Assembly (NCBI GenBank): GCA_902761735.1
Contig: CACWLL010000002.1
Span: 62,001-126,000 of the forward strand
Reading direction: 5' to 3'
DNA length: 64,000 bases
From: an uncultured bacterium
GTDB lineage: Bacteria; Cyanobacteriota; Vampirovibrionia; Gastranaerophilales; Gastranaerophilaceae
This document shows positions 1 through 64,000 of this stretch, piece by piece. The notes beneath the pieces are model-generated. The model searched no databases. It had not been told where the DNA came from and saw only the letters and a program-made list of their open reading frames with translations. Each line of letters starts with the position of its first letter. Positions within the stretch are counted from its first letter, which is position 1. The position numbers and the translations under genes are program-made.

Positions 1-1413
1 TTCCAATAAATCTTCATAATCCAAGCCGTTTTTAGGATTAATCATATATACTTGTGATTGTTGTCCTGTCAATATGAACATTGCATCTACCGCCATTCCG
101 CCGGCAAGGATATTATTTTCGTTGGCACCTGTATGAAGTCCGGCTTGACCAAGGGCACCGCCTGTGTGAAACTCTTGAGGAGATAAATTATTTGCTTGCA
201 GAGTATCCAAGACTTCTTGACGGTATTTTTCAAATGCCGCTTCGAGCAGAATAACATCACCGTCGCCAAGAGAATAGTGTTTGCCTGCTTGCTTTAATAT
301 CTCCTGCATTTCGCTTTCCGTAAAAGTATATGTTCCCGTAATTGCAATAGTATCATTATCAATTCTATTATCTGTTTTTAATCCTTCTGCTGCAAGCTTT
401 GCTCCGGGCAGTGTTACTGTATAAACTTTTTCACCTTTTTCATTAGTTGATACTTTAATTAAATTTGACAGAATTTCTTGTCCGTATTCACATTGACGCA
501 GTGAATTTATTGTCGCCATAAGATAGCAATCACCTTCTGATTTTTGAGCAGATTCTCCAAAATGCCCGTCAATTTCAGGAGAAATTTGTTTTGTAATTTT
601 GCCATTTTCATCATAGAGAGTTTGAGTTTTTATAACTCCGTTATCGTAAAATTCTGTTTGAGCTTTTACTTGTCCGTTAGGATAATATTGTGTTAGAGAT
701 TTTGTTTTGCCGTTTTCATAGTAGTCGCTTTGTGATGCAAGTTTTCCGTCAGAGTATTTCGCTTCTGCAGAAACTTTTTTGCCGTCTTGCGTTTTTATTG
801 TTCCTGTTAATTCAAGTTTGTTATCTTTGTCGTACTTTTCGTACTCTTGAGTATTTTCATCAGGATATTTATATTTAAAAGTGTTTTTTATTTCACCATT
901 TTTGTCATAAGTCTTTTTTACGCTTACTTTTCCGTTTTTGTCATACTCAGAGGTGTTTATTAATTCACCTTTAGTATTGCGTAATTCTGAGCTTTCGAGT
1001 TTGCCTTTTCTATCATATTTGAAGGTTTCCTCAGCTTTCTTCATATAAATACTGCTGTTCATAAACGGTTGTTTATATGCAATTGCTTTAGATTTTGGGG
1101 TTTTCTTTTCAACATCTTTTTCATTATCAAAAGCGTAGGTATACTGTATTTCTTTACCTTCAACAGTTTGCTGCGAAACAAAGTCCACGGTACCGTCAAC
1201 GTATTTTATCAGCATCCCTTCCATTCCGTCGTATGTACTTTTCTCTTTTGATGCAATTTCTTTTTGCGGCTGAATATTTATTATAGTAGGTTTACCCAAT
1301 AAATTACCTATAGCCTGCTGTTCTCGGGGGGTGAGGTGTATTGTATCAACTTTTGCTCCCGTCAAAGCAGGATTAGCTTTTATGCTATCAGCAATCTTTT
1401 GAAAATCAACCAT
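1..1413 (-). CDS. MORN-repeat protein with calpain-like cysteine peptidase domain (3' end beyond window)
   Basis: The frame is open from ATG at 1413 to the window edge (471 codons), so the C-terminus is missing. Roughly residues 110-285 are short tandem units of the YwqK/MORN_2 type, each with a pattern like YYENGK or YDENGKI. Then comes GDCYLMATINSL with Cys296, which closely matches the catalytic-Cys motif of calpain-family (C2) peptidases (GDCxxLAAxxSL). Further calpain-like segments follow: a DVILLEAAFEKY stretch and GGMAVDAMFILTG near the edge. The catalytic His and Asn would lie beyond the window, so activity cannot be judged. There is no signal peptide; the N-terminus (MVDFQKIADSIKANP) is polar. 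The protease role is inferred from motif similarity; the repeats may bind protein or membrane. Confidence 0.7.
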   Translation of the reverse strand, partial: MVDFQKIADSIKANPALTGAKVDTIHLTPREQQAIGNLLGKPTIINIQPQKEIASKEKSTYDGMEGMLIKYVDGTVDFVSQQTVEGKEIQYTYAFDNEKDVEKKTPKSKAIAYKQPFMNSSIYMKKAEETFKYDRKGKLESSELRNTKGELINTSEYDKNGKVSVKKTYDKNGEIKNTFKYKYPDENTQEYEKYDKDNKLELTGTIKTQDGKKVSAEAKYSDGKLASQSDYYENGKTKSLTQYYPNGQVKAQTEFYDNGVIKTQTLYDENGKITKQISPEIDGHFGESAQKSEGDCYLMATINSLRQCEYGQEILSNLIKVSTNEKGEKVYTVTLPGAKLAAEGLKTDNRIDNDTIAITGTYTFTESEMQEILKQAGKHYSLGDGDVILLEAAFEKYRQEVLDTLQANNLSPQEFHTGGALGQAGLHTGANENNILAGGMAVDAMFILTGQQSQVYMINPKNGLDYEDLLE

Positions 1414-1541
1414 AATAAATCCTCTTTTTATACTTCTCTTATATTTGATATAAGTATTGAAAAATTATATAATTGTTATGTAAAAATCATGTTTTTACAA
1501 ATATTTACAAATGTAATAGTTTTATATCATATAAGTGAATG

Positions 1542-1569
1542 TTGAAAAATTTATTTTTAGGTGTATCAT
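1542..1569 (+). promoter_or_regulatory. promoter of the parvulin gene, leaderless type
   Basis: -35 TTGAAA (1542-1547), 16-bp spacer, -10 TATCAT (1564-1569). The -10 ends 6 nt before ATG 1576, so the transcript would begin at or next to the start codon. Confidence 0.5.
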
Positions 1570-1575
1570 ATGGGT

Positions 1576-1971
1576 ATGAAAAAATTAATTATACAACTTT
1601 TGGCAATGACATTATTATTAACAGGTTCAGCATATGCGTGGGGCGGAATCCCTGCCGGAGCGGAAGACCTTTGGGATTCTTCAAAGAAAGATAATACCCA
1701 AGTCGCAGCACAACACATCTTAGTACAGGATGCGGCAGATGCTGTGATGATTAAAAAAGAACTTGATAAAGGCGGAGATTTCAGTTATTACGCACAAAAG
1801 TATTCAATATGTCCGTCAGGCAAAAACGGTGGATTTTTGGGATATTTTGGCAGAGGTCAAATGGTTCCGGAATTTGAAAAGAAGGCTTTTTCTATGCAGG
1901 TAGGTGAAATTTCTAATCCAGTCCGTACTAATTTTGGTTGGCACATAATTAAAATTGTTGATAAACGATAA
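1576..1971 (+). CDS. exported PpiC-type (parvulin) peptidyl-prolyl isomerase
   Basis: Small secreted protein of 131 aa. The N-terminus is a signal peptide (MKKLIIQLLAMTLLLTGSAYA), followed by a single parvulin domain. Family hallmarks are visible: AAQHILVQ at the domain start, then GGDFSYYAQKYS, GKNGGFLGYFGRGQMVPEFE and FGWHIIKI. It should catalyse cis-trans isomerisation of prolyl bonds in exported proteins. The long SurA/PrsA flanking regions are absent, so it is a single-domain form. In-frame starts exist at 1561 (GTG) and 1570 (ATG). I chose 1576 because it gives a clean signal peptide and sits 6 nt after a -10 box. It is monocistronic and ends at a shared terminator. Confidence 0.85.
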   Translation: MKKLIIQLLAMTLLLTGSAYAWGGIPAGAEDLWDSSKKDNTQVAAQHILVQDAADAVMIKKELDKGGDFSYYAQKYSICPSGKNGGFLGYFGRGQMVPEFEKKAFSMQVGEISNPVRTNFGWHIIKIVDKR

Positions 1972-1990
1972 TTTTAAATATTAAATATAC

Positions 1991-2020
1991 AAAAACCCGA
2001 GATTTTTATCTCGGGTTTTT
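1991..2020. terminator. bidirectional intrinsic terminator
   Basis: Perfect 12-bp stem (1991-2002 with 2009-2020) around a 6-nt loop, with A-run on the left and T-run on the right. It lies between the convergent parvulin and pfp genes and can serve both. Confidence 0.9.
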
Positions 2021-2040
2021 AGGTATATTTATTGTTTATT

Positions 2041-3723
2041 CTATACGTTTGCAAGTTCTTTGGCTCTTTCAAGCTGCAACGTTCTTGTTGTTATATCGCA
2101 AACGCTTGATGGTCCAAAGTATTGGATTGCACCCGGGAATAAATATCTGTCATTCATTGCCCAATCTTCTCTGTTGTCACTTAATTGTTTGAACACAGGA
2201 CCGTCGAGTTTTACAAGTGCTTTTTGAATAACCGGTTTCATTTCGCCGTGACGTTTTTCCATATTCATCATCATTGTAAGAGGAATACCGCCTGCAATCC
2301 AATCTGTCGCAGGTTTTGTAAGGTTTCTTACTGAAGATAAATAACCTGTCAAACCGTTATTAATTAATGCAAAAGCATTATAGCCTAATGAATAGCAATA
2401 GTCAGCATCAAAGTTTGAAGGGAATGCACATCTGCCTTCATATCCGAAGAAATGAGATTGTGCTGAGAATTTACCGACAAATTGTCCTTGTGATTTCATT
2501 TCGCTAAGTTTAGATGAAATCATTTCAATTAACAATTTTTCAGTTTCAATCTTTGATACTTGAACATTGCCGTGAGGGTCACGGTCTGCAAGCAACTGAG
2601 CTTTAATTCCCGCAGGAAGTGAGCTGAATACTGATGCATTTACATCATCCAATCTTCTTTCAACAATTGCAAATTTATCGTGCATACTTGTTGCTGCAAT
2701 ATAGCTTGAATCATTTTCGAGTTCTGCCATAATATCGTTCAAATTAGCAATCATCGTTTTCATTTCAGGAATAAATTCAATCAATCCTTCAGGAATAATT
2801 GCTATACCGAAATTTTTACCGTTAGCGGCACGTCTTGCAATAATATCAGACATATAATTTACAATTGATTCCAATGACATTTGTTTTGCTTCGACTTCTT
2901 CAGAAATCAATGTGATATTTGGTTGAGTCTGAAGAGCTGCTTCTAAAGCAACATGAGAAGCACTTCTTCCCATAATTTTGATGAAGTGCCAATATTTTTT
3001 GGCTGAATTTGCATCGCGTTGAATATTTCCGATTAATTCTGCATAAGTTTTTGTTGCAGTATCAAAACCGAATGAAATTTCGATTTGGTCATTTTTCAAA
3101 TCACCGTCAATTGTCTTAGGACACCCGATAACTTGAATACCTGTATTATTTTTTACAAACCATTCAGCTAATAATGCTGCATTTGTGTTAGAGTCATCAC
3201 CACCGATAATTACAACAGCAGAGATATTCAAGCTCTTACAAACTTTTAATGATTCTTGGAATTGGTCTTCCGTTTCCAATTTGGTTCTGCCTGAACCGAT
3301 GATATCAAAACCACCGGTATTTCTGTAATCATTAATAAATTCATCCGTAAATTCAATATATTTTCCGTCAATAATACCGCTTGGACCGCCTAAAAAGCCG
3401 TATAATTTATTAGCCGGATTAGCACTTTTTAAAGCATCATATAAACCGGCAATAACATTATGTCCGCCCGGCGCTTGACCGCCTGAAAGAATAACGCCGA
3501 CATTTCTTATATCCGAAGATTTTGTTGAACCTGAATTGCTGAATGTTACAACAGGTTTTCCGTATGTATTTGAGAACAATGCTTTAATTTGTTCTTGATC
3601 TCTGACTGATTGAGTTGCAGCACCTTCTGACATTTCTAAGGAATTAATACCTTGAGAAAGGCTCTTTGGAAGTTTTGGCTGATATTTCAATCTTTCTTCT
3701 TGTAATGGTGAAAGTTTTGTCAT
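2041..3723 (-). CDS. pfp: diphosphate--fructose-6-phosphate 1-phosphotransferase (PPi-dependent phosphofructokinase)
   Basis: 560 aa, the long PFP form of the phosphofructokinase family. It phosphorylates fructose 6-phosphate with pyrophosphate, a reversible and ATP-saving glycolytic step in the cytoplasm. The family's nucleotide/PPi loop GGQAPGGHN is at residues 81-89. GGDDSN at 174-179 has the second Asp that marks PPi rather than ATP use. The substrate motif [10 protein letters not shown] is at 202-211. Length and these motifs fit the plant-like/TIGR02477 long subgroup. The gene is monocistronic, starts about 210 bp from a divergent operon and ends at the shared terminator at 1991-2020. 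Confidence 0.95.
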
Positions 3724-3867
3724 ATTTTCTCTTCCTTATTTTAAATTGTAACTTTACAGTTAAAATGGTAACATAAACATAATGAAATTTGTATTCCGGT
3801 AATATCAGATGATATATGGATAAAACTATATTGTTAAGATTTTTTAATAATTTAGCAATAATTTAAG

Positions 3868-3896
3868 TTGAAAATACTTTAATAAACATGTATAAT
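3868..3896 (+). promoter_or_regulatory. sigma-70-type promoter for the 3936 gene and downstream lpd
   Basis: -35 TTGAAA (3868-3873), 17-bp spacer, -10 TATAAT (3891-3896). A clear Shine-Dalgarno (GAAGGAG) lies before ATG 3936, so this unit has a normal leader of about 30 nt. Confidence 0.75.
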
Positions 3897-3935
3897 ACTA
3901 TGTATATGAATTGAGACGAAGGAGAAATTTTTAAT

Positions 3936-4250
3936 ATGAAAAAGTTATCAATTATACTTGGACTATTAATATTTTCACAAGCGGCATTTGCAGGTGGTAC
4001 GGTACTTTTTATGAACGAAAATTATGATCCGTTTGTTCCGCAACAGTATGAGCAAACTGATCCGAATGCGACATTATACACGCAAGAGGGTGTATATGGC
4101 GGAGCTACGAAGAAAACCGTATACAAAAAAGGTAAATTCAGATGGGGCAGAGGTCCTAACTACAATGACCCGAATGTTTATTGGAATTTTGGCAATATCA
4201 ACTTCGGTTCAGGGTTTACATCTGTCGGAAGCGGTGACAAAAAATATTAA
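3936..4250 (+). CDS. small exported protein of unknown function
   Basis: 104 aa. I do not recognise the family. It begins with a signal peptide (MKKLSIILGLLIFSQAAFA, likely cut after AFA). The mature part of about 85 residues is rich in Gly, Asn, Tyr and aromatic residues (NENYDPF, RWGRGPNYNDPN, WNFGNINFGSG) and has no Cys. This suggests a secreted or periplasmic protein. It has a strong Shine-Dalgarno and promoter, and precedes the flavoprotein gene by 14 bp, so the two are probably co-transcribed. That pairing does not suggest an obvious function. Confidence 0.75.
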   Translation: MKKLSIILGLLIFSQAAFAGGTVLFMNENYDPFVPQQYEQTDPNATLYTQEGVYGGATKKTVYKKGKFRWGRGPNYNDPNVYWNFGNINFGSGFTSVGSGDKKY

Positions 4251-4264
4251 TACAGGATTAATTA

Positions 4265-5512
4265 ATGAATTATCAATATGATTTATGTATTGTCGGCGGT
4301 GGTCCTGCGGGATATACCGCCGCATTACATGCAAGAAGAAAAGGGTTGAGTGTAGTTTTATTTGAAAAGTCGGAAATTGGCGGCGTATGCCTGAATAGAG
4401 GTTGTATTCCGACAAAGGCGATTATGCATTCTGCGGAATTTTTTGATGAGATTAAGTCCGCTGCGTCTATCGGAGTTTGCATAAAAGATGCTGAAGTAAA
4501 TTTATCTGCTGTAATTGAGCGTAAAAATCAAATAGTGGAAAAATTGCGTAAAGGGCTTGCATTGAGCTTAAAAAACAGTGGAGTTCTTGTAATTAATGCC
4601 GAAGCAAAATTAAAAGATAAAAATACTGTTGTCTCAAATAATGAAGAATTTGTTGGGAAAAAAATTATTATTGCAACCGGTTCTGAGCCAAGAACGTTTA
4701 AGGGAATGGAGTTTGATCATAAAAATATTCTCAGTTCCGATGATGTTTTGAATATGACAGAACTTCCTAGAAGTATTGCAATTGTGGGTTCGGGTGCTAT
4801 CGGTATTGAATGGGCGAGAATTTTTGCAGCTTTTGGGGTTGAAGTATCCATAATAGAATTAGCGGAAAATCTTTTGCCTGTTGCCGATATTGAGGTGTCA
4901 AAAAGGATTGAGAGAATTTTTAAGTCTAAAAAAATAAATATATATAAATCTGTCGGAGTTGAAAATATTCAAAGCGGAGATATATGCAAAGTAAATTTAA
5001 ATAACGGAGAAACTGTTGAGGCCGAAAAAGTTCTTGTTGCAGTAGGCAGAAAAGTTCTGAACTACGACAAAATTGATGGTGTTGAATATATTGGAGATAT
5101 ATGTGCAGAAATTCAGCTTGCGCATTATGCATCAAAGCAAGCTATTGAAATTGTTGATGGTATAAAGTTTGATAAAACACTTGTTCCGTCTGTTGTATAT
5201 GGTAATCCGGAGATAGCTTGGTTTGGGAAACGCGAACAGGATTTAGAGGAAGGCAGTTACAAAAAATCTAATATGCTAATTTCAGCTTTGGGTAAATCTC
5301 ATTGTGATAATTCAACAGAGGGTTTTATAAAAATATTATCTCAAGATGATAAAATTGTGGGTGCACATGTTGTATCAAAAGAAGCTTCAGCTTTAATTCA
5401 AGAAATTTTAATTGCAGCACAAAACGGTATAAGTGCAGAAAAATTAAAAGAAGTCTGTTTTGCACATCCTACGTACTCAGAAGGTATTTTTGAAGTTTTA
5501 TTCGGTTTGTAA
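4265..5512 (+). CDS. lpd: dihydrolipoyl dehydrogenase-like flavoprotein disulfide reductase, shortened
   Basis: 415 aa; usual E3 subunits are about 460-475 aa. Visible parts: FAD-binding GGGPAG (11-16), redox disulfide C42/C47 in GGVCLNRGCIPTK, NAD-binding GSGAIG (175-180), and the C-terminal catalytic His-Glu pair (H401, E406) in HPTYSE. It should oxidise a protein-bound dihydrolipoamide using NAD+. About 20-30 residues normally found between the VGR motif and the FAD-binding GD segment are missing: the protein goes from AVGRK to IGDI in about 15 residues. A substrate other than lipoyl protein is possible, but lipA elsewhere in the window shows that lipoate is made. Confidence 0.8.
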   Translation: MNYQYDLCIVGGGPAGYTAALHARRKGLSVVLFEKSEIGGVCLNRGCIPTKAIMHSAEFFDEIKSAASIGVCIKDAEVNLSAVIERKNQIVEKLRKGLALSLKNSGVLVINAEAKLKDKNTVVSNNEEFVGKKIIIATGSEPRTFKGMEFDHKNILSSDDVLNMTELPRSIAIVGSGAIGIEWARIFAAFGVEVSIIELAENLLPVADIEVSKRIERIFKSKKINIYKSVGVENIQSGDICKVNLNNGETVEAEKVLVAVGRKVLNYDKIDGVEYIGDICAEIQLAHYASKQAIEIVDGIKFDKTLVPSVVYGNPEIAWFGKREQDLEEGSYKKSNMLISALGKSHCDNSTEGFIKILSQDDKIVGAHVVSKEASALIQEILIAAQNGISAEKLKEVCFAHPTYSEGIFEVLFGL

Positions 5513-5545
5513 TTATCGCAGATACCTAAAATATTTTTTCATATT

Positions 5546-5575
5546 TTGCCATTTAAAGGTGATTTATGTTAGTAT
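5546..5575 (+). promoter_or_regulatory. promoter of the NUDIX-HAD pair, leaderless type
   Basis: -35 TTGCCA (5546-5551), 18-bp spacer, -10 TAGTAT (5570-5575), then 6 nt to ATG 5582. No Shine-Dalgarno sits between the -10 and the ATG. Confidence 0.5.
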
Positions 5576-5581
5576 TTACTT

Positions 5582-6106
5582 ATGAATTTTGAAGAAACAA
5601 CGTTAAAATCCGAATGTGTATATGATGGTAAAGTAATTACTGTTGAAAAAGATGATATTGAAATAGCTACAGGCAAAAAGTCTTTTCGAGAAGTCGTACG
5701 TCACCCCGGAGGCGTTGTAATTCTTGCTATGAAAGATTTACAAACAATAATTCTTGTTCGTCAGTTTCGTTATCCCATAAAAAAAGTCGTGCTCGAATTA
5801 CCTGCAGGTAAACTTGAAAGAGGAGAAGACCCTGATTTGGCTGCGAAAAGGGAGCTTGAAGAGGAAACAGGATATAAGGCTGAAAAATGGACATCATTAG
5901 GGTATATTAATACTACTCCCGGTTTTTGTGATGAAAAGTTATACCTATATAAGGCTGAAAATTTGTATTTTGTCGGCGAACACCCTGATGAAGGAGAAAT
6001 TATTAGGGCTGTGGAAGTCTCATTCTCCGAACTTATGTTGAAAATAAAAAACGGAGAAATTAATGACGCAAAAACTCTATGTGCTGTTTTAAGAGGATTG
6101 TATTGA
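5582..6106 (+). CDS. NUDIX hydrolase, ADP-ribose pyrophosphatase-like
   Basis: 174 aa. The complete Nudix box GX5EX7REUXEEXGU lies at residues 76-98 (G76 through Y98, with RELEEETGY at its end). The N-terminal part (VYDGKVITVEKDDIEIATGK, then REVVRHPGGVVILA) resembles NudF-type ADP-sugar pyrophosphatases, which split ADP-ribose into AMP and ribose 5-phosphate. The exact substrate is an inference from this subfamily resemblance. The stop TGA shares its last base with the ATG of the following HAD gene, so the two are translationally coupled. The start is fixed by the promoter 6 nt upstream. Confidence 0.85.
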   Translation: MNFEETTLKSECVYDGKVITVEKDDIEIATGKKSFREVVRHPGGVVILAMKDLQTIILVRQFRYPIKKVVLELPAGKLERGEDPDLAAKRELEEETGYKAEKWTSLGYINTTPGFCDEKLYLYKAENLYFVGEHPDEGEIIRAVEVSFSELMLKIKNGEINDAKTLCAVLRGLY

Positions 6107-6897
6107 TGATAAAATTTGTTGCGACAGATATAGACGGGACAATACTTGGCGGAAATTTTCAATTTAGTCAAGGTGTGATAAATTGTGTTAAAAAAATGAC
6201 TGAGCAAGGGATAAAAGTAGTCTTAGTCACCGGCAGGATGCATGAGGCAGCATTAAAACTCGCAAAAGAACTTGGTTTAACAACACCGATAGTTTCTTAT
6301 CAAGGCGGGTTAATAAAAACTCAAGACGGACAGACTTTGTACGAGCGTAATCTTGAGCCTGCACGAGCAAAAGAAGTCATAAAGTGGGCAAAAGAAAATA
6401 ATATTCATATAAATTTATATTTGGATGATATTTTGTATGTAGAAAATGATAATATTGCAATCAAACGTTATACCGGAGAAAGGTACATCCCGTATAGAGT
6501 TTGCAGTTTTGACGATTTGAAAATTGAACATGTAAATAAAATTCTTGCCATAGATTTTGACGATGCGGAACGTGTAACATCCTGGGTAAATTATTTAAGT
6601 AAAAAAATGCCGGAATTATATATAGTGAAGTCAACTCCGTATTTTTGCGAGGTTTCCAACAGTGAAGCAAAAAAATCTTGTGCGGTGAATTTTTTACAAA
6701 ATTATTGGGGCTTGAAAAAAGAAGAAATTCTTACAATAGGTGACCAAAATAACGATATAGAACTCTTAAAAGCCGGAGGGGTTTCTGTTGCGATGGGTAA
6801 TGCGACAGAGGAACTCAAGAAGTATGCAGATTATATAACCGATACGGTCGATAATGACGGTTTTGTAAAAGCGATTGAAAAATATTGTTTTAAATAA
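6106..6897 (+). CDS. Cof-type HAD-superfamily phosphatase
   Basis: 263 aa. The N-terminal nucleophile motif DIDGT (D8, D10) is followed by a large C2-type cap. VTGR and the C-terminal GDQNNDIELL motif with VAMGNATEELK complete a Cof/YbiV-type HAD hydrolase. Such enzymes dephosphorylate sugar phosphates, nucleotides or flavin/PLP phosphates; the substrate here is unknown. A longer frame opens at 6079, but ATG 6106 overlaps the NUDIX stop by one base and gives a family-standard N-terminus, so I used it. Coupling to a NUDIX enzyme suggests a joint clean-up role for phosphorylated metabolites. Confidence 0.85.
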   Translation: MIKFVATDIDGTILGGNFQFSQGVINCVKKMTEQGIKVVLVTGRMHEAALKLAKELGLTTPIVSYQGGLIKTQDGQTLYERNLEPARAKEVIKWAKENNIHINLYLDDILYVENDNIAIKRYTGERYIPYRVCSFDDLKIEHVNKILAIDFDDAERVTSWVNYLSKKMPELYIVKSTPYFCEVSNSEAKKSCAVNFLQNYWGLKKEEILTIGDQNNDIELLKAGGVSVAMGNATEELKKYADYITDTVDNDGFVKAIEKYCFK

Positions 6898-6902
6898 GCA
6901 AA

Positions 6903-6930
6903 AAGCCGGCATGATATTCATTACCGGCTT
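6903..6930 (-). terminator. terminator, mainly for prs
   Basis: Stem of 7 bp (AAGCCGG 6903-6909 with CCGGCTT 6924-6930). Read on the minus strand it is followed by a T-run, so it best serves prs. On the plus strand the T-tract is poor. Confidence 0.65.
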
Positions 6931-6955
6931 AGTAATTATACTTCCAGTTGTTTAT

Positions 6956-7969
6956 TTATGAAACTTGCATTTCTTTTTCAAATCCGAATAATGAACTTAC
7001 GGATTCGTCATCGTGTATTCTTGCTATAGCCTGTCCAAGTATCGGAGCTACTGACAGCTGTTTAATATTAGACGGCATTTTATCCATATCAAGAGGGATT
7101 GTGTTTGTAACGATACACTCGGTAATAGGTGCGGAGCCCAATCTTTCTATTGCCGGTCCCGAAAATACCGGATGAGTTGCCCCTACGTATATTTCTTTGG
7201 CGCCTCTTGATTTTAAAAGCTTCGCAGCTTCACAAATTGTACCTGCCGTATCAATAATATCATCAAACATCAAGCAAACTTTGCCTTCAACATCTCCAAT
7301 TACGTTTGTTGCAATAGCTTCATTATGTTTATCACGACGTTTATCAATAATTGCAATAGGGCAATCCAATCGTTTTGCAAAATATCTTGTTCTGTTTGCG
7401 CCGCCCATATCAGGGGATACTGCAATCATTTCATCAGGATTGATATTTAAACTCTTGATGTAATTTACTAAAATCGGTGCTGCAAATATATGGTCAACAA
7501 GGATGTTAAAAAATCCCTGAATTTGCCCTGTATGTAAATCCATTGCAAGAACCCTGTTTGCACCTGCGGTTGTCAGCAAATCCGCAACTAATTTTGCAGT
7601 AATAGCTTCACGCCCTGAGGTCTTTCTATCTTGTCTTGCATATCCGTAATAAGGAATAACTGCAGTAATGGTTTTTGCACTTGCACGCTTAAATGCATCT
7701 ATAATTATCAGCAATTCCATTAAATTTTCATTTACAGGATTACATAGCGGTTGAATGATAAAAACATCATCTCCTCTGACGCTTTCTTTAACTTGTACAT
7801 AAATTTCGCCGTCTGCAAAATTTTTAACAACCATCGGTCCGACGGTCGTTCCTAAACAATCTGCAATTTCCTGTGCAAGTTTAGGGTTAGAACGCCCTGA
7901 AAAAAGCTTAATATCGTGAGTCGGGTTAATAGCACGTTCTAATTCCGGAAACGCCATTTCTAATGCCAT
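6956..7969 (-). CDS. prs: ribose-phosphate pyrophosphokinase (PRPP synthetase)
   Basis: 337 aa, class I type. It makes PRPP from ribose 5-phosphate and ATP for nucleotide, NAD, His and Trp synthesis. Seen: KLFSGRSNPKLA at the N-terminus, FADGEIYVQ, the ATP-site segment YARQDR (110-115), the Mg-binding DLHTGQIQGFF and the PRPP loop FDDIIDTAGT (235-244). The first roughly 18 residues before the usual start are a small extension, as in cyanobacterial forms. ATG 7969 has an AAAGGA site just upstream. It appears monocistronic, with terminators on both sides on its strand. Confidence 0.95.
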   Translation of the reverse strand: MALEMAFPELERAINPTHDIKLFSGRSNPKLAQEIADCLGTTVGPMVVKNFADGEIYVQVKESVRGDDVFIIQPLCNPVNENLMELLIIIDAFKRASAKTITAVIPYYGYARQDRKTSGREAITAKLVADLLTTAGANRVLAMDLHTGQIQGFFNILVDHIFAAPILVNYIKSLNINPDEMIAVSPDMGGANRTRYFAKRLDCPIAIIDKRRDKHNEAIATNVIGDVEGKVCLMFDDIIDTAGTICEAAKLLKSRGAKEIYVGATHPVFSGPAIERLGSAPITECIVTNTIPLDMDKMPSNIKQLSVAPILGQAIARIHDDESVSSLFGFEKEMQVS

Positions 7970-8096
7970 GTTTCAATCCTTTCTATTTCCTTGGTGCATG
8001 GTTTATTATAAAACCATTATGAAGAAAACTCAATTTTATTTTAAGTAATATTAAATACAAATATTAAAATACCTAAAAAATTTTTTTGCTAATAAT

Positions 8097-8125
8097 AAAA
8101 AAACGTGATATTATCACGATTTTTT
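8097..8125 (-). terminator. terminator of the coaD/coiled-coil unit
   Basis: 6-bp stem CGTGAT/ATCACG (8104-8109 with 8113-8118), 3-nt loop, A-run on one side and T-run on the other. It lies just after the stop of the 8157-8756 gene. Confidence 0.7.
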
Positions 8126-8156
8126 ATTTATATTTTAATTTTCTTAATTTTGTTTA

Positions 8157-8756
8157 TTACTCCATAACATAATCAGGAGTTTTAATTTTATTGGTGTTAT
8201 AATAATTTGAACCTGTACCTGATGATGTGCGAAGTTGCTCAAGATAAATTTGACCATTTTTAACTTCTTGCTGCATAATATTTAATTTTTCTTCTAATTT
8301 TGCAAGAGTTTCTTCGGCATATAACTCAGCACCTTCTTTTGTTTTCAAAGCTTCGGCATTTGCTCTGGAGCGAATTTCTTCAGCTTCTTCAAGTGCTTTT
8401 TTCTTTAGTTCTTCGCAATCAGCTTTTACCTGATTCATTATTTTAATACCTTCGCGCTCAACTTCTTTAACAAAGTTTGCTTCACTCAATCTTTCTTCCG
8501 CTTCCATTTGTGCGTCGGAAATAATTTTTTGAGCTTCTTGCTGAGCAGCCATCTTAACCTCTTCTATACGGCTGAGGAAATCTCTTGCGTCTTTAATTTC
8601 GCTTGGGATTGTAACGGCAATTCTGTCAATAAGTTGATATATTTCAGCGGGTTTAACGACTACGAATTTCCCAGGAACAAGCGTAAACCCATTTTCAATA
8701 GCATATTCTAATAACTTTAATAAATCCAATACTCCATTTTGCTGCATGTTCGTCAT
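8157..8756 (-). CDS. coiled-coil protein, DivIVA/SepIVA-like (tentative)
   Basis: 199 aa. After a short globular start (LLKLLEYAIENGFTLVPGKFVVVKP...IDRIAVTIPSEI), residues about 55-180 are almost uninterrupted charged heptads rich in Ala, Glu and Lys, resembling ATP synthase b subunits and DivIVA-type proteins. No membrane segment is present. The start has an AAAGG ribosome site. From established knowledge, DivIVA/SepIVA-like coiled-coil genes neighbour coaD in several phyla. The same arrangement here (coaD upstream, same strand, 130 bp apart) suggests a cell-division or envelope-growth scaffold. Function is inference. Confidence 0.55.
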   Translation of the reverse strand: MTNMQQNGVLDLLKLLEYAIENGFTLVPGKFVVVKPAEIYQLIDRIAVTIPSEIKDARDFLSRIEEVKMAAQQEAQKIISDAQMEAEERLSEANFVKEVEREGIKIMNQVKADCEELKKKALEEAEEIRSRANAEALKTKEGAELYAEETLAKLEEKLNIMQQEVKNGQIYLEQLRTSSGTGSNYYNTNKIKTPDYVME

Positions 8757-8886
8757 ACACTTAACCTTTCATCGATAATACCATGATTTTACATAAGCCC
8801 CAAATAATTGTCAAATTATTTACTGTAATTGATTTCACATGCTTAACATTTTTATCAAAGTCTGATTATTAGATGATACCTATTGT

Positions 8887-9372
8887 TTATTTGGTATTTT
8901 TCTTTAAGTCCATTAAATATTTATAAACAGGTTCCGATACAAACTTTGATATATCGCCATTATTTACATAAATTTCTTTAATTGTACTTGAAGATATAAA
9001 ATTATATTTAGGTTTTGTTGTGAGAAAAACAGTCCTAATATCTTCGCAAAGAGCGCTATTAGCCTGCGAAAGCTGCAATTCATATTCAAAATCGGAAACC
9101 GCACGTAAACCTCTAATAAGGACTTTAGCCCCTTTTTTCTTTGCATATTCAATAGTTAATCCGTCAAAACTGTCTACTTCGACATTATCAAGACCTTCGA
9201 TACTTTTTCTTATAAGTTCGACTCTTTCTGTGACAGGTAAAAACCCTTTTTTGGCAGAATTATATGCAACAGCAATAATTACTTTGTCAAAAATTTCAGC
9301 ACCTGTTTTAAGAATGTCTAAATGTCCTTTTGTAATCGGGTCAAAACTGCCCGGATATATAGCTATTTTCAT
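8887..9372 (-). CDS. coaD: phosphopantetheine adenylyltransferase
   Basis: 161 aa, the normal size for bacterial CoaD. It adenylates 4'-phosphopantetheine, the penultimate step of coenzyme A synthesis. The nucleotidyltransferase motif is TKGH (14-17) in IYPGSFDPITKGHLDIL. The second motif ISSSTIKE lies near the C-terminus. An upstream in-frame ATG at 9396 would add 8 residues. ATG 9372 has an AAAGGA site 8 nt upstream and starts exactly as the family does, so I used it. It is followed on the same strand by the coiled-coil gene. Confidence 0.95.
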   Translation of the reverse strand: MKIAIYPGSFDPITKGHLDILKTGAEIFDKVIIAVAYNSAKKGFLPVTERVELIRKSIEGLDNVEVDSFDGLTIEYAKKKGAKVLIRGLRAVSDFEYELQLSQANSALCEDIRTVFLTTKPKYNFISSSTIKEIYVNNGDISKFVSEPVYKYLMDLKKNTK

Positions 9373-9436
9373 AATGGTAATCCTTTTTATTTTCATTGAT
9401 TATAGCATAAATAATAAATTGTTGAATGTATATATA

Positions 9437-9513
9437 AAGGCAATAGGGTAAAAAAGACCGATAAAATAAGTTATCTTAATTTTGTTCAAGTATCATAAAG
9501 AACTTATTGCCTT
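9437..9513. repeat. intergenic inverted repeat with alternative pairing
   Basis: AAGGCAATA (9437-9445) pairs with TATTGCCTT (9505-9513). The right arm also begins AACTTATT, which can instead pair with AATAAGTT near 9465, so two mutually exclusive hairpins are possible. It lies in the divergent region between coaD and the HD-GYP gene. I see no other feature in 9397-9626. Confidence 0.4.
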
Positions 9514-9626
9514 ATTATCTTAATTTATTCTCCTCCATTTGTATGAATTTTTGTAAAAATGTTTAAAGTTTAAATAAAATTTTGCCGTAAAAAACTACAA
9601 AAGCATGCAAGTAGAAGGAATTATTA

Positions 9627-10928
9627 ATGGATAAAAATGATAAAAACACAGGCGTATCATTGTTTGGTCAGTCTGAAGAATATTTAGTCGGAGCTGATCC
9701 AATTGAAGAAATTTTTGCGTTAAATATGGGTGATTTCATATCTGAACACTTAATTTCTGAAGATTTGGCAAAGAAAATAAGTTCAAATGTGAAAGATAAG
9801 AAAAAAAGACTTTCAGACCAGTTAAGAGAACTTATTTCAATTTATTCGCTTAATAATACATTGTGCGTGTTAAATTTTGAAAACAAAGAAGATTACGCTA
9901 TTTATACGGCTATTGCTCATTCTATTGTTCAAATGTTAGAGGTTGAAAAGTGTAATATATATCTGGCAAAAGATTATGCTCGAGGTATGGATATTCCTGA
10001 TTTTGATTTAATATTAGTAGGGTCTTCTCTTGATAATATCCGTCGTGGCGGATTCAAATATAGTGAAAAATCCATAATAAGCGTATGTTTTGTAGAATGC
10101 GATACAATTAGTGCAAATGGTATTACGGCTGTACCTATGTGTTCAAATTCTAAAAAAGTCGGTGTAATTGCCATTGAAGATAAAGATGCTACATTGATTG
10201 CAAAATCATATTTAACATTATTGGAAAGTATGGCAAGATTATTTGCTTCATCAATGGCATTGCAAGGTGAAATTGATAATACAAATCACATATTGGATAA
10301 CGAAGATTTGGTATCTGAAATGGAATTGCAGCATTCCAGAGCGGAATTAACTGCACTAATAGGAGATTTATGTGAATTTCAGCAGGGTTTTGTTGAAAAT
10401 TTAGCAAGAGCGGTTGATACAAAAGGACATTATAAAGTTTCTCATTCGAAAAATACAGCCGAACTTGCCAAGAAAATATGTAAACAACTTGGTTTAAATG
10501 AAAAAACAACGGATTTGATATACTATGCAGCGTTGCTGCAAAATATCGGTAAGATAATGTTGCCGGAGAAGATGTTTGCATCAAATGCGAAATACACTCC
10601 TGAAGAATTAAAACTTATGCAGGAACAGTCAAATATTGGCGTAAACTTATTAATGAACATAAACTTCTTATCAGAAGTTGTTCCTTATGTTACATATCAG
10701 AAAGAACGTTATGACGGTTCAGGCAGTCCTGAAGGTTTGCGTGGTATGTCAATACCGTTTGGTTCAAGAATAATTGCAGTCGCAGATGCGTATTGTGCCA
10801 TGACATCTGACAGACCATACCGTGAAGCTATGTCAAGCGACAAGGCTATGTCAATTTTGCGTGAAGAAACCGGTTATAAATGGGATGTTAATGTCGTAGA
10901 TGCCCTTGCCGCAGTAATTTCTGTATAA
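9627..10928 (+). CDS. degenerate HD-GYP domain protein with GAF-like N-terminus
   Basis: 433 aa. The C-terminal domain (about 245-433) is clearly HD-GYP by its ending (IPFGSRIIAVADAYCAMTSD). The HD pair itself is Gln305-Asn306 (LLQNIGKI), HHExxDGxGYP has become YQKERYDGSGSP (357-368), and GYP is GSP. H273 (VSH) of the first motif remains. Metal binding and c-di-GMP hydrolysis are therefore unlikely. The N-terminal 220 residues look like a GAF-type sensory fold with unclear ligand. It probably acts as a binding or scaffold protein. AGAAGGAATT precedes the ATG. Inactivity is inferred from lost residues. Confidence 0.8.
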   Translation: MDKNDKNTGVSLFGQSEEYLVGADPIEEIFALNMGDFISEHLISEDLAKKISSNVKDKKKRLSDQLRELISIYSLNNTLCVLNFENKEDYAIYTAIAHSIVQMLEVEKCNIYLAKDYARGMDIPDFDLILVGSSLDNIRRGGFKYSEKSIISVCFVECDTISANGITAVPMCSNSKKVGVIAIEDKDATLIAKSYLTLLESMARLFASSMALQGEIDNTNHILDNEDLVSEMELQHSRAELTALIGDLCEFQQGFVENLARAVDTKGHYKVSHSKNTAELAKKICKQLGLNEKTTDLIYYAALLQNIGKIMLPEKMFASNAKYTPEELKLMQEQSNIGVNLLMNINFLSEVVPYVTYQKERYDGSGSPEGLRGMSIPFGSRIIAVADAYCAMTSDRPYREAMSSDKAMSILREETGYKWDVNVVDALAAVISV

Positions 10929-10999
10929 TAACTTATAAAATATATAAAAAAAGATTATATTGCTTGCATTTCAATTCTTTTTGTGTTTTTATTACTCAT

Positions 11000-11062
11000 G
11001 GAACGGGCAATTCCTCTTAGCCTTGTTCAAGGGTGAACGACAAGCGGCGGTCGGGATTCCGC
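11000..11062 (+). promoter_or_regulatory. structured 5' leader of rpsP
   Basis: Three successive small hairpins: GGAA/TTCC (11000-11003 with 11011-11014), CTTG-TTCA/TGAA-CAAG with a bulge (11022-11044), and GCGG/CCGC (11044-11062). This stretch is markedly more GC-rich than its surroundings. It is a candidate for autoregulatory binding by a ribosomal protein. I match it to no known riboswitch. Confidence 0.45.
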
Positions 11063-11093
11063 AATAAGTACAACTAATAAGAAGGAAATTGAA

Positions 11094-11528
11094 ATGTTAA
11101 AAATCAGATTAAAAAGATTAGGCGCAAAGAAAAACCCATCATACAGAATTATTGTTATTAATTCAACAACAAAAAGAGAAGGCAGACCGATTCAGGAATT
11201 GGGTCACTACAACCCTAAGACAAAAGTTATGAAATTCGACTTGGCTTCTGCTCAAGAGTGGGTTAAAAAAGGTGCTCAACCGACAGAAACAGTTGCATAT
11301 TTAATGAAAAACTGTAATGCTGACGGAACTTTGAATTACAAGAAAAAAGAAACAACGAAGCTTTCAAAGAAAGCTCAAGCAAAAGCAGCAGCAGAAAAAG
11401 AAGCTAAGGCTCAAGCAGAAGCTGAAGCAAAAGCTGCAGCAGAGGCTGAAGCAGCTGCACCTGCCGAAGAAGCTCCTGCTGAGGAAGCTCCGGCTGCCGA
11501 AGAAACAGAAGCACCGACTGAAGCATAA
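11094..11528 (+). CDS. rpsP: 30S ribosomal protein S16 with long Ala/Glu tail
   Basis: 144 aa. The first 80 or so residues are standard S16 (MLKIRLKRLGAKKNPSYRI, REGRPIQELGHYNPK, WVKKGAQPTETV), which helps assemble the 30S subunit. The last 60 residues are a low-complexity Ala/Glu/Lys/Pro tail, first mixed-charge (KAQAKAAAEKEA) and then acidic (APAEEAPAEEAPAAEE). The tail is absent from E. coli S16 (82 aa). AGAAGGAAATTGAA precedes the ATG. The usual partners rimM and trmD are not adjacent; the gene stands alone with its own leader and terminator. Confidence 0.95.
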   Translation: MLKIRLKRLGAKKNPSYRIIVINSTTKREGRPIQELGHYNPKTKVMKFDLASAQEWVKKGAQPTETVAYLMKNCNADGTLNYKKKETTKLSKKAQAKAAAEKEAKAQAEAEAKAAAEAEAAAPAEEAPAEEAPAAEETEAPTEA

Positions 11529-11550
11529 TTTTTTATTTCAAATAACATCT

Positions 11551-11580
11551 AAAAAGCCTCTGAATACTCAGAGGCTTTTT
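11551..11580. terminator. bidirectional intrinsic terminator
   Basis: Stem AAAAGCCTCTGA/TCAGAGGCTTTT with a 4-nt loop ATAC and A/T runs on both sides, between the convergent rpsP and alcohol dehydrogenase genes. Confidence 0.92.
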
Positions 11581-11604
11581 GTATTAATTCTTTTGTAATT
11601 TATT

Positions 11605-12645
11605 TTATTTTTCCCATGGCTTAACAAGAAATTTTATAGCTTTACCGTCTATATGTTGCTGCATTGCCCATTCGATTTTATCAAGTCCGATTGTATCCGT
11701 GATTAATTTTTCAACTTCAACTTGTCCTGAAGATATATAATCTAAAGCCATCCTAAAGTATTTTGGTGTATGATGGAATACGCTCATCAATTTTATATCT
11801 CCATAGTGCATTTTTGTAGTATCAAATGTCACTGTGGAGCCGGATTTACAACCGCCAAAGAAATGAACGGTACCGCCGGGTCTTACGCAAGAAAATATTC
11901 TTTCCCATATTTCAGGTAATCCGACGCATTCAACCGCAACATCCAGTCCTCTTCCTTCTTCCGTGAAGCTTTTAAATATTTTCTCGGGATTAGGATATTT
12001 TGTGAGGTCTACGATTTCATCGGCTTTGGAAAATTCGTCTGCCATCTTTAATTTTAATGGGTTTCTGCCGCCAACAATAACTTTTGCTCCTTTTAATTTT
12101 GCAAGTCTTGCAAACATTAACCCTATAGGACCTATGCCAATTATACCTACCGTATCTCCCTCTTTTATACCTGTTCTTTCCACTCCGTGTACAACATTTG
12201 CAAGCGGCTCACAAAAAGCAGCTTTGTCAAAACTTAAAGAGTTAGGTAAAATGAGCATGTTTTTTTCAACTATTCTTGAAGGAACGGTTATATATTCTGC
12301 GTATGCACCGTTTAATAAATCAAGATTTTCGCAAAGATTATATTCCTCTTTTTTGCAGAAAAAACATTTTCCGCAAGGTGCAGAATTTGCCGCAACAACT
12401 CTATCTCCGACTTTGACGGTTGTAACGCCTTTGCCTATTTTGTCAACAATTCCTGCAAATTCATGCCCAAACCCCGACGGAATACTTTTGATTAATACCG
12501 GATGACCGCGGCGAAAAGTTTTAACGTCCGTTCCGCAAGTTAAAGCTGACATAACTTTCACTACAACCTCTCCGTATTCAGGTGGTTTTACCATTGCGTT
12601 TTCCAACTTTATATTTTGAGGTCCGTAATACTGTATTGCTCGCAT
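11605..12645 (-). CDS. zinc-dependent medium-chain alcohol/polyol dehydrogenase
   Basis: 346 aa, MDR superfamily. The catalytic zinc site is C37 in TCGTDV with GHEFAG. The structural zinc cluster follows (CGKCFFCKKEEYNLC, four Cys). The NAD(P) Rossmann loop GIGPIGLM is in the second half. It resembles sorbitol/threonine dehydrogenases more than short-chain alcohol dehydrogenases; the substrate is unknown. It is the second gene of a two-gene unit, starting 10 bp after the stop of its paralogue at 12656-13639. A paralogous tandem pair suggests two related substrates or sequential oxidation steps. It ends at the shared terminator with rpsP. Confidence 0.85.
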   Translation of the reverse strand: MRAIQYYGPQNIKLENAMVKPPEYGEVVVKVMSALTCGTDVKTFRRGHPVLIKSIPSGFGHEFAGIVDKIGKGVTTVKVGDRVVAANSAPCGKCFFCKKEEYNLCENLDLLNGAYAEYITVPSRIVEKNMLILPNSLSFDKAAFCEPLANVVHGVERTGIKEGDTVGIIGIGPIGLMFARLAKLKGAKVIVGGRNPLKLKMADEFSKADEIVDLTKYPNPEKIFKSFTEEGRGLDVAVECVGLPEIWERIFSCVRPGGTVHFFGGCKSGSTVTFDTTKMHYGDIKLMSVFHHTPKYFRMALDYISSGQVEVEKLITDTIGLDKIEWAMQQHIDGKAIKFLVKPWEK

Positions 12646-12655
12646 AATTTTGTCC

Positions 12656-13639
12656 TTATTCGTTTATTACAATGTATGCTTTCATTATTCTATTTGAGAT
12701 AGTATCGTCAATTGCTTTTTGAATATCTTTCATTTCATAAGGTGTTGACAATCCCTTTACGTTCACCTTACCTGTTCTCAAAAGTTCCAATGAATCTTTT
12801 AAGTCTTTTGGTGATGGCGAATAACTACCCATAACAGTCAATTCTCTATAATAAATTTCGTTATTTGCATATCCGGTATTAAGTGGTGTACTCGAAAATA
12901 CTAAAATTGTTCCACCGCTTCTTATGGCTTTAAGTGCTGTATCAAGAGCTTTGTCTGCACCTGATGTCATAAATACTCCGTCAGCTTCAAGATTATCCGG
13001 CAGATTTATTACATTTTGTGCTTTAATACCCATATATTTTAAGATATTGATTCTATCTTCAATTAAATCACAACCTATAACATCCATCCCAAAAGCTTTT
13101 AAGGCTTGTGCCATAAGTATTCCTATTGAACCTAAACCAATTACAAGCACTTTTGAACCGACAGGTAAATTGGCTCTTTTTACAGCTCTTACGCAGCACC
13201 CCAGAGGTTCATAGAATGAAGCTTCAATTTCTGTCAAGTTTTCCGGTATTAAATGTGCTACATTCAACAGATGTTCTTCTGATAAATATACAAATTCACT
13301 AAATCCTCCGGGTCTTATGTTTGTACTTTTAAAATGTTCGCACATAGATACATTACCGCTCTTACAATAATGGCATTTACCGCATGGAATATGATGAGAT
13401 GTTATAATTTTATCTCCGATTTTAAAATTGGAATCAGAACTGATTTCAACTATTTCCGCTACAATTTCGTGCCCTAAAACAGTACCTTCCGGTGAAATTT
13501 TTTCTCTTAGTTTTACAATATCCGAACCGCATAGTCCGCAGCCTAAAACTTTTACAATGGCTCCTGCTCTGCCTTCTAGATGTATTTGCGGGGCATTTTT
13601 AATTACAATTTTATCTTTTTCAATAACAGCTGTTTCCAT
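12656..13639 (-). CDS. zinc-dependent medium-chain dehydrogenase, paralogue
   Basis: 327 aa, first gene of the pair. Catalytic zinc residues are in CGLCGSD and GHEIVAEI. The structural zinc Cys set is CGKCHYCKSGNVSMC, and the Rossmann loop is GLGSIGIL. It is about 20 residues shorter than its neighbour, mostly at the N-terminus. The polyol/threonine dehydrogenase-like group is the best match; I cannot name the substrate. The upstream gene on the other strand begins about 95 bp away, so the two promoters share this short region. Confidence 0.85.
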   Translation of the reverse strand: METAVIEKDKIVIKNAPQIHLEGRAGAIVKVLGCGLCGSDIVKLREKISPEGTVLGHEIVAEIVEISSDSNFKIGDKIITSHHIPCGKCHYCKSGNVSMCEHFKSTNIRPGGFSEFVYLSEEHLLNVAHLIPENLTEIEASFYEPLGCCVRAVKRANLPVGSKVLVIGLGSIGILMAQALKAFGMDVIGCDLIEDRINILKYMGIKAQNVINLPDNLEADGVFMTSGADKALDTALKAIRSGGTILVFSSTPLNTGYANNEIYYRELTVMGSYSPSPKDLKDSLELLRTGKVNVKGLSTPYEMKDIQKAIDDTISNRIMKAYIVINE

Positions 13640-13698
13640 AAATATTTCTCCGTCAAAATTTTATCACAAACGAATAATTTTACAAATGCATTGTTTGC

Positions 13699-13727
13699 TT
13701 GCCCCCTTTTATAAAAACGGATATAAT
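13699..13727 (+). promoter_or_regulatory. promoter of the GNAT-like gene, leaderless type
   Basis: -35 TTGCCC (13699-13704), 17-bp spacer, -10 TATAAT (13722-13727). Only TATTTT separates the -10 from ATG 13734, and no Shine-Dalgarno is present. Confidence 0.6.
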
Positions 13728-13733
13728 TATTTT

Positions 13734-14720
13734 ATGATGAGAATTAAGCGTTTAAATTGTTTTGATATTCCTAAAATACAAAAAATGACCGAATATCTCG
13801 ACAGCGAGGATAACAGCGGAATTACCGATGATATCAAAAACGAGGTTTTTCGAGTTTTGCATGCACATTTTCCTTTAAAATATAAATTTTTGCCTGAATC
13901 ATATGTTGTACTTGAAAATAGAGAGATTTTGGGTTTAATTACGGTTTTGCCTACAATGGGAAATCCTTACAAAATTATTATTACAAGGCTTATTTTTCAA
14001 AATAATCAGTATGATGTAGGGCGCAGACTTGTAGAATTTGTTGTTGCAAAATACGGAGCAATGGGGGCAGTATCTTTTTCAGTAGCTGTTGACAATTCTC
14101 ATGATGAAATGTTTAGGTTGTTTTTAGACGGCTGTGGTTTTAGGCATTGTTCTTGCGAAAATTTATGGAAAATTGAAAAATTTAATTTTGAAGATTATCC
14201 TCCTTTACCATTTAGGGTTTGTCAAAATTCTGATGCTAAAAAGGTTAGTGAATTATACAATTCCGAATTAACCGGTTTATATAAACCTGCTCTTCTAAAA
14301 ATAAAAACAGAATATAAAGAACCTTTTTTTGGGGGAATAACAAATTTTTATAAAAATCGATATGTATTGGAAGAAGCTTCTAATAAAAGGATTATAGCAT
14401 ATTTATCCGTAACAACCGGTGATAATATAAATTTCATTCTGGATGTATCTACTTGTGGCGGGTACGATATTTCTTATGATGAAATTTTATCGTTTGCAAT
14501 AAAAGAAATCTCATTAAGAAAATCAAAATATTATATTTTCTTGAAACAAAAGAAATATACAAACAGTTCTGAAAAACTAGAGGAATATCTTCACAGTAAA
14601 GGTTTTAATTGTATTCAAACTCGAAATATTCTTGTTAAAGAATTTTATAAACCTATAAAACAAAGTGAAAATTCGTTGCAAGTATTCTTGTTTGGTGAAA
14701 ATGGAATTGCAGCAAATTAA
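13734..14720 (+). CDS. GNAT-fold acetyltransferase-like protein
   Basis: 328 aa from ATG 13734 (a second ATG follows directly). Residues about 1-150 look like a GNAT domain: an N-terminal helix region, a central strand (ILGLITVLPTM), then VGRRLVEFVVAKYGAMG in the place of the acetyl-CoA loop, and a closing GCGFRH. A second, weaker repeat of the same layout seems to cover about 165-310, ending in SKGFNCIQTRNIL. Tandem GNAT proteins exist, but the substrate is unknown. The frame stays open far upstream to 13428, opposite the dehydrogenase gene; I rejected that extension because of the promoter right before 13734. Confidence 0.6.
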   Translation: MMRIKRLNCFDIPKIQKMTEYLDSEDNSGITDDIKNEVFRVLHAHFPLKYKFLPESYVVLENREILGLITVLPTMGNPYKIIITRLIFQNNQYDVGRRLVEFVVAKYGAMGAVSFSVAVDNSHDEMFRLFLDGCGFRHCSCENLWKIEKFNFEDYPPLPFRVCQNSDAKKVSELYNSELTGLYKPALLKIKTEYKEPFFGGITNFYKNRYVLEEASNKRIIAYLSVTTGDNINFILDVSTCGGYDISYDEILSFAIKEISLRKSKYYIFLKQKKYTNSSEKLEEYLHSKGFNCIQTRNILVKEFYKPIKQSENSLQVFLFGENGIAAN

Positions 14721-14788
14721 ATTATTACATAAAGTGTTGCATTTTAAAATTTACCGTATAAAATGAATATACTCACATCCTCGAGTAC

Positions 14789-14807
14789 GGCACCGTCATT
14801 AAGTGCC
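14789..14807 (+). promoter_or_regulatory. leader hairpin upstream of rpsT
   Basis: Perfect 5-bp stem GGCAC/GTGCC (14789-14793 with 14803-14807) with a 9-nt loop, 23 nt before the rpsT start codon and just before the GAAAGG ribosome site. It may take part in S20 autoregulation. Known S20 control elsewhere makes this plausible, but the sequence alone does not prove it. Confidence 0.35.
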
Positions 14808-14830
14808 TAAGTATACGAAAGGTAAAAACA

Positions 14831-15103
14831 ATGGCAAATATTAAATCTGCTAAAAAAAGAGTTCTTATAGCTGAAAGAAACAGAATTAAAAATGTAGCTT
14901 TTAAAACTTCAATCAAAACTGCTTTGAAAAAGGTTTTGGAATTAGCTTCAGGTGAAGACAAAGAAGCTTTAAATGCCGCTATTTCTAAAGCATATCAATT
15001 ATGCGATAAAGCTGTAAGCAAAGGTATTTTACACAAAAATACCGCAGCAAGAAAAAAATCAAGAGTTGTTTTGGCAGTTAAGAGAATCCAAGCTGCAAAG
15101 TAA
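14831..15103 (+). CDS. rpsT: 30S ribosomal protein S20
   Basis: 90 aa, typical size. It begins MANIKSAKKRVLIAERNRIKN and ends with HKNTAARKKSRVVLAVK, the signature S20 C-terminal helix. It is a basic three-helix protein that binds the 5' domain of 16S rRNA. GAAAGG lies before the ATG. The gene is monocistronic with its own leader hairpin and a strong terminator at 15128-15162. Unlike S16 and L32 in this window it has no tail. Confidence 0.97.
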   Translation: MANIKSAKKRVLIAERNRIKNVAFKTSIKTALKKVLELASGEDKEALNAAISKAYQLCDKAVSKGILHKNTAARKKSRVVLAVKRIQAAK

Positions 15104-15127
15104 TAACTTTTTGATTATGCCAAAATT

Positions 15128-15162
15128 AAAACAAGTCCGGTTTATATCGGGCTTGTTTTTTT
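15128..15162. terminator. bidirectional intrinsic terminator
   Basis: 12-bp stem with one G-U pair (15128-15139 with 15148-15159), 8-nt loop and a T-run. It lies between the convergent rpsT and glycosyltransferase genes. Confidence 0.88.
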
Positions 15163-15165
15163 GTG

Positions 15166-17328
15166 TTATTTACTGATTATCGGATTTTTTATGTTTTCAT
15201 AAAATTTATATGTAAGCTTTTCATTTCCCTTAATTTGTCTGCCGTTGAGAACGGTAATTTCGTCATAAATTTTGTAACCGATATTTTTATAAAAGTTTTG
15301 TTCAATACTGCAAAAACTAAAATATGGAATATCTGCAGAGGAGTTTGGGTCAAGCGGAATATTATTTCTTACAAAGTATTCGCACTTAATATTTTCTGCC
15401 GGATAATATATTGAAGTTTTGTCATTTCTTCTTAAGACCGTTGATGCTTGTGAATCATCTACAATAATTATGATATTATATTTTTCAAAATTAATATTTT
15501 TAATATCTTCCAATAACGCAAAATCAATATTATAACCTTCAAATTGGAGCATTTTAATTATCAAAAGATTTTCTGCGGTATTTCCGAAATAAAGTATTCT
15601 GTTTTTAGGGTTTATAGAGCGTATTTTGTTCTCAATGGTACACATTTCGTTGCAAATAAGATTTTTAGGAGGAAGTTGTTTAAAAAATAAGGAACACTTT
15701 GCGACTTCTCTTATTTGTGATATTGTTGCCCCTTGTTTAAAATAACCGTATATTTTTACAAACGGACGTCCGAACAGATGGGTTGAAATAAGTAATAATC
15801 CAAATAGTGCAAATATTGTAATCATAAATTTTGCAATTGAATTTTTCTTACTGTATGAATAAGCTAAAATTACTGCGCATATTGCACAAAAAGATGTCAA
15901 AAATCTTACATTAAAAAACATATATGCCAATTGGTATGACATCATTATAATTGCACCAAGTAACAGGATACCGAATGAACATATAAAAATCTCTTTTTTA
16001 TTTTTGGTAAAGAATATTTTTAAAAGCGAATAAATCCAACATGGCAAAAAGACAATAAATCCCAAAATTCCCATTCCCATATATGGTTCCGTAAGACTAT
16101 TGTTAAATCCTTCTGTCAATTTTGAAAATACTCCGTCAGGTATTAAATCTAATCCGCATACAGATAAAAGATTATCACGGAAACCCAAAATAACTTGACC
16201 TAATGTCTTATTCCAAGTGAATCCCGTGAAATCGAAAAATAAAAATACATGTTTTATAAATCCGCTTAAAAAACCTTTAATGCCGTATAAATTTCTATGT
16301 AAATCTACAAACGAGGATAATCCGAATATATTGTGCCACTCAATAAAATTCAATATATACGCGTATGAAGAAAAGAGAATAAAGTTCAATATTCCGTAAC
16401 CAAAAAATTTGAAGAACGGTTTGGCAAAATTTTTCTTATAATAATAGTACCCAATCCATAACATCCATATACCTACGGGTATTATCATTATGATGGAAGT
16501 ATTTTTTGTCCCAATAGCAAGGGCATACGATAATGCAGAGAAATATAACGCACTTTTATTCTCGGATTTAACATATGACCAATACAAATATATGGAGGAA
16601 AGTATTAATCCGGCTATAATCATATCTGTTTCAGTACCTGAAACTTGAACTATTACCGACGGGAATGATGCAAGCAGAAAAATTACCCATAACTTTTGCC
16701 TTTCACATAATCTTACATTTCCCATAATCCCGTATAGCGATACTATTGTGAGCAGGAAGCCTATGAATGAAAAAATTCCGATTGCAAATTGCTTTTTAAA
16801 AAATAAAAATATCCATAAATATAATATTTCGGAATTTATCGGCATAACAAGTGCCCGTGCATCTCCGATTGTAAAGTGATTAAGATTGCCGTTTCCAATC
16901 CAAAACAGGCTTCTTAATGCGTGATATGCTTCCGCATCAGGGTTTACTATCGGCATTAAACCTATTAAAAAGAGCGAAATACCACACATAAACAGAAATG
17001 CCAAACCTAATACAAATAAATATTTATCTGATATTAAAGCCAAATATATTCGTTTAAAAAATCTTTTATGGTTTATATGAAATACGGGTTTACCACGTTT
17101 GAGCCAGAAAATTCCTGATAATAATGTAAATAATGAATTTAACAATAAAATTCCGACAATAGAAATTTTTGAAAATAATGATAAAATTTCTATGTTCAAA
17201 ACCATAGCTCCAAACATGGTTAAAATAAAATATATAAAAATTTTAATAAAACTTTTTTGTTCAAAGGATGACGTGATAAAAAAGGCACAAATTATAAGCA
17301 AAATTAATGAAAATAAGAATAAAATCAT
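15166..17328 (-). CDS. GT-C fold membrane glycosyltransferase, GT39/PMT-like
   Basis: About 720 aa. It has roughly a dozen hydrophobic segments up to residue 520, then a soluble C-terminal part of about 190 aa. The first large loop carries NPDAEAYHALRSLFW, matching the acidic D-x-x-x-YH...R motif of the PMT/ArnT-like GT-C superfamily. These enzymes take a polyprenyl-phosphate-linked sugar and transfer it outside the inner membrane to lipid, glycan or protein. The acceptor is unknown; an LPS or cell-surface glycan role fits the lipid A genes in this window. An ATG at 17328 has an AGAAGG site; a TTG two codons upstream is the alternative. Confidence 0.7.
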   Translation of the reverse strand: MILFLFSLILLIICAFFITSSFEQKSFIKIFIYFILTMFGAMVLNIEILSLFSKISIVGILLLNSLFTLLSGIFWLKRGKPVFHINHKRFFKRIYLALISDKYLFVLGLAFLFMCGISLFLIGLMPIVNPDAEAYHALRSLFWIGNGNLNHFTIGDARALVMPINSEILYLWIFLFFKKQFAIGIFSFIGFLLTIVSLYGIMGNVRLCERQKLWVIFLLASFPSVIVQVSGTETDMIIAGLILSSIYLYWSYVKSENKSALYFSALSYALAIGTKNTSIIMIIPVGIWMLWIGYYYYKKNFAKPFFKFFGYGILNFILFSSYAYILNFIEWHNIFGLSSFVDLHRNLYGIKGFLSGFIKHVFLFFDFTGFTWNKTLGQVILGFRDNLLSVCGLDLIPDGVFSKLTEGFNNSLTEPYMGMGILGFIVFLPCWIYSLLKIFFTKNKKEIFICSFGILLLGAIIMMSYQLAYMFFNVRFLTSFCAICAVILAYSYSKKNSIAKFMITIFALFGLLLISTHLFGRPFVKIYGYFKQGATISQIREVAKCSLFFKQLPPKNLICNEMCTIENKIRSINPKNRILYFGNTAENLLIIKMLQFEGYNIDFALLEDIKNINFEKYNIIIIVDDSQASTVLRRNDKTSIYYPAENIKCEYFVRNNIPLDPNSSADIPYFSFCSIEQNFYKNIGYKIYDEITVLNGRQIKGNEKLTYKFYENIKNPIISK

Positions 17329-17512
17329 AGTCAACCCTTCTTCTCATATAATTCTAACAAACACGAATAAATCTGCAACCTCTTTACAAAAAAAATTTTT
17401 TACGTTATGATTAAGCAGTTATGAAAAACAGATTTCAACACCGACGTATAGTAAGTAATTTAAAGGGCTTGTTTATTAAATAAGACGCTTACTTTTGTCG
17501 TAGAAAATAATT

Positions 17513-17546
17513 AAAACAAGACCTTAAGAAAAGAGGTCTTGTTTTT
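17513..17546 (+). terminator. intrinsic terminator of an unidentified short transcript
   Basis: 12-bp perfect stem (17513-17524 with 17534-17545), 9-nt loop and T-run on the plus strand. No plus-strand gene ends before it. Only a 20-codon ORF (17421-17483) without ribosome site is there, so a small RNA is possible. Confidence 0.75.
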
Positions 17547-17631
17547 TGTTAAAAAACGTAAAATATACAATAAAAACAGGCAATTTTACAAAGTGTACAG
17601 CTTTAATATAAAAGTGAAAGGTAGTAATAAT

Positions 17632-17715
17632 ATGGAACATAATTTCCGACGAAACTTAACAATAAAGGCGAATGCCCCAATCGTCAAATTAATGAATTTA
17701 ATTTGGGGTTTGTAG
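17632..17715 (+). CDS. 27-aa upstream ORF, possible leader peptide
   Basis: ATG 17632 is preceded by AAAGG with 10-nt spacing. It encodes a 27-residue basic peptide starting MEHNFRRNLTIK and ending in MNLIWGL. The end of the ORF overlaps a hairpin (about 17675-17709), and the next gene starts 43 nt later. This layout recalls translational or transcriptional attenuation. There are no runs of one amino acid pointing to a specific signal, so function is open. Confidence 0.35.
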   Translation: MEHNFRRNLTIKANAPIVKLMNLIWGL

Positions 17716-17758
17716 TACGAGTTAAGTTAAAGAGCAAAAGGCTCTTGGAAGGTTAAAA

Positions 17759-19195
17759 ATGATATCCCCTATAACAACAAGTAAAATATTTTCAACCCTC
17801 GGTAACGGAAATTCTTTAGTTCCGATGGGAATAAAAGATACGGCAAACAGCTTAGGCTTAACAGCCGGTTCATATATTACAGGTCAAGCAGCAGAAAGTC
17901 AGGACAGATTTATTGATGAGTTTGGAACTCAACTCATTTGGTTATTAGGCATTCCTGCTTATAAAAAGATTTTGGACTTAACCCTTTTTAAAGGCTTGGG
18001 TTATGATGCAGAAGTAGACGTGAGAGTTTTAAAAGATAAAGAAGTATATAAACTCGCTAAAAAATATGCTAAAAAACATGATGAAACATATAAAGACAAT
18101 AATAAGGTTAAGAAAATATTCCAAAGTTTAGAAAAAATTACTACCAAACAGAAATTTTTTAAAGGTTTAACCTTCGGTAAATTCGTTGCGTCTACCTTGC
18201 TCACAATTGTTTCATATGCAGGTTTAACCAAATTCAGACACGATTACAGAGAAAATAAAATTAAGAAAGAATTTTTTGAAAAACATAATAATGCGCAATT
18301 ACAAAAACAATCTGCACAGAATATGCAAAATCAAATCGGGATGGCAGATTTTACCGGCAAAGCACAAAAAACTTCATTTACCGGTCATTTGCAAGATTTT
18401 ATGTTTTCTCCTGTAAAGAACATGATGCTTGTTGACGGTGCAATTACTGCGGAAAGACTTGGTGAATCAAAGAATAAACAAGAATTTATGCAGTATGCCA
18501 TTAAAGAAGGCTTCTTCTGGTTCTTTATGTATTTTGCAGGCGAACAAATTAAAAAACATCTTGAAAAATCTTCTATTGGTAAACATAATTTACCGATAGA
18601 TTTGGATGCAAGAGCTATTGAATCGGAAGAACTTAAAGATGCACTTATGAATAATAAAATTATGAAAAGTGTATATGAGTTTCCGGTAAGCGATAAACCT
18701 ACGAATGCTGAAATTTACCAATTTGTAAATGAAAATCCCGACAATTTAATCGTAAAAATGGCGAAAAAATCGGATATTGTTGCAACAATCAAAGAGAAAT
18801 CAGGATTATTCTCAAAAGCAAAAGATACCGGTTCTGTTGACAACAGAAAATATATAGATTCTGATGATGTTATAGGATTAAAAAATAAATTACAAACATT
18901 ATACGAAAAGGGGCAGGAATTTATTTCAAAAGAAGCTGAAAAAGCAGGCAAACAAGTCGCAGACTTGACCGATGCCGATAAAATTGAATATCTTGAAAAA
19001 TACTTGAAAGAAGTTAAAAAAGGAAACAGAATTGCAACCTTGAAGAATATCGGTGCTTGTATCGGAGTACTTGGTATATTAATGCCAAGTATAATTGTTG
19101 CTTGGCGGTTTGCTGATAAAAATAATCAGGAATACAGGGTCAGAACGGATATTGAAAATAAATTGAAAGCGGAACTCACTGCTTCTGCAAAATAG
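17759..19195 (+). CDS. membrane-associated protein of unknown family with SFTG motif
   Basis: 478 aa. I do not recognise it. It is mostly polar and Lys-rich with a few hydrophobic segments: FIDEFGTQLIWLLGIPAY (about 60-80), FVASTLLTIVSYAGL (about 140-160), EGFFWFFMYFAG (about 245-260), and IGACIGVLGILMPSIIVAW near the C-terminus (about 437-457). This fits a few membrane spans with long charged loops facing one side. The phrase TSFTGHLQDF occurs near residue 200, and a similar SFTG box begins the unknown protein at 54321. It has a GGAAGG ribosome site and a complex leader. Possibly a lineage-specific envelope protein. Confidence 0.7.
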   Translation: MISPITTSKIFSTLGNGNSLVPMGIKDTANSLGLTAGSYITGQAAESQDRFIDEFGTQLIWLLGIPAYKKILDLTLFKGLGYDAEVDVRVLKDKEVYKLAKKYAKKHDETYKDNNKVKKIFQSLEKITTKQKFFKGLTFGKFVASTLLTIVSYAGLTKFRHDYRENKIKKEFFEKHNNAQLQKQSAQNMQNQIGMADFTGKAQKTSFTGHLQDFMFSPVKNMMLVDGAITAERLGESKNKQEFMQYAIKEGFFWFFMYFAGEQIKKHLEKSSIGKHNLPIDLDARAIESEELKDALMNNKIMKSVYEFPVSDKPTNAEIYQFVNENPDNLIVKMAKKSDIVATIKEKSGLFSKAKDTGSVDNRKYIDSDDVIGLKNKLQTLYEKGQEFISKEAEKAGKQVADLTDADKIEYLEKYLKEVKKGNRIATLKNIGACIGVLGILMPSIIVAWRFADKNNQEYRVRTDIENKLKAELTASAK

Positions 19196-19216
19196 TTAAT
19201 TACAATTATACAAAAA

Positions 19217-19822
19217 TTATTTTTTGTTGTGTGTAATGACAACAAGGTTTCTTGTATAATTTTCTGTTGTAGGTATATTATATTCAATTATATCGAGGAT
19301 TTTTGCATTAAATTTTTCAATAACAGTCCGTGCTTCATCGATTTCTTCTTTTACTTTTAGGGATTTGTATACAACAAAATAGCCATCCTGTTTTAAAAGA
19401 GGCATGGCGTACGGTATAAGAATTTTCAATGCTGCAACTGCTCTTGAGGTTATAAAGTCATATTTTATGTTTTTAATATTTTCTGCACGGTTGCATATTG
19501 TATGCAAATTTGGCAAGTTTAAATGTGACTTAATTTCTTCAATTGCGTTAATTTTTTTTCTTATGCTGTCAAGTGCTGTGACATTAAGATTGGGATAATT
19601 TATTGAAATGGGAATTGCCGGAAAACCGCCTCCGGAACCTATATCCAAAAGCGTTTTATTTGAGGCATCAATACTGTATTTTTCAAGAAAATTTTCAAAA
19701 GACAGGCTGTCAAAAATGTGTTTTTCCCACAAAAATTTTTCATCGTTTTTGGAAATCAAGTTCAATTTGGAATTTTGCTCCAAAAAAAATTGTGCGTATT
19801 TTTCGAATTTTTGTTTATCCAT
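19217..19822 (-). CDS. rsmG: 16S rRNA (guanine-N7) methyltransferase
   Basis: 201 aa. The SAM-binding motif LLDIGSGGGFPAIPISI starts at about residue 58, followed by the typical GidB segments ALDSIRKKINAI and FITSRAVAALKILI. It methylates G527 of 16S rRNA. Its start overlaps the end of the ATPase-TPR gene by 8 bp on the same strand, so it is the downstream gene of a two-gene unit. It is normally near parAB or mnmG; that context is absent here. Confidence 0.93.
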   Translation of the reverse strand: MDKQKFEKYAQFFLEQNSKLNLISKNDEKFLWEKHIFDSLSFENFLEKYSIDASNKTLLDIGSGGGFPAIPISINYPNLNVTALDSIRKKINAIEEIKSHLNLPNLHTICNRAENIKNIKYDFITSRAVAALKILIPYAMPLLKQDGYFVVYKSLKVKEEIDEARTVIEKFNAKILDIIEYNIPTTENYTRNLVVITHNKK

Positions 19823-22286
19823 TTTTTACAATCTCTTTTTCCAATCTTTTAAATTCCTCTTCTCCGAGTCTTATTTTTAAATCTCTTATACGTTGTTCAA
19901 TTTGCGGTTTATAATCAATCAGAGTTGAATTTTTTGTTTTTGAAATTGCTACAATATAAGATCTTAAAGCTTTTTGAAAATCTTTTTTGTCTACACAAAA
20001 ATCTCCGTATTCAATATTTACATTCATTGTGTAATAAGGTTCATTCAGTTCTTTTGCCGCATTACCGGCTTTTTTATAATAATCGTGAGCAAGTTCTGTA
20101 TCTTTTCGTTTGTATATTTTGGCCAGTTTTAAGGAACTTTCGTATACTCCGGCATAATTTTTATTTCCCTCATCGATAATTAAGCTTTCCTTGTAATATT
20201 TTGCAGCTAAATCATGAGCACCTGTTTCATCAAATATTGACGCAAGATTAATCATTGCGGATGTTATATAAGGATTGTCTTGCGTGATATCCATACAGCG
20301 TTGATATAATTTAATAGCATTTTCGGTTTTGTCGGAATCATCACATACCGTTGCAAATTTAAAATACAATTCAGCAAGAATTTTTCTGCTAATTGAAGGT
20401 TCAATAAGTGTATAAGCTGTTTTGTAATTTTTATATTGCATGTCAATATCATCTTGTTTCAATGCTGCCATGAGCATATGTGCTTTTATCTTAATTTCGT
20501 TAGATACAGGTTCTGTTTCATTCAAGACGTCCTGTACGAGTAGTTCTGCCTTATCGTGTTTGTAGGTATTATAGAAAACCTGTGCTATTGAAATTTTTAT
20601 GGAATTTATTTTTTCAATATCTCCTGCCTCTGAATAATACTGCAAAGCGATATTGTAGTATTTTACGGCATTAAACCAATCGGAAAGATTTTCATAACAC
20701 TGTGCACATTTTGAATATATTCTTGAAACCATATTAGGAAAATTATCATCCTCTTTAAGCGTTAAAGCTTGTTGATAAAAGGCGATTGCCTTTTTATAAT
20801 TGAAATTCAATTCCTCTCTATTTGCCGCATTTATTAATTCCATAAACGGGAATTCTACTTCATACTTATTTAAAATTTTATTTGAATAATCGATGTATTC
20901 ATTTATTGAATTTGCAATTCCGTCCATAATTTGTTTTTCTTCATCTTCGTTATCAAAGATAAATGAAATCTTTTTAATTTTTTCTTCTTTACTTTCGGGT
21001 ACGGAGTCTTCTTCCGGCTTAATAATTTTGACATCAGGGGTTACGAGTAATTCTTCTGTTTTTGGGATAGTTTCGTAATCTGAGGTTGTCGCAGCATATT
21101 CAATAGCTTCAATTGCTGCACACTCAATCTTCTTCATTAATTGCGGATGCTTCGGTAAAAACATAGTGTGATATTCTATTTCACTTCTCATTGTTTGGCG
21201 TGAAACTAAGATATCCCTTTCAAAAGGTTTTAACGGCAATTGCATTGTATATAACTCTACGCATGATTTATGCAATTTAATGAGAACATTTTCCGGAATG
21301 GAGTTTAATGAAATTTCTTTGTAATAATCTTGCAGATATATACAATTTTTATCTCTGCATATAAGAAGATTATCAACGAAATATTGTATTTTTTCTTCGT
21401 TATACATATTAATTGTTTCAAGTAATTTTACACTAATCGGATGTCTGATTATTGTAAGTAATCTGAACAAGTGTCCGCTTGGCGGATCAACAAAGGATAA
21501 AACTTCTCTGAGAATAAAATCGTTATATGACAAAAAGCTCTTTGTATAACCTTCAAGAAAATCAATCAAAGAAAGTTTATGTGCATTTATAACTTTTGTT
21601 GTAAGTTGTGTATATAGGAAATATCCTCGAGTATGCTTATATAACTCATCGGAAACAGGTCCGATAAGTTTTATACCTTCTGCTCGAATAAATTTCTCAA
21701 AAATACTTTTATCTAATGCAAGTATTGTTATTTTTTCAAACGGAACTTTATCCGTAAAATTTTCGTAATCAGGTTTTCTTGATACAATAATCACCTTGGT
21801 ATTATGAAATTGCATAATATGCAACAAAAAATCTATAACATCCTGTTTATTCGGCTTTAGAATGCTTTCTAAAGAATTAATAATTAAGACAATCGGTTTA
21901 GATATTGAGTTAAAATAGGAAGAAATTTTTTGGGCAAAATTTTCGGTTTTAATTTTAGGCTCGGAAATTAGCCCCTTAGCCGTCAATTCTCTGAAATCTT
22001 CAAAAAATGATAAAAGGATATCATCAAGAATAGTTGTTTCAAAACAGTTATATTCAAGGATGATTGCTTCATTCGTAAGAAATTTTAAAGAGTGGTGTAT
22101 GATTTGAGTTTTTCCTGTACCCAAAAACCCGTTTACAAGCAGCAAAGGGGTAGGACTCTCATAGAAATTGTAAATAGTTTCCAGTTGTTTTTTGTTATTT
22201 TCAAGCAGAAACTTATTTATACCGCTTAATTCATCGGCTATAAGGTTCTTTTTGTCAAAACTCTCATTGATAAACCGGATATTCAT
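19815..22286 (-). CDS. P-loop NTPase with C-terminal TPR array (STAND-like)
   Basis: 823 aa. Walker A is GFLGTGKT (53-60), in the setting LLLVNGFLGTGKTQIIHH. A Walker B-like strand KPIVLIINSLE follows at about 133-143, and a sensor-like segment TKVIIVSRKPDY at about 163. Residues about 250-370 look like a winged-helix or arm region. An acidic linker near 420-455 (EDSVPESKEEKIKK) leads to tetratricopeptide-like helical repeats from about 485 to the end (NFNYKKAIAFYQQAL, DWFNAVKYYNIALQYY). The layout matches STAND signalling ATPases: NTPase switch plus repeat sensor. The effector or ligand is unknown, and there is no N-terminal effector domain. Confidence 0.75.
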   Translation of the reverse strand: MNIRFINESFDKKNLIADELSGINKFLLENNKKQLETIYNFYESPTPLLLVNGFLGTGKTQIIHHSLKFLTNEAIILEYNCFETTILDDILLSFFEDFRELTAKGLISEPKIKTENFAQKISSYFNSISKPIVLIINSLESILKPNKQDVIDFLLHIMQFHNTKVIIVSRKPDYENFTDKVPFEKITILALDKSIFEKFIRAEGIKLIGPVSDELYKHTRGYFLYTQLTTKVINAHKLSLIDFLEGYTKSFLSYNDFILREVLSFVDPPSGHLFRLLTIIRHPISVKLLETINMYNEEKIQYFVDNLLICRDKNCIYLQDYYKEISLNSIPENVLIKLHKSCVELYTMQLPLKPFERDILVSRQTMRSEIEYHTMFLPKHPQLMKKIECAAIEAIEYAATTSDYETIPKTEELLVTPDVKIIKPEEDSVPESKEEKIKKISFIFDNEDEEKQIMDGIANSINEYIDYSNKILNKYEVEFPFMELINAANREELNFNYKKAIAFYQQALTLKEDDNFPNMVSRIYSKCAQCYENLSDWFNAVKYYNIALQYYSEAGDIEKINSIKISIAQVFYNTYKHDKAELLVQDVLNETEPVSNEIKIKAHMLMAALKQDDIDMQYKNYKTAYTLIEPSISRKILAELYFKFATVCDDSDKTENAIKLYQRCMDITQDNPYITSAMINLASIFDETGAHDLAAKYYKESLIIDEGNKNYAGVYESSLKLAKIYKRKDTELAHDYYKKAGNAAKELNEPYYTMNVNIEYGDFCVDKKDFQKALRSYIVAISKTKNSTLIDYKPQIEQRIRDLKIRLGEEEFKRLEKEIVKNG

Positions 22287-22395
22287 AAAGCTATATTACA
22301 TTATATTTTGCTATTTTGCAAATTTAATTGTAAACAAATTGTACTTTGAACTGTTTTTGTAGTACAATTAAGAGTAGTAAACACAAGGGGAAAAT

Positions 22396-22500
22396 ATGGA
22401 ATTTTTTAGAAAACATCAAAAAGCTATAATTGCTATAATCGGAGTCACATTTGTCGCTTGGACGGTTGGTTTGATGTTGTTACCTCTTGTTTTAAAATAA
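22396..22500 (+). CDS. 34-aa single-span membrane peptide
   Basis: ATG 22396 has an AGGGGA ribosome site. The protein starts MEFFRKHQKAI and continues as one hydrophobic helix (AIIAIIGVTFVAWTVGLMLL) with a short tail. The start resembles the N-terminal membrane anchor of PpiD/SurA-N type chaperones (FxRKHQK then a helix), but the rest of such a protein is absent; a stop follows at 22500. It is the first gene of the envelope operon, 9 bp before the M23 peptidase gene. It may anchor or regulate the following proteins. This is inference; the gene is real by ribosome site and context. Confidence 0.65.
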   Translation: MEFFRKHQKAIIAIIGVTFVAWTVGLMLLPLVLK

Positions 22501-22509
22501 GGACAGAGC

Positions 22510-23664
22510 GTGAACGTAAAACACCTGATTAGACAAATATGTGTAGTCTTTATTGCGGCGATAACAATGATAACAATATTTTCGCCGGAAGTTTATGCTG
22601 CTTCGCAGAATAAAGCTTCTATAAAACAAAGACTTCAGCATAATCAAAATCAGATGAAAAATACACGTGAAAAAATTAAAACCCTTAAAATACGCGAGCA
22701 GCAAGAAAAAAGTAAGCTTGTAAGAAATCAACAAAGGCTTGAAACAGCACGTACAAATTTGGCAAATTCAGAAACTCAATATTCGCATATGAGTAATAAG
22801 TTGGATGATATGCAGAAAAAATATACAAAAGCTGCATCTGACTACAATAGTACTAATCATCAAATAAAAGCTCGTATCAAGCATGTATATAAAATTCAAC
22901 GCATAGGAATGTTTGACCTTTTATTTAAAGCAAAAGATCTTAATGCAATGTTGGATGCTATATATTTTGAACGTGTAATTATCAGAAATAATTACAGACA
23001 AATGATTGCTCTAAAAGAAAGAGCTGCAAAGCTGGCAAAGCTAAAGAGTGATATAGAGGCGCAAAAACGATATTTAGCAAATTCTATCAATCAGATAAAT
23101 TTTCAAAAGCGTTCTATTCAACAAGAAATTAATCAAAATCAAAATATGATAAACAGGCTTAAAACAAATAGGATTGCATATGAAAGGTCAGAAAGAGAGC
23201 TTGAAAGACAATCTGCCAATTTACAATCAATGCTTAGCGCATACAGCAATTCTACTGTTGTCGCATCAAAAACCGGTTTCATGAAGCCTATCGGGGGACC
23301 TATCACCTCTCCTTTCGGTACAAGAATACATCCGATATTCAAGAGCAGGTCTTTCCATTCCGGAGTTGATATCGGAGGCCCTAATTACGGAAGTATAAAG
23401 GCATCAAATTCAGGTAAGGTAATCTATACTGGCTGGTATGGCGGATATGGCAAAGTTGTTATTATAGACCATGGTTTAGTTGGCGGACGCCCTACAACTA
23501 CATTGTATGCCCATATGTCATCCATAAAAGTTAACAATGGTCAAAATGTTTCCAAAGGTCAGGTTATAGGACTTGAGGGAACTACCGGATACAGTACCGG
23601 ACCGCATTGTCATTTTGAAGTTAGAATTAACGGAAAACCAAATAATCCGTTGAATTACATTTAA
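22510..23664 (+). CDS. EnvC-like M23 peptidase with coiled coil
   Basis: 384 aa. A GTG start codes for a signal peptide (ends near VYAAS, about residue 31), then a long coiled coil (about 35-240, repeated Q/K/E heptads), then an M23 LytM domain (about 255-384). Zinc-site residues are visible: FHSGVDIGG (HxxxD) and GPHCHFEVR (HxH). If active, it cleaves peptide crosslinks in peptidoglycan; EnvC-type homologues instead activate amidases at the division site. Both zinc motifs look intact here, so a peptidase is plausible. It lies between a 34-aa membrane peptide and lptD, so it belongs to the envelope unit. Confidence 0.88.
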   Translation: MNVKHLIRQICVVFIAAITMITIFSPEVYAASQNKASIKQRLQHNQNQMKNTREKIKTLKIREQQEKSKLVRNQQRLETARTNLANSETQYSHMSNKLDDMQKKYTKAASDYNSTNHQIKARIKHVYKIQRIGMFDLLFKAKDLNAMLDAIYFERVIIRNNYRQMIALKERAAKLAKLKSDIEAQKRYLANSINQINFQKRSIQQEINQNQNMINRLKTNRIAYERSERELERQSANLQSMLSAYSNSTVVASKTGFMKPIGGPITSPFGTRIHPIFKSRSFHSGVDIGGPNYGSIKASNSGKVIYTGWYGGYGKVVIIDHGLVGGRPTTTLYAHMSSIKVNNGQNVSKGQVIGLEGTTGYSTGPHCHFEVRINGKPNNPLNYI

Positions 23665-23678
23665 TCAGAGGAATAATC

Positions 23679-26000
23679 GTGAAGAAAGAATTAGCTTTAA
23701 TATCATTAATATCTATATTGTTAGCAGGTACTCAGGCGTACTCTCAAATTATTCATGAAAGAAGTTTTTATGATGATGAAACGTCTTTAGAGCGTGCTCA
23801 AAATGAGTTTTTTGAGACAGGAGCGGTTCCTACAAATGTAAATCCTACCGAAAATACTGAAGATTATGCGGATTATTCTTCTGCATTGAGTGGCAGTGGT
23901 ATGAATACGGGAAAATTAAAAGCAATGCCTTTGTTTAAGCGTTGTCGTATAAAAATTCAAAACCATTATAGAATCCAAGAACACGAAGAAAAATTAAAAA
24001 ATGAAGAAAAGCTGAAAGAACTTATGAAACAGGAAAATCTTCCTGAAACTCTAAGTGAAGAGGATATTGAAGAACTTTCCAGTCGTACTATGCACAGAGT
24101 TTATAAAGATAAAGACGGTAATGAAATAACAAAAGATACGTTAATTAGCAGAATAAAAAATGCATTTAAGAGAAAGAAAAATAAAAATAAAGAGTCTGAC
24201 GAAGAATCTAAAATTACGAAAGACGAAGAAATATTGAACGGAGAAAAACCGTTATCCGGCGGAGTTAGGGAAGTTGTTGCCGAAAAGGATATGATTCTTG
24301 ATTGTGACAAATTGGATTATGATGATGAGACTTCTGATTTAATTGCAACCGGACATCCGATTATGTCATTCCCTCCGCAAGATGTTACAATTAAAGCTGA
24401 CAAGTTAACATATAATACCGATAGCAATATTATTAAAGCTTTTGGGAATGTTGAAATAATAAAAGACGGCTCTTCAATATTTGGGGATTACGTTATGATT
24501 AATATGAATGACGAATCTTCAATAGTTACAAATATGAGAGCTGAAAAAATGAATATGCAGATTAATGCAAAAGATGTTGTTGCTTCGGAAGATTCATTAG
24601 TTCTTACCGACGGTTCATTAAAAGGTGAGCAGCATTATATATTAGCTTTGCGTTCCGGCATGGTTGGAGACAGATTAGGCGGATATGATTATGCTGAAGG
24701 TGAATATTCAAGTATTTCTAAAGATGGTTTGGAAGTACGAGTTAAAGCAAAAGATGTCTATGTAACTGCAAAAAAACGACATGATGTTATTACCGTAAAA
24801 GATGCGGATATATTTTTAAAAAACAAGTATTTGGGTCGTTGGGGGTCTTTTACAGCCCACACAAATAAAGGTCAGGAATATTTCGAAGCAGATTATCCGG
24901 AATTTGGTAATATCCCTCGTTTGGGTATGTTTGCAGGTCCCGGATTTGTATTTGATGTTCCGACAGGTGCAAGTGTTAAGTTTATTCCGTTTGTAAATTA
25001 CAAGAAAAAATGGGGTATCGGTGCAGCCTTAAAATATCGTAGCGGTACAAACTATACGGAAGCATACTATGGTACTTCTCTGAAAAACTTTATCTTAAGA
25101 GGTCGTCAACACTTGGATGACAGATTTTATCTACAATATGGTGTAAATTCATACCTTGAAGATTGGTTTCTTGGCAGCGGTATGAGTAAATATCGTGTTG
25201 AAGCTGTTTATAATGATTCTATGACCGTTCCAAATACTTTAGGGCTTGGCAGAAATGCAAGATACAGGCACCGTATATCAGCAGGTTATGTTCAAGATGC
25301 GGATTATAATCGCCATGGTGAGTCTTTAGGACACGGGACAATGGGTACAACCCGTTTCAAATATATGGCTGAGTTATCTCAAAATTTATTTTCATATCGC
25401 AATAAAAAAGAAAATATAAATGTTGGTTTAAGTTGGGTAATGCAAGGTAGTGCAGCAGTTTACGGAACCGGTGATACGCAGTTTATAGGAAGAACCGGAC
25501 CTTTCTTACATACTCAATATAAACGTTGGATTCAGGATATAGGTTATTTCTTATCAGCTTATGATGACCATACTCCTGTTCCAAAATTTGATATTTACAG
25601 GTATGGTAAATCTACCGTAATGCTTAGAGAAGGTATTCGATTTAATAAATACCTTACTGCTAATTGGATTGCATCAACAGCGCTGTCCAATGATACTCCA
25701 AACGGAAAAACATTCCAGGAAAACGGTTTCTTCTTTTCTATTGGGCCGGACGATTTGAAATTGACACTCGGGTATGACTTTATAAGAGAAAGGACTTATT
25801 TCTTATTCTCAACAGCTTTGGATTTAAAAGGAACTCAGGTTGATTATAAGAAGATGGTTATTAAAAATCCTGATAAGTTAGCGAAGGATGATTCCGAAAA
25901 AATTGAACCGGTAATATTTAATGATGGTAAGAAGCAGAAGATAATAAGAACTCATGCTCAAGTTATAGAGATTGAAGATCCCGACAGAGAACAACTATAA
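23679..26000 (+). CDS. lptD: LPS-assembly protein LptD
   Basis: 773 aa. GTG start and signal peptide (ends near GTQAYS). A charged low-complexity region rich in Glu/Lys covers about 90-195. An OstA/LptA-like jellyroll follows (LDCDKLDYDDETSDLIATGH, then TIKADKLTYNTDSNIIKAFG). The rest, about 390-760, is a chain of amphipathic strands consistent with the C-terminal beta-barrel. LptD inserts LPS into the outer leaflet of the outer membrane together with LptE. The extra charged region before the OstA domain is unusual. Presence with lpxI, lpxB and waaA indicates that this organism makes LPS. Confidence 0.87.
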   Translation: MKKELALISLISILLAGTQAYSQIIHERSFYDDETSLERAQNEFFETGAVPTNVNPTENTEDYADYSSALSGSGMNTGKLKAMPLFKRCRIKIQNHYRIQEHEEKLKNEEKLKELMKQENLPETLSEEDIEELSSRTMHRVYKDKDGNEITKDTLISRIKNAFKRKKNKNKESDEESKITKDEEILNGEKPLSGGVREVVAEKDMILDCDKLDYDDETSDLIATGHPIMSFPPQDVTIKADKLTYNTDSNIIKAFGNVEIIKDGSSIFGDYVMINMNDESSIVTNMRAEKMNMQINAKDVVASEDSLVLTDGSLKGEQHYILALRSGMVGDRLGGYDYAEGEYSSISKDGLEVRVKAKDVYVTAKKRHDVITVKDADIFLKNKYLGRWGSFTAHTNKGQEYFEADYPEFGNIPRLGMFAGPGFVFDVPTGASVKFIPFVNYKKKWGIGAALKYRSGTNYTEAYYGTSLKNFILRGRQHLDDRFYLQYGVNSYLEDWFLGSGMSKYRVEAVYNDSMTVPNTLGLGRNARYRHRISAGYVQDADYNRHGESLGHGTMGTTRFKYMAELSQNLFSYRNKKENINVGLSWVMQGSAAVYGTGDTQFIGRTGPFLHTQYKRWIQDIGYFLSAYDDHTPVPKFDIYRYGKSTVMLREGIRFNKYLTANWIASTALSNDTPNGKTFQENGFFFSIGPDDLKLTLGYDFIRERTYFLFSTALDLKGTQVDYKKMVIKNPDKLAKDDSEKIEPVIFNDGKKQKIIRTHAQVIEIEDPDREQL

Positions 26001-26638
26001 TGAATAAAACAATAGCGGAATTAAAAAAAGAAATAATAGAATATGGAAGATTAGCAGAACAAAAGAATCTTACTCCCGGCGTATCGGGTAATATTTCTGC
26101 ACGTTATGATGATGACAAAATAATTATAACATCCTCAGGTTCGGCGAATGGCTATCTTGAAGAAGATGATTTTGCAATAATTGATATGAACGGTAATATT
26201 GTCGAAGGGGATAAGAAACCTTCCAGTGAAAAACTTTTGCACTGTGAATTTTATAAAAAAAGACCTGATGTAAATTATATTATTCATATGCACAGTCCTT
26301 ATTTGAGTTCGTTTGCATCAGCAGGGATTGCCTTAGATGAACCGATTATGGCAGAAAATGTATTTTACTTCGGACAAATTCCGCTTGCGGAATATGGTAT
26401 GCCGTCTTCATATGATTTAGTTGAAAAAACGTCAAAGTTTTTTGATGAGTACAATGCCGTATTAATGGCAAACCATGGGTTTATTGTCGGAGATAAGACA
26501 ATTAAAGATGCATTTCTAAAACTTGCACTTGCAGAATCTTATGCGCAGGTTGTTTTGAATACTAAAATTCTCGGCGGTGCGAAACTTTTGAATGATGGGC
26601 AAGTAAAAGAAATTTTGAAATTACGGCAAAAATTGTAA
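26000..26638 (+). CDS. class II aldolase/adducin family protein (FucA-like)
   Basis: 212 aa. Zinc ligands fit L-fuculose-1-phosphate aldolase: H96 and H98 in IIHMHSP and H159 in ANHGF, with catalytic E77 in SSEKLLH. Other markers are TPGVSGNISAR and SSGS. Such enzymes split or form ketose 1-phosphates to dihydroxyacetone phosphate and an aldehyde; related members act in methionine salvage. Its ATG shares one base with the lptD stop (TAATG), so it is coupled to an envelope operon. That suggests a sugar precursor for surface polysaccharide, which is only inference. Confidence 0.85.
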   Translation: MNKTIAELKKEIIEYGRLAEQKNLTPGVSGNISARYDDDKIIITSSGSANGYLEEDDFAIIDMNGNIVEGDKKPSSEKLLHCEFYKKRPDVNYIIHMHSPYLSSFASAGIALDEPIMAENVFYFGQIPLAEYGMPSSYDLVEKTSKFFDEYNAVLMANHGFIVGDKTIKDAFLKLALAESYAQVVLNTKILGGAKLLNDGQVKEILKLRQKL

Positions 26639-26657
26639 AGGAAAAGAGGAATATAAA

Positions 26658-27473
26658 GTGTCAATAGAATTAGAACATAAGCAAGGATTAATAGCGGGTG
26701 ACGGTTGTTTGCCGGTAAAAATGGCTCAATACGCAAAGGAAAACGGATTTGATGTTGTTTGTATTTCTTTGTCAAAAGAAAATGTACATCAGCTTAAAAA
26801 ATATTGTTCTAAAGTATACAGTTGTCATCCGGGTGAAGTTAACAAGATTGAGAAAATCTTGACGGATGAAGAAATAAAGCAAGCTACTTTTTTAGGTAAA
26901 GTTCACAAACGTGTTTTATTACAAATTCATAAATTTGACTCAAGAGCGGTTGAAATTCTTAAAAGTATGAAACGCTTGAATGATGATGAAGTTATGCTTC
27001 TAATTGTACAAGAGTTTGAGAGTCATGGTATCAGTGTTCTTGACCAAACAATATTTATTAAAAATCTTATGATTCCGGCAGGTGTCCTCGGTAAGCATAA
27101 ACCTACAAAAGAGCAGATGGAAGATGTAAATTACGGTTTTTGGCTAGCAAAAGAAATGGGAAAAATTGATGTAGGGCAATCCGTAGTTATAAAAGATAAG
27201 ATGGTAATGGCAGTTGAAGCTATTGAGGGTACTGATGTTTGCATAAAACGAGGTGCTAAATTAGCTAAAAAAGATGCGGTAGTTGTAAAAGTGTCTAAAC
27301 CAAAGCAAGATAAAAGATTTGATATCCCTGCGGTTGGTTTGAGAACATTGAAAACTATGAAAAGATATAAGGCTAACTTACTTGCTGTTGAGGCTAATGA
27401 AACCATTATTGTTAATCAGGAAGAAGTTATTAAATACGCAGATAACCACGATATAGTAATTATGGCAGTATAA
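26658..27473 (+). CDS. lpxI: UDP-2,3-diacylglucosamine pyrophosphatase
   Basis: 271 aa, the LpxI (DUF1009) alternative to LpxH. It removes UMP from UDP-2,3-diacylglucosamine to give lipid X. The N-terminal domain begins GLIAGDGCLPVKMAQYAKENG, and the C-terminal half contains EAIEGTDVCIKRGAKL, both characteristic of the family. It is followed after 2 bp by lpxB, the next pathway step. GTG is the start; AAGAGGAATATAAA lies upstream. No LpxH-type gene is in the window. Confidence 0.92.
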   Translation: MSIELEHKQGLIAGDGCLPVKMAQYAKENGFDVVCISLSKENVHQLKKYCSKVYSCHPGEVNKIEKILTDEEIKQATFLGKVHKRVLLQIHKFDSRAVEILKSMKRLNDDEVMLLIVQEFESHGISVLDQTIFIKNLMIPAGVLGKHKPTKEQMEDVNYGFWLAKEMGKIDVGQSVVIKDKMVMAVEAIEGTDVCIKRGAKLAKKDAVVVKVSKPKQDKRFDIPAVGLRTLKTMKRYKANLLAVEANETIIVNQEEVIKYADNHDIVIMAV

Positions 27474-27475
27474 GT

Positions 27476-28600
27476 ATGAAAAAAATATTTATTATAACAG
27501 GTGAATATTCAGGAGATATCCATGCAGGAAGAGTTGTAGAGGCTTTGAAAAGTCAATATTCGGATGTCGAAATTGAGGGTATAGGCGGAGAAAATCTTAA
27601 AAAAGCAGGGGTGAAGCTTTTTTCAGACCAAAAAAAGATGGGTGCAATGGGAATTTCTCTTTCTATAATATATAATCACATAATGCTTGGTAAACGTGTA
27701 GTTGATTATATTATCAATGATTTCAAACCTGACCTTGTTCTTATGACAGATTATGGTGCTTTTAATTTAAACGTATCAAAATTCTTGCATAAAGCCGGAA
27801 TAAAGGTATTTTATTATATCCCTCCGCAAGTATGGGCAACCAGAAAATGGCGAATTAATACAATAAAAAAGAATATTGATAAAGTTTTGTGTATATTTCC
27901 TTTTGAAAAAGATTTGTATGAAAGTTACGGCATAGATACTCACTATTGCGGACATCCCCTTGTGTCGCAATTGCCGCAAAAAGCAGATAGGACGGAATTT
28001 CTTACCCGTCATGGTTTTGACCCGAATCGCAAAATTGTTTCGATTTTTCCGGGTTCACGCCCTTTTGAGTTAAAAAATCTTGCTAAAGTTTTTATCAAAT
28101 CTGCAAAAGAATTACAAAATCGACATCCTGATTTGCAATTTTGTATATCTCATGCACCAAATTTGGCCGATGATGTTTATGATAAATATATTAAAGGAAC
28201 GGATTTTAAAGTAATTAAAGGCGAAAATCAAGCATTATTGAGTGTGTCTGATGCTCTTATTTTAGCATCAGGTACGGTTGCTTTAGAAGCTGCACTATAT
28301 CAAACCCCTATGATTATTGCGTACAGAGGACCGATTATTTTTTATTGGATATATTTACTTGTAAGGTGTATTAATATGGTTTCTCTACCAAATATTATCA
28401 GCGGCAAATTTATTGTTCCGGAAATTCTTGAACATCATGTCAATGTATCGAGTATTACTTATAATATTGAAAAGCTATTATATGATAAAAATGCTCGTCA
28501 AGAGCAAATTGACGGACTATCAGGTGTTAAAGCTCTGCTTTCGGATAAGGTATCTTCTTATGAAGCAGCTTGTGTTATAGCAGAAGAATTAAAAAAATAA
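27476..28600 (+). CDS. lpxB: lipid-A-disaccharide synthase
   Basis: 374 aa, GT19 family. It joins lipid X and UDP-2,3-diacylglucosamine to the lipid A disaccharide at the membrane surface. Family markers are TGEYSGDIHAGRV at the start, GIGGENLKKAG, YIPPQVWATRKWR, CGHPLV, FPGSRPFELKNL and ALILASGTVALEAAL. The start lies 2 bp after the lpxI stop with no ribosome site, so it is likely coupled. It ends 2 bp from the convergent HxlR gene stop; I see no clear terminator between them. Confidence 0.95.
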   Translation: MKKIFIITGEYSGDIHAGRVVEALKSQYSDVEIEGIGGENLKKAGVKLFSDQKKMGAMGISLSIIYNHIMLGKRVVDYIINDFKPDLVLMTDYGAFNLNVSKFLHKAGIKVFYYIPPQVWATRKWRINTIKKNIDKVLCIFPFEKDLYESYGIDTHYCGHPLVSQLPQKADRTEFLTRHGFDPNRKIVSIFPGSRPFELKNLAKVFIKSAKELQNRHPDLQFCISHAPNLADDVYDKYIKGTDFKVIKGENQALLSVSDALILASGTVALEAALYQTPMIIAYRGPIIFYWIYLLVRCINMVSLPNIISGKFIVPEILEHHVNVSSITYNIEKLLYDKNARQEQIDGLSGVKALLSDKVSSYEAACVIAEELKK

Positions 28601-28602
28601 TT

Positions 28603-28953
28603 TTATTTTTTATTTTCTTGTTTCTCGATAATTTTCAGCAGTTCTCTGTAAGCACTACCCCATTCTGCCATAGAATCTAATACAACAGCTAAACTGTACC
28701 CTAAATCCGTCAGTGTGTATTCTACTTTTGGCGGCATTGTAGAGTATTCTTTTCTTTCAACTAAACCTTTATCTTCCAATGAACGCAAGTTTGTTGTCAA
28801 AACCTTTTGAGTAATATTTCCGACAGCTTTTTTCAGCTCTCCAAAGCGTTTTGTGCCTTGCAAGAGTTCTTTTATAATAAGCGGTTTCCACTTTGTATCT
28901 ATCATCAAAAGTGTTACTTCAACCGGATTTTTGGGTAATTCTTTTAGTTTCAT
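28603..28953 (-). CDS. HxlR-family winged-helix transcriptional regulator
   Basis: 116 aa from ATG 28953, which has an AGGTG site; a TTG four codons upstream is the alternative. The HxlR layout is clear: DTKWKPLIIKELLQGTKRFGELKK, the recognition helix region ITQKVLTTNLRSLEDKGLVERK, and EYTLTDLGYSLAVVLDSMAEWG. The usual conserved N-terminal Cys is absent, so a thiol-based sensing role is unlikely. It overlaps nothing but sits directly after tyrA on the same strand and is probably co-transcribed with it. Its target genes are unknown. Confidence 0.88.
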   Translation of the reverse strand: MKLKELPKNPVEVTLLMIDTKWKPLIIKELLQGTKRFGELKKAVGNITQKVLTTNLRSLEDKGLVERKEYSTMPPKVEYTLTDLGYSLAVVLDSMAEWGSAYRELLKIIEKQENKK

Positions 28954-28965
28954 TTTCACCTGCAA

Positions 28966-29739
28966 TTATTTGGAAACAAACATTTTTGCTCTTTCTGCCC
29001 TAACTTCGGAAATTTGTTCCGAATAATTTTCTTTTGTTAATTCTCCAATAGCCTTATAAACTTTTAATATGGCGGTTTCAATATTTTCATGATTTATATT
29101 AATCATATCTGTCGCCATCTCTTCATTTGACAGTGCGAGTCTTGTCATATCCCGAAATCCGCTTGATGCCATTTTCATAGCAAGTTCATTGTCACTTGCA
29201 GCTTTAAATATAGCCTGAGCGACAAGCATTGGCATATGAGAAATCAATGCGGCAGCTTCATCATGTTTTGTCGGAGTTGTAAATAAAGGTTTTGCACCCA
29301 AGTTTGTAATTATTTTTACAAGCCTATTAATATCTTTTTCTTCCGTTGTTTTAAACGGTGTTAAAACCCAGGTTGCACCCTTAAATAATCCTTCAAAAGA
29401 ATTTTCAAAACCCTTATGCTCTGTCCCTGCCATCGGATGTGACGGAATAAATTTATAAGGACGGAATTTTTTACATACAAATTCCTTTAGGCTGCATACA
29501 TCTGTTACTATTGTTTCCGGCGATAAAATATCTTCCAATTTATCAAGGATTTCAAGAGTTTTATTCATGGCGGAACAAACAAATATGACCTCACAATCTT
29601 TCAATATTTCATAATCTTTATAAATACCTTCTCCTGATTGCGATTGAGATATTCCAATAACATCATAACTTAAACGTTTCAAATCCTTAAAAATTGAACC
29701 GCCGATTAATCCTAATCCTATAACTCCGATTTTTGTCAT
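28966..29739 (-). CDS. tyrA: prephenate/arogenate dehydrogenase
   Basis: 257 aa. NAD(P)-binding loop GVIGLGLIGGSI at residues 4-15. The conserved HPMAGTEHKGFENS segment is the substrate site, and SHMPMLVAQAI lies in the C-terminal helical dimerisation domain. It converts prephenate or arogenate to the tyrosine precursor. There is no ACT domain, so feedback control may be weak or separate. It lies between alr (3 bp upstream) and the HxlR gene, forming an alr-tyrA-hxlR unit on the minus strand. Confidence 0.92.
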   Translation of the reverse strand: MTKIGVIGLGLIGGSIFKDLKRLSYDVIGISQSQSGEGIYKDYEILKDCEVIFVCSAMNKTLEILDKLEDILSPETIVTDVCSLKEFVCKKFRPYKFIPSHPMAGTEHKGFENSFEGLFKGATWVLTPFKTTEEKDINRLVKIITNLGAKPLFTTPTKHDEAAALISHMPMLVAQAIFKAASDNELAMKMASSGFRDMTRLALSNEEMATDMININHENIETAILKVYKAIGELTKENYSEQISEVRAERAKMFVSK

Positions 29740-29742
29740 AAA

Positions 29743-30867
29743 TTACCTCGTATAAACTCTTGGTAAGCGAACTTTTAAACGGCAGGTTAATTCATAATTA
29801 ATTGTTCCGAGAATTTTTGCCCACTCGTCAATAGAATTTTCCTCATCAAGTAATGTAATGACATCACCTAATTCGGCTTCAATTCCGGTTATATCAAACA
29901 TCATTTGATCCATAGTGATATTTCCTACCTGAGGAATTTTATGACCGTTCAATACACCGTAAATTTTATTGGATAAACCTCTTGAAACACCATCTGCATA
30001 TCCTATGGGAATTGTTGCTATTGTTCTGTTACCGTTTGCTCTGTATGTAAAACCGTAACTTACGCCTTCATGGTCTTTTGCTTCATGGATATGAACAATT
30101 CTGCCTTTCAGAGATATTACCTGTTTCAAATCAGGTCTGAAGCCCTCGTTATCTTCAGGCATGTCAGGATATAATCCGTATAAAGCGATACCCACACGCC
30201 GCATATTTGATTTTGGTATTGTATAGCACATTGTACCGACGGTGTTTTGTATATGCAACAGTAACCCTGTTGTATCAATATTTTCAATAATATTATTCCA
30301 CCTGTCGATTTGAACTTGTGTTCCTTTTCTGTCCTCAGCAATTGCAAGATGTGTAAAAATACCTTTTAAGTCAATATAATCGCTAGCCTGAACTTTTTTG
30401 ATAAATTCTTCGGCTTCATCGTATCCTATACCTATTCGGTTCATCCCTGTATCGATTTTAACGTGTACTTTTGGTTTTTTACCTGTTCTTTTGTAAGCCT
30501 GTTTGCAAGCATTAAGATGTGCCTGAGAAAATACCGGAATAGCAATATCTTCTTGAATGGCAGTTTCAATAGCCCAAACAGGAACTGCACCGAGAACAAG
30601 GATTTCAGCATTAATTTTTGCGTTTCTTAAATCAACTCCCTCATCAATAGATGCAACACCTAACATATCAAAACCTGATACCAAAAGTGTCGGTGCAAGC
30701 ATAACAGAACCGTGTCCATAAGAATCCGCTTTTACAACAGCCAGTAATTTTGTATCCTCAGGCACATTTTTTCTAATCTCTTTTGCGTTGTGTGCAAGAT
30801 TCCCAATGTTAATTTCAACCCAAGAATCACGGTGAATATTTGCATTTGTCTGTCGAACATTTCTCAT
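29743..30867 (-). CDS. alr: alanine racemase
   Basis: 374 aa from ATG 30867. PLP lysine K46 sits in VVKADSYGHG. The second catalytic Tyr lies in GVSYGFTYRA. Other markers: KIDTGMNRIG, GIFTHLAIAE, RRVGIALYG and NITMDQMMFDI. It makes D-Ala for peptidoglycan. A longer frame reaches 30909, but 30867 gives the normal N-terminus and follows a -10 box by 9 nt. It is the first gene of the alr-tyrA-hxlR unit. Confidence 0.94.
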   Translation of the reverse strand: MRNVRQTNANIHRDSWVEINIGNLAHNAKEIRKNVPEDTKLLAVVKADSYGHGSVMLAPTLLVSGFDMLGVASIDEGVDLRNAKINAEILVLGAVPVWAIETAIQEDIAIPVFSQAHLNACKQAYKRTGKKPKVHVKIDTGMNRIGIGYDEAEEFIKKVQASDYIDLKGIFTHLAIAEDRKGTQVQIDRWNNIIENIDTTGLLLHIQNTVGTMCYTIPKSNMRRVGIALYGLYPDMPEDNEGFRPDLKQVISLKGRIVHIHEAKDHEGVSYGFTYRANGNRTIATIPIGYADGVSRGLSNKIYGVLNGHKIPQVGNITMDQMMFDITGIEAELGDVITLLDEENSIDEWAKILGTINYELTCRLKVRLPRVYTR

Positions 30868-30876
30868 AGCAGGTCT

Positions 30877-30905
30877 ATTATACCACTTATAAAATATAAG
30901 AGCAA
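30877..30905 (-). promoter_or_regulatory. promoter of the alr operon, near-leaderless
   Basis: On the minus strand: -35 TTGCTC (30905-30900), 17-bp spacer, -10 TATAAT (30882-30877). Nine nt separate the -10 from the alr ATG, so the leader is at most 2-3 nt. Confidence 0.65.
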
Positions 30906-30924
30906 ACATAACTTGAACGGTTAA

Positions 30925-31203
30925 TATTTACCGGAATACGGCATAAAAGCACAAACAACGTCAACTCACTTGCAATCAGGTATTATAACGGAAGATGAAG
31001 CACGAAACAATCTGATAAAAGACCCTGACTGCGGTTTTAACGACATAACAGACGAGTTGCCGAAAGGTGAAGAAAACGTCATTTTTTGGTTAGGAAGAAT
31101 CGGAAGGAAACGGCAACACTCTGCAAGGCCTTTCGATGAAAATTATAAAAAAATAATTTATGATTATTATAAAAATTTATCAAAGGATGCAGAATGGAAA
31201 GTA
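30925..31203 (+). pseudogene. possible remnant of a phage portal-like (DUF1073-type) gene
   Basis: The plus-strand frame has no good start and stops being meaningful at the 31204 repeat. It reads YGIKAQTTSTHLQSGIITED, then EARNNLIKDPDCGFNDI. The pattern 'SGxIxxDEARxxLxxDPDxGF' resembles the C-terminal part of phage portal-like DUF1073 proteins as I remember them. The following 45 residues (FWLGRIGRKRQ, RPFDENYKKIIYDYYKNL) I cannot place. A neighbouring palindromic repeat and HEPN/MNT pair support an accessory patch inserted between alr and waaA. Identification is tentative. Confidence 0.35.
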
Positions 31204-31258
31204 GTAGGTCAGGCACCGCCTGACATTAAAGTTATTGTCAGGCTAAAGCCTGACCTAC
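31204..31258. repeat. 55-bp REP/MITE-like palindromic repeat
   Basis: Outer arms GTAGGTCAGGC/GCCTGACCTAC (31204-31214 with 31248-31258) and inner arms GCCTGACA/TGTCAGGC (31218-31225 with 31236-31243). Adjacent arms are also complementary, so it can fold either as one long stem or as two small hairpins with loops ACC and TAAA. This resembles REP/BIME-type dispersed repeats. Copies elsewhere cannot be checked here. Confidence 0.8.
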
Positions 31259-31294
31259 AGACTACAATATCTCAGCCGTACAGAAAATTTTATT

Positions 31295-31606
31295 TTAATT
31301 ATCCCTCAAATAAAACAATTTCCCGTCGGTATCGATACTTTGTTTCATCCCTTCGTGGGTTAACGTATTGTAATTTGTTACATCAAACTTATAAGGGGTC
31401 GGAAGTTCTTCAAGTTCCCATAATATTCTATGTGCATTTTTATCATCATCTGTCCATATTGCAAAATCTATATCAGAACCGTTACGGTAGGTGCCTTTTG
31501 CTCTTGAACCGTATATCATAACCTTTTCTATTTCCGGTTTTGATTTAAAATATTCTAATAATTCGTTAACAGTTCTCTCAGGCAGTCCGAAGTTATTTTC
31601 CATCAA
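31295..31606 (-). CDS. mntA: MNT-type nucleotidyltransferase (MntA-like antitoxin)
   Basis: 103 aa minimal nucleotidyltransferase. The active-site pattern GSX10DXD is intact: G33-S34 in IYGSRAKGTY and D45/D47 in SDIDF. A third acidic residue occurs in YKFDVTNY. In the HepT-MntA toxin-antitoxin family this protein adds AMP to a Tyr of the HEPN toxin to silence it. It overlaps the upstream HEPN gene by 14 bp on the same strand, as expected for a pair. A housekeeping two-component nucleotidyltransferase role (HI0073/HI0074) is the alternative. Confidence 0.87.
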   Translation of the reverse strand: MMENNFGLPERTVNELLEYFKSKPEIEKVMIYGSRAKGTYRNGSDIDFAIWTDDDKNAHRILWELEELPTPYKFDVTNYNTLTHEGMKQSIDTDGKLFYLRDN

Positions 31607-31994
31607 AACTCCTTAACCACTCCTTAAAAGAAGTCAACTCGTCATAATACGTTGAACTTATATTTTCCAATATAACATCTATTTTATCCATATTATATTC
31701 GTGAGAAGTCGCATTTCTTGCTTTTACCATATCTATCCATGTTTGACCGTTAGAGATAACTTCTTTTGAAAAAGCCTCTTTAATAACCTCATTCGGAGTA
31801 TTGGCAACAATACCTTGAGTATATAAATAGTCCTTTAAAACTTTCCAACCCAATTCGCAGATTATTTCAAAACTTTGAGTAAGACCTAACCTGTACGCGT
31901 TATTCATTTTATTAGCAACAAAACCGTCACGCATTTCTTTGTATAAATCAAATACTCTGTTAAAATTTTCAATTCTCTCTAATAATCTGGACAT
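31593..31994 (-). CDS. hepT: HEPN-domain protein (HepT/HI0074-like toxin)
   Basis: 133 aa, the HI0074/nucleotidyltransferase-substrate-binding family. The HEPN catalytic motif RX4HXY is intact in ARNATSHEYN (R93, H98, Y100). That Tyr is the residue known to be AMPylated in the HepT-MntA system. The preceding helices (FEIICELGWKVLKDYL, EVIKEAFSKEVI) fit the family. If a toxin, it would act as an RNase against cellular RNA. It lies upstream of and overlaps its partner gene. AAGG precedes the start. Confidence 0.87.
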   Translation of the reverse strand: MSRLLERIENFNRVFDLYKEMRDGFVANKMNNAYRLGLTQSFEIICELGWKVLKDYLYTQGIVANTPNEVIKEAFSKEVISNGQTWIDMVKARNATSHEYNMDKIDVILENISSTYYDELTSFKEWLRSFDGK

Positions 31995-32008
31995 TTTATT
32001 ATACCTTA

Positions 32009-32257
32009 TTATTCAGAAATCTTTGATGAAAATTCGGCGATAATACGGGCAATATCACATCCGCCAATAGATGCTTCAAGAATTAAATTACCTTGAATAA
32101 ACATCGTTTCGGAAAATTCCATATTATCTATATCTACTATTTCAAATTCAATAAAGTCTTTGCCAACATAAAGGAGTTTGCCGTATTCCCCTCCTGTTGC
32201 CCAACGGATAAACATAAATTGATTTTCATATTCTTTTAATTTTTCAAGTAATTTCAT
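32009..32257 (-). CDS. small protein of unknown function
   Basis: 82 aa, not recognised. It is predicted mostly beta: FMFIRWATGG, KLLYVGKDFIEFEIVD, ETMFIQGNLILEASIGG, then a short helix (DIARIIAEFSSKI). The pattern, a compact barrel with a surface loop of alternating polar residues, recalls Sm-like or SH3-like small proteins, but that is a guess. It lies upstream of the HEPN/MNT pair on the same strand (14 bp apart), so it may be part of that unit, for instance as a third component. Confidence 0.55.
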   Translation of the reverse strand: MKLLEKLKEYENQFMFIRWATGGEYGKLLYVGKDFIEFEIVDIDNMEFSETMFIQGNLILEASIGGCDIARIIAEFSSKISE

Positions 32258-32311
32258 ATACCCTCACCCTAATTATATTTTAATTAATTCTTGAGATAAG
32301 TCAACCGCCGG

Positions 32312-33544
32312 TTATCTAATTTTGCTTATAACAAAGTCTAAAGCCCCTTGTTGTGCTTCAAAAACGGTTTTACAATCGTTACAAGCCTGTGCATAAAATT
32401 CATCATCGGCTAATAATTTGTTTTGATATTCTTCAAATTCTTCAGGGGTTTTAACTATCTGACCTGCATTAGTTTTATTTAATATACCGTAAATATCTTT
32501 AAAATTGTGTATAGATGGTCCTGTAATTGTCGGTTTGTCATAAACAGAAGCTTCCAAAGGATTATGACCTCCAGTTTTGTTGAAACTTCCGCCGATAAAC
32601 GCAAAATGACATATTGAATACATCTTGCCTAATTCACCTAAAGTATCAAGTAAAATTATATCGTAATCCGTAAATTTATCATCTTTTGAACGTAGACCGT
32701 AATTTAATCCCATATTTTTTAATATATTTTCAATATCCGGAACACGTTTTGGATGACGGGATGCAAGAAGTAATTTTATATCCGAATGTTTTGCTTTAAG
32801 ATTTTCAAACGCATTTAGTACAATTTCATCTTCGCCGGCATGTGTACTGCCTGCAATAATTACTCTATAACCGTCTTGTCCCATTTGAATATCGGCGTCT
32901 TTTCTTTTTACATCAAATTTAAGATTACCCATAACTTCGACTTTATCAGGGTTTGCACCGACTTCTATATATTTTCTTTTATCATCTTCACTTTGAGTAT
33001 AAATTGCTGTGAAATTCTTAAATACATTTTTAAAGAAAAATTTTACCTTTAAATAGGAATTAAATGTTGAATCAGAAATTCTGCCGTTAATAATCTCTAT
33101 TGAAATATTTCTTTTAGCACAAGCGTATGCAAAATAGGGCCATATCTCAGTTTCAGCTATAAATACTCTTTTGGGATTCAATCTGTTCAAAAAACCGTTT
33201 ACGCAAAATGGAATATCAAACGGGAAATATGTTATAAAATCTGCAATCCCTTCGTATTTTTTATGTGCAATTTCTTGTCCTGTTTTTGTTCCGGTTGTGA
33301 CGACAAGTTTTTTATCAGGAAATGTTTCCTTTATTTTTTTTGCAAGGTTTTCCAGTGCAATAACTTCCCCGACAGATACCCCGTGAAGCATAATAATATC
33401 GTCGTTTTTGTTAAACGGGGATTTAATAAAACCGAACTTTTCTTTTAATCCGGCATTTGGCTTTCCGATACATTTTCTTATCGCAAACACAAACGGCATT
33501 GCCAATATAAATACAAATGTTGAAAAAATTCCGTATAAAAACAT
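32312..33544 (-). CDS. waaA: 3-deoxy-D-manno-octulosonic acid (Kdo) transferase
   Basis: 410 aa, GT30. It attaches Kdo to lipid A at the inner face of the cytoplasmic membrane. The N-terminal anchor FVFILAMPFVFAIRKCI is a single hydrophobic helix. HGVSVGEVIALENL, the glutamate motif in AETEIWPYF, and GGSFNKTGGHNPLEAS are the family signatures. It is the only Kdo transferase in the window and complements lpxI/lpxB and lptD. ATG 33544 follows an extended -10 box by 9 nt with no Shine-Dalgarno, and the gene is monocistronic. Confidence 0.94.
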   Translation of the reverse strand: MFLYGIFSTFVFILAMPFVFAIRKCIGKPNAGLKEKFGFIKSPFNKNDDIIMLHGVSVGEVIALENLAKKIKETFPDKKLVVTTGTKTGQEIAHKKYEGIADFITYFPFDIPFCVNGFLNRLNPKRVFIAETEIWPYFAYACAKRNISIEIINGRISDSTFNSYLKVKFFFKNVFKNFTAIYTQSEDDKRKYIEVGANPDKVEVMGNLKFDVKRKDADIQMGQDGYRVIIAGSTHAGEDEIVLNAFENLKAKHSDIKLLLASRHPKRVPDIENILKNMGLNYGLRSKDDKFTDYDIILLDTLGELGKMYSICHFAFIGGSFNKTGGHNPLEASVYDKPTITGPSIHNFKDIYGILNKTNAGQIVKTPEEFEEYQNKLLADDEFYAQACNDCKTVFEAQQGALDFVISKIR

Positions 33545-33553
33545 AGCAGAGAT

Positions 33554-33563
33554 ATTATAGCAT
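33554..33563 (-). promoter_or_regulatory. extended -10 promoter element of waaA
   Basis: TATGC-TATAAT on the minus strand (the TGC-TATAAT form of an extended -10), ending 9 nt before ATG 33544. The -35 is not obvious, as is common with extended -10 promoters. Confidence 0.5.
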
Positions 33564-33577
33564 AAAAATGTGTAAAG

Positions 33578-34561
33578 TTATACTTCGCTTTGGGCTTTTT
33601 TGCTATCTTGTTTAAGTTTTTTTGCCTTTTCTTTTTCCGCTTTTTTAGCTTCTTGTTTAAGTTTTTTAGCTTTTTCTTTTTCTGTCCTTTTTGCTTCTGT
33701 TTGTTCTGCTTTTAACTTTTTAGCAGCAAGCTTTGCGGCTTTTTTTTCATCTTTTGCTTTTTGAATTAATTCTTGTTCATCATTTATTTTTTGTATTTCT
33801 TGCTCAAGGGTAGTTTCCTCACCTTTTTTTAATTTTTGGGCAACAATTTTTTCTGCTGTTTTTTTCGTTTTAATTTCTTTCTTAATGTATTTTTTTGCCT
33901 CTTTTTCTTCTGTTTTTAACTTACCTTCGTCAATTTTATTTCTCAGTTTTAAGGCTTCCTCTTTACCGATGTGTTTGATATCGACATAATCACCTTTTTC
34001 AAAATCAATAGTACGTCCCTTTAAGAAAAACCAAAAAATAGAATTATCATAGGCTTCTGATACTCCTGATTTGAACCAATTAGGGTCATTACCCCTCAAT
34101 ATTGCACCTTTTGTAAAGTAGTAAACAATATCAACCCCCGGTAAAGGTATTGATGCTGCGGTTGTTACGGTTAATTCCACACCCGTAAGGGCAGCTTCAC
34201 CTAATTCCAAATTACTGCGCCTTCTTGCCACAACATAAATGTCCTTTGATAATAAATCTATTACTTCATTACTGTCAGGATTTTTGTACGATAAAAGGCG
34301 ACACACAATATATCCGTGTCTGTGCATCCTTTTTTCTTTTTGAAACCTGTATACTTCTGCGGCAATAATAGCTCTTGAAGGCAATGTCAATTCATCATTA
34401 ATTTTTAAATTTCTGTTTGGAGAAAAAGCTACAACTGATGGTGTCTGACCTGTAGTGCTAAATATGCTTGCCATTTTTGCAGGAACAAAGATTGTATCTT
34501 TTGCACTTGCAGGTAAAATTCCTATAAAAATTATCAAAAATAAAATAAAAAATCTTTTCAT
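33578..34561 (-). CDS. exported protein of unknown function with Lys-rich coiled tail
   Basis: 327 aa. Signal peptide MKRFFILFLIIFIGILPASA. A globular middle follows (FVPAKMASIFSTTGQTPSVV, ARRRSNLELGEAALTGVE); I do not recognise it. Residues about 205-327 are a highly charged K/E/A-rich coiled-coil tail, ending with two near-repeats of KAEKEKAKKLKQ. The secreted globular part followed by a basic tail suggests a periplasmic or surface scaffold. It lies 3 bp before a small membrane protein gene (34565), with which it is probably co-transcribed. Confidence 0.65.
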   Translation of the reverse strand: MKRFFILFLIIFIGILPASAKDTIFVPAKMASIFSTTGQTPSVVAFSPNRNLKINDELTLPSRAIIAAEVYRFQKEKRMHRHGYIVCRLLSYKNPDSNEVIDLLSKDIYVVARRRSNLELGEAALTGVELTVTTAASIPLPGVDIVYYFTKGAILRGNDPNWFKSGVSEAYDNSIFWFFLKGRTIDFEKGDYVDIKHIGKEEALKLRNKIDEGKLKTEEKEAKKYIKKEIKTKKTAEKIVAQKLKKGEETTLEQEIQKINDEQELIQKAKDEKKAAKLAAKKLKAEQTEAKRTEKEKAKKLKQEAKKAEKEKAKKLKQDSKKAQSEV

Positions 34562-34564
34562 ACT

Positions 34565-34909
34565 TTATAATCCTATCGTTGTTGCTACAAATATTCCGCC
34601 CAATATTATGCATAATATTTGTATGGTGGTGAACAGTCCTTCTTTTTTATATGTTGCAATCTTACCAATAACAAACGGAGATAAACCTAACGGAACCATT
34701 ACAAGTTTAACTGCCGTTTTTGGAGATAAAATCCCTATAAATAAAGCAAGAACAATATATATTGCTAATAAAACGGCTAATGTTGCAACAAATTGAGTCA
34801 TTCGTATACCATCAGTAATTTTTGAAATAAGTAATTTGTTCAAAATTAGCATTATCGCTAATAAAAAACTTTCAACTACAAAAATGTATTCCAAAATTTT
34901 TACAAGCAT
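34565..34909 (-). CDS. small polytopic membrane protein of unknown function
   Basis: 114 aa. Four hydrophobic segments separated by short loops: FVVESFLLAIMLILN, FVATLAVLLAIYIVLALFIGILS, VKLVMVPLGLSPFVIGKIATY, and TTIQILCIILGGIFVATTIGL. I cannot name it; four-span small proteins of this kind occur in envelope-stress or transporter operons. ATG 34909 has an AGAGG site 7 nt upstream; an in-frame ATG at 34933 is less supported. It lies upstream of the 33578-34561 gene on the same strand, probably as the first gene of that pair. Confidence 0.6.
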   Translation of the reverse strand: MLVKILEYIFVVESFLLAIMLILNKLLISKITDGIRMTQFVATLAVLLAIYIVLALFIGILSPKTAVKLVMVPLGLSPFVIGKIATYKKEGLFTTIQILCIILGGIFVATTIGL

Positions 34910-34997
34910 ACTAAAACCTCTCTTATTTATCATACCATATGATAACTCTTATTCAAGTATATTAAGATTTAGTATGTTTTAAGTAACTCTAATTATT

Positions 34998-35663
34998 TTA
35001 AAAAACTTTTACGGAACTTGGAATAGGTTGTTGTTCCTGAAATATTTCTTTTGCATTGCTGTCTTTAATCAATTTTACAGGGGGCAGCTTTATGGTATTT
35101 ATATCTTCTTTTTCTTTTTTTATATCGCTTACATCTAAATAGATAATACCATCTTCTTGCTTTTCTATATTTTTAGATGCAGTATCAACTTCGGGTAGAA
35201 TTTGTTCACTGCTTTTTTCTGTTATATTAGAATTTTCATCTTTTTTTGTTTCTTCCGACGTAATATCCGTGTATCCGTTGGGATCTGTTCCTGTTTGTAA
35301 AATATCCTTATGTTCAACTCCTACCGGTACGGATGTTCTTATATTTCCGTCTTCAGGATCTAAAACAAGAGGTTTTAATGTCGGACTGTTATCTTTTTTT
35401 ATAGGAGCTGCATCAAATTTTTCTGGAACAACAAATGTTTTTATATCCTTGCTGCGTTCTTTCTCATCATCCGGAGGAATTAAAGGCATTTCTACATCAA
35501 GCTCCAGCGGAACAACTTCTTTTGGTGTTTCAAGCATTTTTGCAGGTTCTTCCACTTCTGCCTTTGGGCGCAAATCATCAACGCCAATATTACTCGCTTC
35601 TTCGGCGTATGAGTAACTGTAACATAACGATACTATTAACCCTAAAAATAAAAATCTCTTCAT
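34998..35663 (-). CDS. exported Pro/Asp/Lys-rich protein of unknown function
   Basis: 221 aa from ATG 35663. Signal peptide MKRFLFLGLIVSLCYSYSYA. The mature part is mostly low-complexity and acidic, rich in Glu/Lys/Pro/Asp (KAEVEEPAKMLETPKEVVPL, VEMPLIPPDDEKERSKDIK). It shows no clear fold and looks like a disordered periplasmic linker or spacer. No family recognised. It follows a -10 box by only 6 nt, so it is probably leaderless, with a terminator immediately upstream closing the previous unit. Confidence 0.65.
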   Translation of the reverse strand: MKRFLFLGLIVSLCYSYSYAEEASNIGVDDLRPKAEVEEPAKMLETPKEVVPLELDVEMPLIPPDDEKERSKDIKTFVVPEKFDAAPIKKDNSPTLKPLVLDPEDGNIRTSVPVGVEHKDILQTGTDPNGYTDITSEETKKDENSNITEKSSEQILPEVDTASKNIEKQEDGIIYLDVSDIKKEKEDINTIKLPPVKLIKDSNAKEIFQEQQPIPSSVKVF

Positions 35664-35669
35664 GATTTT

Positions 35670-35675
35670 ATTATA
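35670..35675 (-). promoter_or_regulatory. -10 element 6 nt before the 34998-35663 gene
   Basis: TATAAT on the minus strand at 35675-35670, 6 nt upstream of ATG 35663. The matching -35 overlaps the upstream terminator stem and is weak. Confidence 0.45.
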
Positions 35676-35676
35676 C

Positions 35677-35706
35677 AAAAAGTTTCCATTTTAGGAAACT
35701 TTTTTA
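35677..35706 (-). terminator. terminator of the AGCS-ACT operon
   Basis: 9-bp stem AAAGTTTCC/GGAAACTTT (35679-35687 with 35694-35702), 6-nt loop, with A- and T-runs on both sides. On the minus strand it follows the ACT-domain gene. Confidence 0.8.
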
Positions 35707-35735
35707 TAAATATTTATAATATAAATTATAATATC

Positions 35736-36014
35736 TTAAATAATATGCATATTATCCACAATTTCTTTACGTTGAACCCAAATTTCCATTCCCAATTCTT
35801 CGCCGGCTTTTGTTAAGGCTTCTTTTATTTCTTTGAAGGAATACTTTGATTTTTCTATATTCCCCAACATAAACATAACAAAATGCCCCTGCATTAGAGT
35901 TTGTTTAATATCTTCAATGTTGACTTCATATTGAGCTAAAACTGATGTAACTTTTGCTACAATACCTACTTTATCAACACCTTGAACTGTTACTATAATT
36001 TGCTGTTCTGACAT
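35736..36014 (-). CDS. ACT-domain regulatory protein (UPF0237-like)
   Basis: 92 aa, a single ACT domain: IIVTVQGVDKVGIVAKVTSV and then VNIEDIKQTLMQGHFVMFMLG, matching the small UPF0237/GcvR-type ACT proteins. Such proteins bind amino acids and modulate enzymes or transporters. It begins within the stop of the upstream AGCS symporter gene (TAATG overlap), so the two are coupled. That points to sensing alanine, glycine or another amino acid taken up by the symporter. The C-terminal ELGMEIWVQRKEIVDNM is ordinary for the family. Confidence 0.85.
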   Translation of the reverse strand: MSEQQIIVTVQGVDKVGIVAKVTSVLAQYEVNIEDIKQTLMQGHFVMFMLGNIEKSKYSFKEIKEALTKAGEELGMEIWVQRKEIVDNMHII

Positions 36015-37558
36015 TATTTCCCCTCCTCTGTACTTACAGGAATCGGTTTAAGCCAATCTCTGTTAATAAGTTTCCCAACCTTATGTTTTCTGCAATATTC
36101 GGCCAAGTCTTTTTTGATTTCAGGTGCCAAAATATACATTGCAATCAAGTTAGGTATAGACATCCCAATCATCATGGCATCTGTTAAATTGATTACCGAA
36201 CTAACGTTCATAACCGAACCTATAATTGTAAATGCAAGAAATATAAATTGAAATATCAAGGTGCGTTTTTTCCCTTCGCCAACAAGGAAGTTCCACGCTT
36301 TTAAAGAATAGTATGCCCACGAAAGAATTGTAGTAACTGCAAAAAGGACAACAACAACGGCTAACACGTACGGAAACCAACTGAATACGGTTTTAAAACC
36401 GTTTGAAGTTAATTGAATGCCGTTTACACCTTCAACTCCGATATATGAATTTGTTATAATAATGATTGTAGCAGTTAATAAACAGATTAAACCTGTGAAA
36501 AGCGGCTCTGTTAAAGATACAAAACCTAAAGATATAGGTTCTTTCGTTTGTGCGGTTGCGTAAGCAATCGGAGCAGAACCCGTACCTGCTTCATTTGTTT
36601 GAACAGAACGTCTTAATCCTGCAATGATTACTCCGACAAACCCTCCGTATGCCGCACTCGGGTGAAATGCTTCATGGTATATTACGGAAAATGCGTGGTG
36701 CAAATTATCTATATTAAATAATACAACAAAAAGTCCGCCAACAATGTATAATATGCACATAAACGGGATAACTTTTTCTGCAACTTTTGCAATTTGTTTA
36801 ATACCGCCGATTATAATTAAGCCAAGTACAATAGCAGTAATCAAACCGACAAGCCACATTTTATCGCCCATAAAACCTTCTGCTCCGCCAGTCACGTTAA
36901 CTATCTGTTGTGCAGTTTGATTTATTTGAATCATGTTTCCGCCGGCAAGTCCTGCCCCGATACATAAAACAGCGAAAACCACCGATAGCGGCTGACCGAG
37001 CCATCTCATTTTTTTTCTGGTTAAACCGTGAGCCATATAGTGCATCGGCCCCCCTGAAATTGAGCCGTCAAGATTGAATCTCCTGTATTTTATAGCCAAA
37101 GCTGCTTCTACAAATTTTAAAGCCATACCTAATAATGCACCGATAAACATCCAAAAAACAGCACCCGGCCCGCCTATTGATATAGAAATAGCAACACCTG
37201 CAATACTTCCTAAACCGATAGTGCCTGACAAGGCAGTCATCAATGATTGTAATGGTGAAACTTCTCCGCCCCCGTCAGAATTTTTTTGAGCGGGAGTACT
37301 GAGTATTTTAAATGATTCCGGTAATCCCCATACGGCAATCCCTCTAAGGTACAATGCAAAAAATACTCCACCGAATAATATCCATAATATTACCAGCGGT
37401 ATTGATGTTCCTGCAATATTTATCGGGAAAAATATTATGTCTGATACAAAATTTGATATAGGAGTTAAATGCTTATCTAAGAATGCATCTATGTTCATTG
37501 CACTTGCACTTTGTACTGAAATCATCATCGCAAAAATTGCTGCTATTAATCTTCTCAT
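36014..37558 (-). CDS. alanine/glycine:cation symporter, AGCS family
   Basis: 514 aa, about 11 membrane segments. Family signatures: GGVFFALYLRGIAVWGL, TGSAPIAYATAQTKEP preceded by NEAGTG, and SGTIGLGSIAGVAI. AGCS carriers couple Na+ (or H+) entry to uptake of alanine or glycine. A signal-peptide-like N-terminal segment precedes the first span (MRRLIAAIFAMMISVQSASA), which is less common in this family and may be cleaved or be the first span. It is the first gene of a two-gene operon with the ACT protein. Confidence 0.93.
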   Translation of the reverse strand: MRRLIAAIFAMMISVQSASAMNIDAFLDKHLTPISNFVSDIIFFPINIAGTSIPLVILWILFGGVFFALYLRGIAVWGLPESFKILSTPAQKNSDGGGEVSPLQSLMTALSGTIGLGSIAGVAISISIGGPGAVFWMFIGALLGMALKFVEAALAIKYRRFNLDGSISGGPMHYMAHGLTRKKMRWLGQPLSVVFAVLCIGAGLAGGNMIQINQTAQQIVNVTGGAEGFMGDKMWLVGLITAIVLGLIIIGGIKQIAKVAEKVIPFMCILYIVGGLFVVLFNIDNLHHAFSVIYHEAFHPSAAYGGFVGVIIAGLRRSVQTNEAGTGSAPIAYATAQTKEPISLGFVSLTEPLFTGLICLLTATIIIITNSYIGVEGVNGIQLTSNGFKTVFSWFPYVLAVVVVLFAVTTILSWAYYSLKAWNFLVGEGKKRTLIFQFIFLAFTIIGSVMNVSSVINLTDAMMIGMSIPNLIAMYILAPEIKKDLAEYCRKHKVGKLINRDWLKPIPVSTEEGK

Positions 37559-37699
37559 TTAATTATCCTTTCGGGTTTAACGTTATGCCATATATATCGG
37601 CTTTCAAATCTACTGTATATTTTAACAAAAACAAAAAACTCATAAAAATAATGTAAACAAATTTTTACCATAAAAAATATTGTCAAAAGAATATATACA

Positions 37700-38485
37700 C
37701 TATTTAAAATAGTATTCTATATCCGAATTCAAATCGAGTTTTTTATTATCGGATTTGAATATTCTGAATTTCAATCCCATTTTTGCTAATCTGTATAAAA
37801 TACTTACTCCTAAAACGCCAAATCCATATTTACAAGAACGGAAAAAGTTTATTGATGATGCTTCTTTAAAATATTTTGTCGGGCACGAAATTTCCCCGAT
37901 ATTACAATTATTATAAAACATTAATGCAATGATTTCGTTATCAAAAATGAAATCATCATTACAATCGGCCAAGGGCAGCTCTTTTAGAACTTTTGCCGTA
38001 AATCCTCTAAAACCGGTATGGTATTCTGACAATTTTTGTGCCGTAAATACATTTTCAAATGCAGTTAAAAATTTATTTGCTAAAAATTTATAAAATGGCA
38101 TACCGCCTTTTAATGCAGAATTTCCAAGCATACGAGATGCTAATACCGCATCATATTCTTCAAAAGCCATCATGGAAACAATTGCCGGAATTAATTTTGG
38201 TGTATATTGATAATCCGGATGCAACATCACAACGATGTCTGCTCCGGATTTCAATGCTGCTTTATAACAAGATTTTTGGTTACCGCCGTATCCCCTATTT
38301 TGCTTATGTACAATGGTTTTTATACCCAATTCTTTTGCTATATCTCGAGTTTCATCCTGAGAATTGTCATCTACAAGAATTACTTCATCAACAAAATCTT
38401 TATATATTTCGTCATAAGTTTGTCTTAAGGTCTTTGCCGCATTATAAGCCGGCATTATTACGATAACTTTTTTCCCGTTTATCAT
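37700..38485 (-). CDS. family 2 glycosyltransferase (polyprenyl-phosphate type)
   Basis: 261 aa. The GT-A nucleotide-sugar core is visible: VIVIMPAYNAAKTLRQTYDE, VDDNSQDETRD and MLHPDYQYTP at the DxD position. The C-terminal half has no strong membrane span, so it is soluble or peripheral. It resembles dolichyl-phosphate mannosyl/glucosyltransferase-like GT2 enzymes that load undecaprenyl phosphate, which would match the GT-C enzyme at 15166-17328 that uses such carriers. It starts one base after the hpf stop on the same strand, an odd pairing that may be a read-through unit. Confidence 0.85.
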   Translation of the reverse strand: MINGKKVIVIMPAYNAAKTLRQTYDEIYKDFVDEVILVDDNSQDETRDIAKELGIKTIVHKQNRGYGGNQKSCYKAALKSGADIVVMLHPDYQYTPKLIPAIVSMMAFEEYDAVLASRMLGNSALKGGMPFYKFLANKFLTAFENVFTAQKLSEYHTGFRGFTAKVLKELPLADCNDDFIFDNEIIALMFYNNCNIGEISCPTKYFKEASSINFFRSCKYGFGVLGVSILYRLAKMGLKFRIFKSDNKKLDLNSDIEYYFK

Positions 38486-38486
38486 T

Positions 38487-38846
38487 TTATTCTTCTACCG
38501 CTGAAACCTCTTCTTCAGCAACTTCGGTTCTAATGGATGTTTTATCCGAACCCAAAGATTTGTCTTTAAATTTGTTTACCTGTCTGCTCAATTTGTCAGC
38601 AAGTAAGTCTATGCTTGCATACATAGATTCAGCAGCCTCTTCACACCTTACAACACCGGTATTCATTTTGCAGCTGACCTCAGCAACGTGTTTTCCTGAT
38701 GCTGACGGATTTTTAATAACCGACAACACAACATCAATTGCTTGAATTTGATCATAGTGGTTTGCTACTTTACCGATTTTTTCTTTTACATAAGCTTTGA
38801 TAGCGTCAGTAATTTCAATGTTCCTACCGTTAACGTGAATGTGCAT
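38487..38846 (-). CDS. hpf: ribosome hibernation-promoting factor (HPF/YfiA family)
   Basis: 119 aa. It starts MHIHVNGRNIEITDAIKAYV and has the typical DVVLSVIKNPSASGKHVAEVSC and DLLADKLSRQVNKFKDK segments. HPF binds the 30S decoding region and blocks translation in stationary phase. It is the short type: after the core there is only a 25-residue acidic tail (KTSIRTEVAEEEVSAVEE), not the long dimerising C-terminal domain. It may be co-transcribed with the GT2 gene downstream. Confidence 0.93.
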   Translation of the reverse strand: MHIHVNGRNIEITDAIKAYVKEKIGKVANHYDQIQAIDVVLSVIKNPSASGKHVAEVSCKMNTGVVRCEEAAESMYASIDLLADKLSRQVNKFKDKSLGSDKTSIRTEVAEEEVSAVEE

Positions 38847-39012
38847 TTATACCTCCGTGTTTAAAATACTGCCTATTCAGTATAACACAAGTAAATTTTT
38901 TTTTAAAGGGGTAAATTATACTTTGGTGTATTAAAATTAAACAAAACTTTACCGTCAGATATCTGTGCATTTCGCAAAAAATACCTGCTGTGTTCTTAAA
39001 TATCAAACAAAA

Positions 39013-39243
39013 TTAAACTTCTTCTTCGTCGGTTAGAAACTGTTGGATTTCAACGTTAGGAGTACCTATTACTCTAACAAGTTCCAAAACGGATGCTTTC
39101 ATTTGACATTTTTGAGAAGATTCACTAAAGAAATCTTTATAATAGCAACCTTCACAGTTGCAGCCTCTCTTATAACAATCAAGTGCAGTAGCTGTCCATC
39201 TTCTTACCGCAACTGCTCTACCCATATCCCTACTTCTAAACAA
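39013..39243 (-). CDS. small Cys-rich protein of unknown function
   Basis: 76 aa. The centre has CYKRGCNCEGCYYKDFF followed by SQKCQM: five Cys close together (C-x4-C-x-C-x2-C ... C), suggesting zinc or iron-sulfur binding. The rest (VLELVRVIGTPNVEIQQFL) is helical. I do not recognise the family. The frame starts at TTG 39243 with GGAGA 8 nt upstream; ATG 39225 is the alternative but has poor spacing. It has a leader of about 100 nt and a promoter of its own, so it is probably regulated. Confidence 0.65.
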   Translation of the reverse strand: MFRSRDMGRAVAVRRWTATALDCYKRGCNCEGCYYKDFFSESSQKCQMKASVLELVRVIGTPNVEIQQFLTDEEEV

Positions 39244-39346
39244 TTATCCAATCTCCAAGTTTAAATTCTTACTCTCATCACATAAGATATCATGCAGCGA
39301 ATACTGCCTGAAACCTATCCCCCTAGGGCGACATGCCCTGTTTATA
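39244..39346 (-). promoter_or_regulatory. structured 5' leader of the Cys-rich gene
   Basis: Hairpins on the minus strand: AGGGC/GCCCT (39326-39340), GCAG/CTGC (39294-39308), and a GC-rich CTAGGGGGATAGG segment between them. The region is clearly more structured than flanking AT-rich sequence. I could not match it to any riboswitch class I know. It may bind a metal or small molecule, given the Cys-rich product. Confidence 0.4.
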
Positions 39347-39352
39347 TTTTTA

Positions 39353-39380
39353 TGATATGAAAAGGTATAAAATTTTTCAA
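39353..39380 (-). promoter_or_regulatory. promoter of the Cys-rich gene
   Basis: Minus strand: -35 TTGAAA (39380-39375), 16-bp spacer, -10 TATCAT (39358-39353), giving a leader of about 100 nt. Confidence 0.6.
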
Positions 39381-39463
39381 TAGGTGTACATGTGTTTATT
39401 AACATTTGTTAAGATGTCCCGAAGTTGCATTCCTCAACGGATTTGGGTATTATTGTTCCCCTC

Positions 39464-39532
39464 AAATCATGCACCTCATCATGGTTTACCCATATTTAAT
39501 TCATGAAATCATGCATCCAGCATGGATTTACA
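39464..39532. repeat. two CATG-rich direct repeats upstream of the TIGR02757 gene
   Basis: AAATCATGCACCTCATCATG (from 39464) and AAATCATGCATCCAGCATGG (from 39506), about 26 bp each with a period of 42 bp, each followed by TTTAC or ATTTAC. They sit 60-130 bp upstream of the next gene's start and could be operators for it or for the divergent Cys-rich gene. The rest of 39381-39592 holds only the promoter at 39556-39585. Confidence 0.5.
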
Positions 39533-39555
39533 TGTAATTAATTTTGTATTAAGTT

Positions 39556-39585
39556 TTGTAAAAAATTCCAATAATAGTGTATAAT
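39556..39585 (+). promoter_or_regulatory. promoter of the TIGR02757 gene, leaderless type
   Basis: -35 TTGTAA (39556-39561), 18-bp spacer, -10 TATAAT (39580-39585), then 7 nt to ATG 39593. AGGT just before the ATG is too close to act as a Shine-Dalgarno. Confidence 0.6.
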
Positions 39586-39592
39586 TGCAGGT

Positions 39593-40357
39593 ATGATTAC
39601 CAAGAAAGAAATAGATGATTTAGCCGAAAAATACGAAAAGGAATATTTTATTAATTCCGATCCGATTCAATTTCCTCATAAATTTAAAACAAAACGTGAT
39701 ATTGAAATTGCAGGTTTTATTGCTTCATTATTGGCATATGGCTCAAGAAAAGTATTTATTAAAAAGCTTGAACAACTCTTTGATATTGCGGAACAAGAGC
39801 CGCTTAATTTTATTCTTAACTACAAAGAAGGGGTTTTAGGTGATTTTAATTATCGCTTCGGCAAACCCAATGACTTTGAGGAAATTTTCCGTATTATGAG
39901 AGATTTATACGAAAATGATGGCGGATTAGAAGAATTGTTCAGTTTTTCATACAGTAACACCGGTACGCTGAGGGATATAAATTTTTTTAAAACAGTGACG
40001 GATTACTTTTATTCACGTGTAAAAAATAATGTTGGGCAAGGGTTTTATTTTATGATTCCTAATCCTGAAAATGGCGGAGCTATGAAAAGGATGAATATGT
40101 TTTTAAGGTGGATGGTAAGGAAACCACCTGTCGATTTTGGAATATGGAATTTTATTCCGCAATCCGAATTGCTGATTCCGCTTGATGTCCATGTTGCGAG
40201 AGTTTCCAGAAAAATGGGGTTATTGACCAGAGGTTCTAATGATTTTAAAGCAGTAATTGAATTAACGGATAAACTAAAAATTTTTAATCCGGATGACCCT
40301 ATAAAATATGATTTTGCAACTTTTGGTTATGGTGTTGATTCTGTTGATAAAAACTAG
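39593..40357 (+). CDS. TIGR02757 (DUF2400) family protein
   Basis: 254 aa, a normal length for this family. Markers: KRDIEIAGFIASLLAYGSRK near the start, FFKTVTDYFYSRVK, MFLRWMVRKPPVDFGIW, and the C-terminal PLDVHVARVSRKMGLL with FATFGYGV. The C-terminal helices resemble helix-hairpin-helix DNA glycosylase folds, but the biochemical role is not established. It is monocistronic; the next gene starts about 75 bp later. Confidence 0.88.
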   Translation: MITKKEIDDLAEKYEKEYFINSDPIQFPHKFKTKRDIEIAGFIASLLAYGSRKVFIKKLEQLFDIAEQEPLNFILNYKEGVLGDFNYRFGKPNDFEEIFRIMRDLYENDGGLEELFSFSYSNTGTLRDINFFKTVTDYFYSRVKNNVGQGFYFMIPNPENGGAMKRMNMFLRWMVRKPPVDFGIWNFIPQSELLIPLDVHVARVSRKMGLLTRGSNDFKAVIELTDKLKIFNPDDPIKYDFATFGYGVDSVDKN

Positions 40358-40433
40358 AGATTTATTATACATATTGCACGAAATATTGAATTTTATTATA
40401 ATTTTTAATGGTGAGAATTTTTGGAGATGAGTT

Positions 40434-41672
40434 TTGAACAGATTAAAAAGTATTGTAGATAAATATAATTCGACAAGTTTGGTTTTAAGAATATCAATAG
40501 GTATTGTAATTGGTATAATTTTTGCTGTTATTTTGCCCTCGTTTAGATGGATTTCAGGTTTTGGAGATTTATTTGTCGGTTCATTAAAAGCTATTGCGCC
40601 GGTTTTGGTTTTTGTTCTTGTAACAGCATCATTTGTTCAGAGTAATAGCAAATTAGACAAGAGATTTGGCATGATAGTATTTTTCTATATGTTATCAACA
40701 CTTATTTCGGCACTTATTGCAGTTGTATTCAGTTATATATTTCCTCAAACCTTAAGCTTGGGAGATATTAGTATTTCTCAAACTCCGCCTGCCGGAATAG
40801 CCGAAGTGCTTAGAAATTTGTTTACGAACATGATTATTAATCCAATTGAATCAATAAGAAGTGCAAATTATATAGGTGTTTTATTTTGGGCCATAATCTT
40901 TGGTCTTGCCCTTAAAAAGATTGCTACAGATAACACTAAAAATATGTTTACGGATATTTCAAAAGCAATCTCTGTTGCGGTAAAATGGGTAATAAATCTT
41001 GCACCGTTTGGTATTATGGGGCTTGTATACGATGCTGTTGTACATAACGGAATAGAAATTTTTACATCATACGGACAATTAATACTGCTTCTTGTTGGTT
41101 GTATGGTATTTATTTGGCTGGTAGCTCATCCTGTAATTGTGGCTTGTGCGATCAGAACAAATCCCTATCCTCTAATATTCAAATGTATCAGAGAAAGTGG
41201 ACTTACTGCATTTTTTACAAGAAGTTCTGCTGCAAACATTCCTGTTAACATGGATTTGTGCGAAAATTTAGGACTTGATAAGGATATGTATTCGGTATCT
41301 ATTCCTTTAGGAGCAACTATTAATATGAACGGAGCGGCAGTAACAATTACGATAATGACTCTTGCAACGGCACATACATTAGGTCTAAGTGTTGATATTC
41401 CAACCACTATAATTCTAAGCATATTGGCAACTTTAGGTGCGTGCGGAGCATCCGGTGTTGCCGGAGGCTCATTATTGCTTATTCCAATGGCTTGTTCACT
41501 ATTTGGAATATCAAATGATATTGCTATGCAAGTGGTAAGTATTGGATTTATTATCGGTATAATTCAAGACTCAATGGAAACAGCACTTAATTCTTCAAGT
41601 GACGTTATATTTGCAGCTACAACAGAATATTTCAACTGGCGAAAAGAAGGTAAAGAAATCCCAAAATTATAA
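40434..41672 (+). CDS. sstT: serine/threonine:Na+ symporter
   Basis: 412 aa, dicarboxylate/amino acid:cation symporter family, SstT subgroup. Markers: SLVLRISIGIVIGIIFAV at the start, SFVQSNSKLDKRFG, ANIPVNMDLCENLGL, IPLGATINMNGAAVTITIMT, and the C-terminal IIQDSMETALNSSSDVIF. It imports Ser and Thr with Na+. About nine membrane segments. The start is TTG 40434, with TTGGAGATGAG upstream, so initiation is probably weaker than usual. It ends two bases before the convergent ferredoxin gene stop. Confidence 0.93.
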   Translation: MNRLKSIVDKYNSTSLVLRISIGIVIGIIFAVILPSFRWISGFGDLFVGSLKAIAPVLVFVLVTASFVQSNSKLDKRFGMIVFFYMLSTLISALIAVVFSYIFPQTLSLGDISISQTPPAGIAEVLRNLFTNMIINPIESIRSANYIGVLFWAIIFGLALKKIATDNTKNMFTDISKAISVAVKWVINLAPFGIMGLVYDAVVHNGIEIFTSYGQLILLLVGCMVFIWLVAHPVIVACAIRTNPYPLIFKCIRESGLTAFFTRSSAANIPVNMDLCENLGLDKDMYSVSIPLGATINMNGAAVTITIMTLATAHTLGLSVDIPTTIILSILATLGACGASGVAGGSLLLIPMACSLFGISNDIAMQVVSIGFIIGIIQDSMETALNSSSDVIFAATTEYFNWRKEGKEIPKL

Positions 41673-41673
41673 C

Positions 41674-41919
41674 CTATTTGTTCTTAGCACCATTCAATAT
41701 TTCTAAAATTTTTTCTTCGTTAACGTTATTATATTCAGTTCCGTTTACATATATATTTGGTCCTTTGGCACATCTGCCTTCGCAATGTGCTCCGCATAAA
41801 TCAATTTCGGCTTCCAAGTTATTTTCATTAATATAATTTTCTATTAATTCAAGGTTTTGGGCATTGCCTCTTGCAAAACATGAACTTCCCATACAGACAG
41901 TTATATTCAGTTTACTCAT
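41674..41919 (-). CDS. thioredoxin-like [2Fe-2S] ferredoxin
   Basis: 81 aa, NuoE-type thioredoxin-fold ferredoxin. Cluster Cys are C9 and C14 (CMGSSC) and C46 and C50 (CEGRC); C42 is extra. It starts MSKLNITVCMGSSCFARGNA, like small electron carriers that accompany hydrogenases. A paralogue lies at 57882-58142 next to the sensory hydrogenase. AAGG precedes the start. It is divergently transcribed from lipA, which also needs iron-sulfur clusters, across a large palindrome. Confidence 0.88.
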   Translation of the reverse strand: MSKLNITVCMGSSCFARGNAQNLELIENYINENNLEAEIDLCGAHCEGRCAKGPNIYVNGTEYNNVNEEKILEILNGAKNK

Positions 41920-41931
41920 AAGGTCCTTTCC

Positions 41932-41977
41932 AAATGTATATTATATAATTTAGATTATATAATATAAAAATACATTT
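41932..41977. repeat. large palindrome in the ferredoxin/lipA divergent region
   Basis: AAATGTATATTATATAAT (41932-41949) is mirrored by ATTATATAATAT-(AAAA)-ATACATTT (41954-41977) around a 4-nt centre TTAG; the right arm has a 4-nt bulge. The inner 9-bp arms are perfect. The size and placement suggest a dimeric regulator operator acting on one or both genes. AT-rich composition makes chance more likely. Confidence 0.55.
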
Positions 41978-41985
41978 GCAAATTG

Positions 41986-42014
41986 TTGATAAAAATTTGG
42001 GTATTTAGTATAAT
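41986..42014 (+). promoter_or_regulatory. promoter of lipA
   Basis: -35 TTGATA (41986-41991), 17-bp spacer, -10 TATAAT (42009-42014). AAGGAG lies before ATG 42042, so this transcript has a normal leader of about 20 nt. Confidence 0.7.
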
Positions 42015-42041
42015 TTTAAAACAATAAGGAGTAAAAATAAT

Positions 42042-42884
42042 ATGCCGCAACGACTTCCGGATTACTTAAAGCGTCCGATAATAAATACAGAAACTACAAA
42101 AAAAGTTCGTAATATATTAAAAAATAAATGCTTAAATACGGTTTGTGAAAACGCACGATGTCCTAATAAAAACGAATGTTATACTAAAAATACGGCAACA
42201 TTTTTGATTATGGGTAATGTATGTACAAGAAATTGCCGCTACTGTAATATATCTTGTGAACGTCCACAGCCGGTTGATTTGGAGGAACCGATTCATGTAG
42301 CGGAAGCTGTCAGAGATTTGGGATTAAAATATGCGGTTATTACTTCCGTTACAAGAGATGATTTAAAAGACGGCGGGGCTGAACATTTTAAAAAGTGTAT
42401 TGAAGAAATCCGTAAGATGTCACCTGATACAAAAATTGAAATTCTTACCCCTGATTTTAAAGGTGATGCCAATGCATTAAATACAATAATTTTTTCAAAA
42501 CCTGATGTGTTTAACCATAACATAGAAACTGTTCGTGCCGTGTTTAAAGCCGCACGTCCACAGGGCGATTATGACCGCTCATTGAACGTATTAAAATACA
42601 TAAAATCTAACAGTGAGATTATTACTAAATCCGGTTTAATGGTGGGTCTTGGTGAAACTTTTGAACAGATTGAAGAAACATTGTCAGATTTAAAAAATGC
42701 AGGCTGTGATATTGTGACTATCGGGCAATATATTCAACCGTCAAAAGAGCATTTGGAAGTTTCAAAATTTTATACGCCTGAAGAATTTGAAAAGCTGCAA
42801 AAGCTGGCAGAAAAAGTCGGGATAATTCATTACCAGATTAATCCCCTTGTGCGTAGTTCATACCGTGCTGCAGAAATGGTATAA
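42042..42884 (+). CDS. lipA: lipoyl synthase
   Basis: 280 aa radical SAM enzyme that inserts two sulfurs into protein-bound octanoate. Both iron-sulfur sites are intact: auxiliary CX4CX5C (C35, C40, C46) and radical SAM CX3CX2C (C61, C65, C68, in CTRNCRYC). The C-terminal RSSY motif that contacts the auxiliary cluster is in VRSSYRAAEMV. No lipB is adjacent. The product is needed for 2-oxoacid dehydrogenases or glycine cleavage, consistent with the lipoamide-dehydrogenase-like gene at 4265. Confidence 0.96.
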   Translation: MPQRLPDYLKRPIINTETTKKVRNILKNKCLNTVCENARCPNKNECYTKNTATFLIMGNVCTRNCRYCNISCERPQPVDLEEPIHVAEAVRDLGLKYAVITSVTRDDLKDGGAEHFKKCIEEIRKMSPDTKIEILTPDFKGDANALNTIIFSKPDVFNHNIETVRAVFKAARPQGDYDRSLNVLKYIKSNSEIITKSGLMVGLGETFEQIEETLSDLKNAGCDIVTIGQYIQPSKEHLEVSKFYTPEEFEKLQKLAEKVGIIHYQINPLVRSSYRAAEMV

Positions 42885-42914
42885 ATATAAAAAATTCAAC
42901 CCGCATTGGAAATC

Positions 42915-43163
42915 TTATACTGCCTGTTCTTGTCCGACGGATTTTATGTGTTCTCGTATAAACTCCGCAAGCTCATCATAAATAATTCGCTCATTTACAA
43001 GTTCATATAATTGCGGATTAATTTTTTCTAATCCCTTAGTTTGGGCAATTAGTGCGGCTTGCCTGATTTTGTCACTAAAAATTTCACGTGAGGTCTTGTT
43101 CAATACCTTTTCTTTTGGGAAAAGAATAGAGCCAGTTGTGTCACTATCAAATTTGTTTTGCAT
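42915..43163 (-). CDS. small helical protein of unknown function
   Basis: 82 aa, not recognised. It is polar and helical (REIFSDKIRQAALIAQTKG, PQLYELVNERIIYDELAEFI), with no Cys, signal or membrane segment. AAAGGA precedes the ATG. A 7-bp palindrome (43245-43264) lies about 80 bp upstream. Such small acidic helical proteins are common as adaptors or antitoxins, but nothing in the neighbourhood decides this. Confidence 0.6.
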   Translation of the reverse strand: MQNKFDSDTTGSILFPKEKVLNKTSREIFSDKIRQAALIAQTKGLEKINPQLYELVNERIIYDELAEFIREHIKSVGQEQAV

Positions 43164-43244
43164 ATGTAAATCCTTTCTTTTTCAGAAATTGTACAAAGGA
43201 TAATTATAACATTTTCGTTTTTAAAATAAAAGTTCCCAAAATAA

Positions 43245-43264
43245 TCACCATCATATTATGGTGA
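43245..43264. repeat. short palindrome upstream of the 42915-43163 gene
   Basis: TCACCAT/ATGGTGA with a 6-nt centre CATATT. Perfect 7-bp arms. It lacks a T-run and so is better explained as an operator than as a terminator. Confidence 0.4.
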
Positions 43265-43348
43265 CACTATCACGTACAAAAATTACTGCTTATATAAGTC
43301 TGTTATTGGATTGTGGCAAATACTAAAATAAGCAAAATTTAATTGTTT

Positions 43349-44413
43349 TTAATGAATAATAGCATTTAGCAGATAGCCGACAATTATAAACGAAATAAAC
43401 AAATATCCGACAAAAATAGAAAGCATTTTCCAACTCAAAACTTTGTGCAGCATAATCATTTCCGGTAAGGATATTGCGGTTATACTCATCAGCATTACAA
43501 GAGTTGTGCCGAGCGGAACCCCTTTCATAAGTATAACTTGAATAATCGGTAGTACGCTATCGTGGTTTGCATAAATAGGAATCCCTGCAAATGCCGCAAT
43601 AATTACGGCAAAAGGATTACCGGCTCCGAGATATTTTATATAAGCTTCCGTCGGGATATATCCATGCATAACAGCACCAACCGCAAGTCCTATTAACACC
43701 CATACCCAAATATCTTTAATAGTAGCATTTGCATAATTATGTGCATATCTTATTATTGAAGTTTCTTCTTTATCGTTATGATGGTGATGATGAGAGTGGT
43801 CACAATTACATTCAAGGTGTTCTTCTTCTGTATTATGGTGATGGCAATCGCAATGATGTTCGTGATGGCAGGATTCTTCATGGCAATGAGCGTGAGCTTC
43901 TTCATCAAAAGGATGACTGGTTCTTAAGCGTTCAAGACTGTATTTGTCACATAAATATCCGCCAAGTATAGATATAATTGCCCCGATTAATATATATGCT
44001 CCTGCGGCGACAATACCCGCATTTGGCGTAATTATTAACAGTGCTGCAGCAATTTCGCTTATCAAAGGGGAACTTATTAAAAAAGTCATTGTTATCCCAA
44101 AAGGTACACCTGCCGCAATAAACGCGATAAACAACGGAATAGAGGAACAAGAGCAAAATGGGGTTATAACTCCGAGAAAAACTGCTAATAAATATCCTAT
44201 CCATACTGATTTTCCTGATAAATAACCCTTAATTTTCTCAGGGGATAACTGTGCCCTAAAAAGAGATACAACAAATAACATAACGTATATTAAAACAAAT
44301 ATTTTAATTGTATCTTCAATAAAAAAACTGAGGCTCGAACCGGCTTTTGAACTCAAATCAAGTCCGCATTTTATTGTTATATAATCTGCAAATCTGTTTA
44401 TAAATTCCAACAT
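43349..44413 (-). CDS. permease with His-rich loop (SO_0444-type metal exporter)
   Basis: 354 aa. About eight membrane segments in two halves of the DUF318/permease type; the first half has PFCSCSSIPLF, the second GIPIYANHDSVLPI. Between them, at about 175-225, is a metal-binding loop with 18 His and 6 Cys (for example HCHEESCHHEHHCDCHHH). Members of this family export Cu, Zn or related metals. The loop strongly suggests a divalent metal substrate, probably under metal-responsive control, though no ArsR-type gene is adjacent. Confidence 0.82.
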   Translation of the reverse strand: MLEFINRFADYITIKCGLDLSSKAGSSLSFFIEDTIKIFVLIYVMLFVVSLFRAQLSPEKIKGYLSGKSVWIGYLLAVFLGVITPFCSCSSIPLFIAFIAAGVPFGITMTFLISSPLISEIAAALLIITPNAGIVAAGAYILIGAIISILGGYLCDKYSLERLRTSHPFDEEAHAHCHEESCHHEHHCDCHHHNTEEEHLECNCDHSHHHHHNDKEETSIIRYAHNYANATIKDIWVWVLIGLAVGAVMHGYIPTEAYIKYLGAGNPFAVIIAAFAGIPIYANHDSVLPIIQVILMKGVPLGTTLVMLMSITAISLPEMIMLHKVLSWKMLSIFVGYLFISFIIVGYLLNAIIH

Positions 44414-44519
44414 AGATTAGGTATACCTCAAAGCGCACTGCACTTTTATTTGCCCTCATTATAAAACACTTTTCAAACTATGTCTATGAAAAATCTTTTA
44501 ATTATTAATGAATTTAACA

Positions 44520-44726
44520 CTACGGAACAGGGTCATAACCGCCTTCATGCCATGGATGACATCTTGAGATACGCTTAATTCCAAGCCATGTTCCTTTTAT
44601 TGCTCCGTATTTTTCTATTGCCTGTTTGGTGTACTCGGAACACGTCGGGGTATATCTGCATGATGGTGGTGTATGCCTCGAAATTGATTGATAGATTTTA
44701 ATTAAAAACAAACAAATTTGTTTCAT
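44520..44726 (-). CDS. yidD: membrane protein insertion efficiency factor YidD
   Basis: 68 aa. The DUF37 pattern is complete: [22 protein letters not shown] and [15 protein letters not shown]. YidD assists Sec/YidC-dependent insertion of membrane proteins. It is usually next to rnpA and yidC; here it starts 2 bp after the flhA stop and ends the flagellar-type operon. That placement suggests it helps insert the export-gate proteins encoded upstream, or is simply trapped there. Confidence 0.93.
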
Positions 44727-44728
44727 AC

Positions 44729-46822
44729 TTATACCGCATAACTGTCCCCAATGGTATCAACCGCTTCGACCTTAATATCGGTTATTAATTCGGAATAAGA
44801 AATTACAACAATTGTCGGGATATGCCGTTCAAGCAACTGATACAACGGCAGTCTTATTCTCGGAGAACACAATATTACCGGTTGCTGTCCGCAAGCCTGA
44901 TGCGCTCTCATCAATGTATTTGCAGTAGTTTCAATCAATTCCTGAACCTGAACAGGGTTGAGCAGGAACATTGTTCCTAACTCTGTTCTTTGGCAGCTGT
45001 CATCAAGAGTTTTTTCCCAATCAGGAGAAAGCGTCAGGGCATATAGAATATTATCTTCACTGACATTTGATAAACATATTTGACGTCCTAAAGCTGCTCT
45101 TAAACGTTCAGAGAGGATATCCGGCTCTTTTGAAAATCTTGCGTAATCACAAAGCCTTTCAAATACAAATATAATATCTTTTATGGAAACTTTTTCTCTG
45201 ATTAAGTTTACAAAAATCTTTCTCAAATCGCTTGTAGAAATAATTGTAGGTACAAGGTCATTAACAAGTGTAGGGTCTTGAGAACGTACAAGTTCCATTA
45301 ACTTCAATACATCTGTTTTTGTCATAACTTCGTCAACATGTTTTCTCACGCATTCTTGTAAGTGAGTAACTATAACGTCGGTTGAATCAACAGCCGTAAC
45401 AGAGCGTGCAGTTTTAGCATCCTCCGGTTTTAACCAGTAAGCTTGAGTTTGATATGTCGGGTCGATACCGATAATAGCATCTTCCGGAACTTCCTGTTTA
45501 ACGGAATCCCACTGGTCTGCAATTACCATTACACGTCCCGGATATACATAACCTGTTGCAACCGTATTACCGCGGATTGCAAGCAAATATTCGTTAGCAT
45601 CCAGTGCTGACGAGTCCATAATACGAATATTAGGTAAGATATAACCTAATTCATCGGTAACTCTTTGACGTAAAGCTGCGATTTTTGCTAGCAGTTGTCC
45701 TTCCTGATCAGGGTCTGCAATTACAAGCAGATTAGAACCAACTTGTAAACTTAATACATCAACACCAAGACGTTCATACATACGATTCGGATTAACAAGG
45801 TCTTGCATGTTTTGTCGTACATTTTCCAATTGTCCCAATTGTGATTGAACATCCGCATTAATCAATACGGAGAATCCGGCAACAGCTAAACCTATAGAAA
45901 ATAACGTGAACGGAAACCAAGGCAATCCGGTTATAGGGCCTGTTATTGCGAGCAGTGCCAAAAACCCTGCCGCGAAGAATAACGCATATGGTTTTGTCAT
46001 AATCTGCCCTGTAACATCAGCACCTAATGAGGCACTTTGAGCCGAAGAACGTGTCATAAATATACCGGCTGCAATAGACATCAATAAAGACGGAACTTGA
46101 GATGCCAAACCGTCACCGATAGTTAATACGGTATATTTTGAAACCGCATCCTCGATTTGCATTTGATTCATTAAACACCCGACACACAAGCCGCCGATAA
46201 TGTTAATCAACACAATAATGATACCCGCAATAGTATCCCCTTTTACGAACTTCATTGCACCATCCATACTACCAAATAAGCTTGATTCTCTGGATAAATC
46301 TTCACGCTGCTTTGTTGCTTCTTCCGGCGATATCAAACCTGCATTAAAATTGGCGTCAATAGTCATCTGTTTTCCGGGCATAGCATCTAAGGCGAAACGG
46401 GCGGAAACTTCGGCAATACGTTCGGCACCTTTTGTGATAACCATAAATTGTACAACAGTGATAATCAGGAATATTACACCACCTACAACCATATTTCCGC
46501 CGGTGACGAATGTTCCGAAAGCATGAATTACTTCTCCGGCTTCTCCTCTTGCAAGAATTAATCTTGTAGATGCAATTGATAAAACAAGACGAAACATTGT
46601 TCCAAGAAGAATAATTGACGGAAATGACGAAAGTTCAAGCGGTTTTTGAACATACAGCCCGAACATTAAAAGTACGATACCTAAAGTAATATTCAAACAT
46701 ATAGAAAAATTAATAACCCAGTTAGGCATTTCAACAAGCAAAATCAATAACAGTGTCAATACAAACACTGCTAAAAATAATTCACTTACCGGATTGTTAG
46801 TTCCGCCGCCTCCCTGTGCCAT
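44729..46822 (-). CDS. flhA: flagellar-type export gate protein FlhA
   Basis: 697 aa, the FHIPEP family. About eight N-terminal membrane segments (up to residue 330; [38 protein letters not shown]) are followed by the cytoplasmic ring domain. Conserved segments: [30 protein letters not shown], and [13 protein letters not shown]. It forms the nonameric export gate of flagella and injectisomes. FlhA and SctV are hard to tell apart alone; the neighbouring full-length FliF and FliE make the flagellar branch more likely. It starts one base after the FliH stop. Confidence 0.92.
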
Positions 46823-46823
46823 T

Positions 46824-47693
46824 TTATAATTCCCTTAATGCTTTTGTAACTACCTCTAAACGAGATTCTATAGTCGCATCAACTATACCGTTTGTTGTTG
46901 TTACAAGACATCCGCCTTCACTAACGGTTTCGTCTGCCAAGACAACAACTTTTGTATCAATACCTGCCATTTCAATCAGTTCAGGAATATGCTGTTTTAA
47001 CTCATTTGATTCGGCAGGATTAACACGTAAAGTCACTTTAGCTTCTTCCTTAGATAACGTTTTTAACACGCCTACTACGGTATTAAAAAGTACCTGAGAA
47101 TCTTGTTCTATTTCTTTTTTAATAATTTTTTCCGCAATTTCAACACTTATACCGAGAATATTTGGAGCAATTTGTTCGTATACAGCCTGCGGAGTGCCAA
47201 TAAATGCATTTAAAGATTCTTTAAGTTGTTGAATGTCGGCATTTGCTTGTTCCAATCCGGCTTCATAACCCTCTTGCAGGGCAGATTCTCTAATGGCAAC
47301 AGCTTCTTCTCTTGCTCGAGATACAAGATTTCTGTCATCTACACGACGAAAACCTCTTCTTCTATCTCCACGGCGACGCTCTTGCCTTTGACTAAAATCA
47401 ATGTTATCCAAGTCGAATAAATTTATATCTTCATCGGTGATATTTTGAGGAGATGCCTGTGCAGAATCGGACTGAGCAGGTTGAGCAGCTTGAGGCTGTT
47501 GTGAAGAAATGTTTTCAACATTTTCGGAATAATCCTGATTTTGTTCATAATCATTATTTTGCTGAAAATTTTCTGCAGTCGTTGTTTCGTCATAAGACAC
47601 AACTTCGTCCTGCTGAACAGATTCCGCATTCTGTTCGGCAAGCTGATTTTCTGCTCCCGAAATCTTATTAAGTGTTTTTTTGCGTATAATCAT
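46824..47693 (-). CDS. fliH: FliH-like export ATPase regulator
   Basis: 289 aa. The N-terminal 100 residues are low-complexity and Gln/Asn/Ser-rich. Then comes a charged coiled coil (VSRAREEAVAIRESALQEGYEAGLEQA) and the conserved FliH/SctL C-terminal fold ending GGCLVTTTNGIVDATIESRL. FliH dimers bind the export ATPase FliI and dock it to the C-ring. No fliI is visible in this window, so it must lie elsewhere or be absent. The gene sits between the FliG-like gene and flhA with tight spacing. Confidence 0.85.
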   Translation of the reverse strand: MIIRKKTLNKISGAENQLAEQNAESVQQDEVVSYDETTTAENFQQNNDYEQNQDYSENVENISSQQPQAAQPAQSDSAQASPQNITDEDINLFDLDNIDFSQRQERRRGDRRRGFRRVDDRNLVSRAREEAVAIRESALQEGYEAGLEQANADIQQLKESLNAFIGTPQAVYEQIAPNILGISVEIAEKIIKKEIEQDSQVLFNTVVGVLKTLSKEEAKVTLRVNPAESNELKQHIPELIEMAGIDTKVVVLADETVSEGGCLVTTTNGIVDATIESRLEVVTKALREL

Positions 47694-47705
47694 GATTTGA
47701 TAATA

Positions 47706-48776
47706 TTATACAATACTTTCAAGGTATCGGGCAATAATGTTAGCAATTCTAGGTGAAATTTTATAATACTCACCGTCAACAGCGTTAAATACAAACTGTC
47801 TGACTTTATTACGTTCAAGCTGTAACTTTGCTTCCATACGTTTTTTACCTATCGTTGCAACAACATCTTGGATACGTTTCATAACTTGTTTTTTGTTAAC
47901 TTCTGTTGCTTCCGGAAGAGTCTTTGTTATATCTTCAATAATTCTCATGGTAGCAGCAGGGTCAACGTGTCGTTCAAGTCCGTCGACATGCATATATTTA
48001 ATAACGGTTCCGGCATCGTCCTGCTCAAAACATTCTAATATTTCTTGAACTTGTTCTTCATCTTCTATTCTTTTTAACAACATTGCAACCGTAACAAGTT
48101 TAAGCAGTTTAGGCGGCTCGTACCTGATACTGGTTCTGTTTGGAATGTTTTTCATATCATCCTGAGTAACAGCGGGAGCCGTTTCTGATTGCGTTGCAGG
48201 TACTTGAGGGTTTTGGTTTAACGGTGCAGGCTGATTTGCTGCTTGTTGTTGCTCTACAGCTGCTTCTCCGCTTTCTTCCATTTGCTGCATTACAGCATCA
48301 ATATTTGATTGTGAAGCAGCCTTTTCCATCAATCCATCGTCAATAAAACCTTTGTCCTTCAATTCTGAAATGCTGTCTAAGTATGTTTTTTTAACGTGAT
48401 GTTCAATTAATTGTAATATTTGATCTTGAGGCAATCCTTGTTTAAAAGTTTGTTTTGCAATTTCAAAAATTGTAAACGCAATCTTTTGCATAATAGGGTC
48501 CCAAAACTGTTGAGGAATTCCCGAACGAATAAGGTCAACAGATTTATGAAACGCCCATTCGGCAATAATCTGAGTTATCATTGTCGCCTGATCAACATTA
48601 AATCCGAGGTTATCCTGATCCTGATACAGTGCTTCACCGGCAAGGGTTGAAAAATTAAGTAACGTATTGGTTACATAATCCTTGTCATTTTGGCTAAATT
48701 CGGCAGGTACAAGCTCTGACGCTTGTGCTGCGAGATTTTCTGCAAATCCTTTATAATCAAACCCTTTTATTGCCAT
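47706..48776 (-). CDS. unusual FliG-position protein of the export operon
   Basis: 356 aa in the slot where fliG normally sits (between fliF and fliH). Residues 1-170 are helical (FAENLAAQASELVPAEF, FWDPIMQKIAFTIFEIAKQ). A Gln/Pro/Ala linker follows at about 170-215. The C-terminal part (KLLKLVTVAMLLKRIEDEEQ, VQEILECFEQDDAGTVIKYM) resembles the FliG N-domain pattern 'AxLLxxLxEExAxxVLxxL'. I see no FliG C-terminal torque domain with its charged motor residues. If it binds FliF, it may be a non-torque substitute, so the apparatus may not rotate. This is inference; an HMM comparison with FliG is needed. Confidence 0.5.
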   Translation of the reverse strand: MAIKGFDYKGFAENLAAQASELVPAEFSQNDKDYVTNTLLNFSTLAGEALYQDQDNLGFNVDQATMITQIIAEWAFHKSVDLIRSGIPQQFWDPIMQKIAFTIFEIAKQTFKQGLPQDQILQLIEHHVKKTYLDSISELKDKGFIDDGLMEKAASQSNIDAVMQQMEESGEAAVEQQQAANQPAPLNQNPQVPATQSETAPAVTQDDMKNIPNRTSIRYEPPKLLKLVTVAMLLKRIEDEEQVQEILECFEQDDAGTVIKYMHVDGLERHVDPAATMRIIEDITKTLPEATEVNKKQVMKRIQDVVATIGKKRMEAKLQLERNKVRQFVFNAVDGEYYKISPRIANIIARYLESIV

Positions 48777-48796
48777 TTCTTATATCCTTCTTTTTG

Positions 48797-48958
48797 TTAT
48801 TTATCTTCAACCCAACTTTTTACTTCTATTTCGAACGGTGCAGGTTCTTCTTTTTGTTTTGGTATTTTGGTTATTGTTTCTTTTTGTTTCATTTTTGTCT
48901 GTTTAACTTTTCTGCCGGTAAGTTTGCCAAAAGTTTTATTATCAAAATTGTTTGTCAT
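48797..48958 (-). CDS. 53-aa protein with FliF-like C-terminal motif
   Basis: ATG 48958 has an AGGAC site 5 nt upstream and lies 13 bp after the fliF stop. The product begins MTNNFDNKTFGKLTGRK, has a Lys/Gln-rich middle, and ends FEIEVKSWVEDK. The last residues nearly repeat the very end of FliF (GIKSWIENNG): K-S-W-(V/I)-E-(D/N). In known flagella the FliF C-terminus (VIRQW in Salmonella) binds FliG. The short protein could compete for or bridge the same site. It has no membrane segment. No homologue is known to me. Confidence 0.7.
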   Translation of the reverse strand: MTNNFDNKTFGKLTGRKVKQTKMKQKETITKIPKQKEEPAPFEIEVKSWVEDK

Positions 48959-48971
48959 TATTTATGTCCTA

Positions 48972-50642
48972 TTAACCGTTATTTTCAATCCAGCTCTTGA
49001 TGCCTTCACCCGTTAAATCGCCGTCAGTGTGCGCAATATTGGATGACAGATTCTGTAAGGCGGCGAGCATATCTGCTTCGCTCTTTTCGCCCAAATATTC
49101 ACGTTGTTGCTGTTCCAACAAGCCTTGGGCCAATTCGGATTGTCTGTCTGCCAGCTGAGCTGCACGAACATTAACATCACTAAGTTCTCTATCCTGTTCA
49201 GCTTCTTTCTGGCGTAAACGTTCAACTTCAATTGCATTTTCTTCCTGAATTTGACGAACTCTTCCCGATACTGCTCTGAATACTATAAACAACCCGATAG
49301 CACTGAGAGCAACAGCTAACCACCAAGGATTGCCGCTTTCATCAGGCTTTGGCAGGTTTGCAGGTCTGCCGGAAGCCAAGTATGGATCAACCGTATCAGA
49401 GAACGCTATTGATACGTTATCTGCCGTAACTTTTGGTCCTGCTGCACTTGCAACAAGTTCTTTTAATTCGGTCAAAGTTGTATCCGGCGGAAGTGCGGAA
49501 CGTTCTAATGTTACCGCTACGGTTACTTCTTCAATTGTTCCCGGTTTTAAATACTCGTTTAGTTGTGTTCTGCTGACGCCGTATTGAGTTTCTGTGGCAG
49601 AACGGGAATAACTTCTGTTTTGACTTGAATTATTTGATGAATTACCCATTCCGTTAGGAAGATATACGCTGACAGCATTTGTTCCTGCACTGTTATCTTG
49701 TGTTTGATCCCCTAAACCTTCCGTAAAGGTCTGTTCGTTTATAGATGTTTTTGTATCAGGATCGTACATTGTACTGAATTTTTCAGCAGGATTATCTCTT
49801 AGAAATGTACTTACTGTTGCAACATAATTACCTTTGCCGATTAGTCTGTCTAACTGAAGCATAACTTTTTGTTGCATATATTTATCATTTTCTTCAATTC
49901 TTGCAAGCATCTCATCAGAAGCATTCATTATACTGTGATAAACATTACCGTTAGTGTCGGTTATTGAAATATTTTCAGCTTCTAAGCCAGAAACACTGCC
50001 TAAAAGTAAATTTGAAATCGCTTTAACTTTTAACGGTTCAAGTTTTTCTCCCGGCGGAATTACTATTTGAACCGTGGCAGTTATAGGTTTTTGTTGAGAT
50101 GTAAACATAGTTTGTTCCGGTATTGAAATAAATACCGAAGCGTTTTCTATAGGTTTTATCTTTCTTATTAATCTTGATAATTCACCGTTAACAGCTCGGG
50201 TTAAACGAATTTTTTTATCTTCTTTTGTGGAAGTAAAATCACCTTTATCAAAAATTTCCAATCCGACATTTTGATCCATCAAACCGCTTTGAACAATTTG
50301 AATTAAGGCTTCATCACGTTGGGCTGTTGTACATTTTTTCATACCCGTAGTACAGTCCCCTTTTTTAAGATACAATCTGGATTTTGTACCGTCTAAGGAA
50401 CGAGATACCGCAATGTTATATCTTGCAAGTAATGCTTGTATTTCAATGGCCTTACCCATATTGTCGGTTGTTAATAAATCAACATCCTCTTTTATTGCTT
50501 CTTCCGAAACAGTTTTGCCATTCTTGTCGCTTCCGTTTGAGTGTACGACACCAATGGTTATGAACAATGCAAGAAGCAGTACTACGCCACCGATTATCCC
50601 ATATAATAAAGGTTTGTTTTCAAGAAATTTTTCAAAGTCCAT
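48972..50642 (-). CDS. fliF: flagellar M-ring protein FliF
   Basis: 556 aa, full FliF length (SctJ injectisome homologues are about 250 aa). An N-terminal membrane span (LLYGIIGGVVLLLALFITIG) precedes the YscJ/FliF ring domains (ENASVFISIPEQTMFTSQQK, TATVQIVIPPGEKL). The large periplasmic part contains GNYVATVSTFLRDNPAEKFS, and a second span (WWLAVALSAIGLFIVFRAV) is near 445-465. The C-terminal tail ends GIKSWIENNG, equivalent to the FliG-binding helix. An unusual pair of Cys sits near 96-103 (GDCTTGMKKCTT). Confidence 0.92.
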   Translation of the reverse strand: MDFEKFLENKPLLYGIIGGVVLLLALFITIGVVHSNGSDKNGKTVSEEAIKEDVDLLTTDNMGKAIEIQALLARYNIAVSRSLDGTKSRLYLKKGDCTTGMKKCTTAQRDEALIQIVQSGLMDQNVGLEIFDKGDFTSTKEDKKIRLTRAVNGELSRLIRKIKPIENASVFISIPEQTMFTSQQKPITATVQIVIPPGEKLEPLKVKAISNLLLGSVSGLEAENISITDTNGNVYHSIMNASDEMLARIEENDKYMQQKVMLQLDRLIGKGNYVATVSTFLRDNPAEKFSTMYDPDTKTSINEQTFTEGLGDQTQDNSAGTNAVSVYLPNGMGNSSNNSSQNRSYSRSATETQYGVSRTQLNEYLKPGTIEEVTVAVTLERSALPPDTTLTELKELVASAAGPKVTADNVSIAFSDTVDPYLASGRPANLPKPDESGNPWWLAVALSAIGLFIVFRAVSGRVRQIQEENAIEVERLRQKEAEQDRELSDVNVRAAQLADRQSELAQGLLEQQQREYLGEKSEADMLAALQNLSSNIAHTDGDLTGEGIKSWIENNG

Positions 50643-50675
50643 CTTATCCCCGTCCGTTATGTAAAACTATCTTAA

Positions 50676-51014
50676 CTATACTTGAATTTGCATAATTTTA
50701 TCGTACGCTTGAATAACCTTACCTACCGCTGTTGTTGCGACATTAACACTGATTTCGGATTTTGACATTGCAATCATAACGTCGTGAATATCAATGTTTT
50801 TGTTACCCGACATAACATCTTTTAACAAATCATCAGGTGCACTTACTTCTTTGTTGAAATTTTCAACCATTCCTGCAAACACCGTCTGAAAATTTGCTTT
50901 TTTGGTAGTGTCCATACTATCCAAACGTGCGGAAGGTATACCGCCAAATCCGGGTGCAATCTTTGAGCCTTGGATTCTGCTTTGTAAATCATATTTTGGA
51001 ATATAACTTGACAT
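50676..51014 (-). CDS. fliE: flagellar hook-basal body protein FliE
   Basis: 112 aa. The C-terminal signature is VMIAMSKSEISVNVATTAVG then KVIQAYDKIMQIQV, which is FliE. The N-terminus is longer and more divergent than usual (MSSYIPKYDLQSRIQGSK). FliE joins the M-ring to the rod. It is the first gene of the operon, with a GAGGGAGGG ribosome site, 34 bp before fliF. The divergent region to dnaG is about 220 bp; I found only weak -10/-35 candidates there and no sigma-28 or sigma-54 motif. Confidence 0.9.
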   Translation of the reverse strand: MSSYIPKYDLQSRIQGSKIAPGFGGIPSARLDSMDTTKKANFQTVFAGMVENFNKEVSAPDDLLKDVMSGNKNIDIHDVMIAMSKSEISVNVATTAVGKVIQAYDKIMQIQV

Positions 51015-51233
51015 ATTTATCCCTCCCTCTTGTTTTATTCTAACTGTTTTTTATAAAAAATGTTGGCAAAATTGTTAAAAATCATACGTTTGTTGTACAC
51101 AAAAATATAAATTTCATACAAAACTACCTGTAATATATATAAGGATTTATAACTAAAAGTCCATGTAAATCCGTAATTAATATGTAGTAGTCAAAAATTT
51201 TTGTTGGTGTTAGAATATTGTCACGGTGTATGT

Positions 51234-53135
51234 ATGGCAAAGACTCTGGAAGAAATTACAGCAGAAATAAAAAACAGGCTTGATATTGTAGAAGTGGTAT
51301 CAGAGCAGGTTATTTTAAAGAAAAGCGGCGGAAGATATTGGGGGTTATGTCCGTTTCATAAAGAAAAAACCCCGTCATTTTCCGTAAATCCTCAATTGGG
51401 AATTTATAAGTGTTTTGGCTGCGGAGAAGGCGGAGATGCACTTTCTTTTATTATGAAAACCAAAAATATGGAATTTATGGATGTAATAAAAGATTTGGCG
51501 GCAAAGTATGGAATTGAAATGCCTAAAACCTTCAAAAAAGGCGAGGACACTAAAGATTTAAAAGAGCAAATGCTAAAAGCTTGTGAGAAAGCTGCTATTT
51601 TTTATCACGATTTACTCGTAAATCAAAGTTCTCCTGAAATTAATGCCGCTAATAAATATTTGAAAGAACGCTCTATATCAAGAGAAATAATAGATAAGTT
51701 TACGCTCGGAATTGCACCGAAATCCTTTACGACATTGTATGATGTATTAAAAAAAGATTTTTCCGATGAAGTATTGGAAAAAGCAGGACTTGTATTACCT
51801 GCAAAAGACGGCAAAGGCTTTATTGACAGATTCAGAGGGAGAATTATAATTCCTATACAAAATGAAGACGGAGATTTTGTCGCATTTGGGGCAAGAGCCT
51901 TAACCTCAGAACAAAATCCTAAATACCTTAATTCCGCAGATTCACTTATATACAATAAAAGTAAACTGCTTTATGGCTTGTATACAGCAAAAGATGCCAT
52001 TAAAAAAGAGGATGGCGTTATATTGATGGAAGGATATTTTGATGTAATTTCAGCTCAGGCGCACGGAGTTGAAAATGTTGTCGGAGTATGTGGTACGGCT
52101 CTTACCTCTGACCATATAAAATTGATTTCGAGATATTCAAAATCCCGAAGAATATATTTGTCATTTGATACAGATTCTGCCGGTCAAAAAGCAACTGTCA
52201 GAGGTGCAACAATTATTCGTGAAGCGTTTGAAGGATTGGGAAATATAAAACAATTTGATGAGAGCTATATTTCTGCATCAGAGGATAAATATTCCTGTGA
52301 AATAAGGGTTGTATCACCGCCTGAGGGGAAAGATCCCGATGAATATATAAGAACCGTTGGAGCCGACAGTTTTAAAGCTATCGTAGCTAATGCCCCTTTG
52401 TTGATTGATTTTCAGGTAAATAATTTTCTTAAACATAAAAACGAATATAAAACTCCTCAGGAAAAAACAAAATACATAAAAGAATTTTTACCTGTACTTT
52501 TAGAAATTAATAATGAGATAATTCGTTCGGAATATGTTAAAATGGTAGCAGATGCTCTAAAAATAGATGAGCGAGCATTAAATTCCGAATTGCGAAAACT
52601 GACTTATAGCAATAGTATTCAACCGATTTCCAATCAGGAAGTTAAACAAATTGTAACAAAAAATGTATCAATTTCAGAAAAAGCGCAAAAAAATTTATTG
52701 AGTGTTTTTTTTGTAGGCGACAGTCATTTCACATTTGCCCAAATTAATGAAATGATTGACAATTCGTACTTTTCAAATGAAACGTTAATAAATGTAAAAT
52801 CTACAATTGACAAATTAATATGTACCGTAAATAATGTAAAGGAATTAATCAATCAATTGTACACTGTATATATTGAAAATCCTGAAATACAGCAGGTTTT
52901 GACGGATTTAATAAATATATCGGAAACGTTTACAGGTCTTTCTCCCGAAGATTTCCAGAGTATAATCGAGGAAAATATCATCAGATTAAAAAGATGTAAA
53001 TGGGAAGAAGAAAAAGAGAAGATGCGAAATCTGTACAAAAATGCAGATGAAGATGAAACCGAAGCGTTAAAAATTCAAATGCAATTAAGAGATAAAATAA
53101 ATAATAGAATTAAATCGGAGAAAATGAATGACTAA
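51234..53135 (+). CDS. dnaG: DNA primase
   Basis: 633 aa. The CHC2 zinc-binding domain is intact: C39, H42, C60 and C63 ([22 protein letters not shown]). The RNA-polymerase core has [18 protein letters not shown], and TOPRIM has [12 protein letters not shown] and FDTDSAG. It makes RNA primers for replication. An upstream in-frame start at 51201 would add 11 residues; I used ATG 51234 because it gives the usual MAKTLEEI. A short insertion near 350-370 ([11 protein letters not shown]) is unusual. It overlaps rpoD by 8 bp. Confidence 0.95.
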
Positions 53136-54228
53136 AAAAAGACAACCCGGCTCCTCAATAGTAAGTGTTTTGGATGATGAAGCACTGAATTTAGGCGATT
53201 TAGGCGAGGATGAAAATTTAGACGTTGATGACAACGGTGTAAATTATATGAACATGGATATCAGTACCGATAATATCGAAGATATCGTTACTGAAAAAAT
53301 GGAAAACAAAATGGGTATGGATGATATCTACATGATGGGTAGTCATGAAGAAGATCCGAGCTCTGAAATAGATGTACCAAAAGGTATTGCGGTTGATGAC
53401 CCTGTAAGATTATATTTAAGAGAAATTGGCAGAATTAAGCTTCTTTCCGCAAATGAAGAAATTGAACTTGCAAGAAAAATTCTTGAAGGGGGTACTCCTG
53501 GTGCTATTGCCAAGAGAAAACTTGTACAAGCAAATTTGCGTTTGGTTGTTAGTATCGCCAAAAAGTATGTAGGACGTGGAATGTTATTCTTAGACCTTAT
53601 TCAAGAAGGTAATTTAGGCTTAATTCGTGCTGCTGAAAAGTTTGACCACGAAAGAGGTTTTAAATTCTCCACATATGCAACTTGGTGGATTAGACAAGCA
53701 ATTACACGTGCTATTGCCGATCAGGCGAGAACTATCCGTATTCCTGTTCATATGGTTGAAACAATTAATAAATTGAAAAAAGTTACAAGAAGATTGGCAC
53801 AAGAACTTTCAAGAAAACCAACCGAAGATGAATTGGCAATCGAAATGAATGTTTCTATTCCAAAACTTCGTGAAATAATCAAGATTGCTCAAGAACCTTT
53901 ATCTCTTGAAACTCCTATCGGTAAAGAAGAAGATTCAAGATTGGGTGATTTTATTGAAGATAAAGAAGCAGATGCTCCTATTAAGACTGTTGCTTCGGAG
54001 CTTTTAAGAGAAGACCTTGCAGAAGTTCTTTGTACTTTATCTCCAAGAGAACGTGACGTATTAAGATTGCGTTTCGGTATGGATGACGGACGCCAAAGAA
54101 CATTGGAAGAAGTTGGACAACTGTTTGGTGTTACCCGTGAGCGTATCAGACAGATTGAAGCAAAAGCGTTAAGAAAACTTCGTCACCCTAACAGAAGTAA
54201 ACGTTTAAGAGAATACGTGGAATCATAA
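53128..54228 (+). CDS. rpoD: primary sigma factor RpoD/SigA
   Basis: 366 aa. Sigma-70 regions in order: 1.2 ([17 protein letters not shown]), 2 ([20 protein letters not shown], then [17 protein letters not shown]), 3 ([14 protein letters not shown]), and 4 ([19 protein letters not shown]). It has a short acidic N-terminal part in place of the long region 1.1 of E. coli. It directs RNA polymerase to housekeeping promoters, matching the TTGaaa/TATaaT boxes seen here. It is in the dnaG-rpoD macromolecular-synthesis operon, overlapping dnaG by 8 bp; rpsU is missing. It ends at a strong terminator. Confidence 0.97.
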
Positions 54229-54232
54229 TTAT

Positions 54233-54260
54233 AAAAAATCCCGTGATAACGGGATTTTTT
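54233..54260 (+). terminator. intrinsic terminator of dnaG-rpoD
   Basis: 11-bp stem AAAAAATCCCG/CGGGATTTTTT with a 6-nt loop TGATAA and a T-run, immediately after rpoD. Confidence 0.92.
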
Positions 54261-54320
54261 TATTCACAGTTAATTAAAAAAAGGTAGCAAAAAAATACAT
54301 TTACGAGTTTTAAATCAGAC

Positions 54321-54857
54321 ATGGACGTATCATTTACAGGTGTAAAGTTAGTAAAAATAGGCAAGAGCAAATTTCCGGAAACCGTAAATTATTCTGTGGA
54401 AGGAATTTCAAAGAGTGCCCTGGCTGATGCCGAGGGTATTCAGGTTAAATGTGAATTAACCAACGACGGAATATTAACAGGTAAGCCTGAAACGGATAAA
54501 TTTGTCAGGCTTTTGGATAGCTATAACGAGGCTATGGAAAAAGTCGGATATGATTTATATAATGAAGGCGGTAAAAATATAATTAGTATGAAATACGAGA
54601 AATACAATGTTAAAGATAAAGAGCTGAATGCTTCAATGCTCTTTGTTAATACAAAATTGAACGGGTATGGAGTTAATTTGTCTGAACCCAGAGATAGAAT
54701 ATTATTACCGATATATTCTATAATGGGTAATGCTTTGAAACAAATTAAAGAAACCGTCAAATTAAGTCAATCCCAAATGGAAATAGTTAATGAGTTGTTT
54801 GAAAAAATTAACAAGAATGCCGTAGATTTTATAGAAAATGTAATTCCGTTTGAATAA
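54321..54857 (+). CDS. protein of unknown function with N-terminal SFTG box
   Basis: 178 aa, not recognised. It starts MDVSFTGVKLVKIGKSKFPE; the VSFTG box is also found near residue 200 of the 17759 protein. No signal or membrane segment. It is mixed alpha/beta, with a C-terminal amphipathic helix (QSQMEIVNELFEKINKNAVD). There is no clear ribosome site, and its ATG lies 64 bp after the rpoD terminator. It is probably a lineage-specific cytoplasmic protein. It is followed by 110 bp before the hydrogenase gene and is unlikely to share that function. Confidence 0.65.
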   Translation: MDVSFTGVKLVKIGKSKFPETVNYSVEGISKSALADAEGIQVKCELTNDGILTGKPETDKFVRLLDSYNEAMEKVGYDLYNEGGKNIISMKYEKYNVKDKELNASMLFVNTKLNGYGVNLSEPRDRILLPIYSIMGNALKQIKETVKLSQSQMEIVNELFEKINKNAVDFIENVIPFE

Positions 54858-54967
54858 ATAATTAAAAAATTAATATGTTGAAAAATATTCCTTAATATGT
54901 TATTTTATATACATATAAAGAAATAGCAGGCAGTGTTTGGGTTTTTCCCGCAAAGGAGTTTTGAATA

Positions 54968-56686
54968 ATGGATTCACAAAATGCCGTATATACATTGGTA
55001 AATGAGTGCCACGACTGTTACCGTTGTATTAGAGAATGTCCCGTAAAGGCAATTAAAATAGAAAATGGTCACGCAAGCGTAATTTCGGAAAAGTGCGTTG
55101 CTTGCGGAAATTGTGTTAAAGCGTGTCCTTCGTCAGCAAAAAGAGTTAGGACTGATGTTGATTTTGTTAAAAATTTAATGCTTGCTAAAAAGAAGATATA
55201 CGTATCTCTTGCTCCATCTTGGAGCGGAACATTTGATTACAGACCGGCAAAAATGATTTCAATATTAAAAACTCTCGGATTTTCAGAAGTTTCTGAGACT
55301 GCACTTGGTGCCCAAGAAGTTTCTATTGAAACCGCAAAAGTATTAAATAATGCTAAAAAAGGATTGTTTATATCAAGTGCTTGTCCGGTTATAGTTGATT
55401 ATGTCAAGTTGTATCATCCAAAATTTATAGATAACATTACACCAATAGGCTCTCCTGCAATGACGCATGCAAAAATGTTGAGAGAACATTATGGAGAAGA
55501 TATAGCAATTGTATTTATAGGTCCATGTATCGGCAAAAAAAATGAGGTTAAGTATGCGGGATTATATGATGCTGCTTTAACTTTTGATGAGCTGAAAGTT
55601 TGGATTAATGATGTTATTAAAGATATGAACGAACTTAAAGTTAATGAACAGGAGGAATTTGTTCCGTATCGTGCAAATGAAGGTGCTCTTTACCCGATTG
55701 ATGGCGGGATGAATGAAACATTAAGAAAAATTGGTATAAAGAAGGATATTCAGCTGATTGATATATGCGGTTTGCTTAATTTTGGAAAAGCTCTGGATAA
55801 TTTAGAGCCGGATAAATTTGATAAAGTTGTTTTTGTTGAAGCGCTTTCGTGTGAGGGTGGCTGTGTTGGAGGTCCTTGTATCAGTACAAAAAGACCGGGG
55901 TTAAATGTTGTGTCAGACGTTTTGTCTAATGTTAATGAACGTGATTACATCCCAAAAGAACCAAAGACGGTTGTTCCTTATGAGATTAAAAGAGAAAGAA
56001 AAATTGTAAATTCCGAATATCCGCTAGAGGATATTTTAAAAACTTTAAAAAGAATCGGTAAGCATTCGGTTGATGATGAACTTAATTGCGGCGGATGCGG
56101 TTATGCAACATGCAGAGATTTGGCAAAGGCATTATTAGCAGGTGAGGCTGAACCTTCAATGTGTGTTTCGTATATGAGAAAGATTGCAATGAGAAAGGCC
56201 GCTGCACTTGTAAGGAGTATGCCGGCTGCTGTTGTAATGGTAGATAGTGAATATAATATACTGGAAGCAAATGACAGTTTTATGAGGATGTTTACCGGAG
56301 ATATGTATGATATCTTTAAAGCACGTCCGGATGGTATGCGTGGTGCGGCGATTGATAGAATTATTGATTTTGCGGAGCTGTTTAAGACAGCGATAAATAC
56401 CGGTAAAGATTTGCACAAAGAACGTTATGCCGTAAAAAACAGGTTGTATGATATTAATATATTTACAATTGAAGAGCATCAAATTGTAGGTGCAGTTATA
56501 ACCGACGTTACACAATCGGAAACCAATCGTGAAAAAATTGCTCAAAAGGCACACGAAGTAATAAATAAAAATATTTCTATCGTTCAGGAAATTGCCTGTT
56601 TGTTGGGAGAACATATGGTTGAAACAGAAACTTTATTAAGTTCTATTGCGAACGACTTTGATGATAAAGATGAGGCCGAAGAATAA
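54968..56686 (+). CDS. sensory-type [FeFe] hydrogenase with PAS domain (HydS-like)
   Basis: 572 aa. Two [4Fe-4S] sites: C14/C17/C20/C24 and C43/C46/C49/C53. H-cluster Cys: C139 (SSACP), C187 (GPCIGKK), C295 and C299 (EALSCEGGC). The proton-relay Cys of the usual TSCCP motif is Ala138, typical of low-activity sensory group C enzymes. A further [4Fe-4S] site is CGGCGYATC plus C399 (374-399). A PAS domain follows (about 410-510). It should sense H2 or redox state and signal to the next gene's phosphatase. AAGGAG precedes the ATG. A catalytic, bifurcating enzyme is unlikely. Confidence 0.88.
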   Translation: MDSQNAVYTLVNECHDCYRCIRECPVKAIKIENGHASVISEKCVACGNCVKACPSSAKRVRTDVDFVKNLMLAKKKIYVSLAPSWSGTFDYRPAKMISILKTLGFSEVSETALGAQEVSIETAKVLNNAKKGLFISSACPVIVDYVKLYHPKFIDNITPIGSPAMTHAKMLREHYGEDIAIVFIGPCIGKKNEVKYAGLYDAALTFDELKVWINDVIKDMNELKVNEQEEFVPYRANEGALYPIDGGMNETLRKIGIKKDIQLIDICGLLNFGKALDNLEPDKFDKVVFVEALSCEGGCVGGPCISTKRPGLNVVSDVLSNVNERDYIPKEPKTVVPYEIKRERKIVNSEYPLEDILKTLKRIGKHSVDDELNCGGCGYATCRDLAKALLAGEAEPSMCVSYMRKIAMRKAAALVRSMPAAVVMVDSEYNILEANDSFMRMFTGDMYDIFKARPDGMRGAAIDRIIDFAELFKTAINTGKDLHKERYAVKNRLYDINIFTIEEHQIVGAVITDVTQSETNREKIAQKAHEVINKNISIVQEIACLLGEHMVETETLLSSIANDFDDKDEAEE

Positions 56687-56688
56687 AT

Positions 56689-57852
56689 ATGTTTATCGAT
56701 ATTGACTGTTCCCAAATGAAAAAATATAACCAAAATGCTTTCGGGGATTATTTTGTTTCAAAAAGATTCCCAAATGAATCTCGCCTTGTTGCGGTTTTAT
56801 CAGATGGTTTAGGTAGCGGTATAAAAGCAAATATCCTATCTTGTATGACAGCAACCATGCTTTCTAAATTTATTTCTAACGACCAAATTCCGTTGAAACA
56901 TGCTGCAGAAATTATTATGAATTCTTTACCGATATGTAAAGTAAGACACATAAGCTATTCAACGTTTTCGGCAATAGATTGTTATGATGACGGAAATGCA
57001 AGAATAGCAGAAGAAGGTAATCCGGATTTTGTATGGATTAGAGATGGGGATGTTATAAAACCTAAGTTTCAATCAATTCAATCCAAAAATTTTAAAAACA
57101 GGAAAATGAAAGTATATAAATTGAAGTTTAAACTTGGGGACAGAGTAATTTTTTGTTCTGATGGTGTTACGCAATCAGGTCTTGGCGGTGGAAGGTTAAA
57201 ATTGGGACTTCGCAGGGAAGGGCTTATTAGTATTATAAAAGACAAATTAGCAGAAAACCCTGAAATATCAAGTTCGGAGCTTGCTTCGTACATAGTAAAT
57301 CAAGCCAGAAATATTGAAACGGATAGAAATCCTAAAGATGATATTTCTGCGTGTGTTTTATATTTTAGAAAACCTCGTGAAGCATTAGTATTTACGGGAC
57401 CTCCTTATCATCAACAAAAAGATAGCGAATATGCGAGAATGTTTTGGAATTTTAACGGGAAAAAGGCTATCTGTGGCGGTACAACCGCAAACCTTATTTC
57501 AAGAGAGTTAAATCTTCCGATAAGAATGGACACCACTATAAGTGTCGGGAAATTACCTGCTATTTCATATATGGATGGTATCGATTTAGTTACAGAAGGT
57601 ATACTTACTCTTACAAAAACTTTAGAATATCTTGAAAATGGAACATTCGATATTGACAATGCGGCAGGGAAATTGGTAAAATTTTTGTTAGATAGTGATT
57701 GCATTAATTTCATGGTTGGTGCAAAATTAAATCAGGCGCATTACGATCCTGCATTACCTATTGAAATAGAAATCAGAAAAAACATAGTTAAAAAAATGGC
57801 AAAGGCATTACAGGATAAGTATTTTAAAAAAGTATCAGTACAATATATGTGA
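56689..57852 (+). CDS. SpoIIE-type PP2C protein phosphatase of the hydrogenase unit
   Basis: 387 aa. PP2C metal-binding Asp motifs: LSDGLGSG (D39), FCSDGVT (about residue 155) and KDDIS (about residue 217). A C-terminal region of about 150 aa (KKAICGGTTANLISREL, SDCINFMVGAK) is typical of phosphatases beside sensory [FeFe] hydrogenases. It starts 2 bp after the hydrogenase stop. It should dephosphorylate a Ser/Thr-phosphorylated partner when the hydrogenase senses its signal. The target is unknown; an anti-sigma-type partner or kinase is not visible nearby. Confidence 0.88.
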   Translation: MFIDIDCSQMKKYNQNAFGDYFVSKRFPNESRLVAVLSDGLGSGIKANILSCMTATMLSKFISNDQIPLKHAAEIIMNSLPICKVRHISYSTFSAIDCYDDGNARIAEEGNPDFVWIRDGDVIKPKFQSIQSKNFKNRKMKVYKLKFKLGDRVIFCSDGVTQSGLGGGRLKLGLRREGLISIIKDKLAENPEISSSELASYIVNQARNIETDRNPKDDISACVLYFRKPREALVFTGPPYHQQKDSEYARMFWNFNGKKAICGGTTANLISRELNLPIRMDTTISVGKLPAISYMDGIDLVTEGILTLTKTLEYLENGTFDIDNAAGKLVKFLLDSDCINFMVGAKLNQAHYDPALPIEIEIRKNIVKKMAKALQDKYFKKVSVQYM

Positions 57853-57881
57853 GGACAAACCTCAGCAAGGAAAGGTAAATT

Positions 57882-58142
57882 ATGGACAAGAAGATTAGTG
57901 TTAAAGTATGTTTAGGAACAACATGTTTTGTAATGGGTTCTTCAAATTTGCAAGAATTGATTGAAACCGTACCTGCTAAATATGGTGACAAGGTTGATGT
58001 AGCCGGAGTTCCTTGTTTGGGTCTTTGTTCAATCGATTGGGAATTTTCAAAAGCTCCTTATGTAAAAGTTGATGATGAAGTAATCAAGGAAGCAACTGTT
58101 GAAAAAGTCTTAAAAGCAATTGATGAAAAATTAAAAGCGTAA
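57882..58142 (+). CDS. thioredoxin-like [2Fe-2S] ferredoxin of the hydrogenase unit
   Basis: 86 aa. Cluster Cys C10 and C15 (CLGTTC) and C45 and C49 (CLGLC), the NuoE/HydC-like pattern. It starts 29 bp after the phosphatase with AAGG upstream. It probably passes electrons to or from the sensory hydrogenase. It is a paralogue of the 41674-41919 protein, which has an extra Cys. The three genes 54968-58142 form one unit that ends at the terminator at 58159-58193. Confidence 0.9.
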   Translation: MDKKISVKVCLGTTCFVMGSSNLQELIETVPAKYGDKVDVAGVPCLGLCSIDWEFSKAPYVKVDDEVIKEATVEKVLKAIDEKLKA

Positions 58143-58158
58143 TTAAAAAATTAAAAAG

Positions 58159-58193
58159 AAAGACAAAAGAAGGTATTACCTTTTTTTGTCTTT
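58159..58193. terminator. bidirectional intrinsic terminator
   Basis: 16-bp stem with one G-U pair (58159-58174 with 58178-58193), 3-nt loop and T-run. It closes the hydrogenase unit on the plus strand and the lipoprotein/TPR unit on the minus strand. Confidence 0.85.
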
Positions 58194-58212
58194 TTATTGT
58201 ATATTTTCAATT

Positions 58213-58620
58213 TTATCTGACGTAAAATTCGGCTTGGGTAAGTATTTTTGTAGGATTATCTTTTGAATAAACGCGCATAATGAATGCCCCGGTTTCATTT
58301 ATAACCATATAATCCGTAAAATATTTTTGTTCTTCGTCTTTCAGACGTATTGTTCTGCTCATATATGAGCTGTAACCCAGATATTCTTGTGCACCTTTTT
58401 TAATAATTTGTATATCTAATATTCGGGAATGTTGTACTTGAGGCATTAAAATCAGGTAATAAATCCTTGTTCCGGGTTTAAAAACACTTGACATATCCCG
58501 AACATTTTCTACAGTTATAGGACGCTGATTAAATATAATTGACGGCTTGTTTTCAGGATTGCAAGCAGATGTTGTCAGCATAATTATTAGTATAGAAATT
58601 ATCGATAAAAATTTTTTCAT
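58213..58620 (-). CDS. small lipoprotein of unknown function
   Basis: 135 aa. The signal peptide has a lipobox LTTSAC, so Cys20 would be lipidated. The mature part is predicted beta-rich (IFNQRPITVENVR, RIYYLILMPQVQHSRIL, GAFIMRVYSKDN), without recognisable family. Its ATG shares one base with the TPR gene stop (TAATG), so it is coupled to that gene. A lipoprotein and a secreted TPR protein together suggest an outer-membrane or periplasmic assembly role. Confidence 0.75.
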   Translation of the reverse strand: MKKFLSIISILIIMLTTSACNPENKPSIIFNQRPITVENVRDMSSVFKPGTRIYYLILMPQVQHSRILDIQIIKKGAQEYLGYSSYMSRTIRLKDEEQKYFTDYMVINETGAFIMRVYSKDNPTKILTQAEFYVR

Positions 58621-60734
58621 TATTTTTTCAAATTCTTTAATTTTGCCTCAATTGTAGAATTATACGATGTATCCTTATTATATTTGAGGAATTTTTCATA
58701 ATTCAGGATTGCCGCATTAATATTTTTTTCGCTTTCATTTGCCGCACCAAGAGCATAATATGCGTTTGCGTAAGCAGGATTAATTTCTACAACCTTTTCA
58801 AAGCATTTTTTGCTTTGCTCTGTATTTTTCTGTTCGGCGTATACAAGTCCGAGGTTAAACCAACCGTCATCATATTCAGGTTTTACAAAAATTGCTTTTT
58901 TGTAAAAATCAATCGCGCTATTATTATCTTTTTTATTTCGATATAAATTGCCGATTTTTAACAATGTTTCTTCATCGGAAGGTCTTAACATCAAAGCTTC
59001 TTTATACAGTTTAATTGCTTCATCGTAATTTTTTTTATAATTTTTATCCCCTTCGGCAATCAATTTTTTATTTTTTTCTATATTTTCAATATATGAATTA
59101 TCTTGTGCCGGCGGAGTTGTTTCTGTGGGTTTTGTTTCTGCTGTTTTAGCGGCAACAGGCTTTACATCAGTTTTTTCCTGTGGTGTTTCTACAGGTAATG
59201 CAAGAGTAATGTTGCTCAATTCTGAAGTTTCCGGAGTTACAGTATTTTTATTTTTGGCAGCATTGATTTCCGAGATAAATTTAGCATAATCATTGCTGTA
59301 TTCTGTTCTGTCAGGGTCCATAGAAATTGCTTTTTCATAGTATTCGGTAGCTTTGGCATTTTCTCCGGTTGCCTGATATGCTTTTGCAAGTCCATAATAT
59401 ACATAACTGTCTTTAGAACTTCTTGCGATTGCTTTTATAAATCCATCAATAGCTCTTGAATAATTTTTTGCCTGCAAATCTTTATCAGCTTGAGAAATAA
59501 TTGCATCAGTCAGGTTATTTTCAATCATTTCACTGTCTTTTTTGCTGAGAATTTCATTATATAAAGCTATCGCACCTTCAAAATCATCTTGAGCATGCAA
59601 AGCAATTGCCTTATTTGTTTTTACTTCAAGGTCATCAGGGTTTGCTGCTAAAATTTCATCGTAATATTTTATGGCGTTTTTATATTCTTTATTCAAGTGA
59701 TAACATTCTGCGAGTTCTTTTTTAGAATCAATGTCGGAAGGATTGAGCGTAAGCGATTTTTGGTAATATGAAATTGCGTTTGCCAAGTCATTGTTACGCT
59801 TGTATACAAGAGCCGCATTTTTATATACTTTTGCATCTTTAGGAAATGCGGAAATATAAAGTTTATATTGTTCAATTGCCTCATCATTTTTACCCATATC
59901 CGCAAGCAAATTAGCATAATCAAATCTGACACTTGTTAAATCACCGTCATTATTTTTAAATATGGATTCAAATTGAGCCAGAGCCATGTCATTTTTTTCT
60001 AAATTCTGATATGTAAGAGCCAAGCATGTTTTTGCTTTTAAATTATTTGAATCCTTTGCGATTGCCTGTTCAAGCATTTCAACGGCTTTTTCATAATTCC
60101 CTGTTTTAAATAATGCGACACCGTAGTTTGCATAATCATCAAAATGTTCATTATTGTTTATGTATAAATTTTCAAATTCAACAACTGCTTTTTCCGGATT
60201 GTCAGCGGCAAGATAAGAGTTAGCAAGACTCTTCCTTGCTTCCCAATGCTGAGAATAGGTGTCAAGAAAGATTTTGTAGTTTTCTATTGCACTTTTATAA
60301 TCTTTTGTTTGATACTGAACGTTTGCAAGGTTCAGGTAATTATATTTGTATTCGGGAAATATATTAAGCGCCTTTTCGTATGCGGCAAGAGCCTCTTTAT
60401 ATTTGCTTTGGGTTTCATATATACTCCCGAGACTTATATATATAAATGCATCATTAGGTTTTAATTCAATAGCTTTAGAGTATATTTGAACAGCTTTATC
60501 ATATTCGTTTGTGTCTGTATATAATCCTGCGAGTTTCGTCAAAAGCATAGAATCCTCAGGAGATAACTTTATTGCCTCTTGAAGTTTGGATATAGCTTTT
60601 GTATAGTCCTGTTGATATTCAAGAGAACAAGCTTCCTGATACAAAGCGCTTGCTTCAGGTGTCATTGCCGAATATGCCGGTATTGTTGCGCATAGTGTAA
60701 ATATCGTTGCTGTTGTTATAATTCTGCTTTTAAT
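58620..60734 (-). CDS. exported TPR-repeat protein with ATT start codon
   Basis: 704 aa if started at ATT 60734. About a dozen tetratricopeptide repeats fill residues about 25-480 and 550-700 (patterns like AISYYQKSLTLNPSD, AIKYYDEILAANPDD), with a Pro/Thr/Lys linker between the two blocks. The first ATG (60665) would skip the signal peptide KSRIITTATIFTLCATIPAYSA. That peptide is in frame, and AAGGAG lies 8 nt before an ATT. TAA lies in frame three codons further upstream, so no ATG, GTG or TTG could start it. ATT initiation is strong inference. Confidence 0.7.
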   Translation of the reverse strand: MKSRIITTATIFTLCATIPAYSAMTPEASALYQEACSLEYQQDYTKAISKLQEAIKLSPEDSMLLTKLAGLYTDTNEYDKAVQIYSKAIELKPNDAFIYISLGSIYETQSKYKEALAAYEKALNIFPEYKYNYLNLANVQYQTKDYKSAIENYKIFLDTYSQHWEARKSLANSYLAADNPEKAVVEFENLYINNNEHFDDYANYGVALFKTGNYEKAVEMLEQAIAKDSNNLKAKTCLALTYQNLEKNDMALAQFESIFKNNDGDLTSVRFDYANLLADMGKNDEAIEQYKLYISAFPKDAKVYKNAALVYKRNNDLANAISYYQKSLTLNPSDIDSKKELAECYHLNKEYKNAIKYYDEILAANPDDLEVKTNKAIALHAQDDFEGAIALYNEILSKKDSEMIENNLTDAIISQADKDLQAKNYSRAIDGFIKAIARSSKDSYVYYGLAKAYQATGENAKATEYYEKAISMDPDRTEYSNDYAKFISEINAAKNKNTVTPETSELSNITLALPVETPQEKTDVKPVAAKTAETKPTETTPPAQDNSYIENIEKNKKLIAEGDKNYKKNYDEAIKLYKEALMLRPSDEETLLKIGNLYRNKKDNNSAIDFYKKAIFVKPEYDDGWFNLGLVYAEQKNTEQSKKCFEKVVEINPAYANAYYALGAANESEKNINAAILNYEKFLKYNKDTSYNSTIEAKLKNLKK

Positions 60735-60776
60735 TTTCTCTACTCCTTATATATATGTCCATATTTTAGCAAAAAA

Positions 60777-61700
60777 TTATGTTTGTGTAAAGCAATTAGA
60801 ATATACCTCATTGTCTAATAAAATGGAAACGGTTTTCATAATGTTCATTTCTTCTTTGCTATCTTTATTATATTCTATATCTTCAGGATTTTCAAAATTT
60901 TCAATCATCTGAGCAAGTTTCATGTATAGATTATCTGTTTCCGATTGAGGTAATTTTTCTTCAAGCATTTTTATTATTCTTACTAGTTCCAAATCTTTTG
61001 CATCAACTATTGCACAATCAAGTCCCGCACCATAGGCCAAAACGGCAAAAACTCTGTTAATTAAACCTCTCAGATTGCTCGGGCAGCCGTTAGAAACATT
61101 TGAAAGCCCTATAACTGTTTTAACAGGCGGGTCAAAACTCTCTTTAATCATTTTTATGGTATTAAGAGCTTCCGAAGCTTGAGATTGGTCTGCGCATATT
61201 GGTAGTATTAAAGGGTCAAAAAAGATTTTGTTTGTGTCAACACCTTTTTCAAGAAATCTTTCATACATTGAAAAGGCAAGTTCAAGTCTTCCATCGGAAG
61301 TTTTTGGGATACCGGTTTCTTTGCTTAATGTTAGTGCAATTATATTGCAATTTTTTTTCAGTGCAAGATTTGATAATTTTTCAAATTTTTCCTCATCGGA
61401 AGATGTGCTGTTAATGAACGTATTTGAACTGTTTTTGAATGTTTCAAAACCATTTACCATTTCTTCGAAATTTGTTGTATCAAAAGAAATTCCTTTTTGC
61501 GGAGAGTATTTTTGTACCAAATTCGTAAGCCACGGTAGTATTCCTGAAAAATCACCTTTAGCCGGTCCGACATTTAAGTCAACATATTCCATATTATCTT
61601 GTAATGAAATAAGATTTTTAAAAAATTTTTCATTTTTATTCAGATATGCCTCTTTGACAGATGTTGATATAATGTGAATGTTTTCGCCAATTAAAATCAT
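60777..61700 (-). CDS. pterin-binding methyltransferase-like protein (MetH/AcsE-type)
   Basis: 307 aa from ATG 61700. Pterin-binding TIM-barrel markers: LIGENIHIIS at the start, MEYVDLNVGPAKGDF, and GLSNVSNGCPSN. This resembles the methyltetrahydrofolate-binding domain of MetH and AcsE-type methyltransferases. It would bind methyl-THF and pass methyl to a corrinoid protein, but no corrinoid or CO dehydrogenase gene is visible. A longer start at 61718 has less support; TACAAT lies 6 nt before ATG 61700. The C-terminus is acidic and unlike the core family. Confidence 0.8.
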   Translation of the reverse strand: MILIGENIHIISTSVKEAYLNKNEKFFKNLISLQDNMEYVDLNVGPAKGDFSGILPWLTNLVQKYSPQKGISFDTTNFEEMVNGFETFKNSSNTFINSTSSDEEKFEKLSNLALKKNCNIIALTLSKETGIPKTSDGRLELAFSMYERFLEKGVDTNKIFFDPLILPICADQSQASEALNTIKMIKESFDPPVKTVIGLSNVSNGCPSNLRGLINRVFAVLAYGAGLDCAIVDAKDLELVRIIKMLEEKLPQSETDNLYMKLAQMIENFENPEDIEYNKDSKEEMNIMKTVSILLDNEVYSNCFTQT

Positions 61701-61785
61701 ACTTTGATTGTAACACAAACTTGCACAATCCGGGCATTTGTTTTAAAATTGTACAAGACACGAGTTATTGAGAAAAGGAGAAAAT

Positions 61786-62034
61786 ATGGCTCAACAATTT
61801 AATCCTCAAAATATCAAGAAAAAAGTATCTGTTCTTGTATTTTTAAAAGGTTCAACAGCACCTTTGGTTTTATATGTAGAAAATCCGCAAGAATTGTATG
61901 GCGAGTTGACTCAGTTGATGAAAACAGCATCAAACGTATTAATTGAAAAAGATACTCAAGGACCTATAAAACGAGTTTGCTTTGCTGCAAATCAAATAGC
62001 GGCAATTGCAATGCAAGAAGAACAATATGTGTAA
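61786..62034 (+). CDS. small conserved-looking protein of unknown function
   Basis: 82 aa from ATG 61786, which has AAAAGGAG upstream. It begins MAQQFNPQNIKKKVSVLVFL and contains IKRVCFAANQIAAIAMQEEQ. No membrane span or Cys cluster. I cannot name it. It is the first gene of the unit 61786-64000 (with DUF177, rpmF, plsX), 17 bp before the DUF177 gene, so it may concern ribosome or membrane lipid synthesis. Confidence 0.65.
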   Translation: MAQQFNPQNIKKKVSVLVFLKGSTAPLVLYVENPQELYGELTQLMKTASNVLIEKDTQGPIKRVCFAANQIAAIAMQEEQYV

Positions 62035-62051
62035 ATTTCGAGGTTGAATTA

Positions 62052-62546
62052 ATGAAACATGTTGTTACCGTTGATGATATTGAAAAATCCGATAACAAGA
62101 CCCTCTATTATAATTTTGATGATGTAATTGACGGGATTGATTCCGATGGAAATATAAAGGCTTCTCTGGAAATAAAATCTTTAGGAGAATTTATAGAAGT
62201 TAGCGGAAATGTTAAGGGAATTTTAAATTTAGAATGTGACTTATGTCTTAAAAATTTTAAATATGATTTGAATTTTTCAATTGACGAAATGTTTGCAAAA
62301 ACGGCTCTGCAAGATGAATACGGAAAAGAAACAGAGCTGCGCAGCGGACAATTTGTGACAGACATGAACGGTGAAGATGATATAGATGTTTATGACTTAT
62401 TGTATCAATATGTAATATTAAATTTACCAAATAAGAAAGTTTGTGGTATAAATTGTAATGGGGACATTTTCACTCAAGAAGATGAAATCTCCGAAAATAA
62501 AATGGATGTATTTAAAAACATTCAAATACAACCGAAAAGTAAATAG
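62052..62546 (+). CDS. yceD: DUF177 (YceD) family protein
   Basis: 164 aa. Family markers: a beta-rich core with NVKGILNLECDLCLKNFKYD, then VYDLLYQYVILNLPNKKVC, and a C-terminal Cys pair (CGINC). YceD/DUF177 is always next to rpmF and plsX, as here. Its role is linked to 23S rRNA synthesis, but the mechanism is not settled. A longer frame begins at 61977; I used ATG 62052, which has a GAGG site and the usual N-terminus. Gene spacing to rpmF is 27 bp. Confidence 0.85.
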   Translation: MKHVVTVDDIEKSDNKTLYYNFDDVIDGIDSDGNIKASLEIKSLGEFIEVSGNVKGILNLECDLCLKNFKYDLNFSIDEMFAKTALQDEYGKETELRSGQFVTDMNGEDDIDVYDLLYQYVILNLPNKKVCGINCNGDIFTQEDEISENKMDVFKNIQIQPKSK

Positions 62547-62573
62547 TAGTAAAAATAAAAAAGGAAAAGAAAA

Positions 62574-62942
62574 ATGGCAGTACCAAAGAAAAGAACAGGT
62601 CATTCCGCTCAAGGACACAGAAGAAGTAATTGGAAGGCAACAAAGCCGGAAACTACAAAGTGCCCGAATTGTGGTGCTACAGTTTTAACTCATACTGTAT
62701 GTACGGCATGCGGAACTTACAAAGGGCAACCGGTTAGCCTTAAAGACCGTAAAGAAGTTGTAGTTAAAGAAGAAAAACCGGTTAAAAAATCAACTAAAAA
62801 AGCTGAAAAAGCTGAAGAAAAAGTTGAAGTTGAAAAAACAGAAGAAAAAGCAGAAAAGAAAACTAAAAAAACCTCTGCAAAAACTACAAAAAAAGCAGAA
62901 ACAGTAAAAGAAACCAAAACAAAGAAAACTGTTGAAGAATAA
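62574..62942 (+). CDS. rpmF: 50S ribosomal protein L32 with long charged tail
   Basis: 122 aa against about 57 in E. coli. The N-terminal 60 residues are normal L32 (MAVPKKRTGHSAQGHRRSNW) with a Cys4 zinc site (CPNCG ... CTACG). The last 60 residues are a Lys/Glu/Thr tail of short repeats (KAEKAEEKVEVEKTEEKAEK, KTKKTSAKTTKKAETVKET). It sits in the standard yceD-rpmF-plsX order. Together with S16 this shows two ribosomal proteins in the window with long added tails. Confidence 0.95.
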   Translation: MAVPKKRTGHSAQGHRRSNWKATKPETTKCPNCGATVLTHTVCTACGTYKGQPVSLKDRKEVVVKEEKPVKKSTKKAEKAEEKVEVEKTEEKAEKKTKKTSAKTTKKAETVKETKTKKTVEE

Positions 62943-62954
62943 TGAAAAGTTGAT

Positions 62955-63046
62955 AAGTCTATAAGTCGCTAAGGCGAAAAGTTCTTCATGGATTATTATA
63001 AACATTATTTATATATGAACTTAACAAATTAACGACTTAATGACTT
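62955..63046. repeat. imperfect inverted repeat between rpmF and plsX
   Basis: Outer arms AAGTCTATAAGTCGCTAA (62955-62972) and TTAACGACTTAATGACTT (63029-63046) match at about 15 of 18 positions; inner arms AAGTTC/GAACTT (62979-62984 with 63017-63022). It could fold as one long hairpin in the operon mRNA and tune rpmF and plsX expression, or be a small mobile-like repeat. The AAGTC units are themselves repeated. Confidence 0.5.
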
Positions 63047-63073
63047 ATAAGCTTGAGTAATAGGGAGAGTGTA

Positions 63074-64000
63074 ATGACAAGAATAGCAGTAGATGCAATG
63101 GGTGGTGACCATGCTCCGCATGAGATAGTAGCCGGAGCGGTCTGGGCTGCAAAAGAATACGGCGTAGCAATTGAATTGGTTGGGAAACAAGATAGAATTG
63201 AACAAGAATTGGATAAAATTACCCATGAAGGTTTCATGACCGATTTAGGAAAAGGTGGTCCCCGTAAGTATCGTATTAAAATTGATACGAGCAAACTTGA
63301 TATAAAAATTACTCATGCATCAGAAGTTATTGAAATGGGAGAAGCTCCCGGGCAAGCTATTCGTAAAAAGAAAAAATCTTCTATTGTATTGGCAGTTGAT
63401 GCGGTTGCACAAGGAAGTTCAGATGCGGTTGTTGCGGCAGGTTCTACCGGTGCTGCTATGGCATCAAGTTTGTTTGGCTTAGGCAGATTGCCGGGAATTG
63501 ACAGACCTGCGATTGCAGTAACATTGCCGACAATAAAAAAGCCTATAGTTGTTATTGATGGTGGTGCTAACAGTAATTGTACTCCTGAAATGCTTATGCA
63601 ATTTGCAATTATGGGTTCAACGTTTTCAAAGAATGTTTTGGGTGTTGACCACCCGAGAGTCGGGGTTCTCAATATAGGTGAAGAAGCCGGTAAGGGTAAT
63701 GAACTTGCGCAGGCTACATATAAACTTTTAGAAGAGCATCAGGATAAATTTAATTTTGTCGGTAACATTGAAGGTAAAGAAATTTTCTTGAGTGTCTGTG
63801 ACGTTGTTGTTTGTGACGGGTTTGTCGGGAATGTTGCCTTGAAAGTTACGGAAGGCACTTCTTCAATGTTATTCAGGATGTTAAAGCAAGAATTTAAGAC
63901 TGATCTTGTGGGTAAGATTATCGGAATGCTTGCAAAACCTTTTATGAAAAGAATTTATACGAAAATAAATTATGAAGAATTTGGTGGCGCTCTACTTTTA
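63074..64000 (+). CDS. plsX: phosphate acyltransferase PlsX (3' end beyond window)
   Basis: 309 codons are visible; a full PlsX is about 330-350 aa. It begins MTRIAVDAMGGDHAPHEIV. Further markers are SEVIEMGEAPGQAIRKKK, VAAGSTGAAMASSLFGLGRL, GVLNIGEEAGKGNEL and CDGFVGNVALK. It makes acyl-phosphate from acyl-ACP for phospholipid synthesis. It is the usual partner of rpmF and DUF177. GGGAGAG lies before the ATG. The frame is open to the window edge. Confidence 0.95.
   Translation, partial: MTRIAVDAMGGDHAPHEIVAGAVWAAKEYGVAIELVGKQDRIEQELDKITHEGFMTDLGKGGPRKYRIKIDTSKLDIKITHASEVIEMGEAPGQAIRKKKKSSIVLAVDAVAQGSSDAVVAAGSTGAAMASSLFGLGRLPGIDRPAIAVTLPTIKKPIVVIDGGANSNCTPEMLMQFAIMGSTFSKNVLGVDHPRVGVLNIGEEAGKGNELAQATYKLLEEHQDKFNFVGNIEGKEIFLSVCDVVVCDGFVGNVALKVTEGTSSMLFRMLKQEFKTDLVGKIIGMLAKPFMKRIYTKINYEEFGGALLL

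Follow-up and report, generated by a model that had tools for sequence, protein, structure and literature searches.

A FliF-tail mimic encoded beside a candidate FliG-like adaptor in a FliG-less flagellum-type secretion locus of Gastranaerophilales

Introduction

In flagella, FliF is joined to FliG through a split interface (5TDY, 5WUJ), at which the FliF tail and the N-terminal domain of FliG (FliG_N) fold together and take on a shape like that of the FliG middle domain, FliG_M (PMC6079021). The loci compared here belong to Candidatus Gastranaerophilales, the non-photosynthetic gut relatives of cyanobacteria. Passages of Soo et al. (2014; PMC4040986) describe most genomes of this order as keeping only a subset of flagellar genes, and treat that subset as non-functional flagella.

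Here we describe a locus of the same order within a 64,000-nucleotide stretch of DNA, referred to below as the window. As in the flagellar joint, the FliF motif lies in a helix at the extreme C-terminus and has a conserved aromatic core; its modeled partner is a helical domain with some likeness to FliG, and in the model the composite may resemble FliG_M. Unlike the flagellar case, a free protein of 53 aa also carries the motif, and the probable partner is a protein of 356 aa, hereafter the adaptor, which has an unrelated N-terminal bundle and no FliG_C match. The adaptor gene resembles fliG in following fliF and preceding fliH, and the FliG-like domain of its product appears, in a model, to take the FliF tail; it differs from FliG in that this domain is C-terminal rather than N-terminal. 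Several relatives have a true FliG too, encoded in a separate fliF-fliG-fliH-fliI locus. Compared with the flagellar remnants portrayed in those passages of Soo et al., what we find is a locus that is near-universal, has an adaptor of its own and stands apart from the fliG locus. A literature search, whose scope took in few subscription papers, found no report of the 356-aa adaptor or of a FliF-tail mimic.

Results

A second, FliG-less secretion system

The operon runs fliE-fliF-53aa-356aa-fliH-flhA, the small gene lying between fliF and the adaptor gene (Table 1). FliP is present in the genome, and one cluster on another contig encodes FliO, FliQ, FliR and a 415-aa protein that contains two SpoA (FliMN_C) domains, so that, of the export core of a type III secretion system, FlhA, FliP, FliQ, FliR, FliH and a SpoA-domain ring protein are present. 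The 415-aa protein (L189 10995-12242, + strand) sits beside fliO-fliP-fliQ-fliR and has a weak NCBIfam match to SctQ and FliN. FliE and FliP reach the flagellar equivalog cut-offs of NCBIfam; FliF, FlhA, FliH, the SpoA protein and FliR score under theirs. Neither FliG_C nor flagellin (Flagellin_N) was found in this genome, which is an estimated 99.98% complete, and we therefore regard the machine as a flagellum-type secretion apparatus, an incomplete and non-swimming relative of the flagellum. The preliminary description drew on the FliG-binding helix of FliF in flagella; the setting here is not a complete flagellum.

FliG_C was found in 72 of the 192 genomes of the order. The eight FliG_C loci that were read place fliG in the order fliF-fliG-fliH-fliI, next to a FliF with a different tail, of the LLSYVKD type, and several of the genomes concerned carry the 356-aa locus too. 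Since the fliG loci are separate in genomes that also have the 356-aa locus, the FliF of the window belongs to a second, FliG-less system, whose FliF-adaptor-FliH-FlhA locus is near-universal in Gastranaerophilales.

Table 1. Features of the locus, in window coordinates
Feature	Position	Strand	Basis
53-aa ORF, FliF-tail mimic	48797..48958	-	ORF call; orthologue; selection pattern
C-terminal motif FEIEVKSWVEDK, residues 42-53 of the 53-aa protein	48800..48835	-	unchanged between the two species; resembles the FliF tail
N-terminal segment MTNNF.N..FGKLTGRK, residues 1-17 of the 53-aa protein	48908..48958	-	conserved
Shine-Dalgarno-like AGGA, 8 nt 5' of the ATG of the 53-aa ORF	48967..48970	-	sequence; AGGA also in the second species
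FliF of the second, FliG-less system	48972..50642	-	Pfam YscJ_FliF 4e-33, YscJ_FliF_C 2e-17; under the NCBIfam flagellar FliF cut-off
FliF tail helix GDLTGEGIKSWIENNG	48975..49022	-	KSWIE near-invariant in relatives; helix in joined model
356-aa adaptor in place of FliG	47706..48776	-	no Pfam or NCBIfam family; 188/192 order genomes
Adaptor C-terminal domain, residues 223-356, FliG-like, probable FliF-tail receptor	47709..48110	-	FliG_N E 0.0015, hhalign, joined-model superposition
Adaptor N-terminal helical bundle, residues 1-165	48282..48776	-	AlphaFold2 model; N-domain-only matches in other proteins of relatives
FliH	46824..47693	-	Pfam FliH 3e-24
FlhA	44729..46822	-	Pfam FHIPEP 7e-216
FliE	50676..51014	-	Pfam FliE 4e-16

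A small gene with a FliF-like end

The 53-aa protein reads MTNNFDNKTFGKLTGRKVKQTKMKQKETITKIPKQKEEPAPFEIEVKSWVEDK, and the FliF encoded beside it ends in GEGIKSWIENNG. The likeness on which the preliminary description rested, VKSWVEDK in the small protein against IKSWIENNG in FliF, holds up. A Pfam search of the small protein returned no family, and the ring-building YscJ/FliF domains are absent from it. Aligned end to end, its last 16 residues and the last 25 of FliF give a score of 32, where shuffles average 14.2 (sd 3.3) and reach 32 in 11 of 60,000 cases; among 15,688 ORF tails from the window and 80 related loci, nearly all that score this high are FliF tails or the small gene. An equal-sized local match anywhere in the whole of FliF is expected by chance, 501 of 1000 shuffles reaching it, so the evidence lies in the register, at the extreme C-terminus of both proteins. 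Within the genome, KSW[IV]E tails occur in FliF and the small gene only, three further matches to the pattern sitting inside unrelated frames, and the KSWIE of the FliF tail is near-invariant across the 80 related loci. By sequence, then, the extreme end of the small protein is a genuine copy of the C-terminal signature of FliF.

The gene is found in the window genome and in one sister species (UBA2855), where the orthologue (L058/L106) has equal length and the same place, is 68% identical and shows zero indels. Elsewhere it is missing: 11 of 13 congeneric genomes lack it, a search of the spacers of 80 related loci added none beyond the sister species, and no convincing homologue turned up in the 192 genomes of the order, where matches at E 0.02 to 3 were unrelated frames. 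Conservation in relatives, which had been proposed as a check, thus gives a divided answer, with the tail kept in both species that have the gene and the gene itself confined to them. It follows that the small gene is not a conserved, general part of the apparatus, which can do without it.

The two species are well diverged, with dS 1.06 for FliF and 0.75 for the adaptor, and the substitutions are unevenly spread along the small protein. Residues 38-53 have dN 0.026 against dS 0.49, and residues 1-17, of which 14 are identical in both species, have dN 0.13 against dS 0.61, whereas the middle (residues 18-37, dN 0.47 against dS 0.32) has drifted. The last 12 residues are identical despite 33 substitutions in the gene. 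When the same 33 changes were simulated, these residues stayed unchanged in 3 of 4,482 stop-free outcomes, and the observed identity was matched in 33 of them. The coding status of the ORF is backed by its kept length, place and frame, the lack of indels and the unchanged 12-residue tail. Judged from these sequence comparisons, it is a real, recent gene, whose product is constrained at both ends and not in the middle.

The adaptor as a plausible receptor of the FliF tail

Family alignment and an AlphaFold2 model of the adaptor alone (pLDDT 77, pTM 0.47) divide the protein into a helical bundle at the N-terminus, a disordered linker and a further helical domain at the C-terminus. Sequence likeness of this last domain to FliG is weak and distant: family members match FliG_N (E 0.0015 at best, with 3 of 28 members), FliG_M (0.005) and MgtE_N (0.011), and of the parts of FliG it is FliG_N that hhalign ranks first, with a pairwise E of 0.0006 and a probability of only 29%. 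The N-terminal domain matches none of the FliG parts by hhalign.

In the window, as in many relatives, fliF and the adaptor gene share a reading frame, so that their natural read-through, with stops read as Ser, could be used for a chain joined in cis, made up of 39 residues from the FliF tail, a 66-residue linker and the 356 residues of the adaptor. The resulting AlphaFold2 model (pLDDT 71, pTM 0.40, no interface error or score) folds the tail into two helices with pLDDT 74-83, the read-through linker standing at 33-39. Tail and adaptor domain together (model 13-397) superpose on FliG 104-189, the middle domain, over 85 residues of 8wo5 with Z 8.7 and rmsd 2.8 A, Z below 13 being, by the comparison tool's own caution, possibly common for helical folds. 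Further FliG entries matched are 9n49 (Z 8.1), 8umx (7.4), 4qrm (6.7) and 3hjl (6.6), with 8vib also in the list; the adaptor model alone has one poor FliG row, 3hjl, at Z 5.1 and rmsd 11.6. Foldseek gave no significant match with either model, nor did sequence searches of solved structures with the adaptor family and FliF tails. The joined model would thus show the arrangement of tail and FliG_N published in PMC6079021, with a protein other than FliG. That the 356-aa neighbor is the partner of the FliF tail is made plausible by the weak FliG_N likeness and by this superposition.

Elsewhere in these genomes the adaptor N-terminal domain turns up again, by itself or as part of a fusion, in proteins roughly 230, 315 and 600 aa long (for example G031:C2:665213-665722 and G049:C3:12638-13249), and is possibly a shared docking module. 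Genome G007 has an additional 187-aa copy of it in the slot that the small gene takes in the window, with fliF on one side and the adaptor gene on the other (L091 2016-2579, - strand); this is an independent local duplication. Genome G192 has a second adaptor copy (L095 85-1992, - strand), 635 aa long, in which the N-terminal domain is in frame with an FlhA-like C-terminal end.

Discussion

What might a free copy of the FliF tail do? The gene product would be small and soluble, conserved at either end and charged and free in between, and its C-terminal end, EIEVKSWVEDK, presumably helical, would copy the tail helix of the neighboring FliF. That tail most likely plugs, on the joined model, into the FliG-like C-terminal domain of the adaptor and thereby would complete a split armadillo-type domain, as it does with FliG_N in flagella. 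Since the composite model resembles FliG, the adaptor is a plausible partner and the small protein, encoded directly before it and sharing the tail, would most likely fill the same groove; we infer this binding from sequence. There it could hold or cap the adaptor until it is driven out by a FliF ring, or be a rival of FliF for adaptor molecules, and any effect on assembly or regulation would follow from such binding. We put the probability that it is a placeholder or competitor in the groove meant for the FliF tail at about 0.5. Counting against this reading, the modeled FliF tail has two helices, and the small protein shares the last only, with a Pro-rich stretch before it; nor does the reading account for the conserved N-terminal segment, which may serve to bind another partner.

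That segment is central to a different proposal, in which the small protein is a bivalent tether, its C-terminal end docking the adaptor and its N-terminal end recruiting a second protein, so that a client or part is added to the machine instead of FliF being blocked. Conserved ends with a free linker between them make up the architecture usual for linker proteins with two motifs, which keeps the tether in contention as an unlikely but serious option; a partner for the N-terminal end was sought and none was found. Likeness of this end to the N-termini of the adaptor (reached by 140 of 2000 shuffles) and of FliH (86 of 2000) is marginal, and that to the adaptor is missing in the second species; homology to either was not retained.

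The same patchy likeness bears on where the gene came from, and on whether it functions at all. The junctions fliF-small and small-adaptor align better with each other than shuffles do, 3 of 3000 reaching the score, and the start of the small gene in the window resembles the adaptor starts of relatives (mean 13.4, against 5.1, sd 2.8, for other genes), as expected if a tandem copy of the fliF end, the spacer and the adaptor start had left a functionless junction ORF. In the second species, however, the start likeness is missing (mean 6.7), and the tail DNA of fliF and the small gene is no more alike than shuffles are (899 of 3000). For these two reasons tandem duplication of the junction is suggestive as the origin of the gene, and not established. 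Equal length, the lack of indels and an unchanged tail over deep divergence point to function, which makes a mere relic improbable. A real small protein could also have come to its FliF-like tail by convergence while doing another job, for instance as a secreted or chaperone-like part, given that the shared core is about five residues (KSW[IV]E) and that the rest of the protein belongs to no known family. The position of the gene between fliF and the likely receptor of the tail, the extreme C-terminal register and the full conservation of the tail speak against convergence, which we hold to be quite improbable.

The placeholder or competitor reading is thus the one we favor for the small protein. 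The wider picture, of a recently born, free FliF-tail mimic regulating a FliG-less apparatus through the adaptor groove, together with a FliG-like adaptor that is widespread and preserves the split-domain joint of FliF and FliG without FliG, is offered tentatively, at clearly less than even odds. If it is true, an assembly regulator would have been born when a short docking tail was copied next to the gene it came from, and the adaptor would be a testable counterpart of FliG in a common gut lineage, one in which what is left of the flagellar genes has until now been taken for broken flagella.
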